Shown here one piece after another: positions 1 through 64,000 of a stretch of DNA of 64,000 nucleotides. The DNA comes from an uncultured Porphyromonadaceae bacterium (lineage in GTDB: Bacteria; Bacteroidota; Bacteroidia; Bacteroidales; Muribaculaceae). The position numbers and the translations under genes were made by a program. Below the pieces are notes generated by a model. That model was not told the DNA's origin, did no database searches, and saw only the letters and a program-made list of their open reading frames with translations. The DNA is taken from the NCBI GenBank assembly GCA_900550025.1, contig URQP01000001.1, positions 16,149 through 80,148 on the forward strand, written 5' to 3'. Position 1 is the first letter of the stretch. Each line of letters opens with the position of its first letter.

Positions 1-2
1 CG

Positions 3-10
3 TATATTTG
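3..10 (+). promoter_or_regulatory. possible -7 element for the FN3 lipoprotein
   Basis: TATATTTG matches the Bacteroidota -7 consensus TAnnTTTG. It lies at the window edge, so a -33 element cannot be checked, and it would imply a leader of about 125 bases before the start at 145. Weak support. Confidence 0.25.
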
Positions 11-144
11 GTTGTCAGGTAGTCGAAGACCTCAAGAACGGATATATTAGAGTTTTGTCCGCGCTTTTTTGTGTTTGCATACCTTAAGTATAGGGGATAG
101 GACAAACTGATTTAATAAGGTTTTAGAAATTTAACAGTAACGTT

Positions 145-1254
145 ATGAAAATGAACAAAAAGAAATTTTGGCGAGGTGCATTCTTCTCTTTTATAATGGG
201 GGCATGTGTATTGCCATTGTGTTATTCTTGCAAGGAAGATGAACCTGCAATTTGGCCTGAAGGCGGTGGAGGAGGCGATGATATAGAAATATCTGCTCCA
301 AGTGGGGTTATGGCAACTGTAAAAGATAAAACTATAGTTGTCACTTGGAATATGGTCAGTGGGGCTGAAAGTTATGAGGTATATGTCAACAGGGAACATT
401 GGGGTATTTCTAGCTTTATAAAGGAATCGACGGTTACATCCACTCGTTTTGTTGATGAGCCTGTATATAATTGTAATTATTACTATAAAATAGTGGCGGT
501 AGGCGAAGATGGCAGTAAGAGTAAGGAGAGTGCCATTGCCTCCTGTTATTATGCGAATGGTATACCGACAGGTGGAGGTGATGGTGACAAGCCTGGAGAC
601 GGTAGCGGTGATGACGATGAAGGTGACGAAGGTCAGGGAGGAGGTATCGTGACAGTTCCTGACGCACCTATCGGTTTGAGCGTGGAAAATTATGGTTCTG
701 TTCTTTTGCCAAATCTTAGGGTTTCGTGGTACAGCGTAGAGGGTGCTACAAAATATAAGGTGTATAGAAGCAGGAGCGCAAACGGTTCTTATTCACTCCT
801 TGGTGAGACGGCTGTTACATATCTGACCGATTATAGTCCAATTGAGGGTAAAAATTACTATAAAGTAAAGGCTTGCAACAGTGCTGGTGATAGTCCTTAC
901 AGCAGTTATGTGATGTATGATAATGATGTCGCTTCGTCCATAGAACCTTGCCCTGTACAATATGGTAATTGCACGGTGAGTGGCTATACGATGACTTTGC
1001 GCTGGAGTGTGTCTTCTAATTCTTATTGTGGAGAACCGGAAACGGCTTATTTGCGTGTACGCGATCCTCATACAGGCTCTTATTTTGATTTGCGGGAAAT
1101 GTCAGGAACAGCTACGTCCGTGTCGTTTAATTATTCAGGTTATATAGATGATGACGGTTACGTTTACGCTGGGATTATTCTTGAAAATGAAGCCGGGACT
1201 TCCGGTGGCATACCAAAAGTTTACGATCATAAGAATAAACGTTGGATGTATTGA
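145..1254 (+). CDS. surface lipoprotein with fibronectin type III-like domains
   Basis: The 369-residue product begins with a positively charged, hydrophobic segment ending in CYSC, so Cys29 is the likely lipidation site and the mature protein is an outer-membrane or surface lipoprotein. Two FN3-like modules are recognisable, at about residues 50-135 and 170-255, each with the Trp and the Tyr-rich YYK edge seen in FN3 folds (for example NYYYKIVAVG and NYYKVKACN). They are joined by a Gly/Asp-rich linker at about 138-170. A third beta-rich region follows to the C terminus. FN3 modules usually bind or space other domains, and no catalytic motif is visible, so the role is unknown. The second in-frame ATG at 151 is an alternative start. 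A strong hairpin follows the stop. Confidence 0.8.
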   Translation: MKMNKKKFWRGAFFSFIMGACVLPLCYSCKEDEPAIWPEGGGGGDDIEISAPSGVMATVKDKTIVVTWNMVSGAESYEVYVNREHWGISSFIKESTVTSTRFVDEPVYNCNYYYKIVAVGEDGSKSKESAIASCYYANGIPTGGGDGDKPGDGSGDDDEGDEGQGGGIVTVPDAPIGLSVENYGSVLLPNLRVSWYSVEGATKYKVYRSRSANGSYSLLGETAVTYLTDYSPIEGKNYYKVKACNSAGDSPYSSYVMYDNDVASSIEPCPVQYGNCTVSGYTMTLRWSVSSNSYCGEPETAYLRVRDPHTGSYFDLREMSGTATSVSFNYSGYIDDDGYVYAGIILENEAGTSGGIPKVYDHKNKRWMY

Positions 1255-1256
1255 TT

Positions 1257-1296
1257 AAAAGAAAAGCCGATGTAAACTCTATCGGCTTTTCTTTTT
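1257..1296. terminator. bidirectional intrinsic terminator
   Basis: A 15-bp inverted repeat (core AAAAGCCGAT / ATCGGCTTTT) with A-rich and T-rich flanks sits between the convergent lipoprotein and nucleotidyltransferase genes. Either strand gives a GC-centred stem followed by a U tract, so it can end both transcripts. Confidence 0.85.
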
Positions 1297-1314
1297 GAGT
1301 TTGTATGAAGATAT

Positions 1315-2223
1315 TCAAATGCTGAACAGCTGGTCGGGGTATTCGCCTTTGTCGTGGAGCTCGGCGAATTTCGCCACTACCGCGGGACGGTCGGCGGCGT
1401 ATGTCACGCCGAACCATTTTGAAGTGGTGTCGAGGACTTTTACCGTAGCGGTTCCTTTGTGAATCATTTCATTGATTACTGAAGGAATGTAGAATTCAGC
1501 TTTCGGGTTGTCGATGTTCTTCTTGAGAAATTCGATGAAGTACTGTTCGCTGTATTTGAAATAGTCGGGTGTGAATCCCCACATATTCATAGACACCGGT
1601 GTCTCGGGTGCAAGTTGCCTGACATCGCCCTTCTCGTCGGTAAAAACGATATTCCCTGCGTTGTCATACCCGATTGATGTGCGTTCCACTACAGAATTGA
1701 GGTAGCCGTTGACCACCCCGCATACGCCGCGCGCCACAGTGCCGCTTTCCGACATCGTGTTGCCTACTCGGAATCCTACCATGCAGTAATCGCCCTCGCG
1801 GTCGCGCTTGCGGGATAGTTCCTTGGCGAGAACTTCGAATGAATCACGTCCGTAAAAATCATCGGCGTTGATTACTGCAAACGGCTCTTTTATGACAGAT
1901 TTTCCCATTAGTACGGCGTGGTTTGTCCCCCATGGCTTGACTCTTCCGGATGGGCAGGCAAAGCCTTCCGGCACATCGTCGACCGACTGGAAAACTACTT
2001 CTGTCGGAATATGGTTTTCGTATTTCGAAAGTATTTTTTCTCTGAAATCTTGCTCGAAATCCTTACGGATGACGAATACTACTTTCCCGAATCCGCTGTG
2101 TATGGCGTCGTAGATGGAATAGTCCATGATGGTTTCTCCGTGAGGACCGAGCCCATCAAGCTGTTTCAACCCTCCGTAGCGGCTTCCCATACCGGCGGCA
2201 AGTACGAACAAAGTTGGTTTCAT
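1315..2223 (-). CDS. sugar nucleotidyltransferase family protein
   Basis: A 302-residue NTP-transferase-fold protein. The N terminus FVLAAGMGSRYGGLKQL is the nucleotide-binding signature of sugar-1-phosphate nucleotidyltransferases (LAAGxGxR...K), and INADDFYG at mid-protein fits the metal/nucleotide Asp region. It is the third gene of a minus-strand operon behind galK and galM, six bases after galM, which suggests a role in converting or activating galactose-derived sugar phosphate. The exact sugar and nucleotide cannot be read from the sequence. Bacteroidales galactose operons commonly carry this gene in this position (family knowledge). The gene ends at a strong bidirectional terminator. 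Confidence 0.85.
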   Translation of the reverse strand: MKPTLFVLAAGMGSRYGGLKQLDGLGPHGETIMDYSIYDAIHSGFGKVVFVIRKDFEQDFREKILSKYENHIPTEVVFQSVDDVPEGFACPSGRVKPWGTNHAVLMGKSVIKEPFAVINADDFYGRDSFEVLAKELSRKRDREGDYCMVGFRVGNTMSESGTVARGVCGVVNGYLNSVVERTSIGYDNAGNIVFTDEKGDVRQLAPETPVSMNMWGFTPDYFKYSEQYFIEFLKKNIDNPKAEFYIPSVINEMIHKGTATVKVLDTTSKWFGVTYAADRPAVVAKFAELHDKGEYPDQLFSI

Positions 2224-2229
2224 TTCTTT

Positions 2230-3273
2230 TTATTTAATTCCGAATTTAAAGATTATTGTCTGGTCGTATTTCTCTCCCGGGCAGAGTTCCTGTGACGGAA
2301 ATTCCGGCTTGTTTGGAGCGTCGGGCATTCCTTGGCACTCTATCGCCACTCCGTCGTAGTCGAGGTAGGCAGCCCCGCTTTTGCTTCTCGGACATCCCGA
2401 TATCCAGTTGCCGGTATAGACGTGTACCGACGGTTGGGTGGTGGCGATTTCCACCATTCGTCCGGATATGTCGTCGGAAAGGCGGGCTACAGTTTTCAGC
2501 TTTCCTTTTTCCCAGCCGTCTACTACCCAAGTGTTGTCGTAGCCTTTCGCGAATTTGAGCGCTGGAAAGTCGCATTCGATATCTTGGCCAATTATTTTTT
2601 CCGCGCGGAAATCCATAGGCGTGTTGTCGACCGGCGCCATTTCTCCTGTCGGCACTAATGTGTCGTTTGTAGGCAGATATTTTGAAGCGTCTATCCAGAG
2701 CTTTTCTCCAAGCGCGCATCCGCTGCGTTCGCCTGCCAGATTGAAATATATGTGGTTCGTGAGATTTATCACGGTTTTCTTGTCGGTGGCCGCACGGAGC
2801 CGTAGCTTCAGCTGATTGTCGTCGCTCCATGTGTATTGTGCGGTTACGGCGAGTTGTCCGGGATAGCCTTCGTCGCCGTCTTCGCTCACCAAGGAGAAGA
2901 GCACGCCGTCGGCCAGTGGCTGCGATTCCCATATCCTGTTAGCGAATCCTTCCGGGCCGCCGTGCAATGCGTTTATGCCGCTGTTCTGGGCAAGCCGGTA
3001 TTCAATTCCGTCGATTGTGAATTCTCCGTTTGCAATACGTCCGGCATATCGTCCTATTACTTTTCCTGCGTATGGTTCGTCGTATAGATAGTCGGCCGGA
3101 TTGGCATAACCTAAAACTACGTCATGGAATCTGCCGTTCCTGTCGGGGACGATTATTGATAATACTCCGGCTCCTAATGACGACAGTACGATGCTCGCCC
3201 CTGTTTTATTGGTTAATTTGTAAAGGGTGATTTCTCCCTTGGGCGATTCTGCTTTCCATTTTCTTTGTTTCAT
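2230..3273 (-). CDS. galM: galactose mutarotase (aldose 1-epimerase)
   Basis: The 347-residue product interconverts alpha and beta anomers of galactose, feeding galactokinase. Typical family signatures are present: GRYAGRIANGEF near residue 75, the NLTNHIYFNL His motif in the middle, and AIECQGMPDAPNKPEFPS near the C terminus, which carries the catalytic Glu. No signal peptide is seen, so it is cytoplasmic. I chose the ATG at 3273 (MKQRKW). An ATG four codons upstream at 3285 overlaps the galK stop and is the alternative. Translation is probably coupled to galK. Confidence 0.93.
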   Translation of the reverse strand: MKQRKWKAESPKGEITLYKLTNKTGASIVLSSLGAGVLSIIVPDRNGRFHDVVLGYANPADYLYDEPYAGKVIGRYAGRIANGEFTIDGIEYRLAQNSGINALHGGPEGFANRIWESQPLADGVLFSLVSEDGDEGYPGQLAVTAQYTWSDDNQLKLRLRAATDKKTVINLTNHIYFNLAGERSGCALGEKLWIDASKYLPTNDTLVPTGEMAPVDNTPMDFRAEKIIGQDIECDFPALKFAKGYDNTWVVDGWEKGKLKTVARLSDDISGRMVEIATTQPSVHVYTGNWISGCPRSKSGAAYLDYDGVAIECQGMPDAPNKPEFPSQELCPGEKYDQTIIFKFGIK

Positions 3274-3278
3274 AATCT

Positions 3279-4415
3279 TTAGCATTTGTGTGCGCCGTCA
3301 GAAATAATGACATCGTAAATTTTTGGTTCGTGTCCGTATTTCTTGGCGAACTGTGTTTTTACTGTATCAATGAATTTGTCGTAAATGTCGTTTTTGACGA
3401 GGTTGATTGTGCAGCCACCGAATCCTCCGCCCATTATGCGTGAACCGGTAACGCCGCAGCCTTTGGCAACGTCGTTGAGAAAATCGAGTTCTTCGCAACT
3501 CACTTCATAGTCGTGCGACAGTCCGTAATGGGTCTCATACATAAGTTTCCCGACTGTTTCGTAATCGCCTCTTTCGAGGGCGTCGCAAACATCGAGTACA
3601 CGGTGTTTCTCCCCGATGACGAACCGTGCCCGCCGGTAGTCCTCTTCCGATATTTCCGTTTTGTGAGCGTCAAGGTCGTCCATTTCGGCATCGCGTAGCG
3701 TCTCTACCCCTAATAGGCGTGCCACACGCTCGCAAGATGCCCTTCGCTTGTTGTAAGGTGAATCGACCAGTTCGTGTTTTACCACGGAATCTACAAGTAC
3801 CAGCTTGTAGCCTTCCGGGTCGAACGGGAAATATTCGAATTCCATCGAGCGGCAGTCGAGGCGCATCAGGTAGCCCTTTTTGCCGAAAATCGACGCAAAT
3901 TGATCCATGATTCCACAATTCACGCCACAGTAATTATGCTCAGTGGATTGCCCGATTCGTGCCAGCTCGAATTTGTCGATTTTGTTTCCGTTGAACATAT
4001 CGTTAAGCGCGTACGCGAAACAGGATTCCAAGGCGGCCGACGATGACAGTCCGGCTCCTAATGGAATGTCTCCTGCGAATACCGCGTCAAATCCTTTGAC
4101 TGTCCCGCCACGCTTGATTATTTCACGGCATACGCCGAAGATATATCTCGCCCATTGGGCTTTTGGCAAATCGGATTCCTCCAGCCCGAATGACGCGGGC
4201 TCGCCCATATCGATGGAATATACTTTCACTTTGTCTGTCCCGTTTGCCGCGATTTCTGCCATTATGCATTTGTCGATGGCTCCGGGAAAGACAAATCCTC
4301 CGTTGTAGTCTGTATGTTCGCCTATCAGATTGATTCTCCCCGCTGAGGCATATAGCGTTCCGCTTTTTCCAAAATGTTGTCTGAATGCATCACGTATTTC
4401 TTTCTCTTTTTTCAT
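3279..4415 (-). CDS. galK: galactokinase
   Basis: The 378-residue GHMP kinase phosphorylates galactose at C1 with ATP (Leloir pathway). The sequence shows the galactokinase signature GRINLIGEHTDYNGGFVFPG near the N terminus, the ATP-binding PLGAGLSSSAALE loop, the catalytic-Asp region NYCGVNCGIMDQFAS, and the C-terminal GSRIMGGGFGGCTI. I start at the ATG at 4415 (MKKEKEIRD): the upstream in-frame extension to 4463 would overlap the -7 box and looks noncoding. It heads the galK-galM-nucleotidyltransferase operon. galT and galE are not in the window. Confidence 0.95.
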   Translation of the reverse strand: MKKEKEIRDAFRQHFGKSGTLYASAGRINLIGEHTDYNGGFVFPGAIDKCIMAEIAANGTDKVKVYSIDMGEPASFGLEESDLPKAQWARYIFGVCREIIKRGGTVKGFDAVFAGDIPLGAGLSSSAALESCFAYALNDMFNGNKIDKFELARIGQSTEHNYCGVNCGIMDQFASIFGKKGYLMRLDCRSMEFEYFPFDPEGYKLVLVDSVVKHELVDSPYNKRRASCERVARLLGVETLRDAEMDDLDAHKTEISEEDYRRARFVIGEKHRVLDVCDALERGDYETVGKLMYETHYGLSHDYEVSCEELDFLNDVAKGCGVTGSRIMGGGFGGCTINLVKNDIYDKFIDTVKTQFAKKYGHEPKIYDVIISDGAHKC

Positions 4416-4449
4416 AGTTGTGTCAGGTGTATGGTTTATGTGATTATTG

Positions 4450-4457
4450 CAAAGATA
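4450..4457 (-). promoter_or_regulatory. -7 element for the galK operon
   Basis: Read on the minus strand this is TATCTTTG, a perfect TAnnTTTG match. It lies 34 bases before the galK ATG, giving a leader of roughly 30 bases. It diverges from the DUF362 promoter at 4578-4585. Confidence 0.7.
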
Positions 4458-4577
4458 ATACAAAAAAATGATATGTGGATAAATATGCCGTTTACTTTCT
4501 ATATCTTTTCATAAGATACGCTGCATCTCTGCATAACAATTTCAAACAAGTTTGATTGTTCTGCCATCGATTTGCTG

Positions 4578-4585
4578 TATCTTTG
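4578..4585 (+). promoter_or_regulatory. -7 element for the DUF362 gene
   Basis: TATCTTTG is a perfect TAnnTTTG match, with a TTTG at 4551-4554 as a possible -33 box. The ATG at 4614 follows after a leader of about 20 bases. Confidence 0.72.
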
Positions 4586-4613
4586 TCATTGGATAATTAA
4601 ATCGGACGGAATT

Positions 4614-5762
4614 ATGGGAGAATTTGAGAAGAAAGAAAGTGTGAAAGTTTTTTTTACGGATTTCCGTTGCAAGCCGGATGAGGGGCCTGTGGATAAGTTG
4701 AAACGGTTGATGAAGGCTGCCGGGCTTGACGGCGTGGACATGGACGGCAAGTTCGTCGCTATCAAGATGCATTTCGGGGAACTTGGCAATATGGCTTATT
4801 TGCGCCCGAATTATGCGAAGGCGGTTGCGGATTTCGTAGGAAAATGTGGAGGGAAACCGTTCCTGACGGATTGCAATACCCTCTATCCGGGAAGCCGTAA
4901 AAACGCTATAGAGCATTTGTATTGCGCTTGGGAGAACGGTTTCACGCCATTGTCGGCCGGATGCCCGGTGATTATCGGTGACGGTTTGAAAGGAACTGAC
5001 GACGTTTCCGTGCCTGTTGCCGGTGGTGAGTATGTGAAGGAGGCGAAAATAGGCCGTGCGGTGATGGATGCCGATATATTCATATCGCTTACGCATTTCA
5101 AAGGGCATGAGATGACAGGTTTTGGCGGCGCAATCAAGAACATAGGCATGGGATGCGGCTCGCGTGCCGGGAAAAAAGACCAGCATTGCAATGGCAAGGC
5201 AATTATCGACGAGAATGCTTGCCGTGGTTGCAGGCAGTGTATGAAAGAGTGTGCTAATGACGGTCTTGTCTTTGACGGGGAACGCCGCAAGATGACTGTG
5301 AATCAAGATAATTGCGTGGGATGTGGAAGATGTATCGGCGCATGCAATTTCGACGCGATAGATTTTGCCCAAGATGCAGCCGTGAAAGAGTTGAATTGCC
5401 GTATGGCGGAATATGCCAAGGCTGTGGTTGACGGCCGTCCTAATTTCCACATATCGCTGGTGTGCGACGTGTCGCCTACGTGTGATTGCCATGCGGGCAA
5501 CGACGCTCCTATTATTGCTGATGTGGGGATGTTCGCTTCGTTCGACCCGTTGGCTCTGGATCAGGCGTGTGTGGATGCTTGTCTGAAGCAGGCTCCGTTG
5601 CCCGGCAGTCAGTTGGCCGACGAGATGGAAAATCCGCATTTCTGTGACCGTCACGACCATTTCGACAATACGAATCCCAACGCCGAGTATAAGACGTGTC
5701 TTGAGCATGCCGAGAAAATAGGGCTTGGCAGCAGGAAATACGAATTGGTCCGTGTGAAATGA
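4614..5762 (+). CDS. DUF362 protein with two [4Fe-4S] ferredoxin motifs
   Basis: The 382-residue protein has an N-terminal DUF362 domain (about residues 1-185), a central 2x[4Fe-4S] ferredoxin segment (CRGCRQCMKEC near 205 and CVGCGRCIGAC near 232) and a C-terminal DUF362-like remainder containing DVSPTCDCH. Proteins of this type are thought to be cytoplasmic iron-sulfur electron carriers or oxidoreductase partners; the substrate is not known. The start at 4614 (MGEFEKKE) follows a clear -7 element, and an upstream in-frame codon at 4572 overlaps that promoter and is rejected. It is a single-gene unit divergent from galK and followed by a hairpin. Confidence 0.85.
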   Translation: MGEFEKKESVKVFFTDFRCKPDEGPVDKLKRLMKAAGLDGVDMDGKFVAIKMHFGELGNMAYLRPNYAKAVADFVGKCGGKPFLTDCNTLYPGSRKNAIEHLYCAWENGFTPLSAGCPVIIGDGLKGTDDVSVPVAGGEYVKEAKIGRAVMDADIFISLTHFKGHEMTGFGGAIKNIGMGCGSRAGKKDQHCNGKAIIDENACRGCRQCMKECANDGLVFDGERRKMTVNQDNCVGCGRCIGACNFDAIDFAQDAAVKELNCRMAEYAKAVVDGRPNFHISLVCDVSPTCDCHAGNDAPIIADVGMFASFDPLALDQACVDACLKQAPLPGSQLADEMENPHFCDRHDHFDNTNPNAEYKTCLEHAEKIGLGSRKYELVRVK

Positions 5763-5790
5763 TTCGGGATTGTTTTTTGAATCTCATTAA

Positions 5791-5820
5791 AATAGCCGGT
5801 GTTTCGCAACAGCGGCTATT
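5791..5820. terminator. hairpin after the DUF362 gene
   Basis: AATAGCCG / CGGCTATT form an 8-bp stem with a 14-base loop, 28 bases after the DUF362 stop. The plus-strand trailer is not T-rich, while the minus-strand trailer is TTTTAATG, so it may act on either strand. Confidence 0.5.
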
Positions 5821-5879
5821 ATAAATCTACAATCTATAAAAACATATATATTTCGAAAAAAGCGGTTAATAATATGCCC

Positions 5880-5887
5880 CAAATATA
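5880..5887 (-). promoter_or_regulatory. possible minus-strand -7 element with no downstream gene
   Basis: The minus-strand reading TATATTTG matches TAnnTTTG. Transcription would start near 5873 and run into the hairpin at 5791-5820 without a credible ORF, hence the small-RNA suggestion in the findings. AT-rich sequence makes chance matches likely. Confidence 0.25.
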
Positions 5888-6072
5888 GGAAACTTTTTTG
5901 AAATAGCAAAACTTTTTTAAGAAAAAAATTAAGCAACAAATTCCGGGCGAATGCAATTTTGCGTAAAAAATAAGCTGTTTGTCTATGATTTTTGCAAGAA
6001 ATGAAAGGATGGTATGTTGCTGCTCCGGTTTTGTGTTGCGCATGGAAATTGCAGTGTGTCGGAAATAATCCG

Positions 6073-6080
6073 TATATTTG
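6073..6080 (+). promoter_or_regulatory. -7 element for the nfnA-fdt operon
   Basis: TATATTTG matches TAnnTTTG, with ATTG at 6048-6051 as a plausible upstream box 21 bases away. The leader to the ATG at 6121 is about 34 bases. It appears to be the only promoter for the five genes to 10368. Confidence 0.7.
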
Positions 6081-6120
6081 CATAATATAGGATGTGTTTT
6101 GTCTTATTATTGTAATCAGG

Positions 6121-6915
6121 ATGAATAAAATAATCTATAAACGTCATTTTTCGGAAAATGTAGTGGAGCTGGTGGTTGAGGCTCCGCTTATTGCCCGCTC
6201 GAGGAGGGCAGGCCATTTCGTGATAGTACGTGCTGATGAGCATAGTGAACGTATTCCTTTGACGATAGCCGATGCGGATACGGAAAAAGGGACAATTACC
6301 CTTGTCGTGCAATCTGTGGGTAAATCTACCCATAAGATTTGCGGGAAAGAGCCGGGCGACTATCTGCACGATGTGGTGGGGCCGTTAGGGCAGGCTACCC
6401 ATGTGGAAAAAGTCGGTACAGTGCTGTGTTGCGGCGGCGGTGTCGGTGTCGCTCCTCTATTGCCTATAATCAGGGCGATGAAGGCTGCCGGCAACAGGGT
6501 GGTGAGTGTGCTTGCCGGACGCACTAAGGATTTGATTATCCTCGAAGAGCAGGTCAGGGAAGCCAGCGATGAGGTCGTAATTATGACCGACGACGGTTCG
6601 TACGGGAAGAAAGGGCTTGTAACCAATGGTGTGGAGGATGTGATTAACCGTGAGAAGGTCGATTTGGTTGTCACTATCGGGCCGGCGGTGATGATGAAGT
6701 TCGTTGCTTTGCTTACTGAAAAGTATGATATACCTACAATGTGTTCGCTCAACACGATTATGGTTGACGGTACCGGTATGTGCGGGGCTTGCCGTGTGAC
6801 TGTCGGAGGAAAGACAAAGTTCGTATGCATTGACGGGCCCGAATTCGATGCCCACGAGGTGGACTTCGATGAAATGATAATGAGGCTTCATTCTTATGAC
6901 AATGATAATAAATAG
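6121..6915 (+). CDS. ferredoxin-NADP reductase-like FAD/NAD-binding subunit (NfnA/SudB type)
   Basis: The 264-residue protein has an FAD-binding beta-barrel (residues 1-95, with RIPLTIAD), a NAD(P)-binding half starting at CCGGGVGVAPLLPI (about 105), and a C-terminal Cys cluster (MCSLNTIMVDGTGMCGACR...FVC, about 207-240) that binds a [2Fe-2S] cluster in this family. Such subunits pair with a GltA-type flavoprotein in NADH-dependent ferredoxin:NADP oxidoreductase (Nfn) or sulfide dehydrogenase. The next gene is exactly that partner, nine bases downstream. The start at 6121 (MNKIIYKRHF) matches family N termini; the upstream in-frame ATG at 6094 precedes the conserved sequence and is less likely. 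Confidence 0.9.
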   Translation: MNKIIYKRHFSENVVELVVEAPLIARSRRAGHFVIVRADEHSERIPLTIADADTEKGTITLVVQSVGKSTHKICGKEPGDYLHDVVGPLGQATHVEKVGTVLCCGGGVGVAPLLPIIRAMKAAGNRVVSVLAGRTKDLIILEEQVREASDEVVIMTDDGSYGKKGLVTNGVEDVINREKVDLVVTIGPAVMMKFVALLTEKYDIPTMCSLNTIMVDGTGMCGACRVTVGGKTKFVCIDGPEFDAHEVDFDEMIMRLHSYDNDNK

Positions 6916-6924
6916 AAAGCGGTT

Positions 6925-8406
6925 ATGGACGAAAAAGATATAAGGAAACAGCATCGCGATGAGGCGTGGCGCAAAGAATTGAGAAATTCGAAAACTGCTA
7001 AGGAGCGTATGTCGGTGCAGAGGGTGCAGATGCCTGAGTTGGCACCGGAATATAGGGTGAAGTGTAACGAGGAAGTCAATCAGGGACTGACTGTTGAAAT
7101 GGCAGTCGGAGAAGCTTCGCGTTGCTTGGATTGCCCCGACCCGCAATGTGTGACCGGTTGCCCGGTAGGTATCGAGATTCCTACTTTCATTAAAAATATA
7201 GAACGGCGTGATTTCCACGCCGCTGCCATGACCCTTAAAGCGACAAGCGCGCTTCCTGCTGTTTGTGGCCGTGTATGCCCGCAGGAAAAACAGTGCGAAA
7301 GCAAGTGCATATATCATGCTAAATTGAAAAAACAGGCGGTTGCCATCGGTTATCTCGAACGTTTCGCGGCCGATTACGACCGCGACCACGGCACGCAGTC
7401 TGCTGCGGAAAAGCCAATGTATAACGGTGTCAGAATCGCTGTGGCCGGTAGCGGGCCTGCCGGGCTTGCGTTTGCCGGAGATATGGCTAAATATGGTTAT
7501 GATGTGACTGTTTTCGAGGCGTTGCATGAGATAGGTGGAGTGCTGAAGTATGGCATACCGGAATTCCGTTTGCCGAACAGGATTGTAGATGCGGAAATCG
7601 ACGGTTTGCGCGCGATGGGTGTGAAGTTCGAGCCTAATTGTATAATAGGCAAGACTTTGAGCTATGACGATTTGCACCAGATGGGTTTCAAGGGGCTGTT
7701 TGTGGCTTCCGGTGCCGGATTGCCGAGGTTTATGAACATACCGGGCGAGAATCTGATAGGGGTGATGTCGAGCAATGAATACCTTACACGTATCAATCTG
7801 ATGGGTGCGGCTCATCCGGAAGATGATACTCCTGTGCTTCACGGCAAGAATGTGGCGGTCATAGGTGGTGGGAACACTGCTATGGACTCCGTGCGCACGG
7901 CGCGGCGTATGGGGGCTTCGAACGTGATGCTCGTATATCGCCGTTCGGAGGAGGAAATGCCGGCACGGGCGGAAGAAGTGAAGCACGCCAAGGAGGAGGG
8001 CGTACATTTTATGACGTTGCATAATCCGGTTGAGTATCTCGGCGATGAAAAGGGACATGTATGCACGATGCGTGTGCAGCGCATGCAGCTTGGCGAGCCC
8101 GACGAAAGCGGACGGCGTTCGCCTGTGCCTGTCGAAGGCGCGGTAGAGGATGTACCGGTAGATATGGTGATTGTCAGTGTCGGCGTTTCGCCAAATCCGC
8201 TTATACCGCACGCCATTCCTCAATTGGAAATGAGCCGCCGCGGGACGATTGTCGTCGACGAGGCCACTATGCGCTCGTCGCTTCCCGACATTTACGCCGG
8301 AGGCGACATAGTGCGCGGCGGTGCCACCGTGATACTTGCCATGGGCGACGGCCGGCGTGCGGCTGCTGCCATGCATGAAGCGTTGTCACATAAAAATGAT
8401 ATGTAA
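6925..8406 (+). CDS. gltA: NADPH-dependent oxidoreductase, glutamate synthase small-subunit type (NfnB/GltA)
   Basis: The 493-residue protein has an N-terminal iron-sulfur domain with CLDCPDPQCVTGCPVG near residue 67 and CGRVCPQEKQCESKC near 113, then two dinucleotide folds: AVAGSGPAGLAFAG (FAD, about 173) and VAVIGGGNTAMDS (NADPH, about 312). The C-terminal VYAGGDIVRGGATV is the conserved FAD-binding end. With the preceding subunit it most likely forms an Nfn-like bifurcating transhydrogenase. A stand-alone GltD-like reductase is the alternative, but no GOGAT large subunit is nearby. Its TAA stop shares one base with the ATG of the next gene, so translation is coupled to the sugar genes. Confidence 0.9.
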   Translation: MDEKDIRKQHRDEAWRKELRNSKTAKERMSVQRVQMPELAPEYRVKCNEEVNQGLTVEMAVGEASRCLDCPDPQCVTGCPVGIEIPTFIKNIERRDFHAAAMTLKATSALPAVCGRVCPQEKQCESKCIYHAKLKKQAVAIGYLERFAADYDRDHGTQSAAEKPMYNGVRIAVAGSGPAGLAFAGDMAKYGYDVTVFEALHEIGGVLKYGIPEFRLPNRIVDAEIDGLRAMGVKFEPNCIIGKTLSYDDLHQMGFKGLFVASGAGLPRFMNIPGENLIGVMSSNEYLTRINLMGAAHPEDDTPVLHGKNVAVIGGGNTAMDSVRTARRMGASNVMLVYRRSEEEMPARAEEVKHAKEEGVHFMTLHNPVEYLGDEKGHVCTMRVQRMQLGEPDESGRRSPVPVEGAVEDVPVDMVIVSVGVSPNPLIPHAIPQLEMSRRGTIVVDEATMRSSLPDIYAGGDIVRGGATVILAMGDGRRAAAAMHEALSHKNDM

Positions 8407-8813
8407 TGGGATTTGATGATGTAAGGTTAATCGATTTGCCCAAAATCTGCGACCCGCGCGGCAATTTGTCTGTTTTGGAGAATGGCGGGGTATTGCCGTT
8501 CAAGCTGGAGCGTACGTATTGGATATATGATGTGCCCGGCGGAAAACAGCGTTTTGGGCATGCGTTCCGCCGTCAGGAAGAGATTATCATATCCCTTTCG
8601 GGAAGTTTTGACGTTGTCTTGAATGACGGTAAGGAGGAACGCCGGTATCATTTGTCCCGTTCGTATTATGGGCTGTTTGTCCCTAATATGATGTGGCGTG
8701 TACTCGATAATTTCTCCACGAATGCGGTGACGCTTGTACTGTCGTCGGCTCCTTACGACCCGGCAGATTATATAGAGGATTTTGAAGAATTCAAAAAAGC
8801 GGTTGGAAAATGA
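8406..8813 (+). CDS. FdtA/QdtA-like sugar 3,4-ketoisomerase paralogue 1 (WxcM-like cupin), HxH motif altered
   Basis: The 135-residue cupin has the family layout DPRGNLSVLEN (about residue 16), PFKLERTYWIYDVPGG (31-46), SLSGSFDVVLNDG and the C-terminal YDPADYIEDFEEF. FdtA/QdtA enzymes convert dTDP-4-keto-6-deoxyglucose to the 3-keto isomer before transamination. The usual active-site HAH is here GHAFR (His52, Phe54), so the second His is lost, while the DxRG signature is intact. This is the reverse of the adjacent paralogue. It starts at the ATG overlapping the preceding stop by one base and ends with an ATGA overlap with the next gene. It may be a non-catalytic or altered partner subunit. 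Confidence 0.85.
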   Translation: MGFDDVRLIDLPKICDPRGNLSVLENGGVLPFKLERTYWIYDVPGGKQRFGHAFRRQEEIIISLSGSFDVVLNDGKEERRYHLSRSYYGLFVPNMMWRVLDNFSTNAVTLVLSSAPYDPADYIEDFEEFKKAVGK

Positions 8814-9253
8814 AAGGAGATACCCATGAATCATCATCTGTAAATGATTGCAGGCTTATAACTCTTGACAAGCACCATCATGAGAACGGCAATCTGTCGG
8901 TGGTGGAGAACGGCAGGCAATTGCCCTACGATGTCAACAGGGTGTATTATCTGTACGACGTGCCGGGCGGGGTTGAGCGTGGCGGGCATTCCCATCGTCA
9001 TTGCCACGAATTCATACTTGCCGTGAGCGGCAGTTTCGACATAGAGATTGACGACGGGCGGGAAAAGCGTAAAGTGTCGTTGAACCGCTCGAATTGCGGG
9101 CTTCATGTCGTGCCGGGCATCTGGCGTGTACTTAATAATTTTTCTTCCGGGTCGGTATGCCTTGTGTTGGCTTCCGATTGCTATGACGAGGCCGATTACG
9201 TCAGGGACTACGACGAGTTTAAACAACTTACAGCAAATAAATCCGCAAAATGA
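8810..9253 (+). CDS. FdtA/QdtA-like sugar 3,4-ketoisomerase paralogue 2 (WxcM-like cupin)
   Basis: The 147-residue protein is similar to its upstream neighbour (shared NLSV(V/L)ENG, YDVPGG, SGSFD, WRVLxNFS and DYVRDYDEF-type ends). It keeps the HxH active-site pair (GGHSHRHCHEF; His60 and His62) but has HENGNL where the family usually shows DxRGxL, so the Arg is replaced by Asn. The likely role is 3,4-ketoisomerisation of a dTDP-4-keto-6-deoxyhexose, supplying the aminotransferase that follows with an ATGA overlap. The ATG at 8810 is the only sensible start. Which isomer it makes cannot be decided here. Confidence 0.87.
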   Translation: MKGDTHESSSVNDCRLITLDKHHHENGNLSVVENGRQLPYDVNRVYYLYDVPGGVERGGHSHRHCHEFILAVSGSFDIEIDDGREKRKVSLNRSNCGLHVVPGIWRVLNNFSSGSVCLVLASDCYDEADYVRDYDEFKQLTANKSAK

Positions 9254-10368
9254 AGAAATATCCTTTTTTGTCGTTGAAAACGAACAATCTGCCTTATATC
9301 GGCGAGATCAAAGATGCTGTAAGCAAAGTGGTAGAATCAGGGTGGTTCTTGAACGGGGAGAATGTAAAATGTTTCGAGAGCGAAATCGCCGCGTTATGTC
9401 GTACCCGGTATGCTGTGGCGTGCAGCAACGGACTGGACGCTTTGCGGCTGATTTTCCGTGCATATATCGATTTGGGATTGATGGGAGAGGGGGATGAGGT
9501 GATTGTCCCGGCAAATACGTATATAGCTTCTGTCCTTGCGGTGACTGACAACAGGCTGAGACCGGTTTTTGTGGAGCCGTCGGAAGTGACATTGAATCTT
9601 GATATTGAAAAAGTTGAAAAAGCAATCACCAAGCGTACAAAAGCCATAATGGTCGTTCATCTTTACGGCGCGGCCTGCTGGTCGCCTGAAATCAACCGTC
9701 TTGCATCTGAATACGGATTGAAGATTGTCGAGGATAATGCTCAGGCGATAGGGGCGGTATCTCGTTTTGACGGGCTGGCCGGAACTTGCGTTACCGGCGG
9801 GTTGGGCGACGCGGCAGGATTGAGCTTTTATCCTACTAAGAATCTCGGGGCATTGGGCGACGCCGGGGCTGTGACTACCAACGATGCCGGATTGGCCGGT
9901 GCAGTCAGGGCTTTGGCCAATTACGGCTCGGACCGTCGTTATCATAATATATATAAGGGATTGAACTGCCGTATGGATGAAATACAGGCAGCTGTGTTGA
10001 GAGTTAAATTACAGCATCTTCAGGAGATTACCGCAGCCCGGCGGGAAAGAGCCGCTGTTTATGACTCTTGCATAACTAATCCGTTGGTGAAAAAGCCATT
10101 TTTTGACGAGGGGGCTGTGTGGCACCAATATGTTGTGCGTGTCTCCGGGCGCGACCGGTTCAGACAGTATCTGCTCGACAACGGTGTGGAAACTGACGTG
10201 CATTATGCTGTCCCTCCTCATTTGCAGCCGTGCTACCGTGAATATGCGGGATTGGGATTGCCGGTGACGGAACGTATTGCCGGTGAGGTGACGAGTTTGC
10301 CGGTAACCGAAGGCACGACTGTCGACGATGTTCGTGAAATCTCGTTGATTATCAATGCTTTCAGATGA
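9250..10368 (+). CDS. DegT/DnrJ/EryC1/StrS-family sugar aminotransferase (FdtB/QdtB-like)
   Basis: The 372-residue PLP enzyme shows the family's N-terminal WFLNGENVKCFE, VVHLYGAACW, the VEDNAQAIGA cofactor Asp region and SFYPTKNLGALGDAG with the Schiff-base Lys197. It would transaminate the 3-keto sugar produced by the two preceding ketoisomerases, giving a dTDP-3-amino-3,6-dideoxyhexose for surface glycans, with glutamate as usual donor. An N-acetyltransferase and RmlA/RmlB, which complete the pathway in other species, are not in this window. It is the last gene of the coupled operon; the next gene has its own promoter. Confidence 0.9.
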   Translation: MKKYPFLSLKTNNLPYIGEIKDAVSKVVESGWFLNGENVKCFESEIAALCRTRYAVACSNGLDALRLIFRAYIDLGLMGEGDEVIVPANTYIASVLAVTDNRLRPVFVEPSEVTLNLDIEKVEKAITKRTKAIMVVHLYGAACWSPEINRLASEYGLKIVEDNAQAIGAVSRFDGLAGTCVTGGLGDAAGLSFYPTKNLGALGDAGAVTTNDAGLAGAVRALANYGSDRRYHNIYKGLNCRMDEIQAAVLRVKLQHLQEITAARRERAAVYDSCITNPLVKKPFFDEGAVWHQYVVRVSGRDRFRQYLLDNGVETDVHYAVPPHLQPCYREYAGLGLPVTERIAGEVTSLPVTEGTTVDDVREISLIINAFR

Positions 10369-10426
10369 GATGTCCTGAATGATATAAAAAATAAGCATAA
10401 AAATCGCAACATATCTGAAAATAAGC

Positions 10427-10434
10427 TATCTTTG
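10427..10434 (+). promoter_or_regulatory. -7 element for the YitT-family gene
   Basis: TATCTTTG is a perfect match 19 bases before the ATG at 10453. It overlaps an in-frame TTG at 10432, which excludes that codon as the start. Confidence 0.72.
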
Positions 10435-10452
10435 CCTAAACAAAATGCGAGT

Positions 10453-11397
10453 ATGCAAATTCCGAAAATACCGAAGATAAATGTATGGCATCTAGCCAAA
10501 GATTGCACAATGATTCTGCTGGGTCTTGTGCTGTATTCCGTAGGTTTTTGTGGTTTCATTCTGCCTAAAGGTGTGATTATGGGTGGTTTGGCCGGTGTGG
10601 CATCTTTAATCTACTTCCAGACGAGCATTCCGGTGGCCATTTCGTTCTATGCGCTCAACATTGCGCTGCTCGCCATTGCCTGCCGTGTCGTAGGCTGGCA
10701 GTTTGTGTTGAAAACCATTTTCGGGGCAACGTTTCTGAGCGTGTTCATCGGAATTGCCCAGCCGTTCTTCGAGGCGTATCCGATAGCTTTGCCCGAGACG
10801 TTCCTCGACTGTATCATCGGAGCTGTGCTTTGCGGTACGGGCGTAGGTCTGGCATTCACCCACAACGGAAGCACCGGAGGAACCGACATCGTTGCGGCAA
10901 TGGTGTCGAAATACCGCCAGATTTCCGTAGGGCGTATGATTCTCTATGTCGATTTGATTATCATATCCTCCTCCTATATCATGTATCAGGACCTTGACCG
11001 GGTGATTTACGGTTACGTGGTTCTTGTGTTCCAGTCGTTTATGACCGACCAAGTAATCAACAACAACCGTCAGGCCGTGCAGTTCACGATTTTCTCGAAG
11101 AAATGGGATGAGATTGCTACGGTTGTCAACCGGGAGCTTCACCGCGGGTGCACAATCATCGACGGCACTGGATGGTACACGCGCCGCGAGGTGAAGATGT
11201 TGATAATATTCTGCCGCAAGAACGAGGCGTTGTTCATCTACCGCCTGATAAAGGCGTTGGACGTGCATGCATTCATATCGCAGGCCAACGTCAACACCAT
11301 CTATGGCGAAGGTTTCGACGAAATGAAAGTGAAGGCGCGCCGCCGTCTCGACAAGGATCACGCCGACGACGCTCCCATCCCTCAGTCCCCCGAATAA
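10453..11397 (+). CDS. YitT-family membrane protein (DUF161/DUF2179)
   Basis: The 314-residue protein has about five to six hydrophobic segments in the first 190 residues, with the conserved LPKGVIMGGLAGVA near residue 45 and HNGSTGGTDIVA near 138, and a C-terminal cytoplasmic DUF2179 domain (about 210-295) containing CTIIDGTGWYT. YitT proteins are integral membrane proteins of unclear transport function. The start at 10453 follows the -7 element by a leader of about 12 bases. It converges on the barrel gene remnant at 11543. Confidence 0.88.
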   Translation: MQIPKIPKINVWHLAKDCTMILLGLVLYSVGFCGFILPKGVIMGGLAGVASLIYFQTSIPVAISFYALNIALLAIACRVVGWQFVLKTIFGATFLSVFIGIAQPFFEAYPIALPETFLDCIIGAVLCGTGVGLAFTHNGSTGGTDIVAAMVSKYRQISVGRMILYVDLIIISSSYIMYQDLDRVIYGYVVLVFQSFMTDQVINNNRQAVQFTIFSKKWDEIATVVNRELHRGCTIIDGTGWYTRREVKMLIIFCRKNEALFIYRLIKALDVHAFISQANVNTIYGEGFDEMKVKARRRLDKDHADDAPIPQSPE

Positions 11398-11542
11398 AAC
11401 CACTTTTCATAAAGCGGCTTCCTCTCCACAATGCGGCATTGTGTGTTGGGGTGGATATTGCATTCCGGTTGCCCTGCCACTGGCTTTATTCTTATATGCA
11501 ATTCCATAAAGATTGCTGTATCCGTTTCATACTCATATTGGT

Positions 11543-13288
11543 TTAGTCAGGCATCATTATTCCGTCATCAATCTTGCTGTCAAACTCCATCGGTTTCGTA
11601 TGTTGCAGCTTGCGCCCGAAATCGAACGAATACGACACCTTTATATAGAATTGCGGGTCCATAGAGTCGCTGTAGCTCCAATTTGTAGCAAGGTAATCTT
11701 TCGCTGTTATGTCAGTTTTCTCGTACCATCCCTTGTTGAACACATTGCTGCAACCAGCCTCGAAGTACCAACTCCGGTGTCCGTAGGTCATGAAGAAATC
11801 GTAGGAAGGCTTAATTTCATAATGGCTATCACCGTTGTTGAAACCTTTCTGCCTTGATTTGTACGATAGCGAAACGGAAAACTTACGGTAATAGTATGAA
11901 GCACCGAGACTGTAACTGCAATAATTACCGTGCCTGTCATAAAGACCGGTATAATTATAGCTGTCGTACATTGCTCCGGCTTTCAGCACAAGCGACTTGC
12001 TAAGAAGCGACAGTGACCCATTAACCCCTGCGCCTACATAATGCGAATCGCCTATTCCATCGGCATACGATTTTACTAACATTCCATTCTCTATGTTGTA
12101 TGTACTTTTTGGCGAATCGAAATAATGTGTAGTATATGCGTATGGAGAAAGCATAAAATTTCCGAATACGTGGGTATAAAACACGTTGGCAAACATTGTG
12201 TTGTACATTCCCATGTCGGGATTTCCCCTCTGTAGCGTGATTTCGTCGATTTGCTGCGTCGTTTCCGAGCGTATTGCCGCCTGTCCTCCGGGAAATATCA
12301 TATAGGCTATATTACCTCCTATGCGGGCGTGTCTCGACAAAGGTATGTTCAGATAAAGGCTGGCAGTAGGGCTTATCTCCGTATTGCGCTTATTGTCGTT
12401 CACCTTGTAGGTTTGAATCATTCCCTGCACGGTTACTGAAAACTCATATTTGTTTTTGAACATTCCCTGATAGTATAGCGGCACATTTATGGTGGTCTGC
12501 CCTACATCCTGCAAGGAAGGATTTGTCCCGGTGTATCTTACGTGGCTTATATTTCCTTGAATCTTTGGGGAAAATATCAGTGAGCAGTTGTTTTTGAATG
12601 AATATGAATATTGTGTCCCTATCATATAGTTGTATGTATGGCTTTTTGCGTCATTGGCTATCGGGTTGAAACCGTCGGTCCGGAGCGTGTAGCGGCTGCT
12701 TGATTCCGTATTGGCATATTGGATTCTTGCCCCGACCGCTATCATCTGGTTCTTCTTTATCTGCTTACGCGCATACAGCAACCAGAAAGGCTGGATGCCT
12801 TTGCTTGTCGCCGATGACCACGATTCAGTGGGTGATATCACTTCCGGCGTGTATTTCAAGACATCGGAAGCTATCTTTTTAGGCTGTTTGTTGTAGTTCA
12901 GCATGACCACGTTCTGCAGCATAAGTCCGTCCGATTGATATTGTAGAATTCCGGTGGCTCCGAGGTTGTAGTTGCGCGACTTTCCGTCGATATAGTTACG
13001 CTCTCGCGACAGGTCGAATCCGCCGTTTTCCTCCATGCGGTAGCTCTCCTTGGTGTTTGTCCCCTCGTTGAGGTCGGAATATCCGCCGTTGAGCAAGAGC
13101 ATATATGTGAGCTTTTTCTTGTTGAACACGAAGTTCACGCGGTAGTCGCCGTTCTCGTTGAGGAATCCCTGCGTGCCGGAGAGCGAGACGTAGCCGCCAT
13201 ACTCGTATTTCTTCATCACGTAGTTGATTATGGGGCGCTTCATGTCGAACTGCGGCAAAGGATAGTCGTAGAACTCCACTCTCAGCAC
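11543..13288 (-). pseudogene. TonB-dependent receptor-like barrel, C-terminal part after an in-frame stop
   Basis: These 581 codons encode a Tyr- and aromatic-rich outer-membrane beta-barrel ending in SYSFDFGRKLQHTKPMEFD and a short tail. The reading frame is the same as that of the N-terminal part at 13307-13861: between them lies one TGA, then codons for AIRPKD, then the GTG at 13288 where this ORF can formally begin. Joined, the product is 772 residues, a usual size for Bacteroidales outer-membrane beta-barrel proteins with a carboxypeptidase-like domain. On its own this part lacks a signal peptide and plug, so it could not reach the outer membrane. Apart from the stop there is no sign of decay. 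Confidence 0.8.
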
Positions 13289-13306
13289 GTCCTTGGGGCG
13301 TATGGC

Positions 13307-13861
13307 TCACAGCTCCATATCGCTTGTCGGATGACCGTCGATATAGTAGGTTATGGCTTCCCCGGTTGCGGTGGAAGCCTTGCCCGAGCGGCGATCAACA
13401 TCGATTCCCGGAATGTTCATGCTGTTGAGCAGTGTGTATGCGTCGTTCGATGCCTCCCGCTGGTAGGAGTTGATGTAATATTTCATGCCGCCTCTTGTGG
13501 TTTCCGCCATGTCGGCTTCCACTGTAACCTCGTCGAGCGTTGTTGCCCTGTCTTCCAGCACTATGTCGATTACTGTCTTTTCCTTTTCTGTCCTTATCCT
13601 TCTTTCCACCGGTTTGTAGCCTGTCATCGTCACTTTCAGGTACACCGAGTCCGTCGGCTCGAACAGCATCTCAAATTCGCCTTCGTTGCCTGTTGTCATG
13701 CCGTAGGCCACGGTGTCGGCCTTAGCAAAGATTGCCGCTCCCGGCACTGCGCGTCCCTCGAAGTCGAACACTGTTCCCGACACCGACCACATCGGCTGCT
13801 CAGCCATCAGGCCGGCAATCCCGGCTATCATCCCGGCAAGAAAAAAAGAAAGGCGTTTCAT
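13307..13861 (-). pseudogene. TonB-dependent receptor-like protein, N-terminal part (signal peptide, CarboxypepD_reg-like domain, plug start)
   Basis: This 184-residue ORF has a signal peptide (MKRLSFFLAGMIAGIAGLMA), a carboxypeptidase-regulatory-like beta-sandwich at about 25-110 (VSGTVFDFEGRAVPGAAIFA, then TLDEVTVEAD), and the first part of a plug domain (LLNSMNIPGIDVD and YYIDGHPTSDMEL). It stops at TGA immediately after DMEL; the barrel continues in the same frame. Full-length relatives run straight through this point, so the stop is most simply a nonsense mutation (CGA or AGA to TGA) or a base error. Readthrough is possible but less likely. The substrate is unknown and no SusD partner is adjacent. 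Confidence 0.8.
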
Positions 13862-14170
13862 GTTTTCAATATTAAATTAATGAATCTTTACAAAGAGACG
13901 TATATGTTACGCTTTTTGTTGCAATTTGTCGGTATGAATTTATTGTATTTCAGCTTTTTTATATAGTATGCCCGCAGCAAGTCCTCCAGCCCGGCATAAT
14001 TGTTGTCGCGGTAGATAGAGCAAAGTTCGTTGTCGGTATTATGGTATTGGATTTTCACATGCTTCATCGAGCAAGCCGGCCGTCGACCGGAGCAGAGCAA
14101 TCGGCAAGCGACAGTAAAACTAATAGCAACAACATCAATTTTTTCATACGGCAATCCGATTTTTCAGGTT
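13862..14170. other. 309-bp gap between tdk and the barrel gene
   Basis: It holds only the frame-broken lipoprotein remnant described separately. I see no TAnnTTTG promoter on the minus strand, so the barrel gene may depend on transcription from tilS-tdk. Confidence 0.45.
13888..14147 (-). pseudogene. possible frame-broken small lipoprotein
   Basis: From the ATG at 14147 the minus strand reads a typical lipoprotein leader (MKKLMLLLLVLLSLADCS) that stops after 27 codons at a TGA near 14065. In the neighbouring frame an uninterrupted stretch follows, ending at 13888, with natural-looking sequence (HNTDNELCSIYRDNN, LEDLLRAYYIKKLKYN). One indel near 14065-14090 would join signal peptide and body into a protein of about 85 residues. 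The alternative is an 88-residue ORF in one frame from 14154, but it lacks a signal peptide and its first third looks like an out-of-frame reading. The gene follows tdk by 23 bases. Confidence 0.4.
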
Positions 14171-14818
14171 TTATTTCATCGACTCTCCGAAGTCGATGGA
14201 GCTGCGCATGTCGCGCTCACACCGGCGCAGCCGCCAGCACCGCCGGCACATGGCCATATACTTGTCATTGCCGCCGATTTCCACTTGGTCGCCTTCGGTC
14301 ACTACGTTGCCGCTGCGGTCGATGCGCGCGTTGACGATGGTCTTGCGCCCGCAACTGCATGTGGATTTTACCTCGTCGATGGTGTCGGCTATCTCGAACA
14401 GCCTCCGCGAGCCGTCGAACAAGTGGCTCTGGAAATCGGTGCGCAGTCCGTAGCACATCACGTTCACGCCGTAGTCGTCCACAACCCTCGCCAACTGGTC
14501 AACCTGCTCGGCGGAAAGAAATTGCGCCTCGTCGATAAGCACCCATTCCGTGACCCGGCCGCGTTCCTCGAAAACGCCGGTGAGCATGCGGTACATATCC
14601 GATTCCGGATAAATCCAGCGGCATTCGCGCTCTATGCCGATGCGCGAGCGTATTACGTTCTCCTTCTCGCGGTTATCGACTATGGGCTTCATACACAGGT
14701 AGTCCATGCCGCGCTCCTCGAAATTGTACGCCGTGGTTAGCAGCAACGCGGTCTTTGCCGAACCCATCGTTCCATAGCGGAAATAAAGTTTGCCTCTCCT
14801 TATATTGTCGTCGTTCAT
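14171..14818 (-). CDS. tdk: thymidine kinase
   Basis: The 215-residue type II thymidine kinase phosphorylates thymidine with ATP in the pyrimidine salvage pathway. Visible features are the P-loop RYGTMGSAKTALLL near residue 14 (Ala where many members have Gly or Ser), the WVLIDEAQFLS region near 91, and a zinc-binding set CSCGRK / CRRCW in the C-terminal half. Its ATG overlaps the tilS stop by four bases, so the two are translationally coupled. Expression would come from the tilS promoter. Confidence 0.93.
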   Translation of the reverse strand: MNDDNIRRGKLYFRYGTMGSAKTALLLTTAYNFEERGMDYLCMKPIVDNREKENVIRSRIGIERECRWIYPESDMYRMLTGVFEERGRVTEWVLIDEAQFLSAEQVDQLARVVDDYGVNVMCYGLRTDFQSHLFDGSRRLFEIADTIDEVKSTCSCGRKTIVNARIDRSGNVVTEGDQVEIGGNDKYMAMCRRCWRLRRCERDMRSSIDFGESMK

Positions 14819-16146
14819 TTCTCAATAGTTATTGCAATTATTTCTTTAGTAGTATCAGTCACCATAAAATCAGCCGCGGCGCGGTGGCCGACAATCCACA
14901 GAATCCTGTCGCCGCAGCACAGCAGCCACACCGACCGCTTGTCGGCAAGGCTGAATTTGTTGTCGTTGAAATAGTCGCTCAACTTCTTGCTGCCGCGCAT
15001 TCCGAACGGACGGAAACGGTCGCCCTCGCGCCAATGTCGCAAAGTTAGCGTTTCTTCGGCTATGCTGCCGTCGAAATATGCGGTATTCTTATTGCCAATG
15101 AAGCGGAAACCGGGATAATAAGCCGATTTTTCCACTTTCAGCCTCAAAGGAAGCCTCGAGACGTTGTCAAGACGGAAATCATACACTTCATTATCGCAGT
15201 CATTGCCCTCGAACAGCGTGATCACGCCCCTGCCGGCCTCCGCCACGAACCGGCCGGAACGGAATACCGCGCCGACGGTCGTCGTCGCAAGCATGTCCTT
15301 CTCTTGCTGTCCGTTGAAGCCGTATGGTGAAAGAATCTCGTGTAGCACAGTCATTGGGTGCGCTGTAGCCTCTAATTTTTGGCGGTCGATTACGAGACGG
15401 TCTCCGTCTTGTGTGCAGATGTCCTGCCTTATCCGCCGGATGGCATCGTTGAACACGGCATAGTTTCCTGCCGTATTCGACAAAGTGCGCCGTAATGCAG
15501 CATCGGCATCCGGGAAGCATTGCCGGATGGCCGGAAGGATGATATTGCGCACCTTATTGCGCGAATATTCCGATTCGAGATTCGTGCTGTCGACTATATA
15601 GTCTTGCCTTATTTCTTGCAGATAATCCTCGATGTCGGCACGGCTGACACACAAAAAAGGGCGTACAATCCGGCCGTTGACCGGCTTGATTCCCGCCAGT
15701 CCCGCAATGCCGCATCCGCGCAGCATGTTGAGGAAAAAAGTTTCCACACTGTCGTCGGAATGGTGGGCGACGGCTATTACGGCGCAGCCGGACGATTCCC
15801 GCACCTCCTCGAACCAGCCGTAGCGCAGTTCGCGGCATGCCATCTCCATCGACACCTTATTCTCCGCCATATATGCCGGTACGTCGAAATCTTTTACCAC
15901 GCATTCCACGCCCAACTTGCCGCACAGCGCACGGACAAAACGCTCGTCGCGCATCGATTCCTCTCCACGCAGGTGGAAGTTGCAATGCGCTGCCACACAG
16001 TCGTATCCCAAACCGTTTAGCAGACACAGCAAAGCCACTGAATCCGCCCCTCCGCTCACCGTGACAAGCACACGGCTACCGGCATCGAACAATCTGTTTT
16101 CCGATATATATACGGCTACTCTTTCTTCAAAACTACGATTTTCCAT
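14815..16146 (-). CDS. tilS: tRNA(Ile)-lysidine synthase
   Basis: The 443-residue enzyme attaches lysine to C34 of tRNA-Ile(CAU), which lets it read AUA. The PP-loop VTVSGGADSVALLCLL lies near residue 21, AHHSDDSVETFFLNMLRGCG near 120, and a C-terminal substrate-binding domain begins near 350 (LRHWREGDRFRPFG). I start at the ATG at 16146 (MENRSFEERV), where family N termini begin; the upstream in-frame region to 16245 overlaps the promoter and tRNA terminator. The -7 box ends only four bases upstream of this ATG, so the mRNA may be leaderless. Confidence 0.93.
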   Translation of the reverse strand: MENRSFEERVAVYISENRLFDAGSRVLVTVSGGADSVALLCLLNGLGYDCVAAHCNFHLRGEESMRDERFVRALCGKLGVECVVKDFDVPAYMAENKVSMEMACRELRYGWFEEVRESSGCAVIAVAHHSDDSVETFFLNMLRGCGIAGLAGIKPVNGRIVRPFLCVSRADIEDYLQEIRQDYIVDSTNLESEYSRNKVRNIILPAIRQCFPDADAALRRTLSNTAGNYAVFNDAIRRIRQDICTQDGDRLVIDRQKLEATAHPMTVLHEILSPYGFNGQQEKDMLATTTVGAVFRSGRFVAEAGRGVITLFEGNDCDNEVYDFRLDNVSRLPLRLKVEKSAYYPGFRFIGNKNTAYFDGSIAEETLTLRHWREGDRFRPFGMRGSKKLSDYFNDNKFSLADKRSVWLLCCGDRILWIVGHRAAADFMVTDTTKEIIAITIEK

Positions 16147-16150
16147 ACCA

Positions 16151-16158
16151 CAAAGATA
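16151..16158 (-). promoter_or_regulatory. -7 element for tilS-tdk
   Basis: On the minus strand TATCTTTG is followed by TGGT and then the tilS ATG. A start site five to eight bases after the element falls on or next to the start codon. Confidence 0.6.
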
Positions 16159-16224
16159 ACGGTTTATCTTGTTTGAAGCGCACAATAAGTGTGGATTGGG
16201 ACGATGTTTAGGGATGTCTGGTAA

Positions 16225-16265
16225 TAAAAAACTTCCAACCGTCACTATTGCAGAGGGTTGGAAGT
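16225..16265 (-). terminator. intrinsic terminator of tRNA-Arg(CCG)
   Basis: A perfect 10-bp stem ACTTCCAACC / GGTTGGAAGT with a 15-base loop is followed on the minus strand by TTTTTTATTA. It lies eight bases beyond the tRNA 3' end. Confidence 0.88.
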
Positions 16266-16272
16266 CTGTCAG

Positions 16273-16344
16273 TACGCCCGTGGGGAGTCGAACCCCAATC
16301 GTCGGAACCGGAATCCGATATTCTATCCATTGAACTACGCGCGC
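16273..16344 (-). tRNA. tRNA-Arg (anticodon CCG)
   Basis: The minus strand folds into a cloverleaf: D stem GTTC/GAAT, anticodon stem TCGGA/TCCGA with loop TTCCGGT (anticodon CCG, reading CGG), and T arm TGGGG-TTCGACT-CCCCA. Discriminator A is followed by CT, so CCA is not encoded. The acceptor stem pairs GCGCGCG with CGGGCGT, leaving one G:G at 5:68. It has its own promoter at 16365-16372 and the terminator at 16225-16265. Confidence 0.92.
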
Positions 16345-16364
16345 AATTTTGGATTTTCGGTTGG

Positions 16365-16372
16365 CAAAAGTA
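16365..16372 (-). promoter_or_regulatory. -7 element for tRNA-Arg(CCG)
   Basis: The minus-strand reading TACTTTTG matches TAnnTTTG, 20 bases before the mature tRNA 5' end. It diverges from the ung promoter, with only 12 bases between the two boxes. Confidence 0.65.
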
Positions 16373-16384
16373 ATAAAGAATTGT

Positions 16385-16392
16385 TAGTTTTG
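16385..16392 (+). promoter_or_regulatory. -7 element for ung and the downstream cluster
   Basis: TAGTTTTG matches TAnnTTTG, with TTGG at 16361 about 20 bases upstream. The leader to the ATG at 16412 is about 13 bases. Confidence 0.65.
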
Positions 16393-16411
16393 CAAAACAA
16401 AGCTGCATATT

Positions 16412-17074
16412 ATGGATGTCAGGATAGAAGAAAGTTGGAAAAAGGTGCTGCAACCGGAGTTTGACAAGGACTATTTCCGGCGTTTGGCCGGTTTCGTGCA
16501 TCAGGAATACAGTACTCATACAGTATTTCCACCGGGCAGGAAAATTTTTGCCGCGTTCGACGCCACGCCGTTCGACGCTGTAAAGGTGGTCATTCTCGGT
16601 CAAGACCCGTATCACGATTATAATCAGGCGAACGGCCTTTGCTTCTCCGTTAATGACGGAGTGCCGTTCCCGCCGTCGCTTCTGAACATATTTAAGGAAA
16701 TAAAATCGGACATAGGCACGGAAATTCCCGCAAGCGGCGATTTGTCGCGGTGGGCGCGTCAGGGCGTGCTGTTGCTCAACGCCACTCTTACGGTGCGCGC
16801 GCATTGCGCCGGCTCGCATCAGGGACAAGGCTGGGAGCTGTTTACCGACAATGTGATTTCCGCTCTTGCCAACGGACGTGAGCATTTAGTGTTTATGCTT
16901 TGGGGGTCGTATGCGATAAAAAAAGGCGCTTTCATCGACCGTAACCGCCATCTGGTGCTCACTTCACCGCATCCTTCGCCGTTGTCGGCTCATCGCGGCT
17001 TTTTCGGCAACCATCATTTTTCGAGAGCCAACGCTTATTTAGTGGAGCATGGCAAGCAGCCGATTGTATGGTAG
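16412..17074 (+). CDS. ung: uracil-DNA glycosylase
   Basis: The 220-residue family 1 enzyme excises uracil from DNA, starting base excision repair. The catalytic water-activating loop GQDPYHDY (Asp65), the uracil-binding GLCFSV and LLLNATLTVR segments, and the HPSPLSAHRGF motif (His187) are all present, and the length is normal. It begins a run of plus-strand genes reaching 24902, 17 bases before the next gene. Confidence 0.97.
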   Translation: MDVRIEESWKKVLQPEFDKDYFRRLAGFVHQEYSTHTVFPPGRKIFAAFDATPFDAVKVVILGQDPYHDYNQANGLCFSVNDGVPFPPSLLNIFKEIKSDIGTEIPASGDLSRWARQGVLLLNATLTVRAHCAGSHQGQGWELFTDNVISALANGREHLVFMLWGSYAIKKGAFIDRNRHLVLTSPHPSPLSAHRGFFGNHHFSRANAYLVEHGKQPIVW

Positions 17075-17091
17075 AAAATTAAAGGTGTAGT

Positions 17092-18363
17092 ATGAGATAT
17101 AATCTTAAGAATATTGCGGGAATATTGTCGATTATGTGTTTCTTGTGTGGAAATGCCCAAAATACGTTGGATACACATACCCGGATTTTCGACAAGTCGT
17201 TCAAGTCGCTCCGCGTGTCGGTTGTAGGTAATGATTATGCCCCTCCGGTGATTAAGTTGGGCGGCGTGGATAAAATCAAGATAGAGTTCGACCAGCTTTC
17301 CCCGGAGATGCAATATATGCGTTACAGTGTGGTGCATTGCGATGCCGGCTGGCGGCCGTCGCAATTGGTGGAGTCGGAATATGTCGGCGGCTTCAACGAG
17401 GCCAATGTGGAAAATTATGATTTTTCGTCGGCAACTTTCGCCCATTATGTGCATTACAACATAACTGTCCCCAACGAAGATATGGACTTCCTTATTTCGG
17501 GAAATTATCTGTTGAAAGTCTATCCTGAGGACGACCCTGAAAATGTGTATTTGCAGGTAAGGTTCTCGTTGTCGGAAGATTGTGTGGACATATTGCCTGA
17601 AGTTACTTCGCGCACTGATATAGACTACAATGCCCATAACCAGCAATTGTCGGTAGCTGTTGATACCCGCGACTATTATGTGACAGATATGTATAACGAT
17701 TTGATTGTCACAGTGTCGCAAAATTCACGGACTGATAACGAGGCTGCCGTCAACCGCCCTTTGCGGGTGGCGGGCAGGAAGGCTTATTTCGAGCACGACA
17801 GGAAGTTGATATTTCCTGCCGGCAATGAATTCCGCCGTTTCGAGATGACCACGACAAACTATGCCGGGATGGGAATAGACGGATATTCTTACCACGACCC
17901 TTATTACCATGTGGCTTTGAAGCTTGACGAGCCGAGGGCTTTCGGCGATTATCTCTACGACCGTACGCAATATGGACGCTTCACTATCCGCCAGAGCGAC
18001 GCATACGACAGCGACACGGAGGCCGATTATATGGTAGTGCATTTCGCTTTGAGGATGCCGGAATTGAACGGTGGAAAGATGTATGTCGACGGCGAGTTTA
18101 CGCAGCATGGTTTCGAGACTGCAAATATGATGCACTACAATAATAACACGCAATGCTATGAATTGGACCTGATGTTGAAGCAGGGGGCTTACAATTACCA
18201 GTATCTGTGGGTGCCTGACGGAACGGAGGTCGGCCAGACCTCGACCGTGGAGGGCGATTTTTATCAGACCGTCAATGAGTATCTTGTGAAAGTCTATAAC
18301 CGAAAGCGCGGCGAACGTTATGACAGGCTTATTGGCAGTGGCATAATTTATTCCGGACAATAA
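17092..18363 (+). CDS. DUF5103-type protein (T9SS plug family)
   Basis: The 423-residue exported protein has a signal peptide (about residues 1-20) and the beta-rich architecture of DUF5103, a family linked to the type IX secretion system, where the Plug protein closes the SprA/Sov translocon. Supporting stretches are KSLRVSVVGNDYAPPVIKLG near the N terminus, LQVRFSLSEDCVDI, GRKAYFEHDRKLIFPAGNEF and the C-terminal ELDLMLKQGAYNYQYLWV. No other core T9SS gene is in the window, so activity of the system cannot be inferred. Its stop abuts the ATG of the next lipoprotein gene. Confidence 0.82.
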   Translation: MRYNLKNIAGILSIMCFLCGNAQNTLDTHTRIFDKSFKSLRVSVVGNDYAPPVIKLGGVDKIKIEFDQLSPEMQYMRYSVVHCDAGWRPSQLVESEYVGGFNEANVENYDFSSATFAHYVHYNITVPNEDMDFLISGNYLLKVYPEDDPENVYLQVRFSLSEDCVDILPEVTSRTDIDYNAHNQQLSVAVDTRDYYVTDMYNDLIVTVSQNSRTDNEAAVNRPLRVAGRKAYFEHDRKLIFPAGNEFRRFEMTTTNYAGMGIDGYSYHDPYYHVALKLDEPRAFGDYLYDRTQYGRFTIRQSDAYDSDTEADYMVVHFALRMPELNGGKMYVDGEFTQHGFETANMMHYNNNTQCYELDLMLKQGAYNYQYLWVPDGTEVGQTSTVEGDFYQTVNEYLVKVYNRKRGERYDRLIGSGIIYSGQ

Positions 18364-19467
18364 ATGGGCAGATTTATAATAATATTATTATCAGGACTGT
18401 TTTTTGTGTCGTGTGCGGAACGGCAAAAAAATGTAGAGGAGTCAGGCATGGGCTATGCTAAAGGCTTATCTGTGACTGAATACAGGGATTATACAAGAGT
18501 TGTTGTGGGCGACCCTTGGAATAAGGGTGGCATTCTGGACACTTATATTCTTGTCAGGCGGGATAGCGCGGTTCCCGATTCTTTGCCGGAAGGCACGGTC
18601 GTAAGAGTGCCTTTGGAAAGGGTGGTGGTTTATTCCGATGTGCATGCGCGCGTAATGGCTGAGCTTGGAGTCGTTTCGGCTGTGAAGGGCGGTTGCGACG
18701 CCCGTTCTTTCAAGACCGCCGCCATAGTATCAGGATTGGCGTCGGGCGGGGTGGCGGATTGCGGTTCGTCGCTGTCGCCTACTGTCGAGCAGGTGGTTAG
18801 TGCCAAGCCGGATGCCATAATGCTCTCTCCCTATCAGAATGCCGGGTATGGCGCTCTTGAAAATTTAGGAGTGCCGATTGTGAAGATGGCTGATTATATG
18901 GAAAGCACTCCTTTGGGCAGGGCGGAATGGATAAAGCTGATGGGACTTTTGTTTGACAGGAAAGCCAAGGCGGATTCCATATTCTCGGAAGTGGAGAAAT
19001 CATATTTGAATCTGAAAAAAATGGCGGCGGGAGTGCCTGAGCGGCCGAAGGTGATTTCAGAGACTATGACCGGTGGTGTGTGGTACGTGCCGGGCGGCGG
19101 AAGCTATAAGGCCGCTATGTTTGCTGACGCGGGTGGCGATTATCCGTGGGCAGGAAATGTGTCGCAAGGGTCGTTGGCTCTCGATTTCGCGCAAGTGCTG
19201 GAAAAAGCGCAGGATGCCGATTTGTGGCTTGTCACTACTTACGGCCGCAGGCTTACCGCGAAGGATTTTCTTGACATTTATGAGCATAACGACAAGTTTG
19301 CTGCCTACGTAAACCACGGTGTTTATTATGTTGATTCCTCGCAGGCCGGAATATTCGAAGAAACGCCGTTCCATCCGGATTTGTTGCTTAAGGAATATGT
19401 GAAATTGTTTCATCCTGAGCTGTTGCCCGGCTATCAGTTGAAATATTACAGACAGATGGAATATTGA
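18364..19467 (+). CDS. ABC transporter substrate-binding lipoprotein (BtuF/FepB-like)
   Basis: The 367-residue protein starts with a lipobox leader ending FVSC (Cys17), so it is membrane-anchored. The PeripBP_2-type fold is seen in VPLERVVVYSDVHARVMAEL near residue 82, PDAIMLSPYQNAG, and the C-terminal YYVDSSQAGIFEETPFHPD. With the two following genes it forms a complete type II ABC importer for cobalamin, iron-siderophore or haem. In Bacteroides the analogous gene order with a DUF3843 protein is associated with BtuFCD, so cobalamin is my preferred but unproven ligand. No riboswitch or TonB receptor is adjacent. Confidence 0.85.
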   Translation: MGRFIIILLSGLFFVSCAERQKNVEESGMGYAKGLSVTEYRDYTRVVVGDPWNKGGILDTYILVRRDSAVPDSLPEGTVVRVPLERVVVYSDVHARVMAELGVVSAVKGGCDARSFKTAAIVSGLASGGVADCGSSLSPTVEQVVSAKPDAIMLSPYQNAGYGALENLGVPIVKMADYMESTPLGRAEWIKLMGLLFDRKAKADSIFSEVEKSYLNLKKMAAGVPERPKVISETMTGGVWYVPGGGSYKAAMFADAGGDYPWAGNVSQGSLALDFAQVLEKAQDADLWLVTTYGRRLTAKDFLDIYEHNDKFAAYVNHGVYYVDSSQAGIFEETPFHPDLLLKEYVKLFHPELLPGYQLKYYRQMEY

Positions 19468-19475
19468 TTACAGGT

Positions 19476-20495
19476 ATGGGAAGGTTCAGGATTGTTTCTT
19501 TTTCACTTGTTGCCGTCATTTTAGTATTGGCGTTCATGCTTCTTGCAATCGGCTCGGTCGATGTGCCTTTGGGCGAAGTGGTCGGGATTCTGACCGGAAC
19601 GCCGTCGGAAAACTCCGCATGGAATTTCATCATCTTGGAGAGCCGTGTGCCGTTGATTGTCACGTCGGCATTGGCCGGGGCGGCATTGGCGGTGTGCGGA
19701 CTGCTTTTGCAGACATTGTTCGGCAATCCGCTCGCCGACCCTTCGATTTTGGGAATTTCTACAGGCTCAAGCCTCGGCGTGGCGGTAGTGATGTTGCTGG
19801 CAGGCGGATCTTTCGGTCTGGCTTCCTACGGATATGTAGCTACCTTGTCGGGGGCTTTGGCCGGGGCATTGGTCGTGATGCTGGCATTGCTGGCATTTTC
19901 TTCATTGGTTAAAAGCTCTTCAATGCTGTTGATAATAGGCATATTGATTAGCTATCTCGCGTCGTCGGCCATAAGCCTTATGAATTTTTTCGCTACGCAG
20001 GAAAGCGTACATTCTTACGTTATATGGGGATTGGGTAATTTTACCGGTGTCACTTTGAGGCAATTGCCTGTGTTCTCATCTGTGATAGTGGCTGGGCTGG
20101 CTGCTTCTTTCTTTATGATAAAGCCGTTGAACGCGTTGTTGCTTGGTAGCCGTTATGCTTCAAATTTAGGCGTAAATGTCAGGGTTGTGCGCAATTGCTT
20201 GCTGCTGCTTACCGGGCTGCTTACGGCTGTGGTGACTACATTCTGCGGGCCGATAGGTTTTATCGGCTTGATTGTGCCGCATATCGCCCGTCTTATGCTG
20301 AACACTACCGACCATTATCGCCTGTTGCCCGCTACTATGCTGCTTGGGGCTGCGACGGCGATGTTGTGTATGCTTTTGAGTGTACTGCCTTTAGGCAACG
20401 GATTGATACCAATCAACGCCATTACCCCGGTAATAGGTGTCCCTGTCATTATATACTTAATATTGAACCGCCGTAAGATTTTTTATTTCAATTGA
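19476..20495 (+). CDS. FecCD-family ABC transporter permease (BtuC-like)
   Basis: The 339-residue inner-membrane protein has about ten hydrophobic helices. Family signatures include ESRVPLIVTSALAGAALAV, LLLQTLFGNPLADPSILGIS (positions about 70-90) and GPIGFIGLIVPHIARLML near 265, the loop that couples to the ATPase. I use the ATG at 19476; a TTG at 19464 overlapping the previous stop is in frame but less likely. It works with the flanking binding protein and ATPase. Confidence 0.92.
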   Translation: MGRFRIVSFSLVAVILVLAFMLLAIGSVDVPLGEVVGILTGTPSENSAWNFIILESRVPLIVTSALAGAALAVCGLLLQTLFGNPLADPSILGISTGSSLGVAVVMLLAGGSFGLASYGYVATLSGALAGALVVMLALLAFSSLVKSSSMLLIIGILISYLASSAISLMNFFATQESVHSYVIWGLGNFTGVTLRQLPVFSSVIVAGLAASFFMIKPLNALLLGSRYASNLGVNVRVVRNCLLLLTGLLTAVVTTFCGPIGFIGLIVPHIARLMLNTTDHYRLLPATMLLGAATAMLCMLLSVLPLGNGLIPINAITPVIGVPVIIYLILNRRKIFYFN

Positions 20496-20497
20496 TT

Positions 20498-21511
20498 ATG
20501 AACGCTATTCTGGAAATATCCGATTTGTCGGCGGGTTACCGTAGTGGAAAAGGACGAAGGGTTGTGCTTTCCGGCGTGAATCTTTCTCTTTCGGAAGGCG
20601 AGCTTGTCAGCCTTTTAGGCGCGAATGGCACAGGCAAGTCGACTTTGCTGAGGACAGTTGCGGGATTGCAGCCCCCTTTGTCCGGCGAGTTGAAGTTGAA
20701 AGGGAAGCCTTTGAACAGCTATGGAAATAAGTCGTTGTCGAAATTGATAGGTATAGTCTCGACAGAGCGCACCTATGCGGGAGGTCTTACAGTCAGGGAA
20801 TTGGTAGGGCTCGGCCGGCAGCCGCATACCGGCTTTCTCGGCCGTTTGGATGCCGATGACAGGCAAATTGTCGCTAAGTCGATGGATGCTGTCGGCATTT
20901 CCCATAAGGCGGACTGCTTCTTGGCGGAACTGTCGGACGGCGAGCGGCAGAAGACGATGATAGCAAAGGCCTTGGCGCAAGAATCCCCGGTGATTGTCCT
21001 TGACGAGCCGATGGCGTTTCTTGATGCGGTAAACCGTGTGGAGATATTGCAATTGCTCCACACATTGGCTCATAGGGAGAGAAAGGCCATACTGTTGTCG
21101 TCGCACGACATTTCGCTGTCGTTGGCGTTGTCCGACAAGGTGTGGCTACTTTCTGCTGACGGCGTTGTTTGCAGTATGGTTCCTGAAGATGCTGTTTTTC
21201 AGGGCCGTATGTCGGAATTGTTCGGCTCCGGGAAAGTCAAGTTTGATATATCTTCCGGAGAATATGTCCCTTTGCAGGACGATGGCATGGAAATATCGGT
21301 ATGTGGCAGCGTGGAATTGGGTAAATGGTGTTGCAATGCTTTGAGGCGTAACGGTTTCCGTATTACTGACGGCGGCAATTGCCGTGTCGTTGTAGTCTCG
21401 CCCGATAATATCGAGTTGGACATGCCGGGTGAACATTTGGCTTTTAAATCTGTTGAAGAATTGATTGTATATTTGTTGGACGCAAAGAATAGAGCGGAGC
21501 TATGGAAATAA
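20498..21511 (+). CDS. ABC transporter ATP-binding protein (BtuD/FecE-like) with C-terminal extension
   Basis: The 337-residue ATPase has Walker A LLGANGTGKSTLLR, Q-loop region GIVSTERTYAGGLTV, signature LSDGERQK (D for the usual S or G, near 143), Walker B VIVLDEPMAFLD and H-loop LLSSHD. The nucleotide-binding domain ends near residue 250. The last ~85 residues are an extra domain (SVELGKWCCNALRRNGFRI) that simple FecE/BtuD proteins lack, as in Bacteroidetes homologues. The ATG at 20498 lies two bases after the permease stop, and its end overlaps the next gene by ten bases. Confidence 0.9.
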   Translation: MNAILEISDLSAGYRSGKGRRVVLSGVNLSLSEGELVSLLGANGTGKSTLLRTVAGLQPPLSGELKLKGKPLNSYGNKSLSKLIGIVSTERTYAGGLTVRELVGLGRQPHTGFLGRLDADDRQIVAKSMDAVGISHKADCFLAELSDGERQKTMIAKALAQESPVIVLDEPMAFLDAVNRVEILQLLHTLAHRERKAILLSSHDISLSLALSDKVWLLSADGVVCSMVPEDAVFQGRMSELFGSGKVKFDISSGEYVPLQDDGMEISVCGSVELGKWCCNALRRNGFRITDGGNCRVVVVSPDNIELDMPGEHLAFKSVEELIVYLLDAKNRAELWK

Positions 21512-22704
21512 CTTTGGACGATTTGAAACGCAGGCTTCCCGACCCTGACGATTTCAAGGCTACTGACGAGTATTATCTTACTCTTGCCAAATATATCGGC
21601 AAGCTGTGGGAAAGTATGGACGTTTTTCCTGAAATAGGAGAGGAAATGCGTAAGAATGTCGTGGTCAACCTTGTCTCTTATTATCAGGATGTGATAGCGG
21701 ATGCCGGATTGTGGAGGGCTTTCGTGATGATGTGCAGGAAGCTATACCGTAGGCCTGTGCCGTTTTACGACGAGCCTGAGGATTATATAGACTATGAGCT
21801 GAATCTTGTCGATGTGCAGTTCTTAGTGTGGTATTCGTTGGAGTCGCAACTGGGCTTTAACGGATTGGTGTCGCCGTTCGACCCTGATTTGTTGAGATTT
21901 GCAAGTCAGGTGTATAAATTGTTCGATTTCCTTTATGAGGATGCTCCTGAGCCGGAAAACTTCAAGCAATTGATGGAGCTTGATATTGACGACAGGGAAC
22001 AGGTGAGGGATATTTTTCGGATGTCGGGCTGGCTTTTTTGGAAAAGTTATTTTTTGCGTCCTGTAAGCAAACACGCTTACGAACCGGAAGTTGTCGAGGA
22101 TGAGGAGCTTACTGTTGACGAGACTTTGACTGACGAGCGAAGGTTGCGCACCACTTTCGAGCAGCCGACAGGGCCTTTGGCTTTATTGGTGGACGAGTGG
22201 TTGCGATTGATTGTCGGTAACCGCTTGCCGAAGGAAAAACGCCAACCGGTTCAGAAAGAGCATAAATATTATAAGGCATTGAAGCGTGCTACCGGCGGCA
22301 AAGAGATAGCATTCTTTGCGACATACGGAGAACTGGAGGATTTTCTTGCGGAGCGGCTTGGCTGGGAACGTCCGGAAGAAGGGATATTTCCGCAGATGCG
22401 GGAGTTTACCGGTTTCGTGGTGTTCGCCACGCCAGAAAAGGGTATGCTGATAGCACATGGGATAGCGCCTTATATAAAGCATCCAGACAATCCGTTGTAC
22501 GATGCGGAAAAGTCGGCTGCCGAGGCTCACAGATTGCTGATGGAGCCGGCATTATGCCCGGTCGATTTGGTGAAGTATCTTTTCGAAAACGGATTGGTGC
22601 CTGATGCCGCCTATCCTTCCGGCAGAGATTCTAACAAGTTGCTCCACGATAATTGGGATTTTATAGCGCGGATGTATTTGCGTAATTTCTACCGTGCTGA
22701 TTAA
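21502..22704 (+). CDS. DUF3843-like protein of unknown function
   Basis: The 400-residue soluble protein has no signal peptide or membrane segment. It is acidic and Tyr/Leu-rich with a charged middle (VVEDEELTVDETLTDERR). Conserved-looking C-terminal pieces are FVVFATPEKGMLIAHGIAPY and HDNWDFIARMYLRNFYRAD. The order behind a BtuFCD-like transporter and the overall pattern match proteins annotated DUF3843 in Bacteroidales. It starts inside the ATPase gene with a ten-base overlap, so it is translationally coupled and may act in cobalamin or metal handling (inference). Confidence 0.72.
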   Translation: MEITLDDLKRRLPDPDDFKATDEYYLTLAKYIGKLWESMDVFPEIGEEMRKNVVVNLVSYYQDVIADAGLWRAFVMMCRKLYRRPVPFYDEPEDYIDYELNLVDVQFLVWYSLESQLGFNGLVSPFDPDLLRFASQVYKLFDFLYEDAPEPENFKQLMELDIDDREQVRDIFRMSGWLFWKSYFLRPVSKHAYEPEVVEDEELTVDETLTDERRLRTTFEQPTGPLALLVDEWLRLIVGNRLPKEKRQPVQKEHKYYKALKRATGGKEIAFFATYGELEDFLAERLGWERPEEGIFPQMREFTGFVVFATPEKGMLIAHGIAPYIKHPDNPLYDAEKSAAEAHRLLMEPALCPVDLVKYLFENGLVPDAAYPSGRDSNKLLHDNWDFIARMYLRNFYRAD

Positions 22705-22754
22705 ACTTTTTTTCTGGCAGTTTGTCTTATCAATATGGATAAAAATCAAGAGCT

Positions 22755-23462
22755 ATGGAAAAGTTGAAATCATTATTGCCGTCATTATTGCTGGCGTTGG
22801 GTATCGTAGTCTTAGGATTGTGTGTGAAATCAGGCTTGGGCAGCTTTTCGCAGAATGCGAGGGTTGTCACGGTAAAAGGGCTTGCGGAAAAGGAGGTGAA
22901 GGCCGACAAGGTGATTTGGCCTATTGTCTACAAGGAGCTGGGCAATGACTTGAATGCGTTGTATAACACTATAAACAAGAAGAACAAGGTCGTGCTTGAT
23001 TTGCTCGCTTCGAAAGGTATCACGGCTGATGAGATAACCACGAGCGTGGATGTGACGGATATGGATGCCGACGCCTATACGGCCGACCGTTCTCCTTACC
23101 GCTACCGTGTATCGTCGATTATCACTGTCAACACGAAGAAAGTCGATACTGTGCTTGCCTTGCTGAAAGAACAGACATCGTTGATTCAGAAAGGCGTTGC
23201 CGTCACTTTCAGTAATTATTCCTACCCGAGCATACAGTTCGAATATACCGGATTAAACGAAATCAAGCCGGAAATGATAAAGGAGGCCACGAAGAATGCC
23301 CGCAAGGCCGCGGAGCAGTTTGCGATAGATTCAGAAAGCAAGCTGGGAAAGATAAAGACAGCAAATCAGGGGCAATTCTCTATTTCCGACCGCGACCAGA
23401 ACACTCCTTATATCAAGAATGTAAGGGTAGTAACTACCATACAATATATGCTTGAAGACTGA
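22755..23462 (+). CDS. SIMPL (DUF541) domain protein
   Basis: The 235-residue protein has one N-terminal hydrophobic helix (about 7-26), which serves as signal or anchor, then a SIMPL domain: [20 protein letters not shown] at 35, then repeated [20 protein letters not shown] proteins are periplasmic or envelope proteins linked to oxidative or envelope stress; the activity is unknown. Its TGA stop shares a base with the next gene's ATG. Confidence 0.88.
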
Positions 23463-24028
23463 TGACTGAGAAGGAAAAGGCGGCAAAAGGGCTGTTGTAC
23501 GATGCAAACAACGACCCGGAGCTGCAACGCGAAATGCTGGAGACACATTGTAGGGTGGCGGACTTTAATAATCTGCCACTCTCTGCTGTTGAGGAACGTG
23601 GTAAATTGTTACGTTCCATAATCAATGCCGGACGGAATTGCACGGTGATTTCGCCCTTTTTTTGTGATTACGGATATAATATCACTGTCGGCGACAATTT
23701 TTTCGCCAACGTCAATCTTGTTGTGCTCGACGGTGCTAAGGTGACAATCGGCGATAATGTTTTCATAGCTCCGAATGTCGGTATCTATACCGCCGGGCAT
23801 CCGCTCGACGTGAAGCGCCGCAATGCGGGTCTTGAATACGCTTATCCGGTGACAATCGGCGACAATGTGTGGATTGGCGCGGGAGTGTCGATACTTCCGG
23901 GAGTGACAATCGGCGATAATTCAGTGATAGGGGCAGGCAGCGTCGTCACGCGCGATGTGCCGCCGGATGTGGTTGCCGCCGGTAACCCATGTAGGATAAT
24001 AAAGAAAATCGACAATGCTTGCGAATAA
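23462..24028 (+). CDS. sugar O-acetyltransferase (maltose/galactoside acetyltransferase family)
   Basis: The 188-residue left-handed beta-helix enzyme transfers acetyl from acetyl-CoA to a sugar. The N-terminal Mac domain ([20 protein letters not shown]) precedes hexapeptide repeats with VTIGDN three times, the catalytic TAGHPLD His motif, and the C-terminal [11 protein letters not shown]. The acceptor is likely a free hexose or oligosaccharide. It overlaps the SIMPL gene by one base and the EamA gene by 14. Confidence 0.92.
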
Positions 24029-24902
24029 ACTGAAGGGTATAATCTATGCGGGAGTGTCGTCGTCGACATTCGGTCTTGCCCCGTTTTTTACACTCTCGCT
24101 TATCTATGCCGGCTATTCCTCGTTTGAGGCGTTGTCCTACCGGTGGGGTGTGGCTACTGTGTTCCTTGTAGTGATTGGATTAATGCAGGGTGTAGACTTC
24201 CGTATATCCCGCAGGGATTTACTTACGGTGTTTTGTCTTAGTCTGTTCCGTGCTACAACTTCTTTTTCATTGGTGATTGCTTATCAGAACATAGCGAGCG
24301 GCGTGGCTTCTGTGATTCATTTTCTCTATCCGCTTGCCGTTGCTTTGGCTATGATGCTGTTTTTCAAGGAGCCGCGGTCGAAGACGGTGCTTTCTGCCGT
24401 TGCATTGTCGATAGTCGGGGCTTTGTTCCTTTCGTTCGGCGATATTGATTCTCCTTCCGGCGGAGATTCCGTATTGGGCATCGTCTGTGCGGCGGTTTCT
24501 GTTTTCTCATATGCCGGATATATTGTGGGCGTGCGCAAGACGCGGGCTGTCAATTTGCCGTCCGTGCCGCTCACTTGCTATGTGATGGGTATCGGTGCCG
24601 TCTTGTTTGTAATAGGTGGACTGTTTACCGGCGGGGTGCGCATAGAAACCGACCCTCGTATGTGGCTGTATATTGCCGGATTGGCGCTTGTAGCCACAGC
24701 CATTTCCAACATCTCGTTGGTGCAGGGCATAAAATATGCCGGGCCGACGCTTACTTCCATTCTTGGCGCGATGGAGCCGCTTACGGCTATGGTGCTTGGT
24801 ATCGTTGCGTTTGGCGAGGGCTTCTCGTGGCAAAGCGGAGTAGGAGTGCTGCTTATTCTTTTCTCCGTGTTTATAGTAGTGCTGAAAGAGCAGCGCGGAT
24901 AG
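24015..24902 (+). CDS. EamA-family (DMT) transporter
   Basis: The 295-residue inner-membrane protein has ten predicted helices in two EamA repeats of about 140 residues (first centred on [15 protein letters not shown], second ending [20 protein letters not shown]). Members export amino acids or other metabolites; the substrate is not readable. It starts within the acetyltransferase gene and is the last gene of the cluster, facing a strong hairpin. Confidence 0.9.
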
Positions 24903-24918
24903 CCGTGATAGAAACATA

Positions 24919-24948
24919 ATGACGGCGTGCTTCTAAACACGCCGTCAT
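24919..24948. terminator. bidirectional hairpin between convergent genes
   Basis: ATGACGGCGTG / CACGCCGTCAT form an 11-bp perfect stem with an 8-base loop, between the EamA stop at 24902 and the lipoprotein stop at 24960. Neither side has a long T run, so efficiency is uncertain. Confidence 0.7.
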
Positions 24949-24959
24949 CATACACTGGA

Positions 24960-25778
24960 TTACTCGTAGTCTTTCGATACCATCTCGAAGAAACCGCTGA
25001 TTTCTTGCTGGTCGATGGCTTGGCGCACATTGTAGCGTTTCACTTGGTCTTCGTAACCATTTTTGCTGGCTTTGATTTCGATTTCCACATCGCGTGAGTT
25101 CTCGTATGTGAGCCCTAAGATGTTGAACGAGCGGGTGCTTTCGTAAGGGGTGGTTGTCAGATAGCTTTCGTTCGTATTCTTCACTATCGCCGGGATGCTT
25201 GAAACGACTCTCCAGTAAAGTCTTACTCCTCTTGGCTCGGAATCGAAGTACCAACGGATGATAGTCCGTTCGAGGTCGGTCTGTCCCGGGTTGTCGCGCG
25301 ATACCATATTGTTGGCTTCTCCTTCTGGTATTGTAGGGTCTTTTTCATATTTGTAGCTGTTGTCTGGCGTGAATATATGGAATACGCCGTTCGGATAGTT
25401 TAGATAATTTCCGCGTTGTCCTAATGGCTTTGCCAGTGTCGGTTTGTAGGTTTCTGTGCCGGTTATGTATCCGTCTTTTATGAAGGTAAATTCTAATTCA
25501 GGTATGTTGACGTGCCATTTTTTGTCTTTTCTGTATGCAATTTTATCTATTGTGGTTGGTTGTACAACATATGCGAAAGGTGTGGTCTCACTAATTTTTT
25601 GACCGTTCAGAATCACACTTGCGCCACTCGGCTCACTGTCGATTGTGATTGTTTTCGGATACAGATTGTTCAATTTTGAAACATTTGTATTATATAGGCT
25701 GTTACAAGAAATCATAATGCATGCAAGGCCTATGGCTGTCGCCGATAATAGATGAATTTTTAAATTATTTGGTTTCAT
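24960..25778 (-). CDS. lipoprotein with PEGA-like repeats
   Basis: The 272-residue protein has a leader ending MISC (Cys25), so it is lipidated. A PEGA-like motif occurs near residue 45 (TITIDSEPSGASVILNGQ) and a diverged copy near 176 (WYFDSEPRGVRLYWRV), suggesting two beta-sandwich modules around a middle region (FHIFTPDNSYKYEKDP). PEGA proteins are surface structural or binding proteins; no enzyme motif is seen. The nearest promoter match is about 280 bases upstream. Confidence 0.78.
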   Translation of the reverse strand: MKPNNLKIHLLSATAIGLACIMISCNSLYNTNVSKLNNLYPKTITIDSEPSGASVILNGQKISETTPFAYVVQPTTIDKIAYRKDKKWHVNIPELEFTFIKDGYITGTETYKPTLAKPLGQRGNYLNYPNGVFHIFTPDNSYKYEKDPTIPEGEANNMVSRDNPGQTDLERTIIRWYFDSEPRGVRLYWRVVSSIPAIVKNTNESYLTTTPYESTRSFNILGLTYENSRDVEIEIKASKNGYEDQVKRYNVRQAIDQQEISGFFEMVSKDYE

Positions 25779-26142
25779 AGTCTTTTTTGTATTTTGCCGG
25801 ATTCTGGCGGTTGTTTTTTATTGTCGCATATGAAAAACGTGAATCCCTACAATTTATTCACTACCGGGAGAATACGATTCTTTTGATATGGAAAGATGCG
25901 TATTTATCCTTGACGGCTTTTGAAAGTTCCTAAGTTCCAGAAAGCAAGAATAAAATGTAACGCTTTTTATGTCGTTTGCAAATCCGTATCCATATCGGAT
26001 TTGTTTGTTAATGAAAATCTAATTTAAATTCGCATAGGCATTTATGTTTTTATTTCTGCAAATATAGTGAAAGCGGAGAGCAGGGGCAAATAAAAAACGA
26101 AGTTTTTAGTTTTATCAAATCCGGTATATATCTGATGCGACA
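25779..26142 (-). other. long non-coding leader / intergenic region upstream of the PEGA lipoprotein
   Basis: No protein gene is credible here. It contains a minus-strand -7 box (26059-26066) and a hairpin CAAATCCG / CGGATTTG at 25979-26003. If the promoter is right, the lipoprotein mRNA carries an untranslated leader of about 270 bases. Confidence 0.5.
26059..26066 (-). promoter_or_regulatory. -7 element upstream of the PEGA lipoprotein
   Basis: The minus-strand reading TATATTTG matches the consensus. It is the only good match between the HIT terminator and the lipoprotein start. Confidence 0.5.
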
Positions 26143-26172
26143 CGGCCTCAATGCAGATTTGCATTGAGGCCG
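26143..26172 (-). terminator. terminator of the greA-HIT operon
   Basis: A 13-bp perfect stem CGGCCTCAATGCA / TGCATTGAGGCCG with a 4-base loop lies 35 bases past the HIT stop. The trailing minus-strand sequence is not U-rich. Confidence 0.75.
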
Positions 26173-26206
26173 CGCTATGAATATGGGTCAATTCAAGTGA
26201 CCGGAA

Positions 26207-26605
26207 TTATTTTGCGAGCTCTTTCGCGATTGCGTCGGCTATGCTTTGCATCTCATCCGCCGGTAGCGTCAGCTTAGGCTTGCTGAACGACATGTCTTTT
26301 TCCTCATTGATAGGGATCAAATGTATGTGCGCGTGAGGCACTTCCAAGCCTATTACGGCTACTCCTATGCGCTTGCAGTCGATTGCGCGTTCCATCGCTT
26401 TTGCCACTTTGCGGGCAAATGCCGTCAATGAAGCGTAGTCCTCGTCCGGCAAGTTGAAGATATAGTCGTTCTCTGTTTTCGGCACGACAAGCACGTGACC
26501 CTTGTTCACTGGGTTTATGTCGAGGAAAGCAAAGTTTTTCTCGTCTTCCCCGACTTTGTAGCACGGTATTTCTCCGGCGATTATTTTGCTGAATATAGTT
26601 GCCAT
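26207..26605 (-). CDS. HIT-family nucleotide hydrolase/transferase
   Basis: The 132-residue protein carries the histidine triad HAHIHLIP (His91, 93, 95) and the N-terminal FSKIIAGEIPCYKVGEDE typical of the bacterial Hint branch. It likely hydrolyses phosphoramidate or adenylate bonds on nucleotides in the cytoplasm. It follows greA by four bases in the same operon, a common pairing in Bacteroidales. Confidence 0.94.
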   Translation of the reverse strand: MATIFSKIIAGEIPCYKVGEDEKNFAFLDINPVNKGHVLVVPKTENDYIFNLPDEDYASLTAFARKVAKAMERAIDCKRIGVAVIGLEVPHAHIHLIPINEEKDMSFSKPKLTLPADEMQSIADAIAKELAK

Positions 26606-26609
26606 AGTC

Positions 26610-27083
26610 TTACAGTATTTCGATTTTTACGATTTCGAATGTCATCACTCCTTGCGGAACTTTGATTTCCACAACGTCGCCGACTTTCTTTCCGAGCAGG
26701 CCTTTTGCGATGGGAGTGCTTGAGGCGATTTTCTTTTCCTTAAGGTTTGCTTCCGAGTCGGCCACTATCGTGTATGTCATGGTTGCGCCGTTTTTTGTGT
26801 TTTTGATTGTTACGGTGTTCATGATTTGCACTTCTTCCGTGTTGAGCTTAGCCTCGTCGATGATGCGTGCGCTGGCGAGCATGTCTTTGAGTTGGGAAAT
26901 TTTCATCTCCAACATGCCTTGTGCCTCTTTGGCGGCGTCGTATTCGGAATTCTCCGACAAGTCGCCTTTGTCGCGGGCTTCAGCGATGGCCGCGGATATT
27001 TTCGGTCGCTCCACTGATTCCAGATAAGCGATTTCTTTCATCTTCTTATCATACCCTTCTTTAGTCATGTAGGTGATAGCCAT
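26610..27083 (-). CDS. greA: transcription elongation factor GreA
   Basis: The 157-residue factor rescues backtracked RNA polymerase by stimulating transcript cleavage. The N-terminal coiled coil (MTKEGYDKKMKEIAYLESVE..., with the acidic tip GDLSENSEYDAAKEAQ) and the C-terminal globular domain (SPLA-like SSTPIAKGLLGKKVGDVVEI) are complete. I start at the ATG at 27083 (MAITYMTKEG), as in homologues; the extension to 27131 is rejected. The promoter lies at 27175-27182. Confidence 0.95.
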   Translation of the reverse strand: MAITYMTKEGYDKKMKEIAYLESVERPKISAAIAEARDKGDLSENSEYDAAKEAQGMLEMKISQLKDMLASARIIDEAKLNTEEVQIMNTVTIKNTKNGATMTYTIVADSEANLKEKKIASSTPIAKGLLGKKVGDVVEIKVPQGVMTFEIVKIEIL

Positions 27084-27174
27084 GGTTGAATTTATTTTTA
27101 AAATTAGTAAAATAAAAAGAATCCCTATCACTCTGTGATTGAGACCCTGTTTGTTAATTCTTTATGTTATACGG

Positions 27175-27182
27175 CAAAGGTA
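27175..27182 (-). promoter_or_regulatory. -7 element for greA-HIT
   Basis: The minus-strand reading TACCTTTG matches TAnnTTTG and gives a leader of about 85 bases before the greA ATG at 27083. Confidence 0.65.
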
Positions 27183-27262
27183 AGGATTATTTCCTGTCGC
27201 GCAAACTATTTCACAATCTTTAATTAATCATTTGCAGCTTATGTATCTTGGCGTATTTGTTT

Positions 27263-27270
27263 TATCTTTG
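27263..27270 (+). promoter_or_regulatory. -7 element for the TPR-CHAT gene
   Basis: TATCTTTG is a perfect match 23 bases before the ATG at 27294. It diverges from the greA promoter 80 bases away. Confidence 0.7.
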
Positions 27271-27293
27271 TACCACGACTTAGTACGATTGAT

Positions 27294-30200
27294 ATGAAGA
27301 ATATAGTTGCTATTCTGCTTATTGTCTTGGCTGCAGGTTTTGCTAATTCGCGCTCCGTGTGTGGCGATTCTTCCGCGCAATATGAACCGGTTGACTCTGC
27401 TTATGCAATCGCCCTGCACGATTCTGCGTCGGTTTGTTATAATTCCAAAGATTATGTGGGGGCAATCGCTTTTGAGAAAAAGGCTGCAGGCGTATGGAAA
27501 GCGGCTGTGGGTAAAATAAATCCCACATATGTCACTCTTATGGACAATCTTGCTTATTTCCTGTCCTTGCAGAGTGATTATGCCGAAGCGATAGCGTGCC
27601 AGGCGGAGGCGATTGGCATTGCGGCAAAACTCTATGGACAGGATAGTGGCAGATATGCGTCACTGCTTAATAGTCTGGCTCTATATAATAATGCCGCAGG
27701 CAACTATGCCGGGGCGGCGGAAGCGGGAGCGCGTGTCGCGGAAATTTATGGAAAGGTCTTGGGAGCAGACAATCCTGATTATTTAGAGTCGTTGCTTCAT
27801 CTTGCCGAGTACAAGGCCAATCTTGGCGACTACCATACCGCTCTTTCTGTTGGAGAGCAGGCACTTGATATTTGTGAAAATAGCCAAAAGGATAATGGCG
27901 TGGGATATATGACGGCTTTGAATAATCTTTCCAATTACAATTACTATGTCGGGAATTACCGGAAATCCATTGAGCTTGGGGAGAAGGCATTGGATGTGTG
28001 CAGGAGGCTTTTTGGAGAGAATAATATGTATTTCATAGCGTCTTTGTCCAATATGGCATCCCGCTATGGCGCTATTGGCAGTTATCGGAAAGCTGTGGAT
28101 TTGGCTACCGGAGTGGTGGAGGCTTACAGGCAGGCTTTGGGCGAAGGGCATCCGTCGTATGCTGCGGCGTTGAGCAATCTCGCTTTTTTTCATCGGAAAC
28201 TTGGCAATTTTTCCGAAGCGGTCAAATTGGAGCAGGAAGCGTTGGAGATACGCGGACGAGTTATGGGAACAGAGCATCCTGATTATGCTATGTCATTGGA
28301 TGGGCTTGCCGCTTGCTATTATGCTCTCGGTAATAATGCGAAGGCTGTTGAGCTTGGAACACGTGCGTTGGAAATACGCAGACGGGTGTTTGGTGAGGGA
28401 AACTATGTGTATGCGCTGTCTCTTTCCAATCTGTCAGTATATGATGTTGCTGCCGGCAACTATTCTGAGGCAGCAAAATTGGGAGAACAGGCTTTATCGG
28501 TCTATGAAAAGACTGTTGGAGTTGGGCATCCGTCGTATTTGGCTGCGTTGAACAATCTTGCCTCGTCATATTATTATATGAAAGATTATTCTCATGCAAT
28601 GACGCTTGCCGGCAGGGCGTTGACGATGTGCGACAGTGTATTCGGAGAGCGCCATTATAACAGTGCTGCCGTTCTTAACAATCTTTCGAAATACAGTGCC
28701 AAAATCGGGAATTTTGAGGATGCGATAAAGTTTGAGGCAAAGGCGTTGGATATAGTCGGGGCGGTCTATGGCGACAGTCATCCGGAATATGTCAAGTATT
28801 TACAAAATATGGCATCCTATTATTACTATAATAATGATGCCGGAGGCATGAAACGCTCGGCATCGGCTGTCACCGATAGGACTAATCATTTGGTGCTGTC
28901 AACTTTCCGCGATTTGACGGCATTCGAGAGGTTGTGCTTTTGGAACGAGCATAAGAGTTGGTATGATGCTTGGCTTCCTGCGATTGTCTACAAGGAACAC
29001 GAAGACTCGGCCGTTATGGCGGCATACGACGGGGTCTTGTTGAGCAAGGGCATATTGCTTAACAGCGACATTGAAATGCGGCAGTTGCTTTTGGAGAGCG
29101 GTGACACGGCGGCTGTGGAATTGTATGCGGAGATGGTGAAAAACCGTTCGGTGGCGCATCGGCAGCGTGAGAATCTGTCTTCTTCGCAGTCTATGGACGA
29201 TTCTGCAAGATTGGCAATCCGTCATTATGCGGATTCTCTGAACAAGGTGGCTGACCGTCAGGAGCATGAACTGGTCGAGCGTAGCAAAGTGTTTGGCGAC
29301 TACACCAAGAACCTTGCCGTAGGATGGCGTGACGTGCAGGGTATGCTCGGAAATAGCGACATCGCCATAGAGTTTATGGAGATACCTGCTTCTGCCGACA
29401 GCACGGTATATGCCGCAATGACATTGAAGCGTGGTTATGATTGTCCGCATTTTGTCCGGCTGTTCGACAAGGAACAGTTGGATGAAATGGACAGGAATTT
29501 TTATTTTTCGTCGTCTGCGCTTTACAATTTGGTGTGGAAGCCGTTGGAAAAAGAATTGGCGGGTGTGAAAAATATATATTTTGCTCCGGCAGGCGAACTG
29601 TACAGGTTGGCTGTTGAGTATGCGCCAGTTGATGGTGAGGAGATTTTCAGTGACCGTTATAATGTGTACAGGCTTTCGTCCACACGGCAGCTGGCCGTCA
29701 AAACGGAAGAAAAGAGCGTGGGTATGAGAGCCGTGCTTTATGGTGGTATGCGCTATGATACAAGCCCGTCAGTAATCGTTGCCGATAGCAGGAAGTATGT
29801 GCGCAATGGAGCGGTACGCTCGTTTGAGTACGTTCCTGCCGATTCTTTGGTGCAGCGTGGCACGGTGGCGGAACTCCCCGCGACAAAAATGGAGGTTGAC
29901 AGTATCGACAGGATGATGAAGTCGCGGAGATATGATGTCGACATGTTTTCTGACACCATCGGTACGGAAGCGTCGTTCAAAGCGTTGTCAGGGCAAAGGC
30001 GGAATATAATCCACGTTGCCACTCATGGCTTTTATGGTGAGAATATGGCGGGAGGAAAGACTGCATTATTGCAGTTTGATAACGATGTGCACTACGAAGA
30101 GGACAAGGCAATGTCACGCTCCGGGCTGCTCTTCGCCGGGGCGGCCAACGCATGGCAGATGCCCGATTCGGTTGACAACGGAATCTTGACGGCACAGGAG

Positions 30201-30626
30201 GTGTCGGCGTTGGATTTGCGCGGGCTTGATTTATGTGTGCTTTCGGCTTGCGAAACCGGGCTTGGCAAAATAACAGGTGAGGGTGTATTCGGTTTGCAGC
30301 GCGGTTTCAAGAAAGCAGGTGCGGAAACATTGCTGATGAGTCTGCGTCCGGTGTACGACGGAGCGACGGGACTGCTGATGACTGAATTCTATCGTAACTT
30401 TCTTGCCGGCAAGTCGAAAACCGAGTCGCTGAAGGCCGCACAGCGGTATCTGCGGGATTATGAAGTGACGGTAGATCCGGAAATATCAGGCGAATATAGT
30501 ATAGCCGATCGTATTTCCAAGTCACGTAGTCAGGCTCGTAAGGCTGCATCTGCCGGAAGCAAGACCGTAAAGCCATACGCCGACCCCGTCTATTGGGCAT
30601 ACTTCATTCTCGTAGACGCTCTGTAA
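27294..30626 (+). CDS. exported TPR-CHAT protein (caspase-like peptidase domain)
   Basis: The 1110-residue protein starts with a signal peptide (MKNIVAILLIVLAAGFANS). About eleven kinesin-light-chain-type tetratricopeptide repeats of 42 residues follow (about residues 40-515; recurring pattern SLSNLA.Y....GNYxxAxxLxxxALEI). A linker of mixed helix comes next, then a C-terminal CHAT domain (about 700-1108). The catalytic dyad is visible: His911 in HVATHGFYGE and Cys986 in VLSACETGLG. CHAT domains are clan CD peptidases related to caspases and separase, usually activated by partner binding to the TPRs. Here the leader suggests it works in the periplasm or on the surface. It is a single-gene unit, so its target and trigger are unknown. 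Confidence 0.88.
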   Translation: MKNIVAILLIVLAAGFANSRSVCGDSSAQYEPVDSAYAIALHDSASVCYNSKDYVGAIAFEKKAAGVWKAAVGKINPTYVTLMDNLAYFLSLQSDYAEAIACQAEAIGIAAKLYGQDSGRYASLLNSLALYNNAAGNYAGAAEAGARVAEIYGKVLGADNPDYLESLLHLAEYKANLGDYHTALSVGEQALDICENSQKDNGVGYMTALNNLSNYNYYVGNYRKSIELGEKALDVCRRLFGENNMYFIASLSNMASRYGAIGSYRKAVDLATGVVEAYRQALGEGHPSYAAALSNLAFFHRKLGNFSEAVKLEQEALEIRGRVMGTEHPDYAMSLDGLAACYYALGNNAKAVELGTRALEIRRRVFGEGNYVYALSLSNLSVYDVAAGNYSEAAKLGEQALSVYEKTVGVGHPSYLAALNNLASSYYYMKDYSHAMTLAGRALTMCDSVFGERHYNSAAVLNNLSKYSAKIGNFEDAIKFEAKALDIVGAVYGDSHPEYVKYLQNMASYYYYNNDAGGMKRSASAVTDRTNHLVLSTFRDLTAFERLCFWNEHKSWYDAWLPAIVYKEHEDSAVMAAYDGVLLSKGILLNSDIEMRQLLLESGDTAAVELYAEMVKNRSVAHRQRENLSSSQSMDDSARLAIRHYADSLNKVADRQEHELVERSKVFGDYTKNLAVGWRDVQGMLGNSDIAIEFMEIPASADSTVYAAMTLKRGYDCPHFVRLFDKEQLDEMDRNFYFSSSALYNLVWKPLEKELAGVKNIYFAPAGELYRLAVEYAPVDGEEIFSDRYNVYRLSSTRQLAVKTEEKSVGMRAVLYGGMRYDTSPSVIVADSRKYVRNGAVRSFEYVPADSLVQRGTVAELPATKMEVDSIDRMMKSRRYDVDMFSDTIGTEASFKALSGQRRNIIHVATHGFYGENMAGGKTALLQFDNDVHYEEDKAMSRSGLLFAGAANAWQMPDSVDNGILTAQEVSALDLRGLDLCVLSACETGLGKITGEGVFGLQRGFKKAGAETLLMSLRPVYDGATGLLMTEFYRNFLAGKSKTESLKAAQRYLRDYEVTVDPEISGEYSIADRISKSRSQARKAASAGSKTVKPYADPVYWAYFILVDAL

Positions 30627-30713
30627 ATAAGTTTTTGTGGGGATGTTCTGCTGAAATTTATTGAATAAATCCAAAGTTTTGTGATGATATGCCGTTTTGC
30701 ATTTGATTTGCAT

Positions 30714-30721
30714 TATATTTG
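30714..30721 (+). promoter_or_regulatory. -7 element for the GT2-pyrC-ATPase operon
   Basis: TATATTTG matches the consensus, with the leader to the ATG at 30743 about 15 bases. An in-frame TTG at 30719 falls inside the box and is not the start. Confidence 0.68.
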
Positions 30722-30742
30722 CAATGTAAAACACAACTGAAG

Positions 30743-31498
30743 ATGCCGGAAATTAAAAAATCGGACAGCGTGGTGATAATTCCCACGTACAACGAAAAAG
30801 AAAATATCAGAAATATAATCGATGCGGTTTTTAAGTTGCCGCATGATTTCGATGTGTTGGTAATCGACGACAATTCGCCTGACGGTACAGCCTCGATTGT
30901 CAAGGAAATGCAAAGCGGATTTCCCGGAAGGCTTCATTTGCTTGAGCGGAAAGGTAAGTTGGGCTTGGGCACGGCATACATAACCGGATTCAAATGGAGC
31001 ATCGCCGCCGGTTACGACTATATCATCGAGATGGACGCTGATTTTTCGCATCCGCCTAAGAAATTGCTCGAATTGAGGCAGGCTTGCGAGGACGGCGCGG
31101 ATGTGGCTATAGGCTCCCGCTATATTTCCGGCGTGAATGTGGTGAATTGGCCGATGGGGCGTGTCATGATGTCGTATTATGCCTCTGCATACGTCCGCCT
31201 TATTACAGGATTGAAAATACGCGACACTACGGCCGGTTTCGTTTGCTACCGCCGCAGGGTGCTCGAAACGATAGAATTGGACAAGATAAGATTCAAGGGC
31301 TACGCTTTCCAGATTGAAATGAAATTCACGGCTCATAAGTGCGGATTCAAGATTGTGGAAGTGCCGATTGTCTTTGTGAACCGGGTGCTTGGTACGAGCA
31401 AGATGAATTCGAGCATATTCGGAGAAGCTGTATTCGGGGTGATACAATTGAAAGTGGGCAGTTGGTTTAAGAAATATCCGAAAGCCGTAGCGGAATAA
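30743..31498 (+). CDS. polyprenol monophosphomannose synthase-like GT2 glycosyltransferase
   Basis: The 251-residue soluble GT-A enzyme has VVIIPTYNEKENI at residue 8, the nucleotide-sugar VIDDNSPDGTA region near 41, the metal-binding MDADFSHPP near 95, and the acceptor-region GSRYISG. This is the dolichol/polyprenol-phosphate mannose (DPM1-like) pattern without the C-terminal membrane anchor. It probably loads a hexose onto a lipid-phosphate carrier for glycan assembly at the inner membrane. pyrC follows after two bases. Confidence 0.9.
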   Translation: MPEIKKSDSVVIIPTYNEKENIRNIIDAVFKLPHDFDVLVIDDNSPDGTASIVKEMQSGFPGRLHLLERKGKLGLGTAYITGFKWSIAAGYDYIIEMDADFSHPPKKLLELRQACEDGADVAIGSRYISGVNVVNWPMGRVMMSYYASAYVRLITGLKIRDTTAGFVCYRRRVLETIELDKIRFKGYAFQIEMKFTAHKCGFKIVEVPIVFVNRVLGTSKMNSSIFGEAVFGVIQLKVGSWFKKYPKAVAE

Positions 31499-31500
31499 CT

Positions 31501-32850
31501 ATGGGAAAGACGATAATCTATAACGCGGAGATTGCCAACGATGGTAAGCGTTGGCATGGCTATGTGGTGTTTGAGAACGAATTGATTACGGAGATAGGCG
31601 AAGGCGAGCCTTCGTCTGCCTTGCTGGAAAGCTGCGATGTCAAGGACGATGTCGACGGGGCGTTGGTGATGCCCGGAGTGATTGACGACCAAGTGCATTT
31701 CCGTGACCCGGGTTTGACGCATAAAGCGGATATTGAGACAGAATCGGCTGCGGCAGTGGCCGGCGGGGTGACTTCCTATATGGATATGCCTAATACGAAT
31801 CCGCCGACAGTGACTCTTGATGCCCTTGAAGCGAAGAACCGCAGGGCGGCGGAAGTGTCGCTTGCCAATTTCGGATTTTTTGTCGGTGCGACCAACGATA
31901 ATATCAATACGTTGCTTGCTGCCGACTATTCTTATACTCCCGGAGTGAAAGTGTTTCTTGGCGCGTCGACAGGCAATATGCTCGTCAACGACAGGGATGC
32001 GCTCAAGGCAATATTCTCGGAAGTGCCTGCCATTGTTGCCGTGCATTCGGAGGACGAGGCTTTGATAAGACGCAACCGTGAATACTACGTCAAGAAATTC
32101 GGCGAGAATTTGCCGGTGACGTTCCACTCGCTGATAAGAAGTACGGAGGTGTGCTATAAGTCGACGGCAAAGGCGGTGGAAATGGCTCATAAATATGGTA
32201 CACGCCTGCATGTGCTGCATCTTTCCACGGCGCGCGAGCTGGAATTGTTCGATAACTGCCCGCTTAGTGAAAAGCGGGTTACGGCTGAGGTTTGTGTGCA
32301 TCATCTCTGGTTCACCGACAGCGATTATGCCCGGTTAGGAAATTTGATAAAGTGGAATCCGGCTGTAAAGACATGGGATGACCGTGCTGCTTTGCGTACG
32401 GCTTTGACTCAGGGGTATATAGATATAGTCGCTACGGACCATGCCCCGCATCTTCTTTCGGAAAAGCAGGGCAGTTGCATCACGGCCGCTTCCGGCGGGC
32501 CGCTTGTCCAGCATTCGTTGCTCGTGATGCTCGAATTGGTAAGGCAGAATGTCTTTTCTTTGGAATTGGTAATCGAAAAAATGTGCCATGCTCCGGCGCG
32601 GCTTTATGGAGTGGTGAAACGCGGATATTTGCGTAAAGGCTATTATGCCGATATTGTTGTTGTCGACCGTAATGTGCCGTTCACGGTGCGGTCGGAAAAC
32701 ATATTGTCGAAGTGCGGTTGGTCGCCTTTTGAAGGGTACACGTTCCACAATACGGTAAAGCAGACTTTTGTCAATGGCAATCTTGTCTATGACCAAGGTA
32801 CAGTGCTGAAAGATTCGAGAGGAAAAAGATTGAGATTCAATATAAAATAG
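31501..32850 (+). CDS. pyrC: dihydroorotase
   Basis: The 449-residue amidohydrolase closes carbamoyl-aspartate to dihydroorotate in de novo pyrimidine synthesis. Signatures are MPGVIDDQVHFRDPGLTHK near 58, MDMPNTNPPT, VHSEDEAL, VLHLSTA and the late ATDHAPH with the catalytic Asp. The canonical HxH zinc pair reads Q64-V-H66; from memory this QVH form is shared by Bacteroidetes dihydroorotases, so it does not argue against function. An allantoinase is the alternative. The partner genes of the pathway are not in the window. Confidence 0.9.
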   Translation: MGKTIIYNAEIANDGKRWHGYVVFENELITEIGEGEPSSALLESCDVKDDVDGALVMPGVIDDQVHFRDPGLTHKADIETESAAAVAGGVTSYMDMPNTNPPTVTLDALEAKNRRAAEVSLANFGFFVGATNDNINTLLAADYSYTPGVKVFLGASTGNMLVNDRDALKAIFSEVPAIVAVHSEDEALIRRNREYYVKKFGENLPVTFHSLIRSTEVCYKSTAKAVEMAHKYGTRLHVLHLSTARELELFDNCPLSEKRVTAEVCVHHLWFTDSDYARLGNLIKWNPAVKTWDDRAALRTALTQGYIDIVATDHAPHLLSEKQGSCITAASGGPLVQHSLLVMLELVRQNVFSLELVIEKMCHAPARLYGVVKRGYLRKGYYADIVVVDRNVPFTVRSENILSKCGWSPFEGYTFHNTVKQTFVNGNLVYDQGTVLKDSRGKRLRFNIK

Positions 32851-32865
32851 AAATGTAATACAGAT

Positions 32866-35586
32866 ATGAGTGAAAATGTGCATAAAGGGCTTTCCGCAAA
32901 AGAAGTAGAGGAAAGCCGTGCGAAATATGGGGTGAATATTCTTACACCCCCGGAAAAGGAATCGGTATGGTCGCAATTTCTGGAGAAATTCAGCGATCCG
33001 TTGATTAAGATATTGTTGGTGGCTCTTTGCCTGTCGCTCGGCATCTCCTGCTATGAGGTGTTCGGCCTTGGCGACGGTCTGTATGTGTTTTTCGAGCCGC
33101 TTGGAATTTTTGTGGCGATAATTCTTGCTACGGTCATAGGGTTTGCATTGGAGTTGAATGCTAACAAGAAGTTCGAGATGCTTAATAAGGTCAACGACGA
33201 TGTGCCTGTCACTGTGGTGCGCGACGGGAATGTGACGCAGGTGGCCCGCAAGGATATTGTTGTTGGCGACATCGTGATGCTCGGGACTGGAGATGAGGTG
33301 CCGGCCGACGGTACGCTTCTCGAAACGGTGTCGCTCAGCATCAATGAAAGCACGCTGACGGGGGAGCCGGTCATAAAGAAATCGCATCTTCCTGAAGAAT
33401 TTAAGAAAGATGCCACATATCCTACGAATAAGGCGTTGCGCGGGACTACTGTTACCGAAGGCCACGGCGTGATGCGCGTGGATGCCGTGGGCGACGCTAC
33501 GGAATATGGGAAAGTTTATGTGGCGGCACAGATTGACAACGGTGTGAAAACTCCGCTTACATTGCAGTTCGAGCGTCTTGGAAGCCTCATCTCGTATGCG
33601 AGTTATACGATAGGGGCATTGATTATCGTCGGCCGTCTGCTTATTTTCGATTATGGCGATTTCGACACGTTGCATTTCGTCAATTATGCGCTTTCAACGA
33701 TAATGCTTGCCGTGACTTTGGTAGTCGTTTCCGTGCCGGAAGGGCTGCCTATGAGTGTGACGCTTAGTCTTGCATTGAGCATGCGCCGGATGCTTGAGAC
33801 CAACAATCTTGTGCGGAAGATGCACGCTTGCGAGACGATGGGTGCCGCTACAGTTATTTGCACAGATAAAACCGGTACTCTGACACAGAATCAGATGCGG
33901 ATATATAAGACAAGTTTCGCCGGGCTGGGCGGCAGCCAAAAGATGGATGGCGGCAACGAGGCCGGTATGATAGCCGAGGCTATCGCTGTGAATTCTACGG
34001 CATTCCTCGACAATAGCGAGGGCAAACCTAAGGTAATAGGTAATCCTACCGAAGGCGCATTATTGCTTTGGTTGAAGGATAATGGCATAGATTATCTGCC
34101 TTTAAGGGAGAGTGCGGAAGTGGTAGAACAGTTGCCGTTCTCCACGATGCGTAAATTTATGGCTACGGTCGTAAAGAGCAATGCCGTCAGCGGGCGGCGT
34201 GTGCTTTATGTGAAAGGCGCGCCGGAAATCGTTATGGCTATGTGCAAGAATTTTGCCGAAGGTGCGACTGAAGAGTCGCTGAAGGCAGAATTGCTCGGCT
34301 ATCAGCAGAAGGCGATGCGTACTTTGGGTTTCGCTTGCCAAATACTTGAAGGCGACGAACCTGTAATCAAGGACGGCAAATTGGCTGCCGGCGATTTGCG
34401 CTTTATGGGAATCACGGCGATTGCCGACCCGGTCAGGGATGATGTTCCGGCTGCAATACAGGAAAGTCTTGATGCCGGTTTGCAGATAAAGATAGTTACA
34501 GGTGACACTCCGGGTACGGCGACTGAAATCGGCCGTCAGATAGGATTGTGGGACGATGCGGTGGATACCGACGCTAACCGTATCTCCGGCCCTGATTTTG
34601 CGGCGTTGCCCGATGACGAGGCGGCAAAGGCGGCAAAACGTATCAAGATAATGTCGCGGGCGCGTCCTACCGACAAGTCGCGGCTTGTTTCGCTTTTGCA
34701 GAAGCAGGGCGAGGTAGTGGCCGTGACCGGCGACGGCACAAACGATGCTCCGGCGCTGAATGCCGCTCAGGTAGGCCTTTCGATGGGCGACGGTACTTCG
34801 GTGGCTAAGGAGGCGAGCGACATTACCATCATGGACAATTCGTTCGCAAGCATTACCCGCGCGGTGATGTGGGGGCGTTCGCTTTATCAGAACATACAGC
34901 GTTTCATCTTGTTCCAGCTTACGGTGAATCTCGTGGCTTGCATTATCGTTCTTATCGGTGCATTCACCGGACAGGAGTCGCCGCTTTCGGTGACGCAGAT
35001 GCTTTGGGTTAATCTAATAATGGACACTTTTGCGGCATTGTCGCTTGCTTCGCTTCCGCCTAACAAGGAAGTGATGAAAGACAAGCCTCGCCATATCAAC
35101 GATTTCATCATCAACCGGGCGATGAAATGGTTCATAATCGGGGTGAGCGTGGTGTTCGTGTTTGTTTTGTTCGGGTTTATGCAGTATCTGAAATATACTG
35201 ATTTGCCGCTTTCTGAGTTTTCGATAAGCGAATTCTTTGCGTCGTATTTCAGGTTTGACATTTCGCACGCTTCGATGACTGCATACGATTTGACTGTGTT
35301 CTTCACATTCTTCGTGTTCTTGCAGTTCTGGAATCTGTTCAACGCAAAATCGTTCGAGAGCGGGCATTCTTGTTTCGTGAAAATCAAGGACAGCAAAGTG
35401 TTCTTTATGACGGTGCTTCTTATCCTTGCCGGCCAGATAGTCATCGTGAATTTCGGCGGCATGATGTTCAATGTCACTCCTCTAAAATTGGTGGATTGGG
35501 TTATTCTGTTTGTCGCTTCGTCATTTGTGATGTGGATTGGTGAGATTGTGCATCTGATTTATCGGATTAGGTATAAATCGCATTAA
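32866..35586 (+). CDS. calcium-type P-type ATPase (cation-transporting, PMCA-like)
   Basis: The 906-residue P2-type pump has an N-terminal cation ATPase domain, about ten membrane helices, the actuator TGES-type motif NESTLTGEPVIKK, the M4 ion-binding VSVPEGLPMSVTLSLA, the phosphorylation site CTDKTGTLTQNQM (Asp334), KGAPE in the nucleotide domain, and VAVTGDGTNDAPALNAAQVG before M5. The PEGLP sequence matches Ca2+ exporters of the PMCA/SPCA branch. It sits 15 bases after pyrC and 13 before a small ORF. Confidence 0.92.
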   Translation: MSENVHKGLSAKEVEESRAKYGVNILTPPEKESVWSQFLEKFSDPLIKILLVALCLSLGISCYEVFGLGDGLYVFFEPLGIFVAIILATVIGFALELNANKKFEMLNKVNDDVPVTVVRDGNVTQVARKDIVVGDIVMLGTGDEVPADGTLLETVSLSINESTLTGEPVIKKSHLPEEFKKDATYPTNKALRGTTVTEGHGVMRVDAVGDATEYGKVYVAAQIDNGVKTPLTLQFERLGSLISYASYTIGALIIVGRLLIFDYGDFDTLHFVNYALSTIMLAVTLVVVSVPEGLPMSVTLSLALSMRRMLETNNLVRKMHACETMGAATVICTDKTGTLTQNQMRIYKTSFAGLGGSQKMDGGNEAGMIAEAIAVNSTAFLDNSEGKPKVIGNPTEGALLLWLKDNGIDYLPLRESAEVVEQLPFSTMRKFMATVVKSNAVSGRRVLYVKGAPEIVMAMCKNFAEGATEESLKAELLGYQQKAMRTLGFACQILEGDEPVIKDGKLAAGDLRFMGITAIADPVRDDVPAAIQESLDAGLQIKIVTGDTPGTATEIGRQIGLWDDAVDTDANRISGPDFAALPDDEAAKAAKRIKIMSRARPTDKSRLVSLLQKQGEVVAVTGDGTNDAPALNAAQVGLSMGDGTSVAKEASDITIMDNSFASITRAVMWGRSLYQNIQRFILFQLTVNLVACIIVLIGAFTGQESPLSVTQMLWVNLIMDTFAALSLASLPPNKEVMKDKPRHINDFIINRAMKWFIIGVSVVFVFVLFGFMQYLKYTDLPLSEFSISEFFASYFRFDISHASMTAYDLTVFFTFFVFLQFWNLFNAKSFESGHSCFVKIKDSKVFFMTVLLILAGQIVIVNFGGMMFNVTPLKLVDWVILFVASSFVMWIGEIVHLIYRIRYKSH

Positions 35587-35599
35587 TGCAAATATAAGA

Positions 35600-35755
35600 A
35601 TGGGATTGCTATACAATAATAAAAAGAAACAGGATTTGGTGGTCCTTGACGAGCAGAAATTGGAGAACGACGAGGGTAAGGAATACGGTTTTGTCCTGAT
35701 TCCTGATGTTGAGGAAGGCTCTGCTGATTCAGACAAGGACGAAAATAAGGGTTAG
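35600..35755 (+). CDS. small acidic protein, 51 residues
   Basis: An ATG-initiated ORF lies 13 bases after the ATPase stop and ends four bases into the convergent mini-CTD gene. It starts MGLLYNNKKKQDLVVLDEQK, has a central EYGFVLIPDV and an Asp/Glu-rich tail. There is no membrane segment. The position, codon use like its neighbours and balanced composition suggest it is translated as the last gene of the operon. I do not recognise the family. Confidence 0.5.
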   Translation: MGLLYNNKKKQDLVVLDEQKLENDEGKEYGFVLIPDVEEGSADSDKDENKG

Positions 35756-36084
35756 ATTGCTACGCGCATGGTGTATTCGTTGATTTTGACAATGAATATG
35801 CCGTGCGTGTTTAGCGTTAGCTCGAATGTCCCGGGATTGATTGTCGTTTGAGAGATTATTTGCCCGAGGATTGATAGTACTTTGATAGACGACTTTACAG
35901 GCGTTTGAATTATCAGTGTGCCGGGGCGGGTATATACTTCTATCCCATTGTTAGCTTTTGGGTTGTTGACAGTTTTCCCTGACACTTCTGTCTGTGATTC
36001 TTTCCATGCATATCGTGACTGTGCTTGCAGGTCGCTTGCAAGTATCATAAGTGCAGCCGTTATGCAGAGAAAGATTTTTTTCAT
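35752..36084 (-). CDS. small exported protein consisting of a T9SS CTD-like domain
   Basis: The 110-residue product has a signal peptide (MKKIFLCITAALMILASDLQA) and then, from about residue 48, the pattern of a type A type IX secretion C-terminal domain: a beta strand IEVYTRPGTLII, the SIKVLSILGQIIS turn and the final GIFIVKINEYTMRVAI. Nothing else of size is attached, which is unusual because CTDs normally follow a large cargo. I start at the ATG at 36084 because the -7 box lies at 36105-36112. It shares a divergent promoter region with the debranching enzyme. A second protein of this kind is at 41280. Confidence 0.72.
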   Translation of the reverse strand: MKKIFLCITAALMILASDLQAQSRYAWKESQTEVSGKTVNNPKANNGIEVYTRPGTLIIQTPVKSSIKVLSILGQIISQTTINPGTFELTLNTHGIFIVKINEYTMRVAI

Positions 36085-36104
36085 ATTGATTTGTAAATTC
36101 ACTG

Positions 36105-36112
36105 CAAACTTA
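36105..36112 (-). promoter_or_regulatory. -7 element for the mini-CTD gene at 35752-36084
   Basis: The minus-strand reading TAAGTTTG matches TAnnTTTG, about 20 bases before the ATG at 36084. Confidence 0.65.
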
Positions 36113-36134
36113 CGGAAATTTGAGGAAAAATCTG

Positions 36135-36142
36135 TAAGTTTG
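36135..36142 (+). promoter_or_regulatory. -7 element for the debranching enzyme gene
   Basis: TAAGTTTG matches TAnnTTTG, 21 bases before the ATG at 36164. It is identical in sequence to the divergent box. Confidence 0.68.
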
Positions 36143-36163
36143 CCCTATAAAGTTTAATTACCT

Positions 36164-38500
36164 ATGAAATCTATTTCTAAAATCATTTCAGCCCTGACTG
36201 TGGCTGGTGTTTGTTGTGTTGCCGATGTCGGAGTGTCGGCCGGTGTGCGTGTCGATGACCTTGGTGTCGAGGTATATGCCTTGGGATTTTCCCGTGAATA
36301 TTCTTATAGCGACAAAGCCGCCGGGTTTTACTATGGGATGACCGGCGTGAATGATTGGGACAATTTCTATGCCGGTTGGAATATCCGTGCGAAACGCATT
36401 TTCTCGGACTACCGTTTGTATGTCGATGGCGAGGCTCTGGATCGTCAATCTGTCAATACGGTTGTCTATCCCGACAGGTTGGAGCGCATATATCCGAATG
36501 CCCATGAGGCATTCTATATGGTGGATGGCCGCAAGGTGTTGTACGTAGAGGTGGATGCGGTCGACGGTGATACAGTCGGGATAGAATTGCTTGGCGAGAA
36601 TATATCAAAGGGCAGGCAAGACGGTGGAAGCGTGGTGTATGACGCAAAGGAGTCGGCCGACAATGTGGTGCGTGTTGCGGTTGTCGATGCCGGTTCAGCT
36701 TTCGGTTTTGACGGAAATGTGGTAACAAGTAGTGCAAAGTCAGGCGGTTTTGTGATAGCTTTCGGCTCGGAGGAAGAAAGCAGCGCTTTGGTCGATGAGT
36801 TCCGTAAGGATGGTGATAAATGGCTGATGGAGCGCAAAGACAGAATGCAGGCTTTGCTCGACAGAAACGCTATTTCTTCTGATAATGAGATGCTGGTCAA
36901 CGCATTGTCGTGGATTGAGCTTACTGCTGACGAGCTGGTTACACGGCAGCACGGCGGATGGGGCATCTATGCCGGTTTCCCTTGGTTCACGGATTTCTGG
37001 GGGCGCGATATGTTCATAGCAATGCCGGGCATTGTGCTTTGCACCGGGCAGTTCGACGTGGCGCGCGACATTTTGCTCTCGTTTGCCAAATATCAAGACT
37101 TGAACCCCGATTCAGAGACTTACGGTCGTGTGCCTAACCGTCTGAATCTTGACGGAGTGCTTTATAACACCACGGACGGTACGCCGCGTTTCGTGATGCA
37201 GGTTTATGATTACCTGCGCTATACAGGCGATAAGGAATTCATAAAGAAGATATATAAGAACGTGAAGATTGCAACTGACGCTTCGATTGCGAAGTATACT
37301 GACGATAAAGGCTATCTGACGCACGACGATGCCGACACTTGGATGGACGCCCGCCGACAAAGCAAGTATCCGTGTTCGCCGCGTGGCAACCGTGCGGTGG
37401 ATATTCAGGCGTTGTGGTACAGTCAGCTGACTGAGGCTGCCGAACTCGCGGATTATATGGGTGAGGATGATGATGCCGCGCGGTGGAGAAGGCTTGCCGA
37501 CAAATTGGTGGCTAATTTCAGGAATGATTTCGTGGATAAGGATAACAATTTGCTCTACGACCATCTGAATGCCGACGGGACACCCGACCGCCAGTTGCGG
37601 CCGAACACTATGTATGCTTACGAAATGCTTCAGGATGATTCGGTGGCGATGAACGACATGCGTAATTTGTGGAGCAAGCTGGTTTACCAATGGGGCGTTT
37701 CCACTCTCGACCAATATGACGACCAATTTCATCCATATCACGAGCTATGGCACCGTTATCACAAGGACGATGCTTATCATAACGGTACGGTCTGGCTGTG
37801 GCTCAATGGTCAGGCGATGCAGCGTATGATTGAATTTGGGCAGGCTGAAAAGGCTTACGCGTTGTTCAACACTATGTTGCAGCAGTCGATGTCGTTTGGC
37901 GCGGTGGGCAGCTTGTCGGAATGTGCCGACGCTTGGTTGCGTCCGGGACAGGATTGGGTAAGGTTGAGCGGCACTTTCTTGCAGGCATGGAGCAACGGCG
38001 AGCAGATACGCGCATGGAAACAGTGGTTCGTGGGGATACGTCCGGATATGCTTTCCGGAAAGGTTACGGTAGCCCCGCGTTTGCCGTATCTTTGTTCTGA
38101 CTTGGAGGAAACGGTATGCGTGGCTGACGGTGAAATCCGGTTCAGAAGCGAGAGTGATATGTCGAGAACGCGTTATGCGTATGAGTGGACAGGCTCGGGA
38201 CAAATAGTTCTTGATGTTGATATCGATTTGTTCAGTAATTTTACTGCGCCGCTTGCGCCGGGAGCGCGTTTGGAAATAGATATTTACGGTGATAAATTAT
38301 TGGCAAAGGTGATTGAAAAGGGCGGAGGTGTCAGAATGACGTATGAAGCTGACGACTTTGACGACGAGAAAGCGGCTTATGCGCAGCGTTGCAGCAATTT
38401 CTTTGCCGGAATTGAGTTTGCGGAGCCGTGCTATCGTGAAAACGTCAAGTCATTGTCGCGCTATTTCGACCCTCCATTGGATTACCAGAGCATTGAATGA
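36164..38500 (+). CDS. exported glycogen-debranching-type amylo-alpha-1,6-glucosidase (GH133-like)
   Basis: The 778-residue protein has an N-terminal secretion leader (about residues 1-27), a beta-sandwich N domain to about 230, and an (alpha/alpha)6 barrel of the glycogen debranching C-terminal type: GGWGIYAGFPWFTDFWGRDM near 263, the DDADTWMDAR motif near 387, and TVWLWLNGQAMQRMIEFGQA. The role is removal of alpha-1,6 branches from glycogen or starch fragments, here probably in the periplasm or outside. A beta domain (RLEIDIYGDKLLAKV) closes the protein. The esterase gene follows after 17 bases. Confidence 0.87.
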   Translation: MKSISKIISALTVAGVCCVADVGVSAGVRVDDLGVEVYALGFSREYSYSDKAAGFYYGMTGVNDWDNFYAGWNIRAKRIFSDYRLYVDGEALDRQSVNTVVYPDRLERIYPNAHEAFYMVDGRKVLYVEVDAVDGDTVGIELLGENISKGRQDGGSVVYDAKESADNVVRVAVVDAGSAFGFDGNVVTSSAKSGGFVIAFGSEEESSALVDEFRKDGDKWLMERKDRMQALLDRNAISSDNEMLVNALSWIELTADELVTRQHGGWGIYAGFPWFTDFWGRDMFIAMPGIVLCTGQFDVARDILLSFAKYQDLNPDSETYGRVPNRLNLDGVLYNTTDGTPRFVMQVYDYLRYTGDKEFIKKIYKNVKIATDASIAKYTDDKGYLTHDDADTWMDARRQSKYPCSPRGNRAVDIQALWYSQLTEAAELADYMGEDDDAARWRRLADKLVANFRNDFVDKDNNLLYDHLNADGTPDRQLRPNTMYAYEMLQDDSVAMNDMRNLWSKLVYQWGVSTLDQYDDQFHPYHELWHRYHKDDAYHNGTVWLWLNGQAMQRMIEFGQAEKAYALFNTMLQQSMSFGAVGSLSECADAWLRPGQDWVRLSGTFLQAWSNGEQIRAWKQWFVGIRPDMLSGKVTVAPRLPYLCSDLEETVCVADGEIRFRSESDMSRTRYAYEWTGSGQIVLDVDIDLFSNFTAPLAPGARLEIDIYGDKLLAKVIEKGGGVRMTYEADDFDDEKAAYAQRCSNFFAGIEFAEPCYRENVKSLSRYFDPPLDYQSIE

Positions 38501-38517
38501 TAAAAATGTGTTGATAT

Positions 38518-39711
38518 ATGAGACGGTTTTGGATATTGTTTGCGTTTGTAGCAGTCGCTTGTTTCTACGGTTTCGCCCAGCAGGCACTGTGGAGCGGGGC
38601 GGCGTTGAAGTCGCCGGAATTGCGTGCCGACAGGTCGGCGGTATTCCGTCTGTATGCTCCTGAAGCCGACAGCGTGAGCGTTTCCTGCGATTTTCTGTTT
38701 GAGTTTGTCAATTCAAACAGACCGCAATATACGAAGAAAATGGAAAAGGACAGCATCGGGGTTTGGACATACACTACGCCTCCTATGCTTGTTCCTGAAT
38801 TGTACAGCTATTCGTTTTTTGTTGACGGAGTTAAAACTCTCGACCCGTCGAATGTGTTTGTTAACAGGGACGTGGCTACGCTTTCCAACTATTTTATCGT
38901 GAAAGGCGGACGTGGCGACTTGTACAGTGTGAATGATGTTCCGCACGGCACGGTCTCGCGGGTGTGGTACTATAGCGAGAGCCTGAAGATGAACCGCCGT
39001 ATGACTGTCTATACCCCTGCGGGATATGAGCAAGGCGGCGCAACCTATCCGGTGCTTTATCTTTTGCATGGCATGGGTGGCGACGAGGAGGCATGGATTT
39101 CTTTGGGACGCACGGCGCAGATACTCGATAATCTGATTGCTTCGGGGAAAGCGAAGCCGATGATTGTTGTGATGCCCAATGGAAATGTTTCGCAGGAGGC
39201 CGCTCCGGGCGAGACTCCCGGACGTATCGACCAGCCTGTATTCAACCTGCCTAAAACGATGGATGGTGGAATGGAACGCTCGTTCACTGACATCGTGGAG
39301 TTTGTCGAGCGCACCTACCGTGTGGACAAATCGAAGCAGGGCAGGGCGATTGCGGGACTGTCGATGGGCGGTTTCCACTCGTTGCATATATCGAAATTGC
39401 ATCCTGACATGTTCGATTATGTGGGATTGTTCTCGGCCGCGATATTTCCGTCAGATGCTCCGAATGGCGATACGGCTTCCGATGTGTATGCCGATATGGA
39501 GGGCAGGCTGAAAGTGCAGTTCGCAAATCCTCCCAAACTGTATTGGATAGGCATCGGCCGTGACGATTTCTTGTATAAGGCAAATACGGAATACCGCGGT
39601 ATTCTCGACCGCATTGGCGCGGAATACACCTACTACGAAACCGGAGAGGGGCATATCTGGCGGAACTGGCGCATCTACTTGTCGGAATTCGTGCAGTTGC
39701 TGTTCAGGTGA
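38518..39711 (+). CDS. secreted esterase, feruloyl-esterase/enterochelin-esterase type, with N-terminal E-set domain
   Basis: The 397-residue protein has a signal peptide (to about residue 21), an N-terminal Ig/E-set module similar to CBM48 (about 25-120; AVFRLYAPEADSVSV), and an alpha/beta-hydrolase esterase domain (about 140-395). LYLLHGMGGDEEAW marks the oxyanion region, GLSMGGFHS holds the nucleophile Ser, and the late ETGEGHIWRNWR holds the His. Such proteins deacylate plant or polysaccharide esters. It is cotranscribed with the debranching enzyme, which suggests a carbohydrate substrate. It ends six bases before the convergent cls gene. Confidence 0.86.
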   Translation: MRRFWILFAFVAVACFYGFAQQALWSGAALKSPELRADRSAVFRLYAPEADSVSVSCDFLFEFVNSNRPQYTKKMEKDSIGVWTYTTPPMLVPELYSYSFFVDGVKTLDPSNVFVNRDVATLSNYFIVKGGRGDLYSVNDVPHGTVSRVWYYSESLKMNRRMTVYTPAGYEQGGATYPVLYLLHGMGGDEEAWISLGRTAQILDNLIASGKAKPMIVVMPNGNVSQEAAPGETPGRIDQPVFNLPKTMDGGMERSFTDIVEFVERTYRVDKSKQGRAIAGLSMGGFHSLHISKLHPDMFDYVGLFSAAIFPSDAPNGDTASDVYADMEGRLKVQFANPPKLYWIGIGRDDFLYKANTEYRGILDRIGAEYTYYETGEGHIWRNWRIYLSEFVQLLFR

Positions 39712-39717
39712 GATAGT

Positions 39718-41151
39718 CTACAGCACGGGGCTGAGGAGGCGGATGAACGACTCTTTCAGTTTCTGTGTGAACGGACGGTGACGCCATGCGGTGGATGTGA
39801 TTCGTGTGGAATTTTCAATGTCGGCAAGGAATATTTCCTTCATCCGTGCGTTGATGGTCTTGCTGTAGATAAACGCATTGCATTCGAAATTGTATTCCAT
39901 GCTGCGGAAATCGAAATTGGTAGAGCCGGTAGTGGAAATTTCGTCGTCGATGATTATTGACTTTGCGTGAAGCATCCCCGGCTCGTAGAAATAGATTTTT
40001 ATTCCGGATTTAAGGCATTGCCCTATATATGAGCCTGATGCAAGCCGCAGCATTATGGAGTCGGGTTTGCGTGGAATGATTATTCTTACGTCAACTTTCG
40101 AGAGAGCCGCGGTCTGCAACGCTTTGAGCAGGCTTTCGGTGGGCAGGAAGTAAGGCGTTTCTATGTAGATTAGTTTTTTAGCGTTGCTTATGGCTTTCAG
40201 GAACATAAGAGCGATGTTGTGCCATTGTCCGAAGGGCCCGCTGGTCATTATTTGTATTCCCGCTTCATCGCCGATGGCGGGGGCATAGTTGGATATTTCC
40301 TCGTTGAAAGGCGGTAATCCCATAAAAGCCCAATCGGAACCGAAAGAGTAGGCAAGTCCGAATATGCATTTGCCTTTCAGCCGCAGGTGCGTGTCACGCC
40401 AAGTGTTTCCGGGGGTGCTGATATAACGGTCGGCTATGTTCATTCCGCCTATATATCCTGTTTCTCCGTCAATAACTACTATTTTGCGGTGGTTGCGCCA
40501 ATTTATCCTTGTGGCAAATTCCGGGAATGTGACTTTGAAAAATGGATGTACTTCTATGCCGGCTTCTGCCATTTCCCGATAAAACCGTTTGCTTACCTTG
40601 AAGCATCCTACGTGGTCGTAGATTACTCTGACTTCTACTCCTTGTTTGGCTTTTTCGATTAGTATATGGCTTATTTCCTTGCCTATGTTGTCGTCTTCGA
40701 ATATGTAGAATTGCAGGTCTATGTATTTTTTAGCATTCGTAAGGTCGTCGATGAGGCGGGCGAACATTTCTTTTCCTTCGGTGAATATTTCTACATCGTT
40801 GCCCGGGAAATATATAGAGCCTGTGAGCGACTGGCCTAATTTCACAAGCTGTTTGCTTTCGTTGGAAAGTGGAAGTTTTGGTATTTCGACTTGCTTTATC
40901 CTTTCCTTGCGCATCAGCTTACGCCGCATCCGTTTCGATATTACTGCTTTTATCTTGATGCTGCGCCCGAAAAACAAATATAATGCCAGTCCTATCACCG
41001 GCAGGAACATAAGCACTGTCACCCACGCCAAGGAGCGTACAGGATTGCGGTTCTCGGATATGACCACATAGATTACCGACAGGATAGTCGCAGAATAAAC
41101 GATTATTGCGGCGATGCCAATCCATTGGTATGGGGTGATGAGTGCTATCAT
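39718..41151 (-). CDS. cls: cardiolipin synthase (phospholipase D family)
   Basis: The 477-residue membrane enzyme condenses two phosphatidylglycerols into cardiolipin. Two N-terminal hydrophobic helices (about 8-60, PLD-nuclease N domain) precede the two HKD motifs: NHRKIVVIDGETGYIGG and LHAKSIIIDDEISTTGS, both complete. It lies on the opposite strand within the glucan gene group, and no clear TAnnTTTG box was found upstream. Confidence 0.95.
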   Translation of the reverse strand: MIALITPYQWIGIAAIIVYSATILSVIYVVISENRNPVRSLAWVTVLMFLPVIGLALYLFFGRSIKIKAVISKRMRRKLMRKERIKQVEIPKLPLSNESKQLVKLGQSLTGSIYFPGNDVEIFTEGKEMFARLIDDLTNAKKYIDLQFYIFEDDNIGKEISHILIEKAKQGVEVRVIYDHVGCFKVSKRFYREMAEAGIEVHPFFKVTFPEFATRINWRNHRKIVVIDGETGYIGGMNIADRYISTPGNTWRDTHLRLKGKCIFGLAYSFGSDWAFMGLPPFNEEISNYAPAIGDEAGIQIMTSGPFGQWHNIALMFLKAISNAKKLIYIETPYFLPTESLLKALQTAALSKVDVRIIIPRKPDSIMLRLASGSYIGQCLKSGIKIYFYEPGMLHAKSIIIDDEISTTGSTNFDFRSMEYNFECNAFIYSKTINARMKEIFLADIENSTRITSTAWRHRPFTQKLKESFIRLLSPVL

Positions 41152-41252
41152 GACGGAATGAATGTGTTCAATAAATTCATTTGCTAAATTATGAAAAAGT
41201 CAAAACGATTCCAAAAAAACGGATAATAATTTGTCTTTCCGATGAAAATTTT

Positions 41253-41260
41253 TAATTTTG
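41253..41260 (+). promoter_or_regulatory. -7 element for the second mini-CTD gene
   Basis: TAATTTTG matches TAnnTTTG, with TTTG at 41230-41233 giving a 19-base spacer. The leader to the ATG at 41280 is about 13 bases. Confidence 0.72.
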
Positions 41261-41279
41261 CGGTGTTAGAAGTATCGGT

Positions 41280-41573
41280 ATGTTGAAAAAGAAACTTATG
41301 GCATTAGGATGTATGCTGCTGTGCAGTGCGTTCGCGTTTGCCGATGTGGTTGCCGAGGGCGCGTCATCGTCTTCAGTTGCTGTTTCGTCAGCTTCCGGCA
41401 CTTTGACCGTTAAAAACAATACAGGAAAAAGTGTCACTTTTACTGTCTATTCCATAACCGGACAGGCAGTTAAGACGGTTACATTGAAATCCGACAGTAC
41501 GACTATGGCTCTGCCGCAGGGCTTTTATATAGTTAAAAGTGAAGAAGGAACAGTGAAAGTTGTAGTTAAGTAG
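41280..41573 (+). CDS. small exported T9SS CTD-like protein
   Basis: The 97-residue protein has a signal peptide (MLKKKLMALGCMLLCSAFAFA), a Ser/Ala-rich linker, and from about residue 42 a CTD-like beta domain: SGTLTVKNNTGKSVTFTVYS, ITGQAVKTVTLK, LPQGFYIVKSEEGTVKVVVK. The GQxVKTVTL...LPxGxYIVK pattern is that of type A T9SS sorting domains. Like the protein at 35752-36084, it lacks any cargo domain. It precedes the pullulanase gene by 53 bases, probably in the same transcript. Confidence 0.75.
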   Translation: MLKKKLMALGCMLLCSAFAFADVVAEGASSSSVAVSSASGTLTVKNNTGKSVTFTVYSITGQAVKTVTLKSDSTTMALPQGFYIVKSEEGTVKVVVK

Positions 41574-41626
41574 CCTGTGCGGATAGATTGCTTGCAAAAC
41601 TATTAATAACTTATATTCATTTATTT

Positions 41627-43651
41627 ATGTCAAGTATTGTTGTACGATTTCTTGCCGCGTCGACCGTGGCTTCTGTTGCCACGTTTTCTCCGGTTGCGGT
41701 AAATTCTCAAGCATTACCCAGAATATCCGATGCCGTCCTCGATGCGTATCCTGTCTATTCCGGTGATGACCTTGAACTTAAAGTGGATGATGCCGGCACT
41801 CATTTCAGGTTGTGGTCGCCGGGCGCGGAAAATGTGAGATTGAATTTATATACCGACGGTCTGAACGGCTCAGCTTACTGTACGGTTGAAATGAAAAAGG
41901 ATGTGGCCGGCACGTGGGCTTATTCCTTTCCTGAGAAACTGTATGGTAAATTCTATACTTTCCAGATATGTATGGATGGCAAGTGGCTTAAAGAGACACC
42001 GGGAGTATGGGCGAAAGCTGTGGGTACCAACGGCTACCGTGCCGCGGTAATTGATATGGAGCGGACAAATCCTGAAGGATGGGAGCAAGATAAATATGTA
42101 GTTACGCCAAACCAGACTGATGCGGTAGTCTACGAGATGCATCACCGTGATTTCTCTGTGCATGCCAATTCCGGAATAGTCAATAAGGGTAAATTTGTCG
42201 CTATGCTTGAGCCGGGAACGGTATCGCCTGACGGGGAAAAGACTGGTATCGACCATTTGAAGGAGCTCGGAGTGACTCATGTCCATATTTTGCCATCATA
42301 CGATTTTAATTCAGTGGACGAGGCAAGGCTTATCGACCGTCAATATAATTGGGGATATGACCCTATCAATTATAATGTGCCGGACGGTTCTTATTCCACT
42401 AATCCTGCCGACCCCGCAACCCGTATCCGTGAGATGAAAGAGATGGTCAAGGCATTGCACGATGCAGGCATCGGTGTTATTATGGATGTGGTATACAACC
42501 ACACTGCCGTGAACGATGATTCCAACTTCTCGCTCACTGCTCCGGGCTATTATTACCGCCATAATCCCGACGGTTCGTACAGCGACGCTTCCGGCTGCGG
42601 CAACGAGACTGCTTCCGACCGCCGCCAGATGGGCGATTTTATTGTCAATTCCGTGAAATATTGGACAGAAGAATACCATATCGACGGTTTCCGTTTCGAT
42701 TTGATGGCCATCCACGACACGGAGACGATGAACCGGGTTGCAGAGACTGTCCGCGCGATTAATCCTTATGCTGTGATTTACGGTGAGGGTTGGTCGGCCG
42801 GCGACAGCCGTTTGCCGGTAGAGAGGCGCGCGCTGAAAGAGAATGTGGCTAAAATGAAGGGAATAGCGGTGTTCAGCGACGACATCCGCGACGCTGTCAA
42901 AGGGCATTACAGCCGTGAGGAGGACCGTGGCTTTGCTTCCGGCAAGCCGGGGTTGGAAGAAACCGTGAAAATAGGCATCGTGGCCTCTACTGCCCATCCG
43001 CAGGTGGATTATTCCAAGGGTAACAATTCTAAATTCGCATACGCAACTTCGCCGGAACAGATAATGAATTACGTTTCGTGTCACGACGACCTTTGTCTTA
43101 CGGATAAAATGCGTAAGTCGATGCCTGATGCGACGGATTCGGTGAGGATGCGTGTAGCGCGGTTGGCACAGACAATCGTGTTCACTTCGCAGGGCACTCC
43201 GTTCATGTTTGCCGGCGAGGAGATTTTCAGGGATAAGAAAGGAGTCCATAATTCATTTAAGTCGCCTGATGAGGTGAACGCCATCGATTGGAGTCTGAAA
43301 CGTAAAAATCGTGAGCAGTTTGACTATTACCGCAATCTTATTGATTTGCGGCGCAGCCATCCGGCTTTCCGTATGACAAATGCGGATGATATAGCCAAGC
43401 ATATTGTATTCGATGATGTGAAAGTTCCGAATTTGATTTCATACGCCATCAAGGACAATGCGAATGGTGATGAATGGGAAGAGATAAGAGTTGTGTTCAA
43501 CGGTAGCGAGAAGCCGCAGACGGTGAAAGTGCCGAAAGGCGAATGGACTGTGGTTGCGGCCGACGGTAAGCTCGACAAGAACGGCTTGGGCACGATGAAA
43601 GGCGGAAAGGTGGAGGCTGCTCCGCAAGCCGCCCTTATCCTTGTCAGGTAA
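41627..43651 (+). CDS. secreted type I pullulanase / alpha-amylase family GH13 enzyme
   Basis: The 674-residue protein has a secretion leader (MSSIVVRFLAAS...), a CBM48-like N-terminal module (about 55-140; GTHFRLWSPGAENVRLNLY), a GH13 barrel, and a C-terminal beta domain. Catalytic residues are visible: nucleophile Asp358 in GFRFDLM, acid/base Glu387 in YGEGW, and Asp487 in SCHDD. VVYEMHHRDFS and YNWGYDPINYNVP fit the GH13_14 pullulanase branch, so it likely cuts alpha-1,6 links in starch or pullulan. I start at the ATG at 41627; an upstream in-frame TTG at 41588 is rejected. A strong terminator follows. Confidence 0.92.
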   Translation: MSSIVVRFLAASTVASVATFSPVAVNSQALPRISDAVLDAYPVYSGDDLELKVDDAGTHFRLWSPGAENVRLNLYTDGLNGSAYCTVEMKKDVAGTWAYSFPEKLYGKFYTFQICMDGKWLKETPGVWAKAVGTNGYRAAVIDMERTNPEGWEQDKYVVTPNQTDAVVYEMHHRDFSVHANSGIVNKGKFVAMLEPGTVSPDGEKTGIDHLKELGVTHVHILPSYDFNSVDEARLIDRQYNWGYDPINYNVPDGSYSTNPADPATRIREMKEMVKALHDAGIGVIMDVVYNHTAVNDDSNFSLTAPGYYYRHNPDGSYSDASGCGNETASDRRQMGDFIVNSVKYWTEEYHIDGFRFDLMAIHDTETMNRVAETVRAINPYAVIYGEGWSAGDSRLPVERRALKENVAKMKGIAVFSDDIRDAVKGHYSREEDRGFASGKPGLEETVKIGIVASTAHPQVDYSKGNNSKFAYATSPEQIMNYVSCHDDLCLTDKMRKSMPDATDSVRMRVARLAQTIVFTSQGTPFMFAGEEIFRDKKGVHNSFKSPDEVNAIDWSLKRKNREQFDYYRNLIDLRRSHPAFRMTNADDIAKHIVFDDVKVPNLISYAIKDNANGDEWEEIRVVFNGSEKPQTVKVPKGEWTVVAADGKLDKNGLGTMKGGKVEAAPQAALILVR

Positions 43652-43675
43652 ATAGCTGTTGAATGTTAGAATCAT

Positions 43676-43714
43676 AAAGCGCTTGCTGGAAAAATAAGCA
43701 GGCGCTTTTTGTTT
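43676..43714 (+). terminator. intrinsic terminator after the pullulanase gene
   Basis: AAAGCGCTTGCT / AGCAGGCGCTTT pair over 12 positions with one G:U, loop of 9, followed by TTGTTTG. Confidence 0.85.
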
Positions 43715-43730
43715 GTCTGGAATTAATAGT

Positions 43731-43738
43731 TATATTTG
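43731..43738 (+). promoter_or_regulatory. -7 element for the exported hypothetical gene
   Basis: TATATTTG matches TAnnTTTG, 21 bases before the ATG at 43760 and just after the terminator. Confidence 0.68.
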
Positions 43739-43759
43739 TATGTGTTAAAGGATATAAGG

Positions 43760-44884
43760 ATGAAAGCGAGGATTTTATTGGCGCTGTTTTGCATATTCGC
43801 TTTTAATGCGGTGGCATTTGCTACGGTGCGCAGCTATTCCACGGAATTGATAGAGTCGGACATATGGCGGTGTGAGGAGGAAAAGTATCAGGATATGCCA
43901 AGATTGGGAAATGACGGCAAAATCGAGGCAAAACTTGGCACGGCTTCCGCTACCGGTAGCAATACTCAACTGCACATTTATCTTTGTACTATAAGAGAGG
44001 TAAATGAAGATATATTATCTCCGAGCATTATGGGGATGTGCAGAGGCATTCATAGAAAAGGGGATGCCGTTAAAGGCTATTCTGCCACAGTGTATTTGGA
44101 GAATGGCGAGTCTTTTCTCTCTACCGATGCCTCCCTTGTTAATGCTACAACCGATTCTGAATTGAAGTTTCTCGGCATTCTTGCTGTAATGCTTGAACTT
44201 GAAAGCTTGTCGAGCAGCGAATCCTATAAATACGACCATGATGGGTGGCAGGCACATGTGCTTAACAGTTTTGCGTCGAGCGACATTGTGAAAATCGTGG
44301 TTAACGGGCATACATACAATCTTTCCGGATTCGACACGGCCGACACGCTGCGGAGCATGTTCGCAGAGTTGTATAAAAAGACTGGAAACAGCTGGCTGCG
44401 TTTCTATTCGGCAGGTGGAAGCTCTCCATCGCACAGTCCCAAATCGGCTGCGTCGGCCTATATAACGAAAATCCGCACGGAGCATAATCTCGCGGAATAC
44501 GGCGAGCGCGGCATGAGGGTGGCATTGAATTTCACAGTGTCGGGCATGAAAGGCAAGACTGGTATGGCCGTAGCTTATTTTTATGATGCCGATACCGGCG
44601 AGGCATTGCCCGACAAGAATGGGCGGTACTGTACTACTGACGGAAAGGTTTCGGCACGCTCGGAGTTCACTCCTCCGTACGATACGACAGAAGAAACCAA
44701 TTTCCGTATTTTCATTCCTCTGAAGGAGTTGGACCTCAATTCTGCTGACGGACCACGGAATTTGGAGGTAAAAGTGCATATCCTTGATTCGGATTGGAAT
44801 GTGTTATGCAAGAGCGAATGGCTGTATTTCAATTGCCGTTTCGACCCGAATAAGTATCCGTATATGTTCACTCAGGCGATGTGA
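43760..44884 (+). CDS. exported protein of unknown function
   Basis: The 374-residue protein has a signal peptide (MKARILLALFCIFAFNAVAFA). The first part is mixed alpha/beta. The C-terminal 130 residues look like an Ig/C2-type beta sandwich (MRVALNFTVSGMKGKTGMAV through VKVHILDSDWNVLCKSEWLY). I do not recognise a catalytic motif or family. The first codon of the next gene lies one base after its stop, so it is cotranscribed with a glycosyltransferase. Confidence 0.7.
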   Translation: MKARILLALFCIFAFNAVAFATVRSYSTELIESDIWRCEEEKYQDMPRLGNDGKIEAKLGTASATGSNTQLHIYLCTIREVNEDILSPSIMGMCRGIHRKGDAVKGYSATVYLENGESFLSTDASLVNATTDSELKFLGILAVMLELESLSSSESYKYDHDGWQAHVLNSFASSDIVKIVVNGHTYNLSGFDTADTLRSMFAELYKKTGNSWLRFYSAGGSSPSHSPKSAASAYITKIRTEHNLAEYGERGMRVALNFTVSGMKGKTGMAVAYFYDADTGEALPDKNGRYCTTDGKVSARSEFTPPYDTTEETNFRIFIPLKELDLNSADGPRNLEVKVHILDSDWNVLCKSEWLYFNCRFDPNKYPYMFTQAM

Positions 44885-44885
44885 T

Positions 44886-45701
44886 ATGGTTTCAGCTTCC
44901 ATAGTCACTTATAATACCGGTTGCGGAGAATTGCGGCGTTGTATTGATTCATTGCTGTGCAACGGCGTTTCTGTCATATATGTGAGCGACAATTCTCCTG
45001 ACGACAGTTTGCGTGGCTTTTGTGACACTATTGCCAGTGTGGAGTACATTCATAATGACCGTAACATAGGTTATGGGGCGGGACATAATGTTGCGATAAG
45101 AAGAGCGCGGCAAATTGGCTCTGGCTATCATCTGGTGATAAATTCCGATGTGTATTTCGGAGAAGGCGTAATCGGCAGGATAGCGTCGTATATGGATGCG
45201 AATCCTGATGTGGCGCAGGTAATCCCCAATGTGGTTTATCCGGACGGTAGGTTGCAGTATGTAGTCAGGCTTTTGCCTGTTCCTGCCGACCTGATTTTCC
45301 GCCGTTTCATACCGCGGAAGATTGCGGAGAAAAGAAATTACCGTTATTGTCTGGAGTTTTTCGACCATAAGCGTCCTGTCAATGTCGCTTATCATCAGGG
45401 CAGTTTCATGTTTTTCAGGATGGAATGTTTCGACAAGGTTGGATTGTTTGACGAACGTTTTTTCATGTATCCGGAGGATATAGACATCACGCGCCGCATG
45501 CACCGGTATTACCGTACGATGTTTTTCCCGGATGTGACAGTCGTGCATGCCCATCGTGCGGCATCTTACAAAAGTTGGAGGATGCTTATGGTGCATATGG
45601 TTAATATGATTAGGTATTTCAACAAGTGGGGCTGGTTTTTCGATAAAGAACGTAGCGAGTGGAATAAACGGCTGCTTGGGGAACTTGGATATGAAAAGTG
45701 A
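44886..45701 (+). CDS. GT2 glycosyltransferase, rhamnosyltransferase-like
   Basis: The 271-residue GT-A enzyme shows ASIVTYNTGCGELRRCIDSL at the N terminus, NRNIGYGAGHNVAIRRA, the NSDVYF metal motif (DxD replaced by S-D-V), and FDERFFMYPEDIDITRRM near 195, the ED motif of rhamnosyl/galactofuranosyl-type transferases. It probably adds a sugar to cell-surface polysaccharide on the cytoplasmic side. The start at 44886 (MVSASIVTYN) begins one base after the preceding stop. Confidence 0.88.
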   Translation: MVSASIVTYNTGCGELRRCIDSLLCNGVSVIYVSDNSPDDSLRGFCDTIASVEYIHNDRNIGYGAGHNVAIRRARQIGSGYHLVINSDVYFGEGVIGRIASYMDANPDVAQVIPNVVYPDGRLQYVVRLLPVPADLIFRRFIPRKIAEKRNYRYCLEFFDHKRPVNVAYHQGSFMFFRMECFDKVGLFDERFFMYPEDIDITRRMHRYYRTMFFPDVTVVHAHRAASYKSWRMLMVHMVNMIRYFNKWGWFFDKERSEWNKRLLGELGYEK

Positions 45702-45733
45702 GTTGTCTTGATTGTTTTTCACTTGTCTTGCAC

Positions 45734-45741
45734 TATCTTTG
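45734..45741 (+). promoter_or_regulatory. -7 element for ftsE
   Basis: TATCTTTG is a perfect match with TTG at 45712 some 19 bases upstream. The start at 45783 follows a leader of about 35 bases. Confidence 0.7.
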
Positions 45742-45782
45742 CAGAGTGAAACGGTATGTTTTGCCGTGTAAAACTCGAAAAT

Positions 45783-46451
45783 ATGGGTGGCAAGATTATT
45801 GAATATAAGAAAGTCGAAATAACACGTAAGGAACTGATTGTCCTTAAGAATGTAGATTTTTCGCTTGAGGAAGGTGAGTTCGCTTATCTTATCGGGCGTG
45901 TCGGCAGCGGAAAAAGCAGTCTGTTGAAGACTATGTATGCTGAAATTCCGGTTACGGAAGGAAGTGCCCGTGTGTTCGATTATGATTTGACATCGATCCG
46001 CCGTAAAGATGTGCCGATGTTACGCCGTCGTATAGGAATCGTTTTCCAAGATTTCCAGCTTCTGACAGACCGTTCCGTCTACGACAATTTGCTTTTTGTG
46101 CTGAAGGCCACCGGCTGGAAATCCAAGCAGGAGATGGACGACCGTATTGAAACGGTGCTTAAGGGCGTGGGCATGACTAACAAGTCGTATAAGATGCCCC
46201 ATGAGCTGTCGGGCGGAGAGCAGCAGCGCATTGCCATTGCGCGGGCGTTGCTCAACAAGCCGGAGCTGATTCTTGCCGACGAGCCGACCGGCAACCTCGA
46301 CAACGCCACTGGTCGGCAGATAATGGAATTGCTTCATAAGATAAGCAGCGAGGGCACGGCGGTTGTAATGGCTACGCATAACATGCAATTGACAAGCGAT
46401 TTCCCTGCGAGAGTTGTGAAATGCGAGAATAAGAACGTGGCGGAAGTATGA
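45783..46451 (+). CDS. ftsE: cell division ATP-binding protein FtsE
   Basis: The 222-residue ABC ATPase has Walker [16 protein letters not shown]-loop [16 protein letters not shown], signature ELSGGEQQR, Walker [13 protein letters not shown] and H-loop ATHNM. FtsEX energises peptidoglycan hydrolases at the septum. The LTDRSVYDN segment after the Q-loop is typical of FtsE. ftsX is not adjacent in this window, so a lipoprotein-export ATPase is a minor alternative. An in-frame ATG at 45756 is nine codons upstream. Confidence 0.87.
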
Positions 46452-46500
46452 TATTATTGTGAAATATTTTTAATACAGTTGTTTAGTAGATTTATTGAAA

Positions 46501-47814
46501 ATGAAGGTTCTTAAATTTGGAGGGACTTCGGTAGGTTCCGCAGAGAGGATAAAGTATGTTGCGGATTTGGTGTCCGGACGTGGTAAGAATATAATAGTGC
46601 TGTCGGCAATGGCAGGGACTACTAATACTCTTGTGGAAATATCCGATTATCTATATAAAAAGAATGTTGACGGTGCAAAAGAAACAATCAACATTCTTGA
46701 ACGGAAGTACTTCCAGACCATTGCGGAACTCTATGACGATGAACATTTGCGGAGCGAGGCGGAGCGTGAAATCAAGGCCTGCTTCAACTACATACGCTCG
46801 ATGACGAAAGATATATTCACTTCGTTCGAGGAGAAGGAAATTCTTGCGCAAGGGGAGATAATGTCGACTGTAATGATGAATCTTTACCTGCATGGGAAAG
46901 GTGTGAAGTCGGCTTTGATACCTGCTCTTGAGTTCATGCGTACCGACAAGAACGGAGAGCCGGACACGCAATTTATCAAGCAGCGTCTTAATAATTTGCT
47001 GGACGAGCATCCGGAAGCCGATTTGTATATCACCCAAGGCTATATATGCCGGAACGCATACGGGGAAATTGACAATCTGCAGCGTGGAGGGAGCGACTAT
47101 TCGGCTTCGCTTGTAGGTGCTGCCGTAGGTGCGGAAGAGATTGAAATATGGACAGACATTGACGGGATGCACAACAACGACCCGCGCTATGTGGAAGGGA
47201 CAAAACCTGTCGAGAAGCTGAATTTCGAAGAGGCAGCCGAACTGGCGTATTTCGGGGCTAAGATTTTGCATCCTATGTGTGTGCAGCCTGCCAAGCATTC
47301 CAACATACCTGTGAGGCTGCTCAACACGATGGACCCTTCGGCAAAAGGCACGCTGATAGGCAACGACACTGACGGCCGCGGCATAAAAGCTATTGCCGCG
47401 AAGGACAATATCGTGGCCATAAGGATACGGTCGGGCAGGATGTTGCTCGCATACGGTTTCCTGAGGAAAGTGTTCGAGACGTTTGAAGCGCATAAGACCG
47501 CCATCGATATGGTAGCTACTTCCGAGGTGGGCATCTCTCTGACAATAGATTCCGATAAGAATCTTGAGCCTATATTGGAAGATTTGAGGAAGTTCGGCAC
47601 AGTCGACTATGATAAGGATATGGTGATAATTTGTGTGGTCGGAAGTTTCGACTGGCGTAACTGCGGGCTGGAAGCGGATGTAATCAACGCGTTGAAAGAC
47701 ATTCCTGTGCGTATGATTTGCTATGGCGGCAGCGACCACAACATATCGTTCCTTGTGAGAAAAGAAGACAAGGTCAAGGCATTGAACCTGTTGAGTAAGA
47801 ATTTGTTTGACTAA
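46501..47814 (+). CDS. lysC: aspartate kinase (monofunctional)
   Basis: The 437-residue kinase makes beta-aspartyl phosphate, the first step toward lysine, threonine and methionine. KVLKFGGTSVGSAERI opens the protein, the substrate-binding RGGSDYSASLVGAA is near 196, and two ACT domains occupy about 300-437 (YGFLRKVFETFEAHKTAIDM and ICVVGSFDWRN). Feedback control by an end-product amino acid is likely through the ACT domains. lysA follows after 12 bases. Confidence 0.93.
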   Translation: MKVLKFGGTSVGSAERIKYVADLVSGRGKNIIVLSAMAGTTNTLVEISDYLYKKNVDGAKETINILERKYFQTIAELYDDEHLRSEAEREIKACFNYIRSMTKDIFTSFEEKEILAQGEIMSTVMMNLYLHGKGVKSALIPALEFMRTDKNGEPDTQFIKQRLNNLLDEHPEADLYITQGYICRNAYGEIDNLQRGGSDYSASLVGAAVGAEEIEIWTDIDGMHNNDPRYVEGTKPVEKLNFEEAAELAYFGAKILHPMCVQPAKHSNIPVRLLNTMDPSAKGTLIGNDTDGRGIKAIAAKDNIVAIRIRSGRMLLAYGFLRKVFETFEAHKTAIDMVATSEVGISLTIDSDKNLEPILEDLRKFGTVDYDKDMVIICVVGSFDWRNCGLEADVINALKDIPVRMICYGGSDHNISFLVRKEDKVKALNLLSKNLFD

Positions 47815-47826
47815 AACATATATTAT

Positions 47827-48981
47827 ATGGCATATTTCCCTATAGAAGAATTCAGGAAACTGGAAACGCCTTTCTATTATTATGATATGGATTTGCTGCG
47901 GCGCACATTGCAAACCGTTGCGGAGTTTTCCGGCAAGCATGGCTTTCATGTGCATTATGCCGTAAAGGCCAATTACAATCCGAAGATACTGGAAGCGGTC
48001 AGGGAATACGGATTCGGTGTGGATTGCGTGAGCGGGGGTGAAATCGAGGCGGCTCTGGCTGCTGGTTTCTCGGGCGATTCCATTATGTTTGCCGGTGTGG
48101 GCAAAACCGATAGAGAGATAGAATTGGCATTGGAAAATAATATAAGGTGCTTCAATGTCGAGTCGTTGCCCGAACTGGAGAATATCAATTCGATAGCCTC
48201 GCGGATGAACCGTATGGCACACGTCGCAGTCCGTGTGAATCCTAATATCGACGCGCATACCCATCATTATATCACCACGGGCCTGCAAGAAAACAAATTC
48301 GGCATAAGTGTGGAGTTGCTTGACGAATTTGTAGGGCGCGCATTGGCTATGGGCAATGTTGATTTGTGCGGTGTGCATTTCCATATAGGGTCGCAGATTC
48401 TCGACAATGAGCCGTTCGAGATGCTTTGTGACAAGGCGGCCGAAGTGCTTGCATGGATGGAGAAAGCCGGCGCTTTGATTACCATAGTGGATGTAGGCGG
48501 CGGTCTCGGAATTGATTATGATGCTCCGGATGAGAATCCGGTACCCGGTTTCGAACGCTATTTCAATACTTTTGCCGAACATTTGCGCCTAAAGCCGGGA
48601 CAGCAGCTGCATTTTGAGCCAGGACGCTCCCTTGTGGGACAATGCGGTTCGCTGATTACGAAAGTGCTGTATGTGAAAGAGGGGCTGTCCAAGAAATTTG
48701 CCATTGTCGATGCCGGGATGACGGATTTGTTGCGTCCGGCACTGTATCAGGCTCATCACGAGATAGAGAATATAACTTCACATAGCGCGGTCGATGACGT
48801 TTACGATGTGGTCGGCCCGGTTTGTGAATCTTCGGATTGTTTTGCTACCGACGAGCGTTTGCCGCTTGTCTCAAGAGGAGACTTGTTGGCTATCCGCTCG
48901 GCAGGAGCATACGGCGAGGCGATGGCATCTCATTATAATTGCCGTAAGCTCCCGGCAAGCGTCTTTTCTGACGGAATCTAA
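47827..48981 (+). CDS. lysA: diaminopimelate decarboxylase
   Basis: The 384-residue PLP enzyme converts meso-diaminopimelate to lysine. HYAVKANYNPKIL holds the PLP Lys47, the fold III barrel carries GVDCVSGGEIEAAL and CGVHFHIGSQI, phosphate is bound by VGGGLGIDY, and CESSDCFATDERLP brings the active-site Cys. Its end overlaps the opposing thioredoxin gene by four bases. Confidence 0.94.
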   Translation: MAYFPIEEFRKLETPFYYYDMDLLRRTLQTVAEFSGKHGFHVHYAVKANYNPKILEAVREYGFGVDCVSGGEIEAALAAGFSGDSIMFAGVGKTDREIELALENNIRCFNVESLPELENINSIASRMNRMAHVAVRVNPNIDAHTHHYITTGLQENKFGISVELLDEFVGRALAMGNVDLCGVHFHIGSQILDNEPFEMLCDKAAEVLAWMEKAGALITIVDVGGGLGIDYDAPDENPVPGFERYFNTFAEHLRLKPGQQLHFEPGRSLVGQCGSLITKVLYVKEGLSKKFAIVDAGMTDLLRPALYQAHHEIENITSHSAVDDVYDVVGPVCESSDCFATDERLPLVSRGDLLAIRSAGAYGEAMASHYNCRKLPASVFSDGI

Positions 48982-49277
48982 AAGGCTTCTTCAATCGCTG
49001 ATACCAAAGATGATGCAGATTGTACTCCCGGTTTGCGCCATAGCATCTGGCCTCCTTTGAATAGCATCAGTGTGGGTACGGATTGTATTTGGTAAGCTGA
49101 AGATAGTGCTTGGTTTTGGTCCACATCTATTTTAATGATGCGTGCCTTGTCGCCGACTCTCGCTTTTACTTCTTCGAGAATTGGATGCATGCGTTGGCAC
49201 GGACCGCACCATGTTGCGTAGAAGTCGACTAATGTCGGTTGGTTTGAAGAGATTAAGTCTTTGAATTTTTCTGACAT
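48978..49277 (-). CDS. thioredoxin-family protein
   Basis: The 99-residue cytoplasmic thioredoxin has WCGPC at 23-27, IDVDQNQ and the cis-Pro SVPTLMLFKGG. It is convergent with lysA, with overlapping stops, and divergent from dapA, so it lies inside the lysine gene group on the opposite strand. The second thioredoxin at 58645 is a better match to canonical TrxA. Confidence 0.92.
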   Translation of the reverse strand: MSEKFKDLISSNQPTLVDFYATWCGPCQRMHPILEEVKARVGDKARIIKIDVDQNQALSSAYQIQSVPTLMLFKGGQMLWRKPGVQSASSLVSAIEEAF

Positions 49278-49372
49278 GATTTTAAATTTTTAATGTTTGT
49301 CTGTTATGAAAACGGATTAATATATGAAATGGTTCATTCAAACAGATGGCAGTTGGTTGAAAAATAAATTTT

Positions 49373-50263
49373 ATGGCCCGATATATAAACCTGAAAGGTA
49401 TGGGCGTGGCTTTGATTACGCCTTTCAGACAGGATAAGTCTATTGATTTTCCGGCTCTCGCCCGTCTGCTGGAGCATATCATACGTAATAATGCCGATTA
49501 CATCGTTGTGCTTGGCACTACGGCTGAAACAGCTACATTGACAGAGGAAGAAAAAGAGGCTGTCCGGACGTTTGTGGTGGAGCGTGTTAATCGCCGTGTG
49601 CCGCTTGTCCTTGGTTTGGGCGGAAACAATACGAAGGCGATTACCGACAGTTTGCAACGTGATGATTTTTCTGATTTCTGCGCCATACTCTCGGTAGTTC
49701 CTTATTATAATAAGCCTTCACAAGAAGGTATGTATCAGCATTATAAGGCAATTGCGGAGGCTTCTCCTCTTCCGGTCATTCTTTATAATGTGCCCGGACG
49801 TACAGGCGTGAATATGACAGCGGAGACTACTTTGCGTCTTGCACGCGATTTTGAAAATATCGTCGGTATCAAGGAAGCGTCGGGCAACATCACCCAAATG
49901 GACGACATTATTAAAAATAAACCTGACGATTTCGTTGTAATTTCCGGTGACGATGGAATTACTTTTCCTTTGATGACGCTTGGCGCAGTTGGCGTTATTT
50001 CTGTGATAGGCAATGCGTTCCCTTACGAGTTCGGGCGTATGGTGCGACTGGCTCTCGATGGCGATTATCACCGTGCGTTGATGATACACCATCGTTTTAC
50101 GGAATTGTTCAGCCTTCTTTTTGTTGACGGCAATCCGGCGGGAGTGAAATGCGTGCTTAATGCCAAAGGATTCATAGAGAATGAGCTGCGTCTTCCGCTT
50201 GTCCCTACAAAAATCACCACATACCAGCGAATCCGGGAAGTATTGCGTAAATTAGAGGAGTGA
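49373..50263 (+). CDS. dapA: 4-hydroxy-tetrahydrodipicolinate synthase
   Basis: The 296-residue TIM-barrel aldolase condenses pyruvate with aspartate semialdehyde in the diaminopimelate pathway. GVALITPF opens the barrel, GTTAETATL is the pyruvate loop, YNVPGRTG carries Tyr138, and GIKEASGN carries the Schiff-base Lys167. It shares the pathway with lysC and lysA just upstream but is separated by the reverse-strand thioredoxin. No clear -7 box was found. Confidence 0.95.
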   Translation: MARYINLKGMGVALITPFRQDKSIDFPALARLLEHIIRNNADYIVVLGTTAETATLTEEEKEAVRTFVVERVNRRVPLVLGLGGNNTKAITDSLQRDDFSDFCAILSVVPYYNKPSQEGMYQHYKAIAEASPLPVILYNVPGRTGVNMTAETTLRLARDFENIVGIKEASGNITQMDDIIKNKPDDFVVISGDDGITFPLMTLGAVGVISVIGNAFPYEFGRMVRLALDGDYHRALMIHHRFTELFSLLFVDGNPAGVKCVLNAKGFIENELRLPLVPTKITTYQRIREVLRKLEE

Positions 50264-50302
50264 AAAGGTAGTGATGGTATTGCAGGTTTGATATTATTGC
50301 AT

Positions 50303-50310
50303 TACCTTTG
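50303..50310 (+). promoter_or_regulatory. -7 element for tRNA-Arg(TCT)
   Basis: TACCTTTG matches TAnnTTTG, 29 bases before the mature 5' end. Confidence 0.68.
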
Positions 50311-50339
50311 CATCACTTTTTGGAGGAAATGTTTTTTGG

Positions 50340-50413
50340 GGTCCAGTAGCTCAGCTGGATAGAGCAACAGCCTTCTAAGCTGTGGGTCGTGGGTTCGAAT
50401 CCCGCCTGGATCA
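50340..50413 (+). tRNA. tRNA-Arg (anticodon TCT)
   Basis: The sequence folds as a full cloverleaf: acceptor GGTCCAG/CTGGATC, D arm GCTC/GAGC, anticodon stem ACAGC/GCTGT with loop CTTCTAA (anticodon TCT, reading AGA), and T arm GTGGG-TTCGAAT-CCCGC. A discriminator and CC then G follow, so CCA is not fully encoded. Confidence 0.97.
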
Positions 50414-50420
50414 CCGGATT

Positions 50421-50467
50421 GAAACCGTCTGCCTGTCGTCAATACATGGCGGACGGTTCGTTTTTTT
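50421..50467 (+). terminator. intrinsic terminator of tRNA-Arg(TCT)
   Basis: AACCGTCTGCC / GGCGGACGGTT form an 11-bp stem with one G:U, followed by CG and seven T. It also abuts the stop of the reverse-strand gene at 50466. Confidence 0.87.
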
Positions 50468-50744
50468 ATTGATTGCGTTCTATCGGGTCGGATAAGGGAT
50501 TAAGGTCGGCTGGCGGTGTGGCTTGCGTTTTCTCCTTTTGCTTGGAGGGTTTCCGGACGATGGTGTCGGCTTTCATTTTTTCTACTTGGAGTATGAATTG
50601 TTCCATTTTTGCGGTCTCTTCCGGTGTAAGCGGTTTCGCCGTATATCCTCCGTCTTTGATGAAATGGTTGATGGCAAGGAATGCTGCAATTATTATTGCA
50701 AACGAAAATAGTCCTATGCGTTCCGGTTTGGAAAGCCGTTCCAT
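50466..50744 (-). CDS. small single-pass membrane protein of unknown function
   Basis: The 92-residue protein begins MERLSKPERIGLFSFAIIIA with one hydrophobic segment at about 11-28, followed by a charged helix (LTPEETAKMEQFILQVEKMK) and a Pro/Lys-rich tail. No family is recognised. It follows the SNF transporter gene by five bases and is probably the last gene of the dgt-TPM-SNF operon. Confidence 0.65.
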   Translation of the reverse strand: MERLSKPERIGLFSFAIIIAAFLAINHFIKDGGYTAKPLTPEETAKMEQFILQVEKMKADTIVRKPSKQKEKTQATPPADLNPLSDPIERNQ

Positions 50745-50749
50745 AATGG

Positions 50750-52111
50750 TTATCCTATTATTTCGATTATTTTGTTTACCAATACTGCAGCTACAAGCAA
50801 AGGGGCAATATAGCGTATGGAGAACAATACGACCGGCACTATCCGTGAACGGACAGTCCCTTTATTAGTCATCTCTTCATTAAGAAATGACTTTGGCAGT
50901 ATGTGGCCTACATAGATGCATACGGAAATGGCAACTAATGGCAGCATTATGTTGGAAGTGAAATAATCGAGGGCATCGAATATTGTCATTTCGAAAATAC
51001 GGATGTTGTCCCATGGACCGAGCGATAGCGAGCATATCGCGCTGAGCAGGAATAACGGTAGCAATACTATATAGCAAGATTTACGCCGCGACCATCCGAA
51101 TGCGCCGGACAGGAACGCTATGTCGACTTCGGCGAGCGACACTGTCGATGTGAGGGCCGCGACGACAAGCAGGAAGAAGAACAGTATCGACCATAGTTGC
51201 GTGAATGGCATTTGCATGAAAATTTCCGGCAATGTGGCGAATACAAGGGTGGCTCCTTCCGTAGAGCCGGTTATCCCGAAGGCTTTTACGGCAGGGAATA
51301 TGGTAAGTCCCATCAGTATAGCGACAACGAACACTAAGCCTGATACGGTGAAGGATGTGCGTCCTAACCGGGTGGAAGCAGGATAGTATGATGAATAAGT
51401 GACCAATATCCCCATACCCAAGCTTAGGGAAAAGAAAGCCTGTCCGACAGCGTTAATCAGTACGTTTCCGTCTAATTTGGAGAAATCGGGCTTCAAGAAA
51501 AATTCCACGCCTTCTTTCGCGCCGGGCAAGGAAAGGGAAATGCAGCAAAATACTATCAGTATTATGAACAGTAGGGGCATTAGCAGATTGGACATTTTCT
51601 CAATGCCTTTCTGCACGCCTTGTAGCAGAATCACAAGATTGAGTATTATCATCAATGCTGTCCAGAATAAAGGCCTCCATCCGCTTTGTAGCGATTGCTC
51701 CATTACGGACGAGAAACGGTTGGCATTGTCTATCCCGGTATAAAGCTCTCCGGTGATTGACATCCACAGGTATTCGAGTGTCCATCCGGAAACTACTATA
51801 TAGAACGAAAGGATGAGATATGAGGCTACGACTGCCACCGCTCCTACAATCCACCAACGTTTTGCGGGTGACAGTTTGCGGAAAGAACCGACAGCGTCGC
51901 TGCCGCTTCCGCGCCCTAATGCAAATTCGGCGAGCATTACCGGAATGCCCATAAGAAGCACGCACAGCAGATAGACTATAAGGAATACTGAGCCTCCGTT
52001 GTCCTGCACCTCATTCGGGAAACGCCACACGGTACCTAATCCTACGGCAGAACCCAAGGTCGCCGCTATCACGCCTAATTTTGAGGCGAATTGTGTTTTT
52101 GTGCTACTCAT
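50750..52111 (-). CDS. sodium-dependent transporter (SNF / neurotransmitter:sodium symporter family)
   Basis: The 453-residue membrane protein has eleven to twelve helices with the LeuT-like first helix GVIAATLGSAVGLGTVWRFP, the Na+ site region, and GQAFFSLSLGMGILVTYSSY in helix 6. Bacterial members take up amino acids with sodium; the specific substrate is unknown. It lies in the middle of a minus-strand operon, 15 bases after the TPM gene. Confidence 0.93.
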   Translation of the reverse strand: MSSTKTQFASKLGVIAATLGSAVGLGTVWRFPNEVQDNGGSVFLIVYLLCVLLMGIPVMLAEFALGRGSGSDAVGSFRKLSPAKRWWIVGAVAVVASYLILSFYIVVSGWTLEYLWMSITGELYTGIDNANRFSSVMEQSLQSGWRPLFWTALMIILNLVILLQGVQKGIEKMSNLLMPLLFIILIVFCCISLSLPGAKEGVEFFLKPDFSKLDGNVLINAVGQAFFSLSLGMGILVTYSSYYPASTRLGRTSFTVSGLVFVVAILMGLTIFPAVKAFGITGSTEGATLVFATLPEIFMQMPFTQLWSILFFFLLVVAALTSTVSLAEVDIAFLSGAFGWSRRKSCYIVLLPLFLLSAICSLSLGPWDNIRIFEMTIFDALDYFTSNIMLPLVAISVCIYVGHILPKSFLNEEMTNKGTVRSRIVPVVLFSIRYIAPLLVAAVLVNKIIEIIG

Positions 52112-52126
52112 AATGTTATCTTTTTT

Positions 52127-53374
52127 CTACCATCCTCCTGACGCTCCACCACCGCCGGTAGAGCCGCCACCGAAACTTCCTCCACCGCCGAAACCGCTGC
52201 CGCTCCCTCCGCCGAAGCCGCCTATGAAAGGAACTATTACCGGCACTTCGTCTTTGGGTACTGTATAGGAGAGATTTACGGTGTTTCCGCAGTTGCGGCA
52301 TCTGAATGTTTTCACTCCTTTCCCTTCTCTCAGCGGGGATGGGTTCTGTATCAGCCTGTCGCCTACCAGCATCATTGCTTTCGTGTGACAGACAGGGCAT
52401 TCTTGGTACGGAGTCCGTTTGTTGATGAACGGAAACACGTCCACTTCTCCGCATTTGTCGCATAGCCACACGTCATAGTCAACGGAATTGAGCCGCTCTT
52501 CCAAATCCTGAGCCGGGGTGAGGTATTTGTTGTCTTCTGTTTCCGATAATTTCCGCATTTTTGCTTTGCAGTTGGGGCAGGTTCTTCGTTTGTTGCGGCA
52601 GCGTTTTGAAGCTATTGCCGCAATCACCAAAGCCGGTAATCCCATCCCTAATGTGACGAAAGAAAGGACTAATGACGGTAATAATAGACGGCGCAGTCTG
52701 TAAAAGCGTTCATACGGGTCTTTCTTCCGGGTGCTTATTACAACGGCGAGTACATACACTAACAGTATGGATGCCACCCAACCGGCAACAGTGGAATATA
52801 GTTGCCACATCTTGCCGTTGTCGATAGCTATAGGGCGGTCGTTGGCATATTTTGACTTCAACTCTTCTACTGCGCCGGGAGTCGTAAGCACGTTATGGAT
52901 ATAGTCTGTTGCTTTAAGCATGCCGGTGTCGTAGTCTCCGTTGCGGAAATAGGGCACCATCAGTTGGCGTATTATTCTTCCGCATACTATGTCGGGCAAC
53001 AGTCCTTCAGCTCCGTAGCCGGTACGTATCACGGCTTTCCGCTGATCTTCCACTACGAGTATCAGCAGGCCGTTGCTTTTGTCTTGTTTACCTATGCCCC
53101 AATGCTCGAACAGGCGTGTCGCGAAATCGTTGATTTCATCTTCCCCGATTGTCTTTACAATTACTGCCACGACTTCCGCGCTTGTCTTTTCCCAGATGTC
53201 GCCTATTGTGGAGTTTAGCCGGGCTTCTGCCTGTGTGGAGATTATTCCGTCGGGATTTGTCACGAATTTTGTCTTGTCTGCCAAATGCACATTCGGGATT
53301 TCATCCACTGTGTAAGCATATAGCGGCAATGCTGATAAGACTGAGCAGAGTAGAATTAATATCTTTTTTTTCAT
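52127..53374 (-). CDS. TPM-domain protein with internal zinc ribbons and Gly-rich tail
   Basis: The 415-residue protein has a signal peptide (to about 20), a periplasmic TPM domain (about 25-165; FVTNPDGIISTQAEARLN, ending GYGAEGLLPDIVCG), two hydrophobic helices (about 190-212 and 228-255), then cytosolic zinc-ribbon-like Cys pairs CPNC near 265, CDKC, CPVC and CRNC, and a Gly/Ser tail. TPM (YgcG/TPM_phosphatase) proteins act in envelope maintenance, and the Gly-rich end is typical. The four CxxC pairs between helix 2 and the tail are an addition to the simple form. It follows dgt by 12 bases. Confidence 0.86.
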   Translation of the reverse strand: MKKKILILLCSVLSALPLYAYTVDEIPNVHLADKTKFVTNPDGIISTQAEARLNSTIGDIWEKTSAEVVAVIVKTIGEDEINDFATRLFEHWGIGKQDKSNGLLILVVEDQRKAVIRTGYGAEGLLPDIVCGRIIRQLMVPYFRNGDYDTGMLKATDYIHNVLTTPGAVEELKSKYANDRPIAIDNGKMWQLYSTVAGWVASILLVYVLAVVISTRKKDPYERFYRLRRLLLPSLVLSFVTLGMGLPALVIAAIASKRCRNKRRTCPNCKAKMRKLSETEDNKYLTPAQDLEERLNSVDYDVWLCDKCGEVDVFPFINKRTPYQECPVCHTKAMMLVGDRLIQNPSPLREGKGVKTFRCRNCGNTVNLSYTVPKDEVPVIVPFIGGFGGGSGSGFGGGGSFGGGSTGGGGASGGW

Positions 53375-53386
53375 CGTTTTGTAGGT

Positions 53387-54736
53387 TTAAATTGCAGGGA
53401 GGCTCAATCCGTTGAGCTTGCGGAACAAATCGAGGGCATAGACATCGGTCATCCCTGAAATATGGTCGAGTACGGCTTGGATTTTGCCGTAGATGGTTGG
53501 GGCTGCCGTGTCGTATTGGTTGGGTACGCGGCTAAGCAGCAGCCGCGAATAGTTCTTTTCCGGATGGAGGACGGCATCGAGCAGGCGTTCGAGCAGGAAT
53601 GAGATTATCCGGTTTCCGGCAAGCTCGATATCCACTACGTCGCTTGACGCGTAGATTTTTTCCCATGCTGTCGCCGAACATTGTGCGTATGCGTCGTGCG
53701 GCAGTTTTGCGATGTGGTCAATCAGGCATCCGCCGAACGAGCCTTGTAGTATCGCTTCTTCATTGTTGACGAACACTTTCGCGCACTCGCCGACCAGCTC
53801 GCCTATGACGCACGAGCGCATATAGGCAACTTTCTCATTGTTGTCGTCAATCATCCGTATCACGCCGCGCATTTTTTCTTTCCGTTCTTCCGTGAAGAAA
53901 CTGAGCATCAGGTGCAATACGTCATGGCAACTGAGAATTTTCAGCTTGTGGGCATCTTCCAAATCCATAACCTGATAGCAGATGTCGTCGGCGGCTTCCA
54001 TAAGATAGACTAACGGGTGGCGTGCATACACTCCTTTTGACTTTTCTATCAGCCCGAGTTCTTGCGCTACTTTTTTAAAGCAGTCGGCTTCCGAGCAGAA
54101 AAAGCCGAATTTCCCTTTTATGGGGGAATCGTAGGATGAATATGGATATTTTACGATTGAGGCGAGCGACGAGTATGTCATTGCGAGCCCGCCTTCTCTC
54201 CGTCCGCGGAATTGATGAGCCAGCAGACGGAAAGAGTTTGCGTTGCCGTCGAAATTGACCAAGTCGCTCCATTCTTCGTTGGTAACCATCGGTTTGACCG
54301 ACAGTCCGTTGCCTTCCGAAAAATAAGTGGCTATGGTGCGTTCTCCGGAGTGCCCGAATGGGGGATTGCCCATATCGTGGGCAAGGCATGCGGCACCTAC
54401 AATCTCTACGATATGCGTCAGCTTTTCAGCCGATGGAGTGCCTTCATAGCGCGGCATCAGCATGCCGCACACCTCGTTGGCGAGCGATTTCCCGACACTC
54501 GAAACTTCCAAACTGTGCGTCAGCCGGTTGTGTACGAATATGCTGCCCGGCAGTGGGAATACTTGTGTCTTGTTCTGCAATCTGCGGAATGGAGAAGAAA
54601 ACACAAGGCGGTCGAAATCGCGTTGGAAGTCGCTTCTGGTTTGCGTAGTGTTGCTGCGGTAGCGTTCCATACCCAACCGCTTGCTGCAAATCAGTCGGCT
54701 CCATTCCATCCGGTTTTTATTATCTGTAATCTGCAT
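53387..54736 (-). CDS. dgt: deoxyguanosinetriphosphate triphosphohydrolase
   Basis: The 449-residue HD-domain enzyme removes triphosphate from dGTP or related dNTPs. SPFRRLQNKTQVFPLPG and NRLTHSLEVSSVG bring the first metal His, and AHDMGNPPFGHSGERTI holds the HD pair. The ATG at 54736 (MQITDNKNRM) lies 24 bases after the -7 box. The ATG nine codons downstream at 54709 and a longer extension to 54844 are less likely. It heads the operon through to 50466. Confidence 0.93.
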   Translation of the reverse strand: MQITDNKNRMEWSRLICSKRLGMERYRSNTTQTRSDFQRDFDRLVFSSPFRRLQNKTQVFPLPGSIFVHNRLTHSLEVSSVGKSLANEVCGMLMPRYEGTPSAEKLTHIVEIVGAACLAHDMGNPPFGHSGERTIATYFSEGNGLSVKPMVTNEEWSDLVNFDGNANSFRLLAHQFRGRREGGLAMTYSSLASIVKYPYSSYDSPIKGKFGFFCSEADCFKKVAQELGLIEKSKGVYARHPLVYLMEAADDICYQVMDLEDAHKLKILSCHDVLHLMLSFFTEERKEKMRGVIRMIDDNNEKVAYMRSCVIGELVGECAKVFVNNEEAILQGSFGGCLIDHIAKLPHDAYAQCSATAWEKIYASSDVVDIELAGNRIISFLLERLLDAVLHPEKNYSRLLLSRVPNQYDTAAPTIYGKIQAVLDHISGMTDVYALDLFRKLNGLSLPAI

Positions 54737-54759
54737 CGTAAAATCTGTCTCAAACCATA

Positions 54760-54767
54760 CAAAGATA
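54760..54767 (-). promoter_or_regulatory. -7 element for the dgt operon
   Basis: The minus-strand reading TATCTTTG is a perfect match and leaves a leader of about 17 bases. Confidence 0.72.
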
Positions 54768-54850
54768 CTGCAAATCGGGGGCAAAACAATCAAACTTGTT
54801 TGAAATTGTTGTGCCGAGATGCAGCTTATCTTGTCCAAAGGCAAAATCGT

Positions 54851-54882
54851 TTGAAAAAGATTCTCTTTGATGGAGAAATGTT
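54851..54882 (-). terminator. weak terminator after the SGNH gene
   Basis: On the minus strand ATTTCTC / GAGAAT pair over six positions and are followed by CTTTTTC, ten bases beyond the stop at 54892. The stem is AT-rich and short. Confidence 0.4.
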
Positions 54883-54891
54883 AGTTTGTGT

Positions 54892-55815
54892 CTACTTTAT
54901 TAGACTCTTACATTGGCTGATGAAAATTTCGGTGTATAATTTTGCTCCTTTGTCATTCAGATGTGTCTGGTCTTTATAATATTCAGGATGTTCCAAAAAC
55001 ATTGGAATCTGGCTGTTGTCGATGTAAGTTATGCTATAATCGCTGCATAATTTCTCCATCAACTGGTCGGCTTGTGTTTTTTCTTTGTCGATTAGAAATT
55101 TAGGAGAGTCTACTAAAATCAAAGTAACGCCTTTTTCTTTGATTCTTTTTAATGTGGCTTCAAACCGCTTGAATTTTGTGATGCTTATGTCGCTGTCTGG
55201 TGTAGTTGCCGTGTCAAGCGACATATTTTTTGCAGTTGCGTACAATGGTGCATATCCCTTGCTTGTGTCTGCTGCTGACGACCGGTTAAGATAACGTGCG
55301 GTTATTGATAGTAAAATTGAGTTATAACGGTAAATGTTGCTGTTCAACCGTACGTATTCGCTCCATGGCAGTTCTTCTTCTATTGTGCTGGTTATCCATT
55401 TGTTCTTCCCATAGTAAGGGTACATGTCTTCCAGAGGGTCATATATTCCGGAATAAAGTTTATCGTTGTCAAACTCCCATATTATAGCCTTTGGAGTGTA
55501 TCTGTCGAGTATTGAGTTTACAAGGCAGCAGTTGTAGTTGAAAAAGCATCCGTCACGTCCTACGTTGTATGTAGGCATACCGATGCTGTCTTCTATCAGT
55601 TGTGTCACATAATGGTGTTCTGCCCTTGATGAGCCGACTATGATTGTTTGGTAGTTCGCCTCGTTGAAAGAAAAATATGTTTTTCCGGTTGCCCCTTGGT
55701 TGCTGATTTGAGGGAGCATCCAATCCATCAGAAAGCCTGTGCAACAGTCTATGCCTGTTACTATGGCTAATACTACTGTTATGGTTATGCAGAATTTCTT
55801 TAGTCCTTTTTTCAT
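54892..55815 (-). CDS. SGNH-hydrolase-like/DltD-type membrane protein, partner of MBOAT acyltransferase
   Basis: The 307-residue protein has one N-terminal membrane anchor (about 6-30) and an extracytoplasmic domain with the SGNH-type Ser block VGSSRAEHH near 60 and the late DQTHLNDKGAKLY (Asp/His) near 285. In alginate- and Dlt-type systems such a protein receives or transfers the acyl group delivered by the adjacent MBOAT. The MBOAT gene ends five bases upstream. Many Bacteroidales surface glycan loci carry this pair. Target unknown. Confidence 0.8.
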   Translation of the reverse strand: MKKGLKKFCITITVVLAIVTGIDCCTGFLMDWMLPQISNQGATGKTYFSFNEANYQTIIVGSSRAEHHYVTQLIEDSIGMPTYNVGRDGCFFNYNCCLVNSILDRYTPKAIIWEFDNDKLYSGIYDPLEDMYPYYGKNKWITSTIEEELPWSEYVRLNSNIYRYNSILLSITARYLNRSSAADTSKGYAPLYATAKNMSLDTATTPDSDISITKFKRFEATLKRIKEKGVTLILVDSPKFLIDKEKTQADQLMEKLCSDYSITYIDNSQIPMFLEHPEYYKDQTHLNDKGAKLYTEIFISQCKSLIK

Positions 55816-55820
55816 CGCGT

Positions 55821-56630
55821 TTAGAATTGAAAGTAAATGAATGAGCCGCCGTTCAGAACTCCGAATCCGATAATGTAGCAGATTATGAGTGCCGCTGCCA
55901 TATAGCGTACGGTAATGTGCTTGGAACTGAGGAAGTGGAGCTTCACTTGATATTCTGTTACAAAATCGTATATGAACACTATTGTTGCCGCAAGGAATGC
56001 GAGCAGTATAGTGTTAGGGTCTATAAAAGGCGTGCCACTGTCTGTGAATATCTTTTTCAGGACAGACATTACATCGCCTAAGTATTCTATTCTGAAGAAA
56101 ATCCAAGCAAAATTCACTATCATGAAAGTGATGATTATCCGGAGAAGGTTGCCGGCGGATAATTTGACTGGAATGGATTTAATCCTGTTGCCGTAAATGA
56201 GCCTTTCGGCAACCATACATATCCCATGTAAAGCTCCCCATATTATGAAAGTATAGTTTGCGCCGTGCCATAGTCCGCTCACGAGGAATACAATCATAGT
56301 GTTAAGCATCCAGCGTGCTTTGCCACAGCGGCTTCCTCCTAAAGGGAAATAGATATAGTCCCTGAACCACGTCGTGAGGGAGATATGCCAGCGTCTCCAG
56401 AACTCTGTGACAGTCTTGGAGAAATACGGTCTTATGAAGTTTGTTTGCAGGTCGATTCCAAAAAGTTTGCCGGAAGCGATAGCCATTAATGAGTATCCGG
56501 CGAAATCGGCATAAATTTGTATGCTGTAAAAGATGGATGTCAAGAGCAGGGTTGTCCCATTGTGTTGCGGTATGTTAGAATAGACAGCGTCTACATATAT
56601 CCCCAGACGGTCGGCCAGACATAATTTCAT
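55821..56630 (-). pseudogene. MBOAT O-acyltransferase, C-terminal part (out of frame after a G9 tract)
   Basis: The 269 codons from the ATG at 56630 encode the second half of an AlgI/DltB-type MBOAT: FAGYSLMAIASGKLFGIDL, the conserved FWRRWHISLTTWFRDYIYFP and the catalytic His region LVSGLWHGANYTFIIWGALH. It continues the N-terminal ORF at 56575-57246 if one G is removed from the run at 56633-56641; the joined protein is 474 residues, normal for the family. Alone it lacks the first membrane helices. Confidence 0.8.
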
Positions 56631-57246
56631 TACCCCCCCCCATAATAGCTAACTTGCAGGCTTCCACAGCCTTGTCGTAAGAGAATTTGCGTTTTTCAAA
56701 ATATTGCGGCAGTTGCTTTTGTGCTCTGCTTATAGGGCCGCTTAGAATGCTCGGAAAGAATGTAACGTATGCTAAATAGGCGGCCATATCCTTTGTCGCG
56801 TTGATTTTCTTTTGGAAAATGTCGATGACGTAGCTTAATGCCGTAAATGTGTAGAAACTTATTCCTACAGGAAGGATTATCTTCAATGTCGATGTCCCTA
56901 TTTTTAACCCGGCCAGATTCAGGGCGTCTACAAACGCTTGTACGAAAAAGTTATAGTATTTGAAGAAGAACAATATGCTAATGTTTAACACGATTGCGCA
57001 TAAGAATATTGTCTTTTGTTTGCGGAGGCTGCCTTCCGTCCTTTCTATCCATAATCCGGCGTAGAACGAGGATAATGCCGTCAAGAGCAACAGCCCGAGG
57101 AAGCGCCAGTCCCACCATCCGTAGAATATCAGGCTGGCGGCTATGATTAGGATGTTTTGAAAATTTTTGTTCTTTTTGCACAGTGTCCAATAGATAATGA
57201 ACGTAATGCTCAGAAAAATCAAGTATTCTATTGTTTGAAATGCCAT
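56575..57246 (-). pseudogene. MBOAT O-acyltransferase, N-terminal part (frame lost at a G9 tract)
   Basis: The first 200 codons give a typical MBOAT N-terminus (MAFQTIEYLIFLSITFIIYW, SLIFYGWWDWRFLGLLLL, ILPVGISFYTFTALSYVID, FFPSILSGPISRAQKQLPQ). After the nine-G run the reading passes into a short unrelated tail ending at 56575. Family members continue with a helix leading to ADRLG, which is present in the adjacent frame. The gene starts 25 bases after rmuC on the same strand. In the other tract length (eight or eleven G) it would encode a full enzyme. Confidence 0.8.
56633..56641. repeat. homopolymeric tract of nine C (G9 on the coding strand)
   Basis: The longest G/C homopolymer noticed in the window. 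It lies inside the MBOAT coding region exactly at the frame break. Confidence 0.95.
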
Positions 57247-57271
57247 TTGTTTGTGTGTTATGATTTTGTTG

Positions 57272-58585
57272 TTATTGTGCTGTGGTGTCTTCGGGGAGGG
57301 CTTTGGTGGCTTTTGCCCCTAACGCTTTAAGTCCTTTTGCCTTTTCTATCAAGTTGCCTCTGCCTGTCGACAGCTTTTTGAATGCGTTGTCGTATGTGGC
57401 GTGCAATTTGGCGATTCCGGTTTCTATGTCTTTCATATCGTTGATGAAGCCTACGAATTTGTCGTAGAGCTTGCCGCTTTCTTCCGCAATCTGCAAGGCG
57501 TTTTTTGTCTGTTTGTCGCGTGTCCAGAGTTGCGCTATCAGGCGCAGGGTGGAAATCACATGCGCCGGGCTTATTATCACTACATGCTTCTCGAATGCTT
57601 CCTGCCACAGGCTTTTGTCGAGCGACATCGCAATGAGATAGGCTTGTTCGTTTGGCACGAACATCAGTACATAGTCCAACCTGCTATTTGGCGACACGCC
57701 CACATAATTCTGATATTGTTTAGTGTCGAGTTCTTTGATATGGCTTCTTACTGAAGCGACATGGGCTTTGCCGTATGCTTCCCGCTCTTTCTCGTCATCG
57801 GCGTTGATATAGGAATTGTATGCCGTGAGCGATACTTTGGAGTCAATCACTATATATTTCTTATCAGGCAGGCATACTACCACATCAGGGCGCAACATCT
57901 GTCCTTTTTCATTTTTGAGCAGCTCGCCGTCGTCGTTTCTCGTGGATTGCACGAAATAGTTCTCGTCCCTTACCAATCCCGATTTCTCGAGAATTGTCTC
58001 CAGTATCAGTTCGCCCCAGTCGCCTTGCACTTTGGTGTCGCCTTTCAGCGCGTTTGTCAGTTCCCTCGCTTCCTTACCGATTGACTGGTTGAGCGACATA
58101 AGGTTTTCCAAATGGGCGTTAAGTGTGTGCCGCTCTTTCGCTTCGGCCACGTAATTGTCGGTAATTGTCTTTTTAAATTCGTTTATGTTCTCTTTGAGAG
58201 GGTTGAGTATGGCTGATAGCCGTGCTTCGCTGTTTTGTCTGAAATTGTCGGATTGCTTGGTGAAAATTTCGTTGGCAAGGATGCGGAACTGGTTCTCGCT
58301 TGCTTTCTGGATGTTCTCACGTTCGGATTCCATTACAGACATACGTTCGCGCAGTCTTGCGTTTTCCACTTTCTCTTCTGTAATCTGCTGCCGTGCGGAT
58401 TTCAGCTCCTCCGACATGTTTTCTGCCGATGCTTTAAGGTCGTCGCATTGTTGTTTGTAATTGTCTACCGTGGCCTGAAGATTTTTCACTTCTTCCTGCT
58501 TCCGGGTGCAGCGGTTGCGTTCTGCCATCCATAATGCGAAAGTGGAGGCAGCTAAGATTCCTAATATGATTATTGCTATTACCAT
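57272..58585 (-). CDS. rmuC: DNA recombination protein RmuC
   Basis: The 437-residue protein has an N-terminal membrane helix (MVIAIIILGILAASTFALWM), a long coiled coil to about 150, and the RmuC nuclease-like core (VQGDWGELILETILEKSGL near 190; DVVVCLPDKKYIVIDSKVSL near 240; LDYVLMFVPNEQAYL). RmuC limits inversions and other rearrangements at repeats. I start at the ATG at 58585, leaving the hairpin at 58599-58627 outside. It continues toward the MBOAT gene. Confidence 0.92.
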   Translation of the reverse strand: MVIAIIILGILAASTFALWMAERNRCTRKQEEVKNLQATVDNYKQQCDDLKASAENMSEELKSARQQITEEKVENARLRERMSVMESERENIQKASENQFRILANEIFTKQSDNFRQNSEARLSAILNPLKENINEFKKTITDNYVAEAKERHTLNAHLENLMSLNQSIGKEARELTNALKGDTKVQGDWGELILETILEKSGLVRDENYFVQSTRNDDGELLKNEKGQMLRPDVVVCLPDKKYIVIDSKVSLTAYNSYINADDEKEREAYGKAHVASVRSHIKELDTKQYQNYVGVSPNSRLDYVLMFVPNEQAYLIAMSLDKSLWQEAFEKHVVIISPAHVISTLRLIAQLWTRDKQTKNALQIAEESGKLYDKFVGFINDMKDIETGIAKLHATYDNAFKKLSTGRGNLIEKAKGLKALGAKATKALPEDTTAQ

Positions 58586-58598
58586 AAATTTTGAGAAA

Positions 58599-58627
58599 CA
58601 GGGTATGCCTGAATGGGGCATACCCTG
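58599..58627 (-). terminator. hairpin between trxA and rmuC
   Basis: CAGGGTATGCC / GGCATACCCTG form an 11-bp perfect stem with a loop of seven. On the minus strand the trailer is TTTCTCAAAATTT, then the rmuC ATG, so it may be a partial terminator or attenuator. Confidence 0.6.
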
Positions 58628-58644
58628 GCGGGTTGAAAACAATT

Positions 58645-58962
58645 TTAATTGTTGTGGCTGTCTATTTTCTCTGCCAACTGGCTTTTTGTCGCCGTTCCTA
58701 CGTGTCTGTCCACCACTTCTCCGTTTTTAAGGAAAATGAGGGTAGGGATGTTCCTTATGCCGAATTTCTCGCATACTTCGGAATTTTCGTCAACATCGCA
58801 TTTATAGATATCCACTTTCCCTTCGTATTCTGTCGCCAGCTCGTCGACAATCGGTGAAATTTTTTTGCAGGGTCCGCACCATTCAGCCCAAAAATCAATC
58901 ACTACTAATCTCTCAGAAGCCAACACTTCTGCCAATTCGTTGTCTGTAAGTTGTTTTGCCAT
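58645..58962 (-). CDS. trxA: thioredoxin
   Basis: The 105-residue protein has WCGPC at 28-32 in FWAEWCGPCKKISPI, the KCDVDENSEV strand and cis-Pro NIPTLIFLKNGEVV, all canonical. It is a cytoplasmic disulfide reductant. It follows dnaE by 14 bases and is followed by a hairpin. Confidence 0.95.
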   Translation of the reverse strand: MAKQLTDNELAEVLASERLVVIDFWAEWCGPCKKISPIVDELATEYEGKVDIYKCDVDENSEVCEKFGIRNIPTLIFLKNGEVVDRHVGTATKSQLAEKIDSHNN

Positions 58963-58976
58963 TTTTGTGAATATGT

Positions 58977-61900
58977 TTAATTGTTATCTGTCTTTATTGA
59001 ATATGCTATTTCGTTATCCTCTAATTCTGTCAATAAGTTCTTGTTTAAGATTATTTTATCAGTCGATGACAATTGCACGCATTTATGTTCTTTCTCGTTT
59101 TCGATGTTGATGAACAAGTTTCTTGAGTCTTCGCTATTGTTGCCGATATAGCGGTCGAGCAACGCTGTCAACGAGTTGTCGTTGATGTCACGCTCTTTAA
59201 GATTCAATTGGATGCCGTTTATCACTTGCCCTTTTATCGACTCTAACAATTGCACGTCGAGGATTGTCAGGAATGTCTTTGATTTATCATACCGGCTGCT
59301 TTGATATTGGTATTTTATCCTTATGGCATTCCCTACGCTGCTGTATTTGAAGTAGTTTATGTAATTGTCGCCGAACAGGCTTATTTCAGCAGAGCCGGAA
59401 TAATCCTCGATTTTCATTTTGCCGAATTTAGAGCCTTTTCTTGACACAAGCTCTTTGGAATCGACCACTAAGCCTCCTACGGTATATATTTTGTCGGGTT
59501 CGGAAGCTTGTTCCGAGCCGAACATATTGGCCGGAACGCTGCAACCGTAGGTTATTTCCAAGTAATATTTGTCGAGCGGATGTGCGGACAGGTACATGCC
59601 GACAAGGTCTTTCTCGTAATTGAGTTTTTCCAAGTCAGACCATGCGCTTCTCATAGGAGGCTCCGGTTTCATAGTGTCTACGAAGTCAAACCCGCCGAAA
59701 AGCGAAGCGGCCGAATTGGCTTTGTCCATTTGGTACCGTTGCCCGTAGCGCATGAGCAGTTCACTGAACGATGCTGATTCTTCCGACTTCCCGAAATCCT
59801 CGCGCCTTACGCCGAAACAGTCGAAAGCTCCGGCAAGGGCAAGGTTGTCAAGCACTTTGCGGTTGCATGTCGTAAGATTTATGCGTTCCACCAAATCGTA
59901 GATTGATTTGAATTCGCCATTGGCTTTGCGCTCGTCGAGAATGGCCTGTACTACATTCAGCCCGACACCTTTTATGGCGGCCAGCCCGAAACGGATTTCT
60001 CCATTTTTGTTTACGCTGAATTTTGCCATACTTTCGTTGATGTCAGGCCCTTTCACCTTTATCTTCATGGCTTTGCATTCGTCCATGAATTTGGTGAGCT
60101 TCGTTATGTCGTTAAGGTTGCGGCTGAGTACGGCGGCCATATATTCTTCCGGGTAGTTGGCTTTCAGATAAGCGGTCTGGAATGCCACCCAACTGTAGCA
60201 GGTGGCGTGGCTCTTGTTGAAAGCATATGACGCGAATTTTTCCCAGTCTCCCCATATCTTTTCAAGGATGTTTTTGTCGTAGCCGTTTGCCTGTCCGCCG
60301 GAAAGGAACAATGGCTTAAGCTCTGCCAGCTTGTCTTTCAACTTTTTACCCATGGCCTTGCGCAGCCCGTCCGATTGCCCGCGCGTGAAGTTGGCGAGCA
60401 GGCGCGACAGCAGCATGACTTGTTCCTGATAGACAGTGATGCCGTATGTGTCTTTCAGATACTTTTCCATTACCGGGATGTCGTACTGTATCGGTTCCTC
60501 GCCGTGCTTGCGGGCTATGAATTGCGGTATGTATTCCATTGGTCCGGGGCGGTAGAGGGCGTTCATCGCTATCAGATCCTCGAATGTGGAAGGTTGCAAC
60601 TCGCGCAGGTATTTCTGCATCCCCGCCGATTCGAATTGGAAAGTTCCGGTAGTGCGCCCTTCGCAATAGAGCTGGTATGTCTTGGCATCGTCCATCGGTA
60701 TGTTGTCAATGTCGACATCTTCTCCGCGGTGCTCTTTGATGTTGTAGAGCGCTTCCTTGATTATAGAAAGGGTTTTCAACCCTAAAAAGTCCATTTTAAT
60801 CAGGCCTGTGGATTCGATTACCGAACCCTCGTATTGTGTTACCAGCACTTTCTCGCCGTCTTTGTCGGTGGCCGTGGCTACCGGTACCCAGTCGGTGATG
60901 TCGTCGCGTCCGATAATCACACCACAGGCATGCACGCCTGTGTTGCGCACGTTGCCTTCAAGCTGCAAGGCATATCTTAGCGTTTCCTGAATCTCCGTAG
61001 AGCCGTAATTCAGGGCTTCCTTCAGTTCCGGTACGTATTCGTAACAATTTTTCAGGTTGATTTTCTTGGTTTCGCCATTTATCTCGAAAGGCTTGTCGGG
61101 AATCATTTTGGTCAGCCTGTCGCTTTCAGATAGCGGAAGTCTCGTGACTCTCGCGACATCCTTTATCGCGGATTTTGCCGCCATCGTGCCGTATGTGATG
61201 ATGTGCGCCACTTTTTCCGCCCCGTATTTATTGGTGACATAGCGCAATACATCCGCCCTGCCGTCATCATCGAAGTCTATGTCGATATCAGGCAGCGATA
61301 TGCGGTCAGGGTTGAGGAATCGTTCGAAAAGCAGGTCGTATTCAATCGGGTCTATCTGGGTGATTCCTAAACAGTATGCCACAGCCGAACCTGCTGCGGA
61401 GCCACGGCCGGGGCCTACGGAAACTCCTATTTGCCGGCCGGCGTTGATGAAATCCTGCACAATCAGGAAGTAGCCCGGGAAGCCCATATTCTTGATTGTG
61501 TCGAGCTCGAAGTCTATGCGCTCTTTTTGCTCGTCCGACAGTTTGTCGCCCCAGCGTTTTTTTGCGCCTTCGTAAACCAAATGCCGCAGATACTCATTGT
61601 TGTCGGAAAAGCCTTCCGGCAGGGGGAAATTCGGCAATATCGGTCCGTGGTTGATGGAGTACATCTCGATTTTGTCGAGTACTTCCAATGTGTTGTCGAG
61701 AGCTTCTGGAATATCGGCGAACAGGTCGTTCATTTCCTGCTGCGTTTTCATCCATTCCTGCTTCGTGTAGAGCATCCTTTTCGGGTCGTCGAGATATGTG
61801 CCTGTCGATATGCATATCAGCCGGTCGTGGGCTTCCGCGTCTGCTTCGTTGACAAAATGCACGTCGTTCGTGCATACTAATTTAATTCCGTGTTTCTTGG

Positions 61901-62624
61901 AAAAATCAACCAGTACTTTGTTTACTTTTTCCTGCAGAGGGTATGTGTCGTGGTTGGCATTCGGCACGGAGGCTTTGTGGCGTTGCAATTCAAGATAGTA
62001 GTCGTCGCCGAACACGCGTTTGAACCATAATACCGACTCTTCTGCCTCGTCTATCCGGTCGTTGGCTATCAGTTTGGGAATCTCTCCGCCGAGACAAGCA
62101 GAACACACGATTAATCCTTCGTGATGTGCTTCCAGTTGCTTTTTGTCGGTGCGCGGATGGTAGTAATAGCCTTCTGTCCATGCGCTTGATACAATCTTTA
62201 TCAGATTATGGTATCCTTTTTCATTTTTTGCCAATACAATAAGATGCCGTCCGGTGTCTTTCTTATTGTCCTTGTCGTGCATCGAATTGTCGGCTACGTA
62301 CATCTCGCATCCGAATATGGGGATGAAAAGTTTCTTCTTGGCGGCGGACAGACGGGCTTCCGCTTCCTGTAAGGCGGAATTGTCGTCCGATTTTTTCAGC
62401 GATTCGATTTCTTTTTTTATCGACTTGATTTCATTGTCGGCATCTGAATTTTTCTTTTTCACGTAGTCGAAAAACTCTTTTATCCCGAACATATTGCCAT
62501 GGTCGGTGAGCGCGATGCCTCGCATGCCGTCGGCTATGGCTTTGTCTACCAGAGCTTTCACTGATGCTTGTCCGTCGAGTACGGAATATTGGGAGTGTAC
62601 GTGCAGATGTATGAATGGATGCAT
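58977..62624 (-). CDS. dnaE: DNA polymerase III subunit alpha
   Basis: The 1215-residue replicative polymerase begins with the PHP domain (PFIHLHVHSQYSVLDGQAS, then ALTDHGNMFG), has the catalytic core with SVGPGRGSAAGSAVAYCLGI and the aspartates in PDIDIDFDDDGR, the GMQKYLRELQP and YNKSHATCYSW-type (AFNKSHATCYSWVAF) fingers, a helix-hairpin-helix stretch, and a C-terminal OB fold (KIEDYSGSAEISLFGDNY). Length and order fit DnaE1. trxA follows in the same direction. Confidence 0.95.
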   Translation of the reverse strand: MHPFIHLHVHSQYSVLDGQASVKALVDKAIADGMRGIALTDHGNMFGIKEFFDYVKKKNSDADNEIKSIKKEIESLKKSDDNSALQEAEARLSAAKKKLFIPIFGCEMYVADNSMHDKDNKKDTGRHLIVLAKNEKGYHNLIKIVSSAWTEGYYYHPRTDKKQLEAHHEGLIVCSACLGGEIPKLIANDRIDEAEESVLWFKRVFGDDYYLELQRHKASVPNANHDTYPLQEKVNKVLVDFSKKHGIKLVCTNDVHFVNEADAEAHDRLICISTGTYLDDPKRMLYTKQEWMKTQQEMNDLFADIPEALDNTLEVLDKIEMYSINHGPILPNFPLPEGFSDNNEYLRHLVYEGAKKRWGDKLSDEQKERIDFELDTIKNMGFPGYFLIVQDFINAGRQIGVSVGPGRGSAAGSAVAYCLGITQIDPIEYDLLFERFLNPDRISLPDIDIDFDDDGRADVLRYVTNKYGAEKVAHIITYGTMAAKSAIKDVARVTRLPLSESDRLTKMIPDKPFEINGETKKINLKNCYEYVPELKEALNYGSTEIQETLRYALQLEGNVRNTGVHACGVIIGRDDITDWVPVATATDKDGEKVLVTQYEGSVIESTGLIKMDFLGLKTLSIIKEALYNIKEHRGEDVDIDNIPMDDAKTYQLYCEGRTTGTFQFESAGMQKYLRELQPSTFEDLIAMNALYRPGPMEYIPQFIARKHGEEPIQYDIPVMEKYLKDTYGITVYQEQVMLLSRLLANFTRGQSDGLRKAMGKKLKDKLAELKPLFLSGGQANGYDKNILEKIWGDWEKFASYAFNKSHATCYSWVAFQTAYLKANYPEEYMAAVLSRNLNDITKLTKFMDECKAMKIKVKGPDINESMAKFSVNKNGEIRFGLAAIKGVGLNVVQAILDERKANGEFKSIYDLVERINLTTCNRKVLDNLALAGAFDCFGVRREDFGKSEESASFSELLMRYGQRYQMDKANSAASLFGGFDFVDTMKPEPPMRSAWSDLEKLNYEKDLVGMYLSAHPLDKYYLEITYGCSVPANMFGSEQASEPDKIYTVGGLVVDSKELVSRKGSKFGKMKIEDYSGSAEISLFGDNYINYFKYSSVGNAIRIKYQYQSSRYDKSKTFLTILDVQLLESIKGQVINGIQLNLKERDINDNSLTALLDRYIGNNSEDSRNLFINIENEKEHKCVQLSSTDKIILNKNLLTELEDNEIAYSIKTDNN

Positions 62625-62704
62625 ATTAGTCCTGAATTTTGGACCGTAAAGTTACGCATTCCGTAGGAAAAAGAAAACGATTCCCATATTAAATTCTTTT
62701 TTTG

Positions 62705-62712
62705 TAGCTTTG
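62705..62712 (+). promoter_or_regulatory. -7 element for mutS2
   Basis: TAGCTTTG matches TAnnTTTG, 35 bases before the GTG at 62747. Confidence 0.6.
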
Positions 62713-62746
62713 CAATGAATTTCAAAATTAAACCAGTTTTTTCAAC

Positions 62747-64000
62747 GTGATATACCCTGAAGGTTTAGAGAGCAAAATAGGTTTCGACGGTGTAAGAGGC
62801 ATAATTGCCGGGTATTGCAGCAACCAGCTTGGCCAAGAAAAGTGCCGTGAGATGAAATTTTCTTCAAGTTATGAGGACATAAAGTCACAACTGCTTCAGA
62901 CCGACGAGTTCCTGAGTATCCTTAATGCAAATGAGGGTTTTCCGAACGGTAGCATACACGACTTGCACGAGGAGTTGGGAAGGGTAAAGGCTGCCGGTAC
63001 ATATTTGACAGAATCGGAGTTGTACAGGCTCGGACAGACGTTGGCGTCGGCCATAGAAATACATTCTTTTTTTACGGAGGAAAGACGTGCCAAATATCCT
63101 GAATTATGGGAAATAGGCAGGTCGCTTGTCTTGTTTCCTGAAATAGTGGAGCTTGTAAACCGTACTGTCGATAAATATGGAGAAGTCCGTGACAATGCGT
63201 CGGCGGAATTGTTTGGGCTGCGCAGGTCGTTGTTGTCGGTTACAAGCCGTATGAACGGGGCAATGCAGCGTATTATGTCGCAGTACAAGCAGGAAGGAAT
63301 ACTTGATAAAGACACTAATCCGGCCGTTCGCGACGGCAGGCTTGTGATTCCGGTCGCTCCGATGCACAAGCGTAAGGTTAAGGGAATTGTGCACGATGAG
63401 TCGGCTACCGGCAAAACTGTGTTCATTGAGCCGGAAGAAATAGTTGAAACCAACAACCGCATCCGCGAGATAGAGGCGGAGATAAGGCGCGAGATAATAC
63501 GGATACTGATATCGGTTACTGACAAGATACGTCCGGAAGTGGACGAATTGCTGGCGTTCTATGACATTATAGGCGTATTTGATTTCATCAGGGCAAAGGC
63601 TTTGTTTGCACAGGCTACGGGGGCTGCTATGCCTAATTTTTCCGACACGCAGGAAATAGAATGGTACCATGCCCGGCATCCGATGTTGCAGGTGGCTCTC
63701 GACAAGGCGGGGAAAGAAGTTGTCCCGCTTGACATAAAACTTGACAGGAATACGCATATATTGCTTATTTCCGGCCCTAATGCTGGCGGAAAATCGGTTT
63801 GCCTGAAAACTGTCGGCATAGTGCAGTATATGCTTCAATGCGGAATATTGCCGCCTGTCTATAGCAATTCGCATTTCGGCGTGTTCGAAGATTTGTTCAT
63901 CGACATAGGCGACGAGCAGTCTATCGAGAATGAGCTTAGTACATATAGCTCGCACCTTGCCAATATGAAGTATTTCATGCAGCATGGCAGTGGCAGGTCG
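62747..64000 (+). CDS. mutS2: endonuclease MutS2 (partial, runs off the window)
   Basis: The GTG at 62747 opens a frame of 418 codons with no stop before the window end. The start IYPEGLESKIGFDGVRG matches MutS2 N termini, VTSRMNGAMQRIMSQY lies in the clamp/lever helices, and GTG at 62747 is the first codon of the conserved region. Walker A GPNAGGKSVCLKT is at about residue 343 and the STYSSHLANMKYF switch region near 405. MutS2 counteracts recombination or rescues collided ribosomes; the C-terminal Smr nuclease domain lies beyond the edge. An in-frame GTG start is supported by the promoter at 62705. Confidence 0.92.
   Translation, partial: MIYPEGLESKIGFDGVRGIIAGYCSNQLGQEKCREMKFSSSYEDIKSQLLQTDEFLSILNANEGFPNGSIHDLHEELGRVKAAGTYLTESELYRLGQTLASAIEIHSFFTEERRAKYPELWEIGRSLVLFPEIVELVNRTVDKYGEVRDNASAELFGLRRSLLSVTSRMNGAMQRIMSQYKQEGILDKDTNPAVRDGRLVIPVAPMHKRKVKGIVHDESATGKTVFIEPEEIVETNNRIREIEAEIRREIIRILISVTDKIRPEVDELLAFYDIIGVFDFIRAKALFAQATGAAMPNFSDTQEIEWYHARHPMLQVALDKAGKEVVPLDIKLDRNTHILLISGPNAGGKSVCLKTVGIVQYMLQCGILPPVYSNSHFGVFEDLFIDIGDEQSIENELSTYSSHLANMKYFMQHGSGRS

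Follow-up and report, generated by a model that had tools for sequence, protein, structure and literature searches.

An MBOAT gene in the window (the whole 64-kb stretch of DNA that was analysed) is broken at a run of nine G, and is very probably a slipped-strand contingency locus, i.e. a translational on/off switch in a gene whose product would work with the SGNH acyltransferase encoded next to it. Replication slippage, here the presumed mutational process, would lengthen or shorten the tract. When the frame is kept, the MBOAT would be made at full length, and it is predicted to transfer acyl groups through the membrane to its SGNH partner, which would modify an envelope glycan with them. In either of the remaining phases, translation would stop at, or soon after, the tract, leaving an OFF product without the catalytic histidine and without the acyl-shuttle tyrosine of the C-terminus, because the histidine and the FXYXXF motif are both encoded beyond the tract. 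With this scheme, the window would hold an OFF allele of a gene that also exists intact in the same species or one very close to it. The scheme predicts that the switch is reversible in a population, that the enzyme acylates and that a surface glycan is its target. In some organisms, nine G would be few for a tract that switches fast.

The G tract and the interrupted MBOAT gene

Nine consecutive G are read directly from the minus strand at positions 56641-56633, as counted in the sequence, and it is at this tract (56633..56641) that the reading frame changes. The N-terminal part of the gene is a 223-residue ORF (56575..57246, minus strand), the final residues of which are an out-of-frame tail, and the C-terminal part is a 269-residue ORF (55821..56630, minus strand). 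The two ORFs are in different frames and meet at the G run, so that the arrangement described in the initial annotation was found again in both the sequence and the ORF list. Immediately past the tract, the sequence TAATG (56628..56632, minus strand) contains a stop codon in one frame that overlaps the ATG of the C-part ORF. The run was also correctly described as the longest G/C homopolymer of the 64 kb, no other G or C run of at least six being present in the window, where the longest A run is of 7 and the longest T run of 8 nucleotides. With a first-order Markov model, approximately 0.18 G/C runs of at least nine are expected per window, so that run length alone is only mildly unlikely and is weak evidence; it is the recurrence of the break at one spot that counts against chance. 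Among the 94 Gly-Gly dipeptides of the 43 long ORFs of the window (a mechanically defined set, which may include spurious ORFs), the six-G spelling is found only at the tract.

The C-terminal half matches the Pfam MBOAT family (PF03062, E 6.7e-26), and the N-terminal half alone has no Pfam match even at E 5. The intact protein P0121 spans both halves and matches PF03062 above its cut-off (E 2e-28), in agreement with the proposal that the two ORFs are halves of one MBOAT enzyme. P0121 also aligns with the solved structure of DltB (6bug, E 2.3e-27), the position of the tract falling on a Gly that DltB has as well in this alignment, and its score against the DltB equivalog TIGR04091 is 159.1 bits, below the curated cut-off of 375. 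By alignment, the histidine that is invariant in MBOATs (H327 of P0121) is encoded at 56265..56267 on the minus strand, in the C-part only, its role being taken from the accessible passages of PMC12148441. The C-terminal sequence FIYFQF (55824..55841, minus strand) fits the FXYXXF acyl-shuttle motif that the same passages describe for PatA and DltX (PMC12148441). Both H327 and FIYFQF are invariant across 25 aligned sequences, and both are encoded in the C-part of the window's gene. A structure model of the MBOAT was too weak for use (pLDDT 58.9).

The SGNH-type partner gene (54892..55815, minus strand) starts 5 bases past the MBOAT stop codon and is intact, as had been claimed; its ORF of 307 residues has the Ser, Asp and His residues. 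Residues G61, S63, D282 and H285 are invariant across 32 sequences. The structure model of this protein is confident (pLDDT 93.7), and its best fold match is DltD, with PatB at rank 28 and TM-scores of approximately 0.4; no Pfam family was matched above its cut-off. The neighbours of the two genes are housekeeping-type genes on the same strand and, for this reason, the gene context names no glycan.

Intact and broken alleles in close relatives

With the unmodified C-part as the query, P0121 (474 residues, intact) and P0122 (269 residues, broken) were retrieved, and with the N-part P0001 (223 residues), which is broken in the window's own frame. With respect to the window, P0121 differs at 4 of 200 residues of the N-part and 4 of 269 of the C-part, P0001 at 6 of 200 residues of the N-part and P0122 at 5 of 269 of the C-part. 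Since P0121, on the one hand, and P0001 and P0122, on the other, are nearly identical to the window, intact and broken forms of the gene coexist in the same or very close species, as is observed at the protein level with the tract lengths deduced from the frames. The removal of one G had been predicted to yield a protein of 474 residues, and P0121 is a natural allele of precisely that length; the reading of the locus as a phase-variable switch, also put forward initially, is supported by the same comparison. The corresponding database clusters have 48, 21 and 36 members; both states may be present within a cluster, and these sizes are not taken as frequencies.

Poly-G was read as DNA in the window and in one related locus, L118; the other alleles are protein records, so that in most tract alleles the homopolymer is deduced from the frames. 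A search with the C-part through all 358 genomes of one family gave four that contain orthologues with at least 72% identity over it. In L118 the tract site carries G11 and the gene is broken; thus, tract placement that alters the frame, as expected for slipped-strand switching, is found with G9 in the window and G11 in L118. In the other three of these four nearest orthologues (L001, L119 and L120), ordinary codons occupy the site and the gene is intact, which demonstrates that the tract is not universal. Intact non-repeat sequence in relatives had been named in the initial annotation as contrary evidence: the objection stands for these three orthologues, and fails for L118. Of 393 genomes drawn from across the order, 330 had an MBOAT match and, L001 itself excepted, none was close over the whole C-part (best identity, 51%). 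Further genome searches with the C-part returned, at the cut-offs used, no additional tract-bearing orthologues as DNA (in one of them, the 20 genomes listed had all been covered by the order-wide draw), and the viral contigs searched contained no relative. DnaE, compared across 76 genomes to place the organism, gave a best identity of 65%, which places it no more closely than as a relative of Bacteroidales. The tree of the C-part places the tract-free group among Gly-Gly forms in a poorly resolved region, so that gain and loss of the tract cannot be ordered.

Recurrence of the break and its scatter on the tree

The search with the N-terminal half admitted only proteins of 0.55-1.75 times 223 residues, by which full-length homologues were excluded. 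Among the 120 matches listed (of 3798), 99 lose the frame at the tract motif, 43 of them by stopping directly after the Gly codons and 56 by continuing in another frame; of the remainder, 11 are in frame through the tract and 10 were left unclassed. The alignment ends within -3 to +4 residues of the tract in 95 of the 120 listed. A further rule, which takes in a few unclassed proteins, leaves 108 of the 120 without an in-frame continuation past the tract. When grouped at 90% identity of the N-half, they fall into 71 clusters, and more than one length is present in 17 of these. A second search, which admitted both states, was made with residues 1-200 of P0082 (315 residues) as the query and proteins of approximately 173-551 residues as the range. 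Of the 120 matches listed (of 7957), 106 are in frame (105 by script, plus P0188, which was added after reading its sequence) and 14 are short, and all 14 short proteins listed break at the tract.

The distribution of the two states was examined on a tree of 120 rows, 84 of them distinct, built from residues 1-197. On it, the 14 OFF tips require 12 changes, of which at least 7 are forced by well-supported branches, most inner branches of the tree being weak. With shuffled labels, the mean was 12.9 changes, and 154 of 500 shufflings were as low as 12. Thus, OFF alleles are not clustered, their number of changes being close to the shuffled-label expectation, and their scatter fits frequent switching rather than one old pseudogene. 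The comparative signature anticipated for a phase switch is found in that many related lineages break at the exact same spot and in two frames, with OFF forms scattered on the tree.

Comparison of 103 OFF with 131 ON proteins over approximately 190 residues revealed seven OFF proteins with an ON counterpart at least 97% identical, namely the OFF/ON pairs P0045/P0164, P0029/P0215, P0041/P0035, P0037/P0050, P0034/P0078 (where P0078 has Gly-Ala at the tract site), P0011/P0173 and P0001/P0121. P0012, P0019 and P0032 are identical across 190 residues and have three different endings, and P0168 and P0221, both intact and also identical across 190 residues, differ by one Gly at the site. In the intact proteins P0210 and P0220 one Gly is replaced at the tract site, a change that may lock the gene in frame; the tract-free, in-frame L001, L119 and L120 are possibly locked ON too.

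Alternative explanations

Ordinary pseudogene decay, in which a gene that is being lost would have suffered a single break at a run-prone place, accounts for the interruption in the window and for the existence of further broken alleles. It is nevertheless very unlikely by taking into account that both parts of the gene are otherwise open and approximately 98% identical to the intact P0121, that the SGNH partner is intact, that 12 changes are needed for the 14 scattered OFF tips, and that the short proteins among the two-state matches listed all break at the tract (14/14) and none elsewhere. A sequencing or assembly error at the homopolymer, with a real gene that is intact, is the least probable of the alternatives, even if long runs are prone to error: the independent records P0001 and P0122 have the same break, OFF alleles come from several sources, with the OFF protein P0007 being found on 116 contigs from four of them, and errors would not account for OFF tails that are long-lived and occur in two frames over 71 clusters.

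Two further explanations concern the product of the broken allele. With recoding, slippage of the ribosome or of the transcribing polymerase on the run would yield some full-length protein from the G9 allele, and the gene would be regulated or leaky rather than OFF. G runs can cause RNA polymerase slippage and both parts remain open; on the other hand, tract-free orthologues are plainly in frame, and in-frame alleles are the commoner ones (106 of the 120 two-state matches listed), so that no fixed frameshift is conserved. Recoding as the whole explanation is accordingly given little credence, and it may add leakiness to the switch rather than replace it. A split-enzyme switch, with ribosomes restarting in the OFF phase at the ATG of TAATG so that a one-chain and a two-chain enzyme would alternate, seems equally improbable. 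In its favour are the presence of TAATG at 56628-56632, the 43 of 120 listed N-half homologues that stop right after the Gly codons, and the C-part entries P0122 and P0226, which start at or just before the ATG, such starts being gene-caller choices. Against it, the other OFF frame, which is that of the window, reads past the ATG, and a functional split MBOAT was not found in the literature passages available; the ATG needs no restart role, since it is an ordinary in-frame Met codon in L001, L119 and L120.

Poly-G tracts beyond the locus

The slipped-strand switch proposed for the window's MBOAT gene may not be isolated. In one distant genome (G118), a G8 run at L130:2462-2469 interrupts the frame of another MBOAT, here at a second conserved Gly motif. 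An SGNH-type gene adjoins it, and the locus is in a polysaccharide gene cluster, between the gene of a polysaccharide-type epimerase (PF14667, PF01370) and that of a UDP-GlcNAc 2-epimerase (PF02350). Fourteen of 140 family genomes match this MBOAT at E 1e-70 or better, with no other run at the motif in the loci read. In the same genome, a G13 run at L177:2014-2026, the longest of its tracts of at least nine, splits the gene of an AT3 acyltransferase (PF01757) between two frames, one with the typical N-terminus and the other with the remainder, and four BACON-domain genes (L174, L175, L179 and L182) carry G9-G10 tracts at their 5' ends or close to them. From the window tract, the G8 of L130, the G13 of L177 and the four BACON tracts a wider reading can be drawn, although tentatively and at somewhat less than even chances: Bacteroidales would also possess a system of poly-G slippage directed repeatedly at the O-acylation of the envelope, through MBOATs (at no fewer than two Gly motifs) and AT3 enzymes, as well as BACON-domain genes.

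Other tracts were observed during the same scans. The four BACON-domain genes resemble a switchable surface-protein set. G9-G11 tracts lie 83-168 bases upstream of ORFs in L178 (G118), L183, L185 and L188 (G420) and L189 (G466), the downstream ORFs encoding Peptidase_S41, DUF805, Zn-ribbon, LRR_5 and AAA domains, and are possible promoter-type switches. In L065 (1390-1397), a G8 run is found in the 5' part of an open frame, ahead of the conserved start region of an MBOAT. The number of places with at least nine G varies between genomes (none in G517, one each in G001 and G509, five in G418, including the MBOAT one, five in G466, six in G420, nine in G118 and very many in G1214). The 124 overlapping G9 matches in the 3.5 Mb of G1214 are far above the seven other genomes scanned, and may reflect heavy poly-G content or an assembly oddity. 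In the loci compiled, 7 distinct G/C runs of at least eight fall within DNA covered by MBOATs (211 of 1149 kb) and 6 elsewhere (binomial P 0.004), a value that is given little weight because the test is post hoc, the loci were chosen around MBOATs and in part overlap, and several of the runs (those in L095, L138, L044 and L032) leave the gene intact.

If the locus is indeed a switch, these bacteria would hedge envelope acylation by a simple switch, the state of which can be read from sequence. The tract could be counted in existing metagenome reads, making selection by host, phage or immunity for ON versus OFF states testable. Furthermore, truncated database entries annotated as 'alginate O-acetylation' that end at the tract spot may be OFF alleles and not pseudogenes.

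Comparison with known systems

Among the open-access literature matches listed, as far as their passages go, none describes a Bacteroidales MBOAT that is switched by slippage, and phase variation in Bacteroidales is there DNA inversion. A related case within the order is the acetyltransferase-related gene of the B. fragilis PSI/9 locus, for which a C-run indel between strains led to the suggestion of slippage in 2010 (PMC3090145, in the passages available). It shares with the window's gene an indel in a homopolymer run, and differs in that a four-C run with one extra C distinguishes two strains, rather than a recurrent long tract (PMC3090145).

With regard to the enzyme, the available passages on PatA/PatB, AlgI/AlgX and DltB/DltD (PMC12148441, PMC9558356) describe the same pairing of an MBOAT with an SGNH protein, the invariant His and the C-terminal FXYXXF. 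The MBOAT is similar to DltB, and the fold of the partner is DltD-like. The window's pair is set apart from all three by its frame-breaking tract and by a score under the DltB equivalog cut-off. With regard to the switch, phase-variable AT3 O-acetyltransferases are known, such as that encoded by H. influenzae oafA (PMC9558356, PMC11868660, in part). What they have in common is an enzyme for the O-acetylation of an envelope glycan that is turned on and off, which here is a prediction; the MBOAT fold, in contrast, is unrelated to AT3 (PMC9558356), and here there are a separate SGNH partner, a G tract that lies in the middle of the gene at a conserved motif and a Bacteroidales host. The poly-G phasomes of Campylobacter and Helicobacter, as described in the accessible parts of PMC6321876 and PMC2823697, also consist of intragenic poly-G tracts of at least seven with ON and OFF alleles; the window differs from them by its single tract, its phylum and the location of the tract approximately 43% into the gene rather than near the start. 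Slipped-strand switches as such are thus already known, and the reading of the window's MBOAT-SGNH pair as a poly-G contingency locus is well supported.
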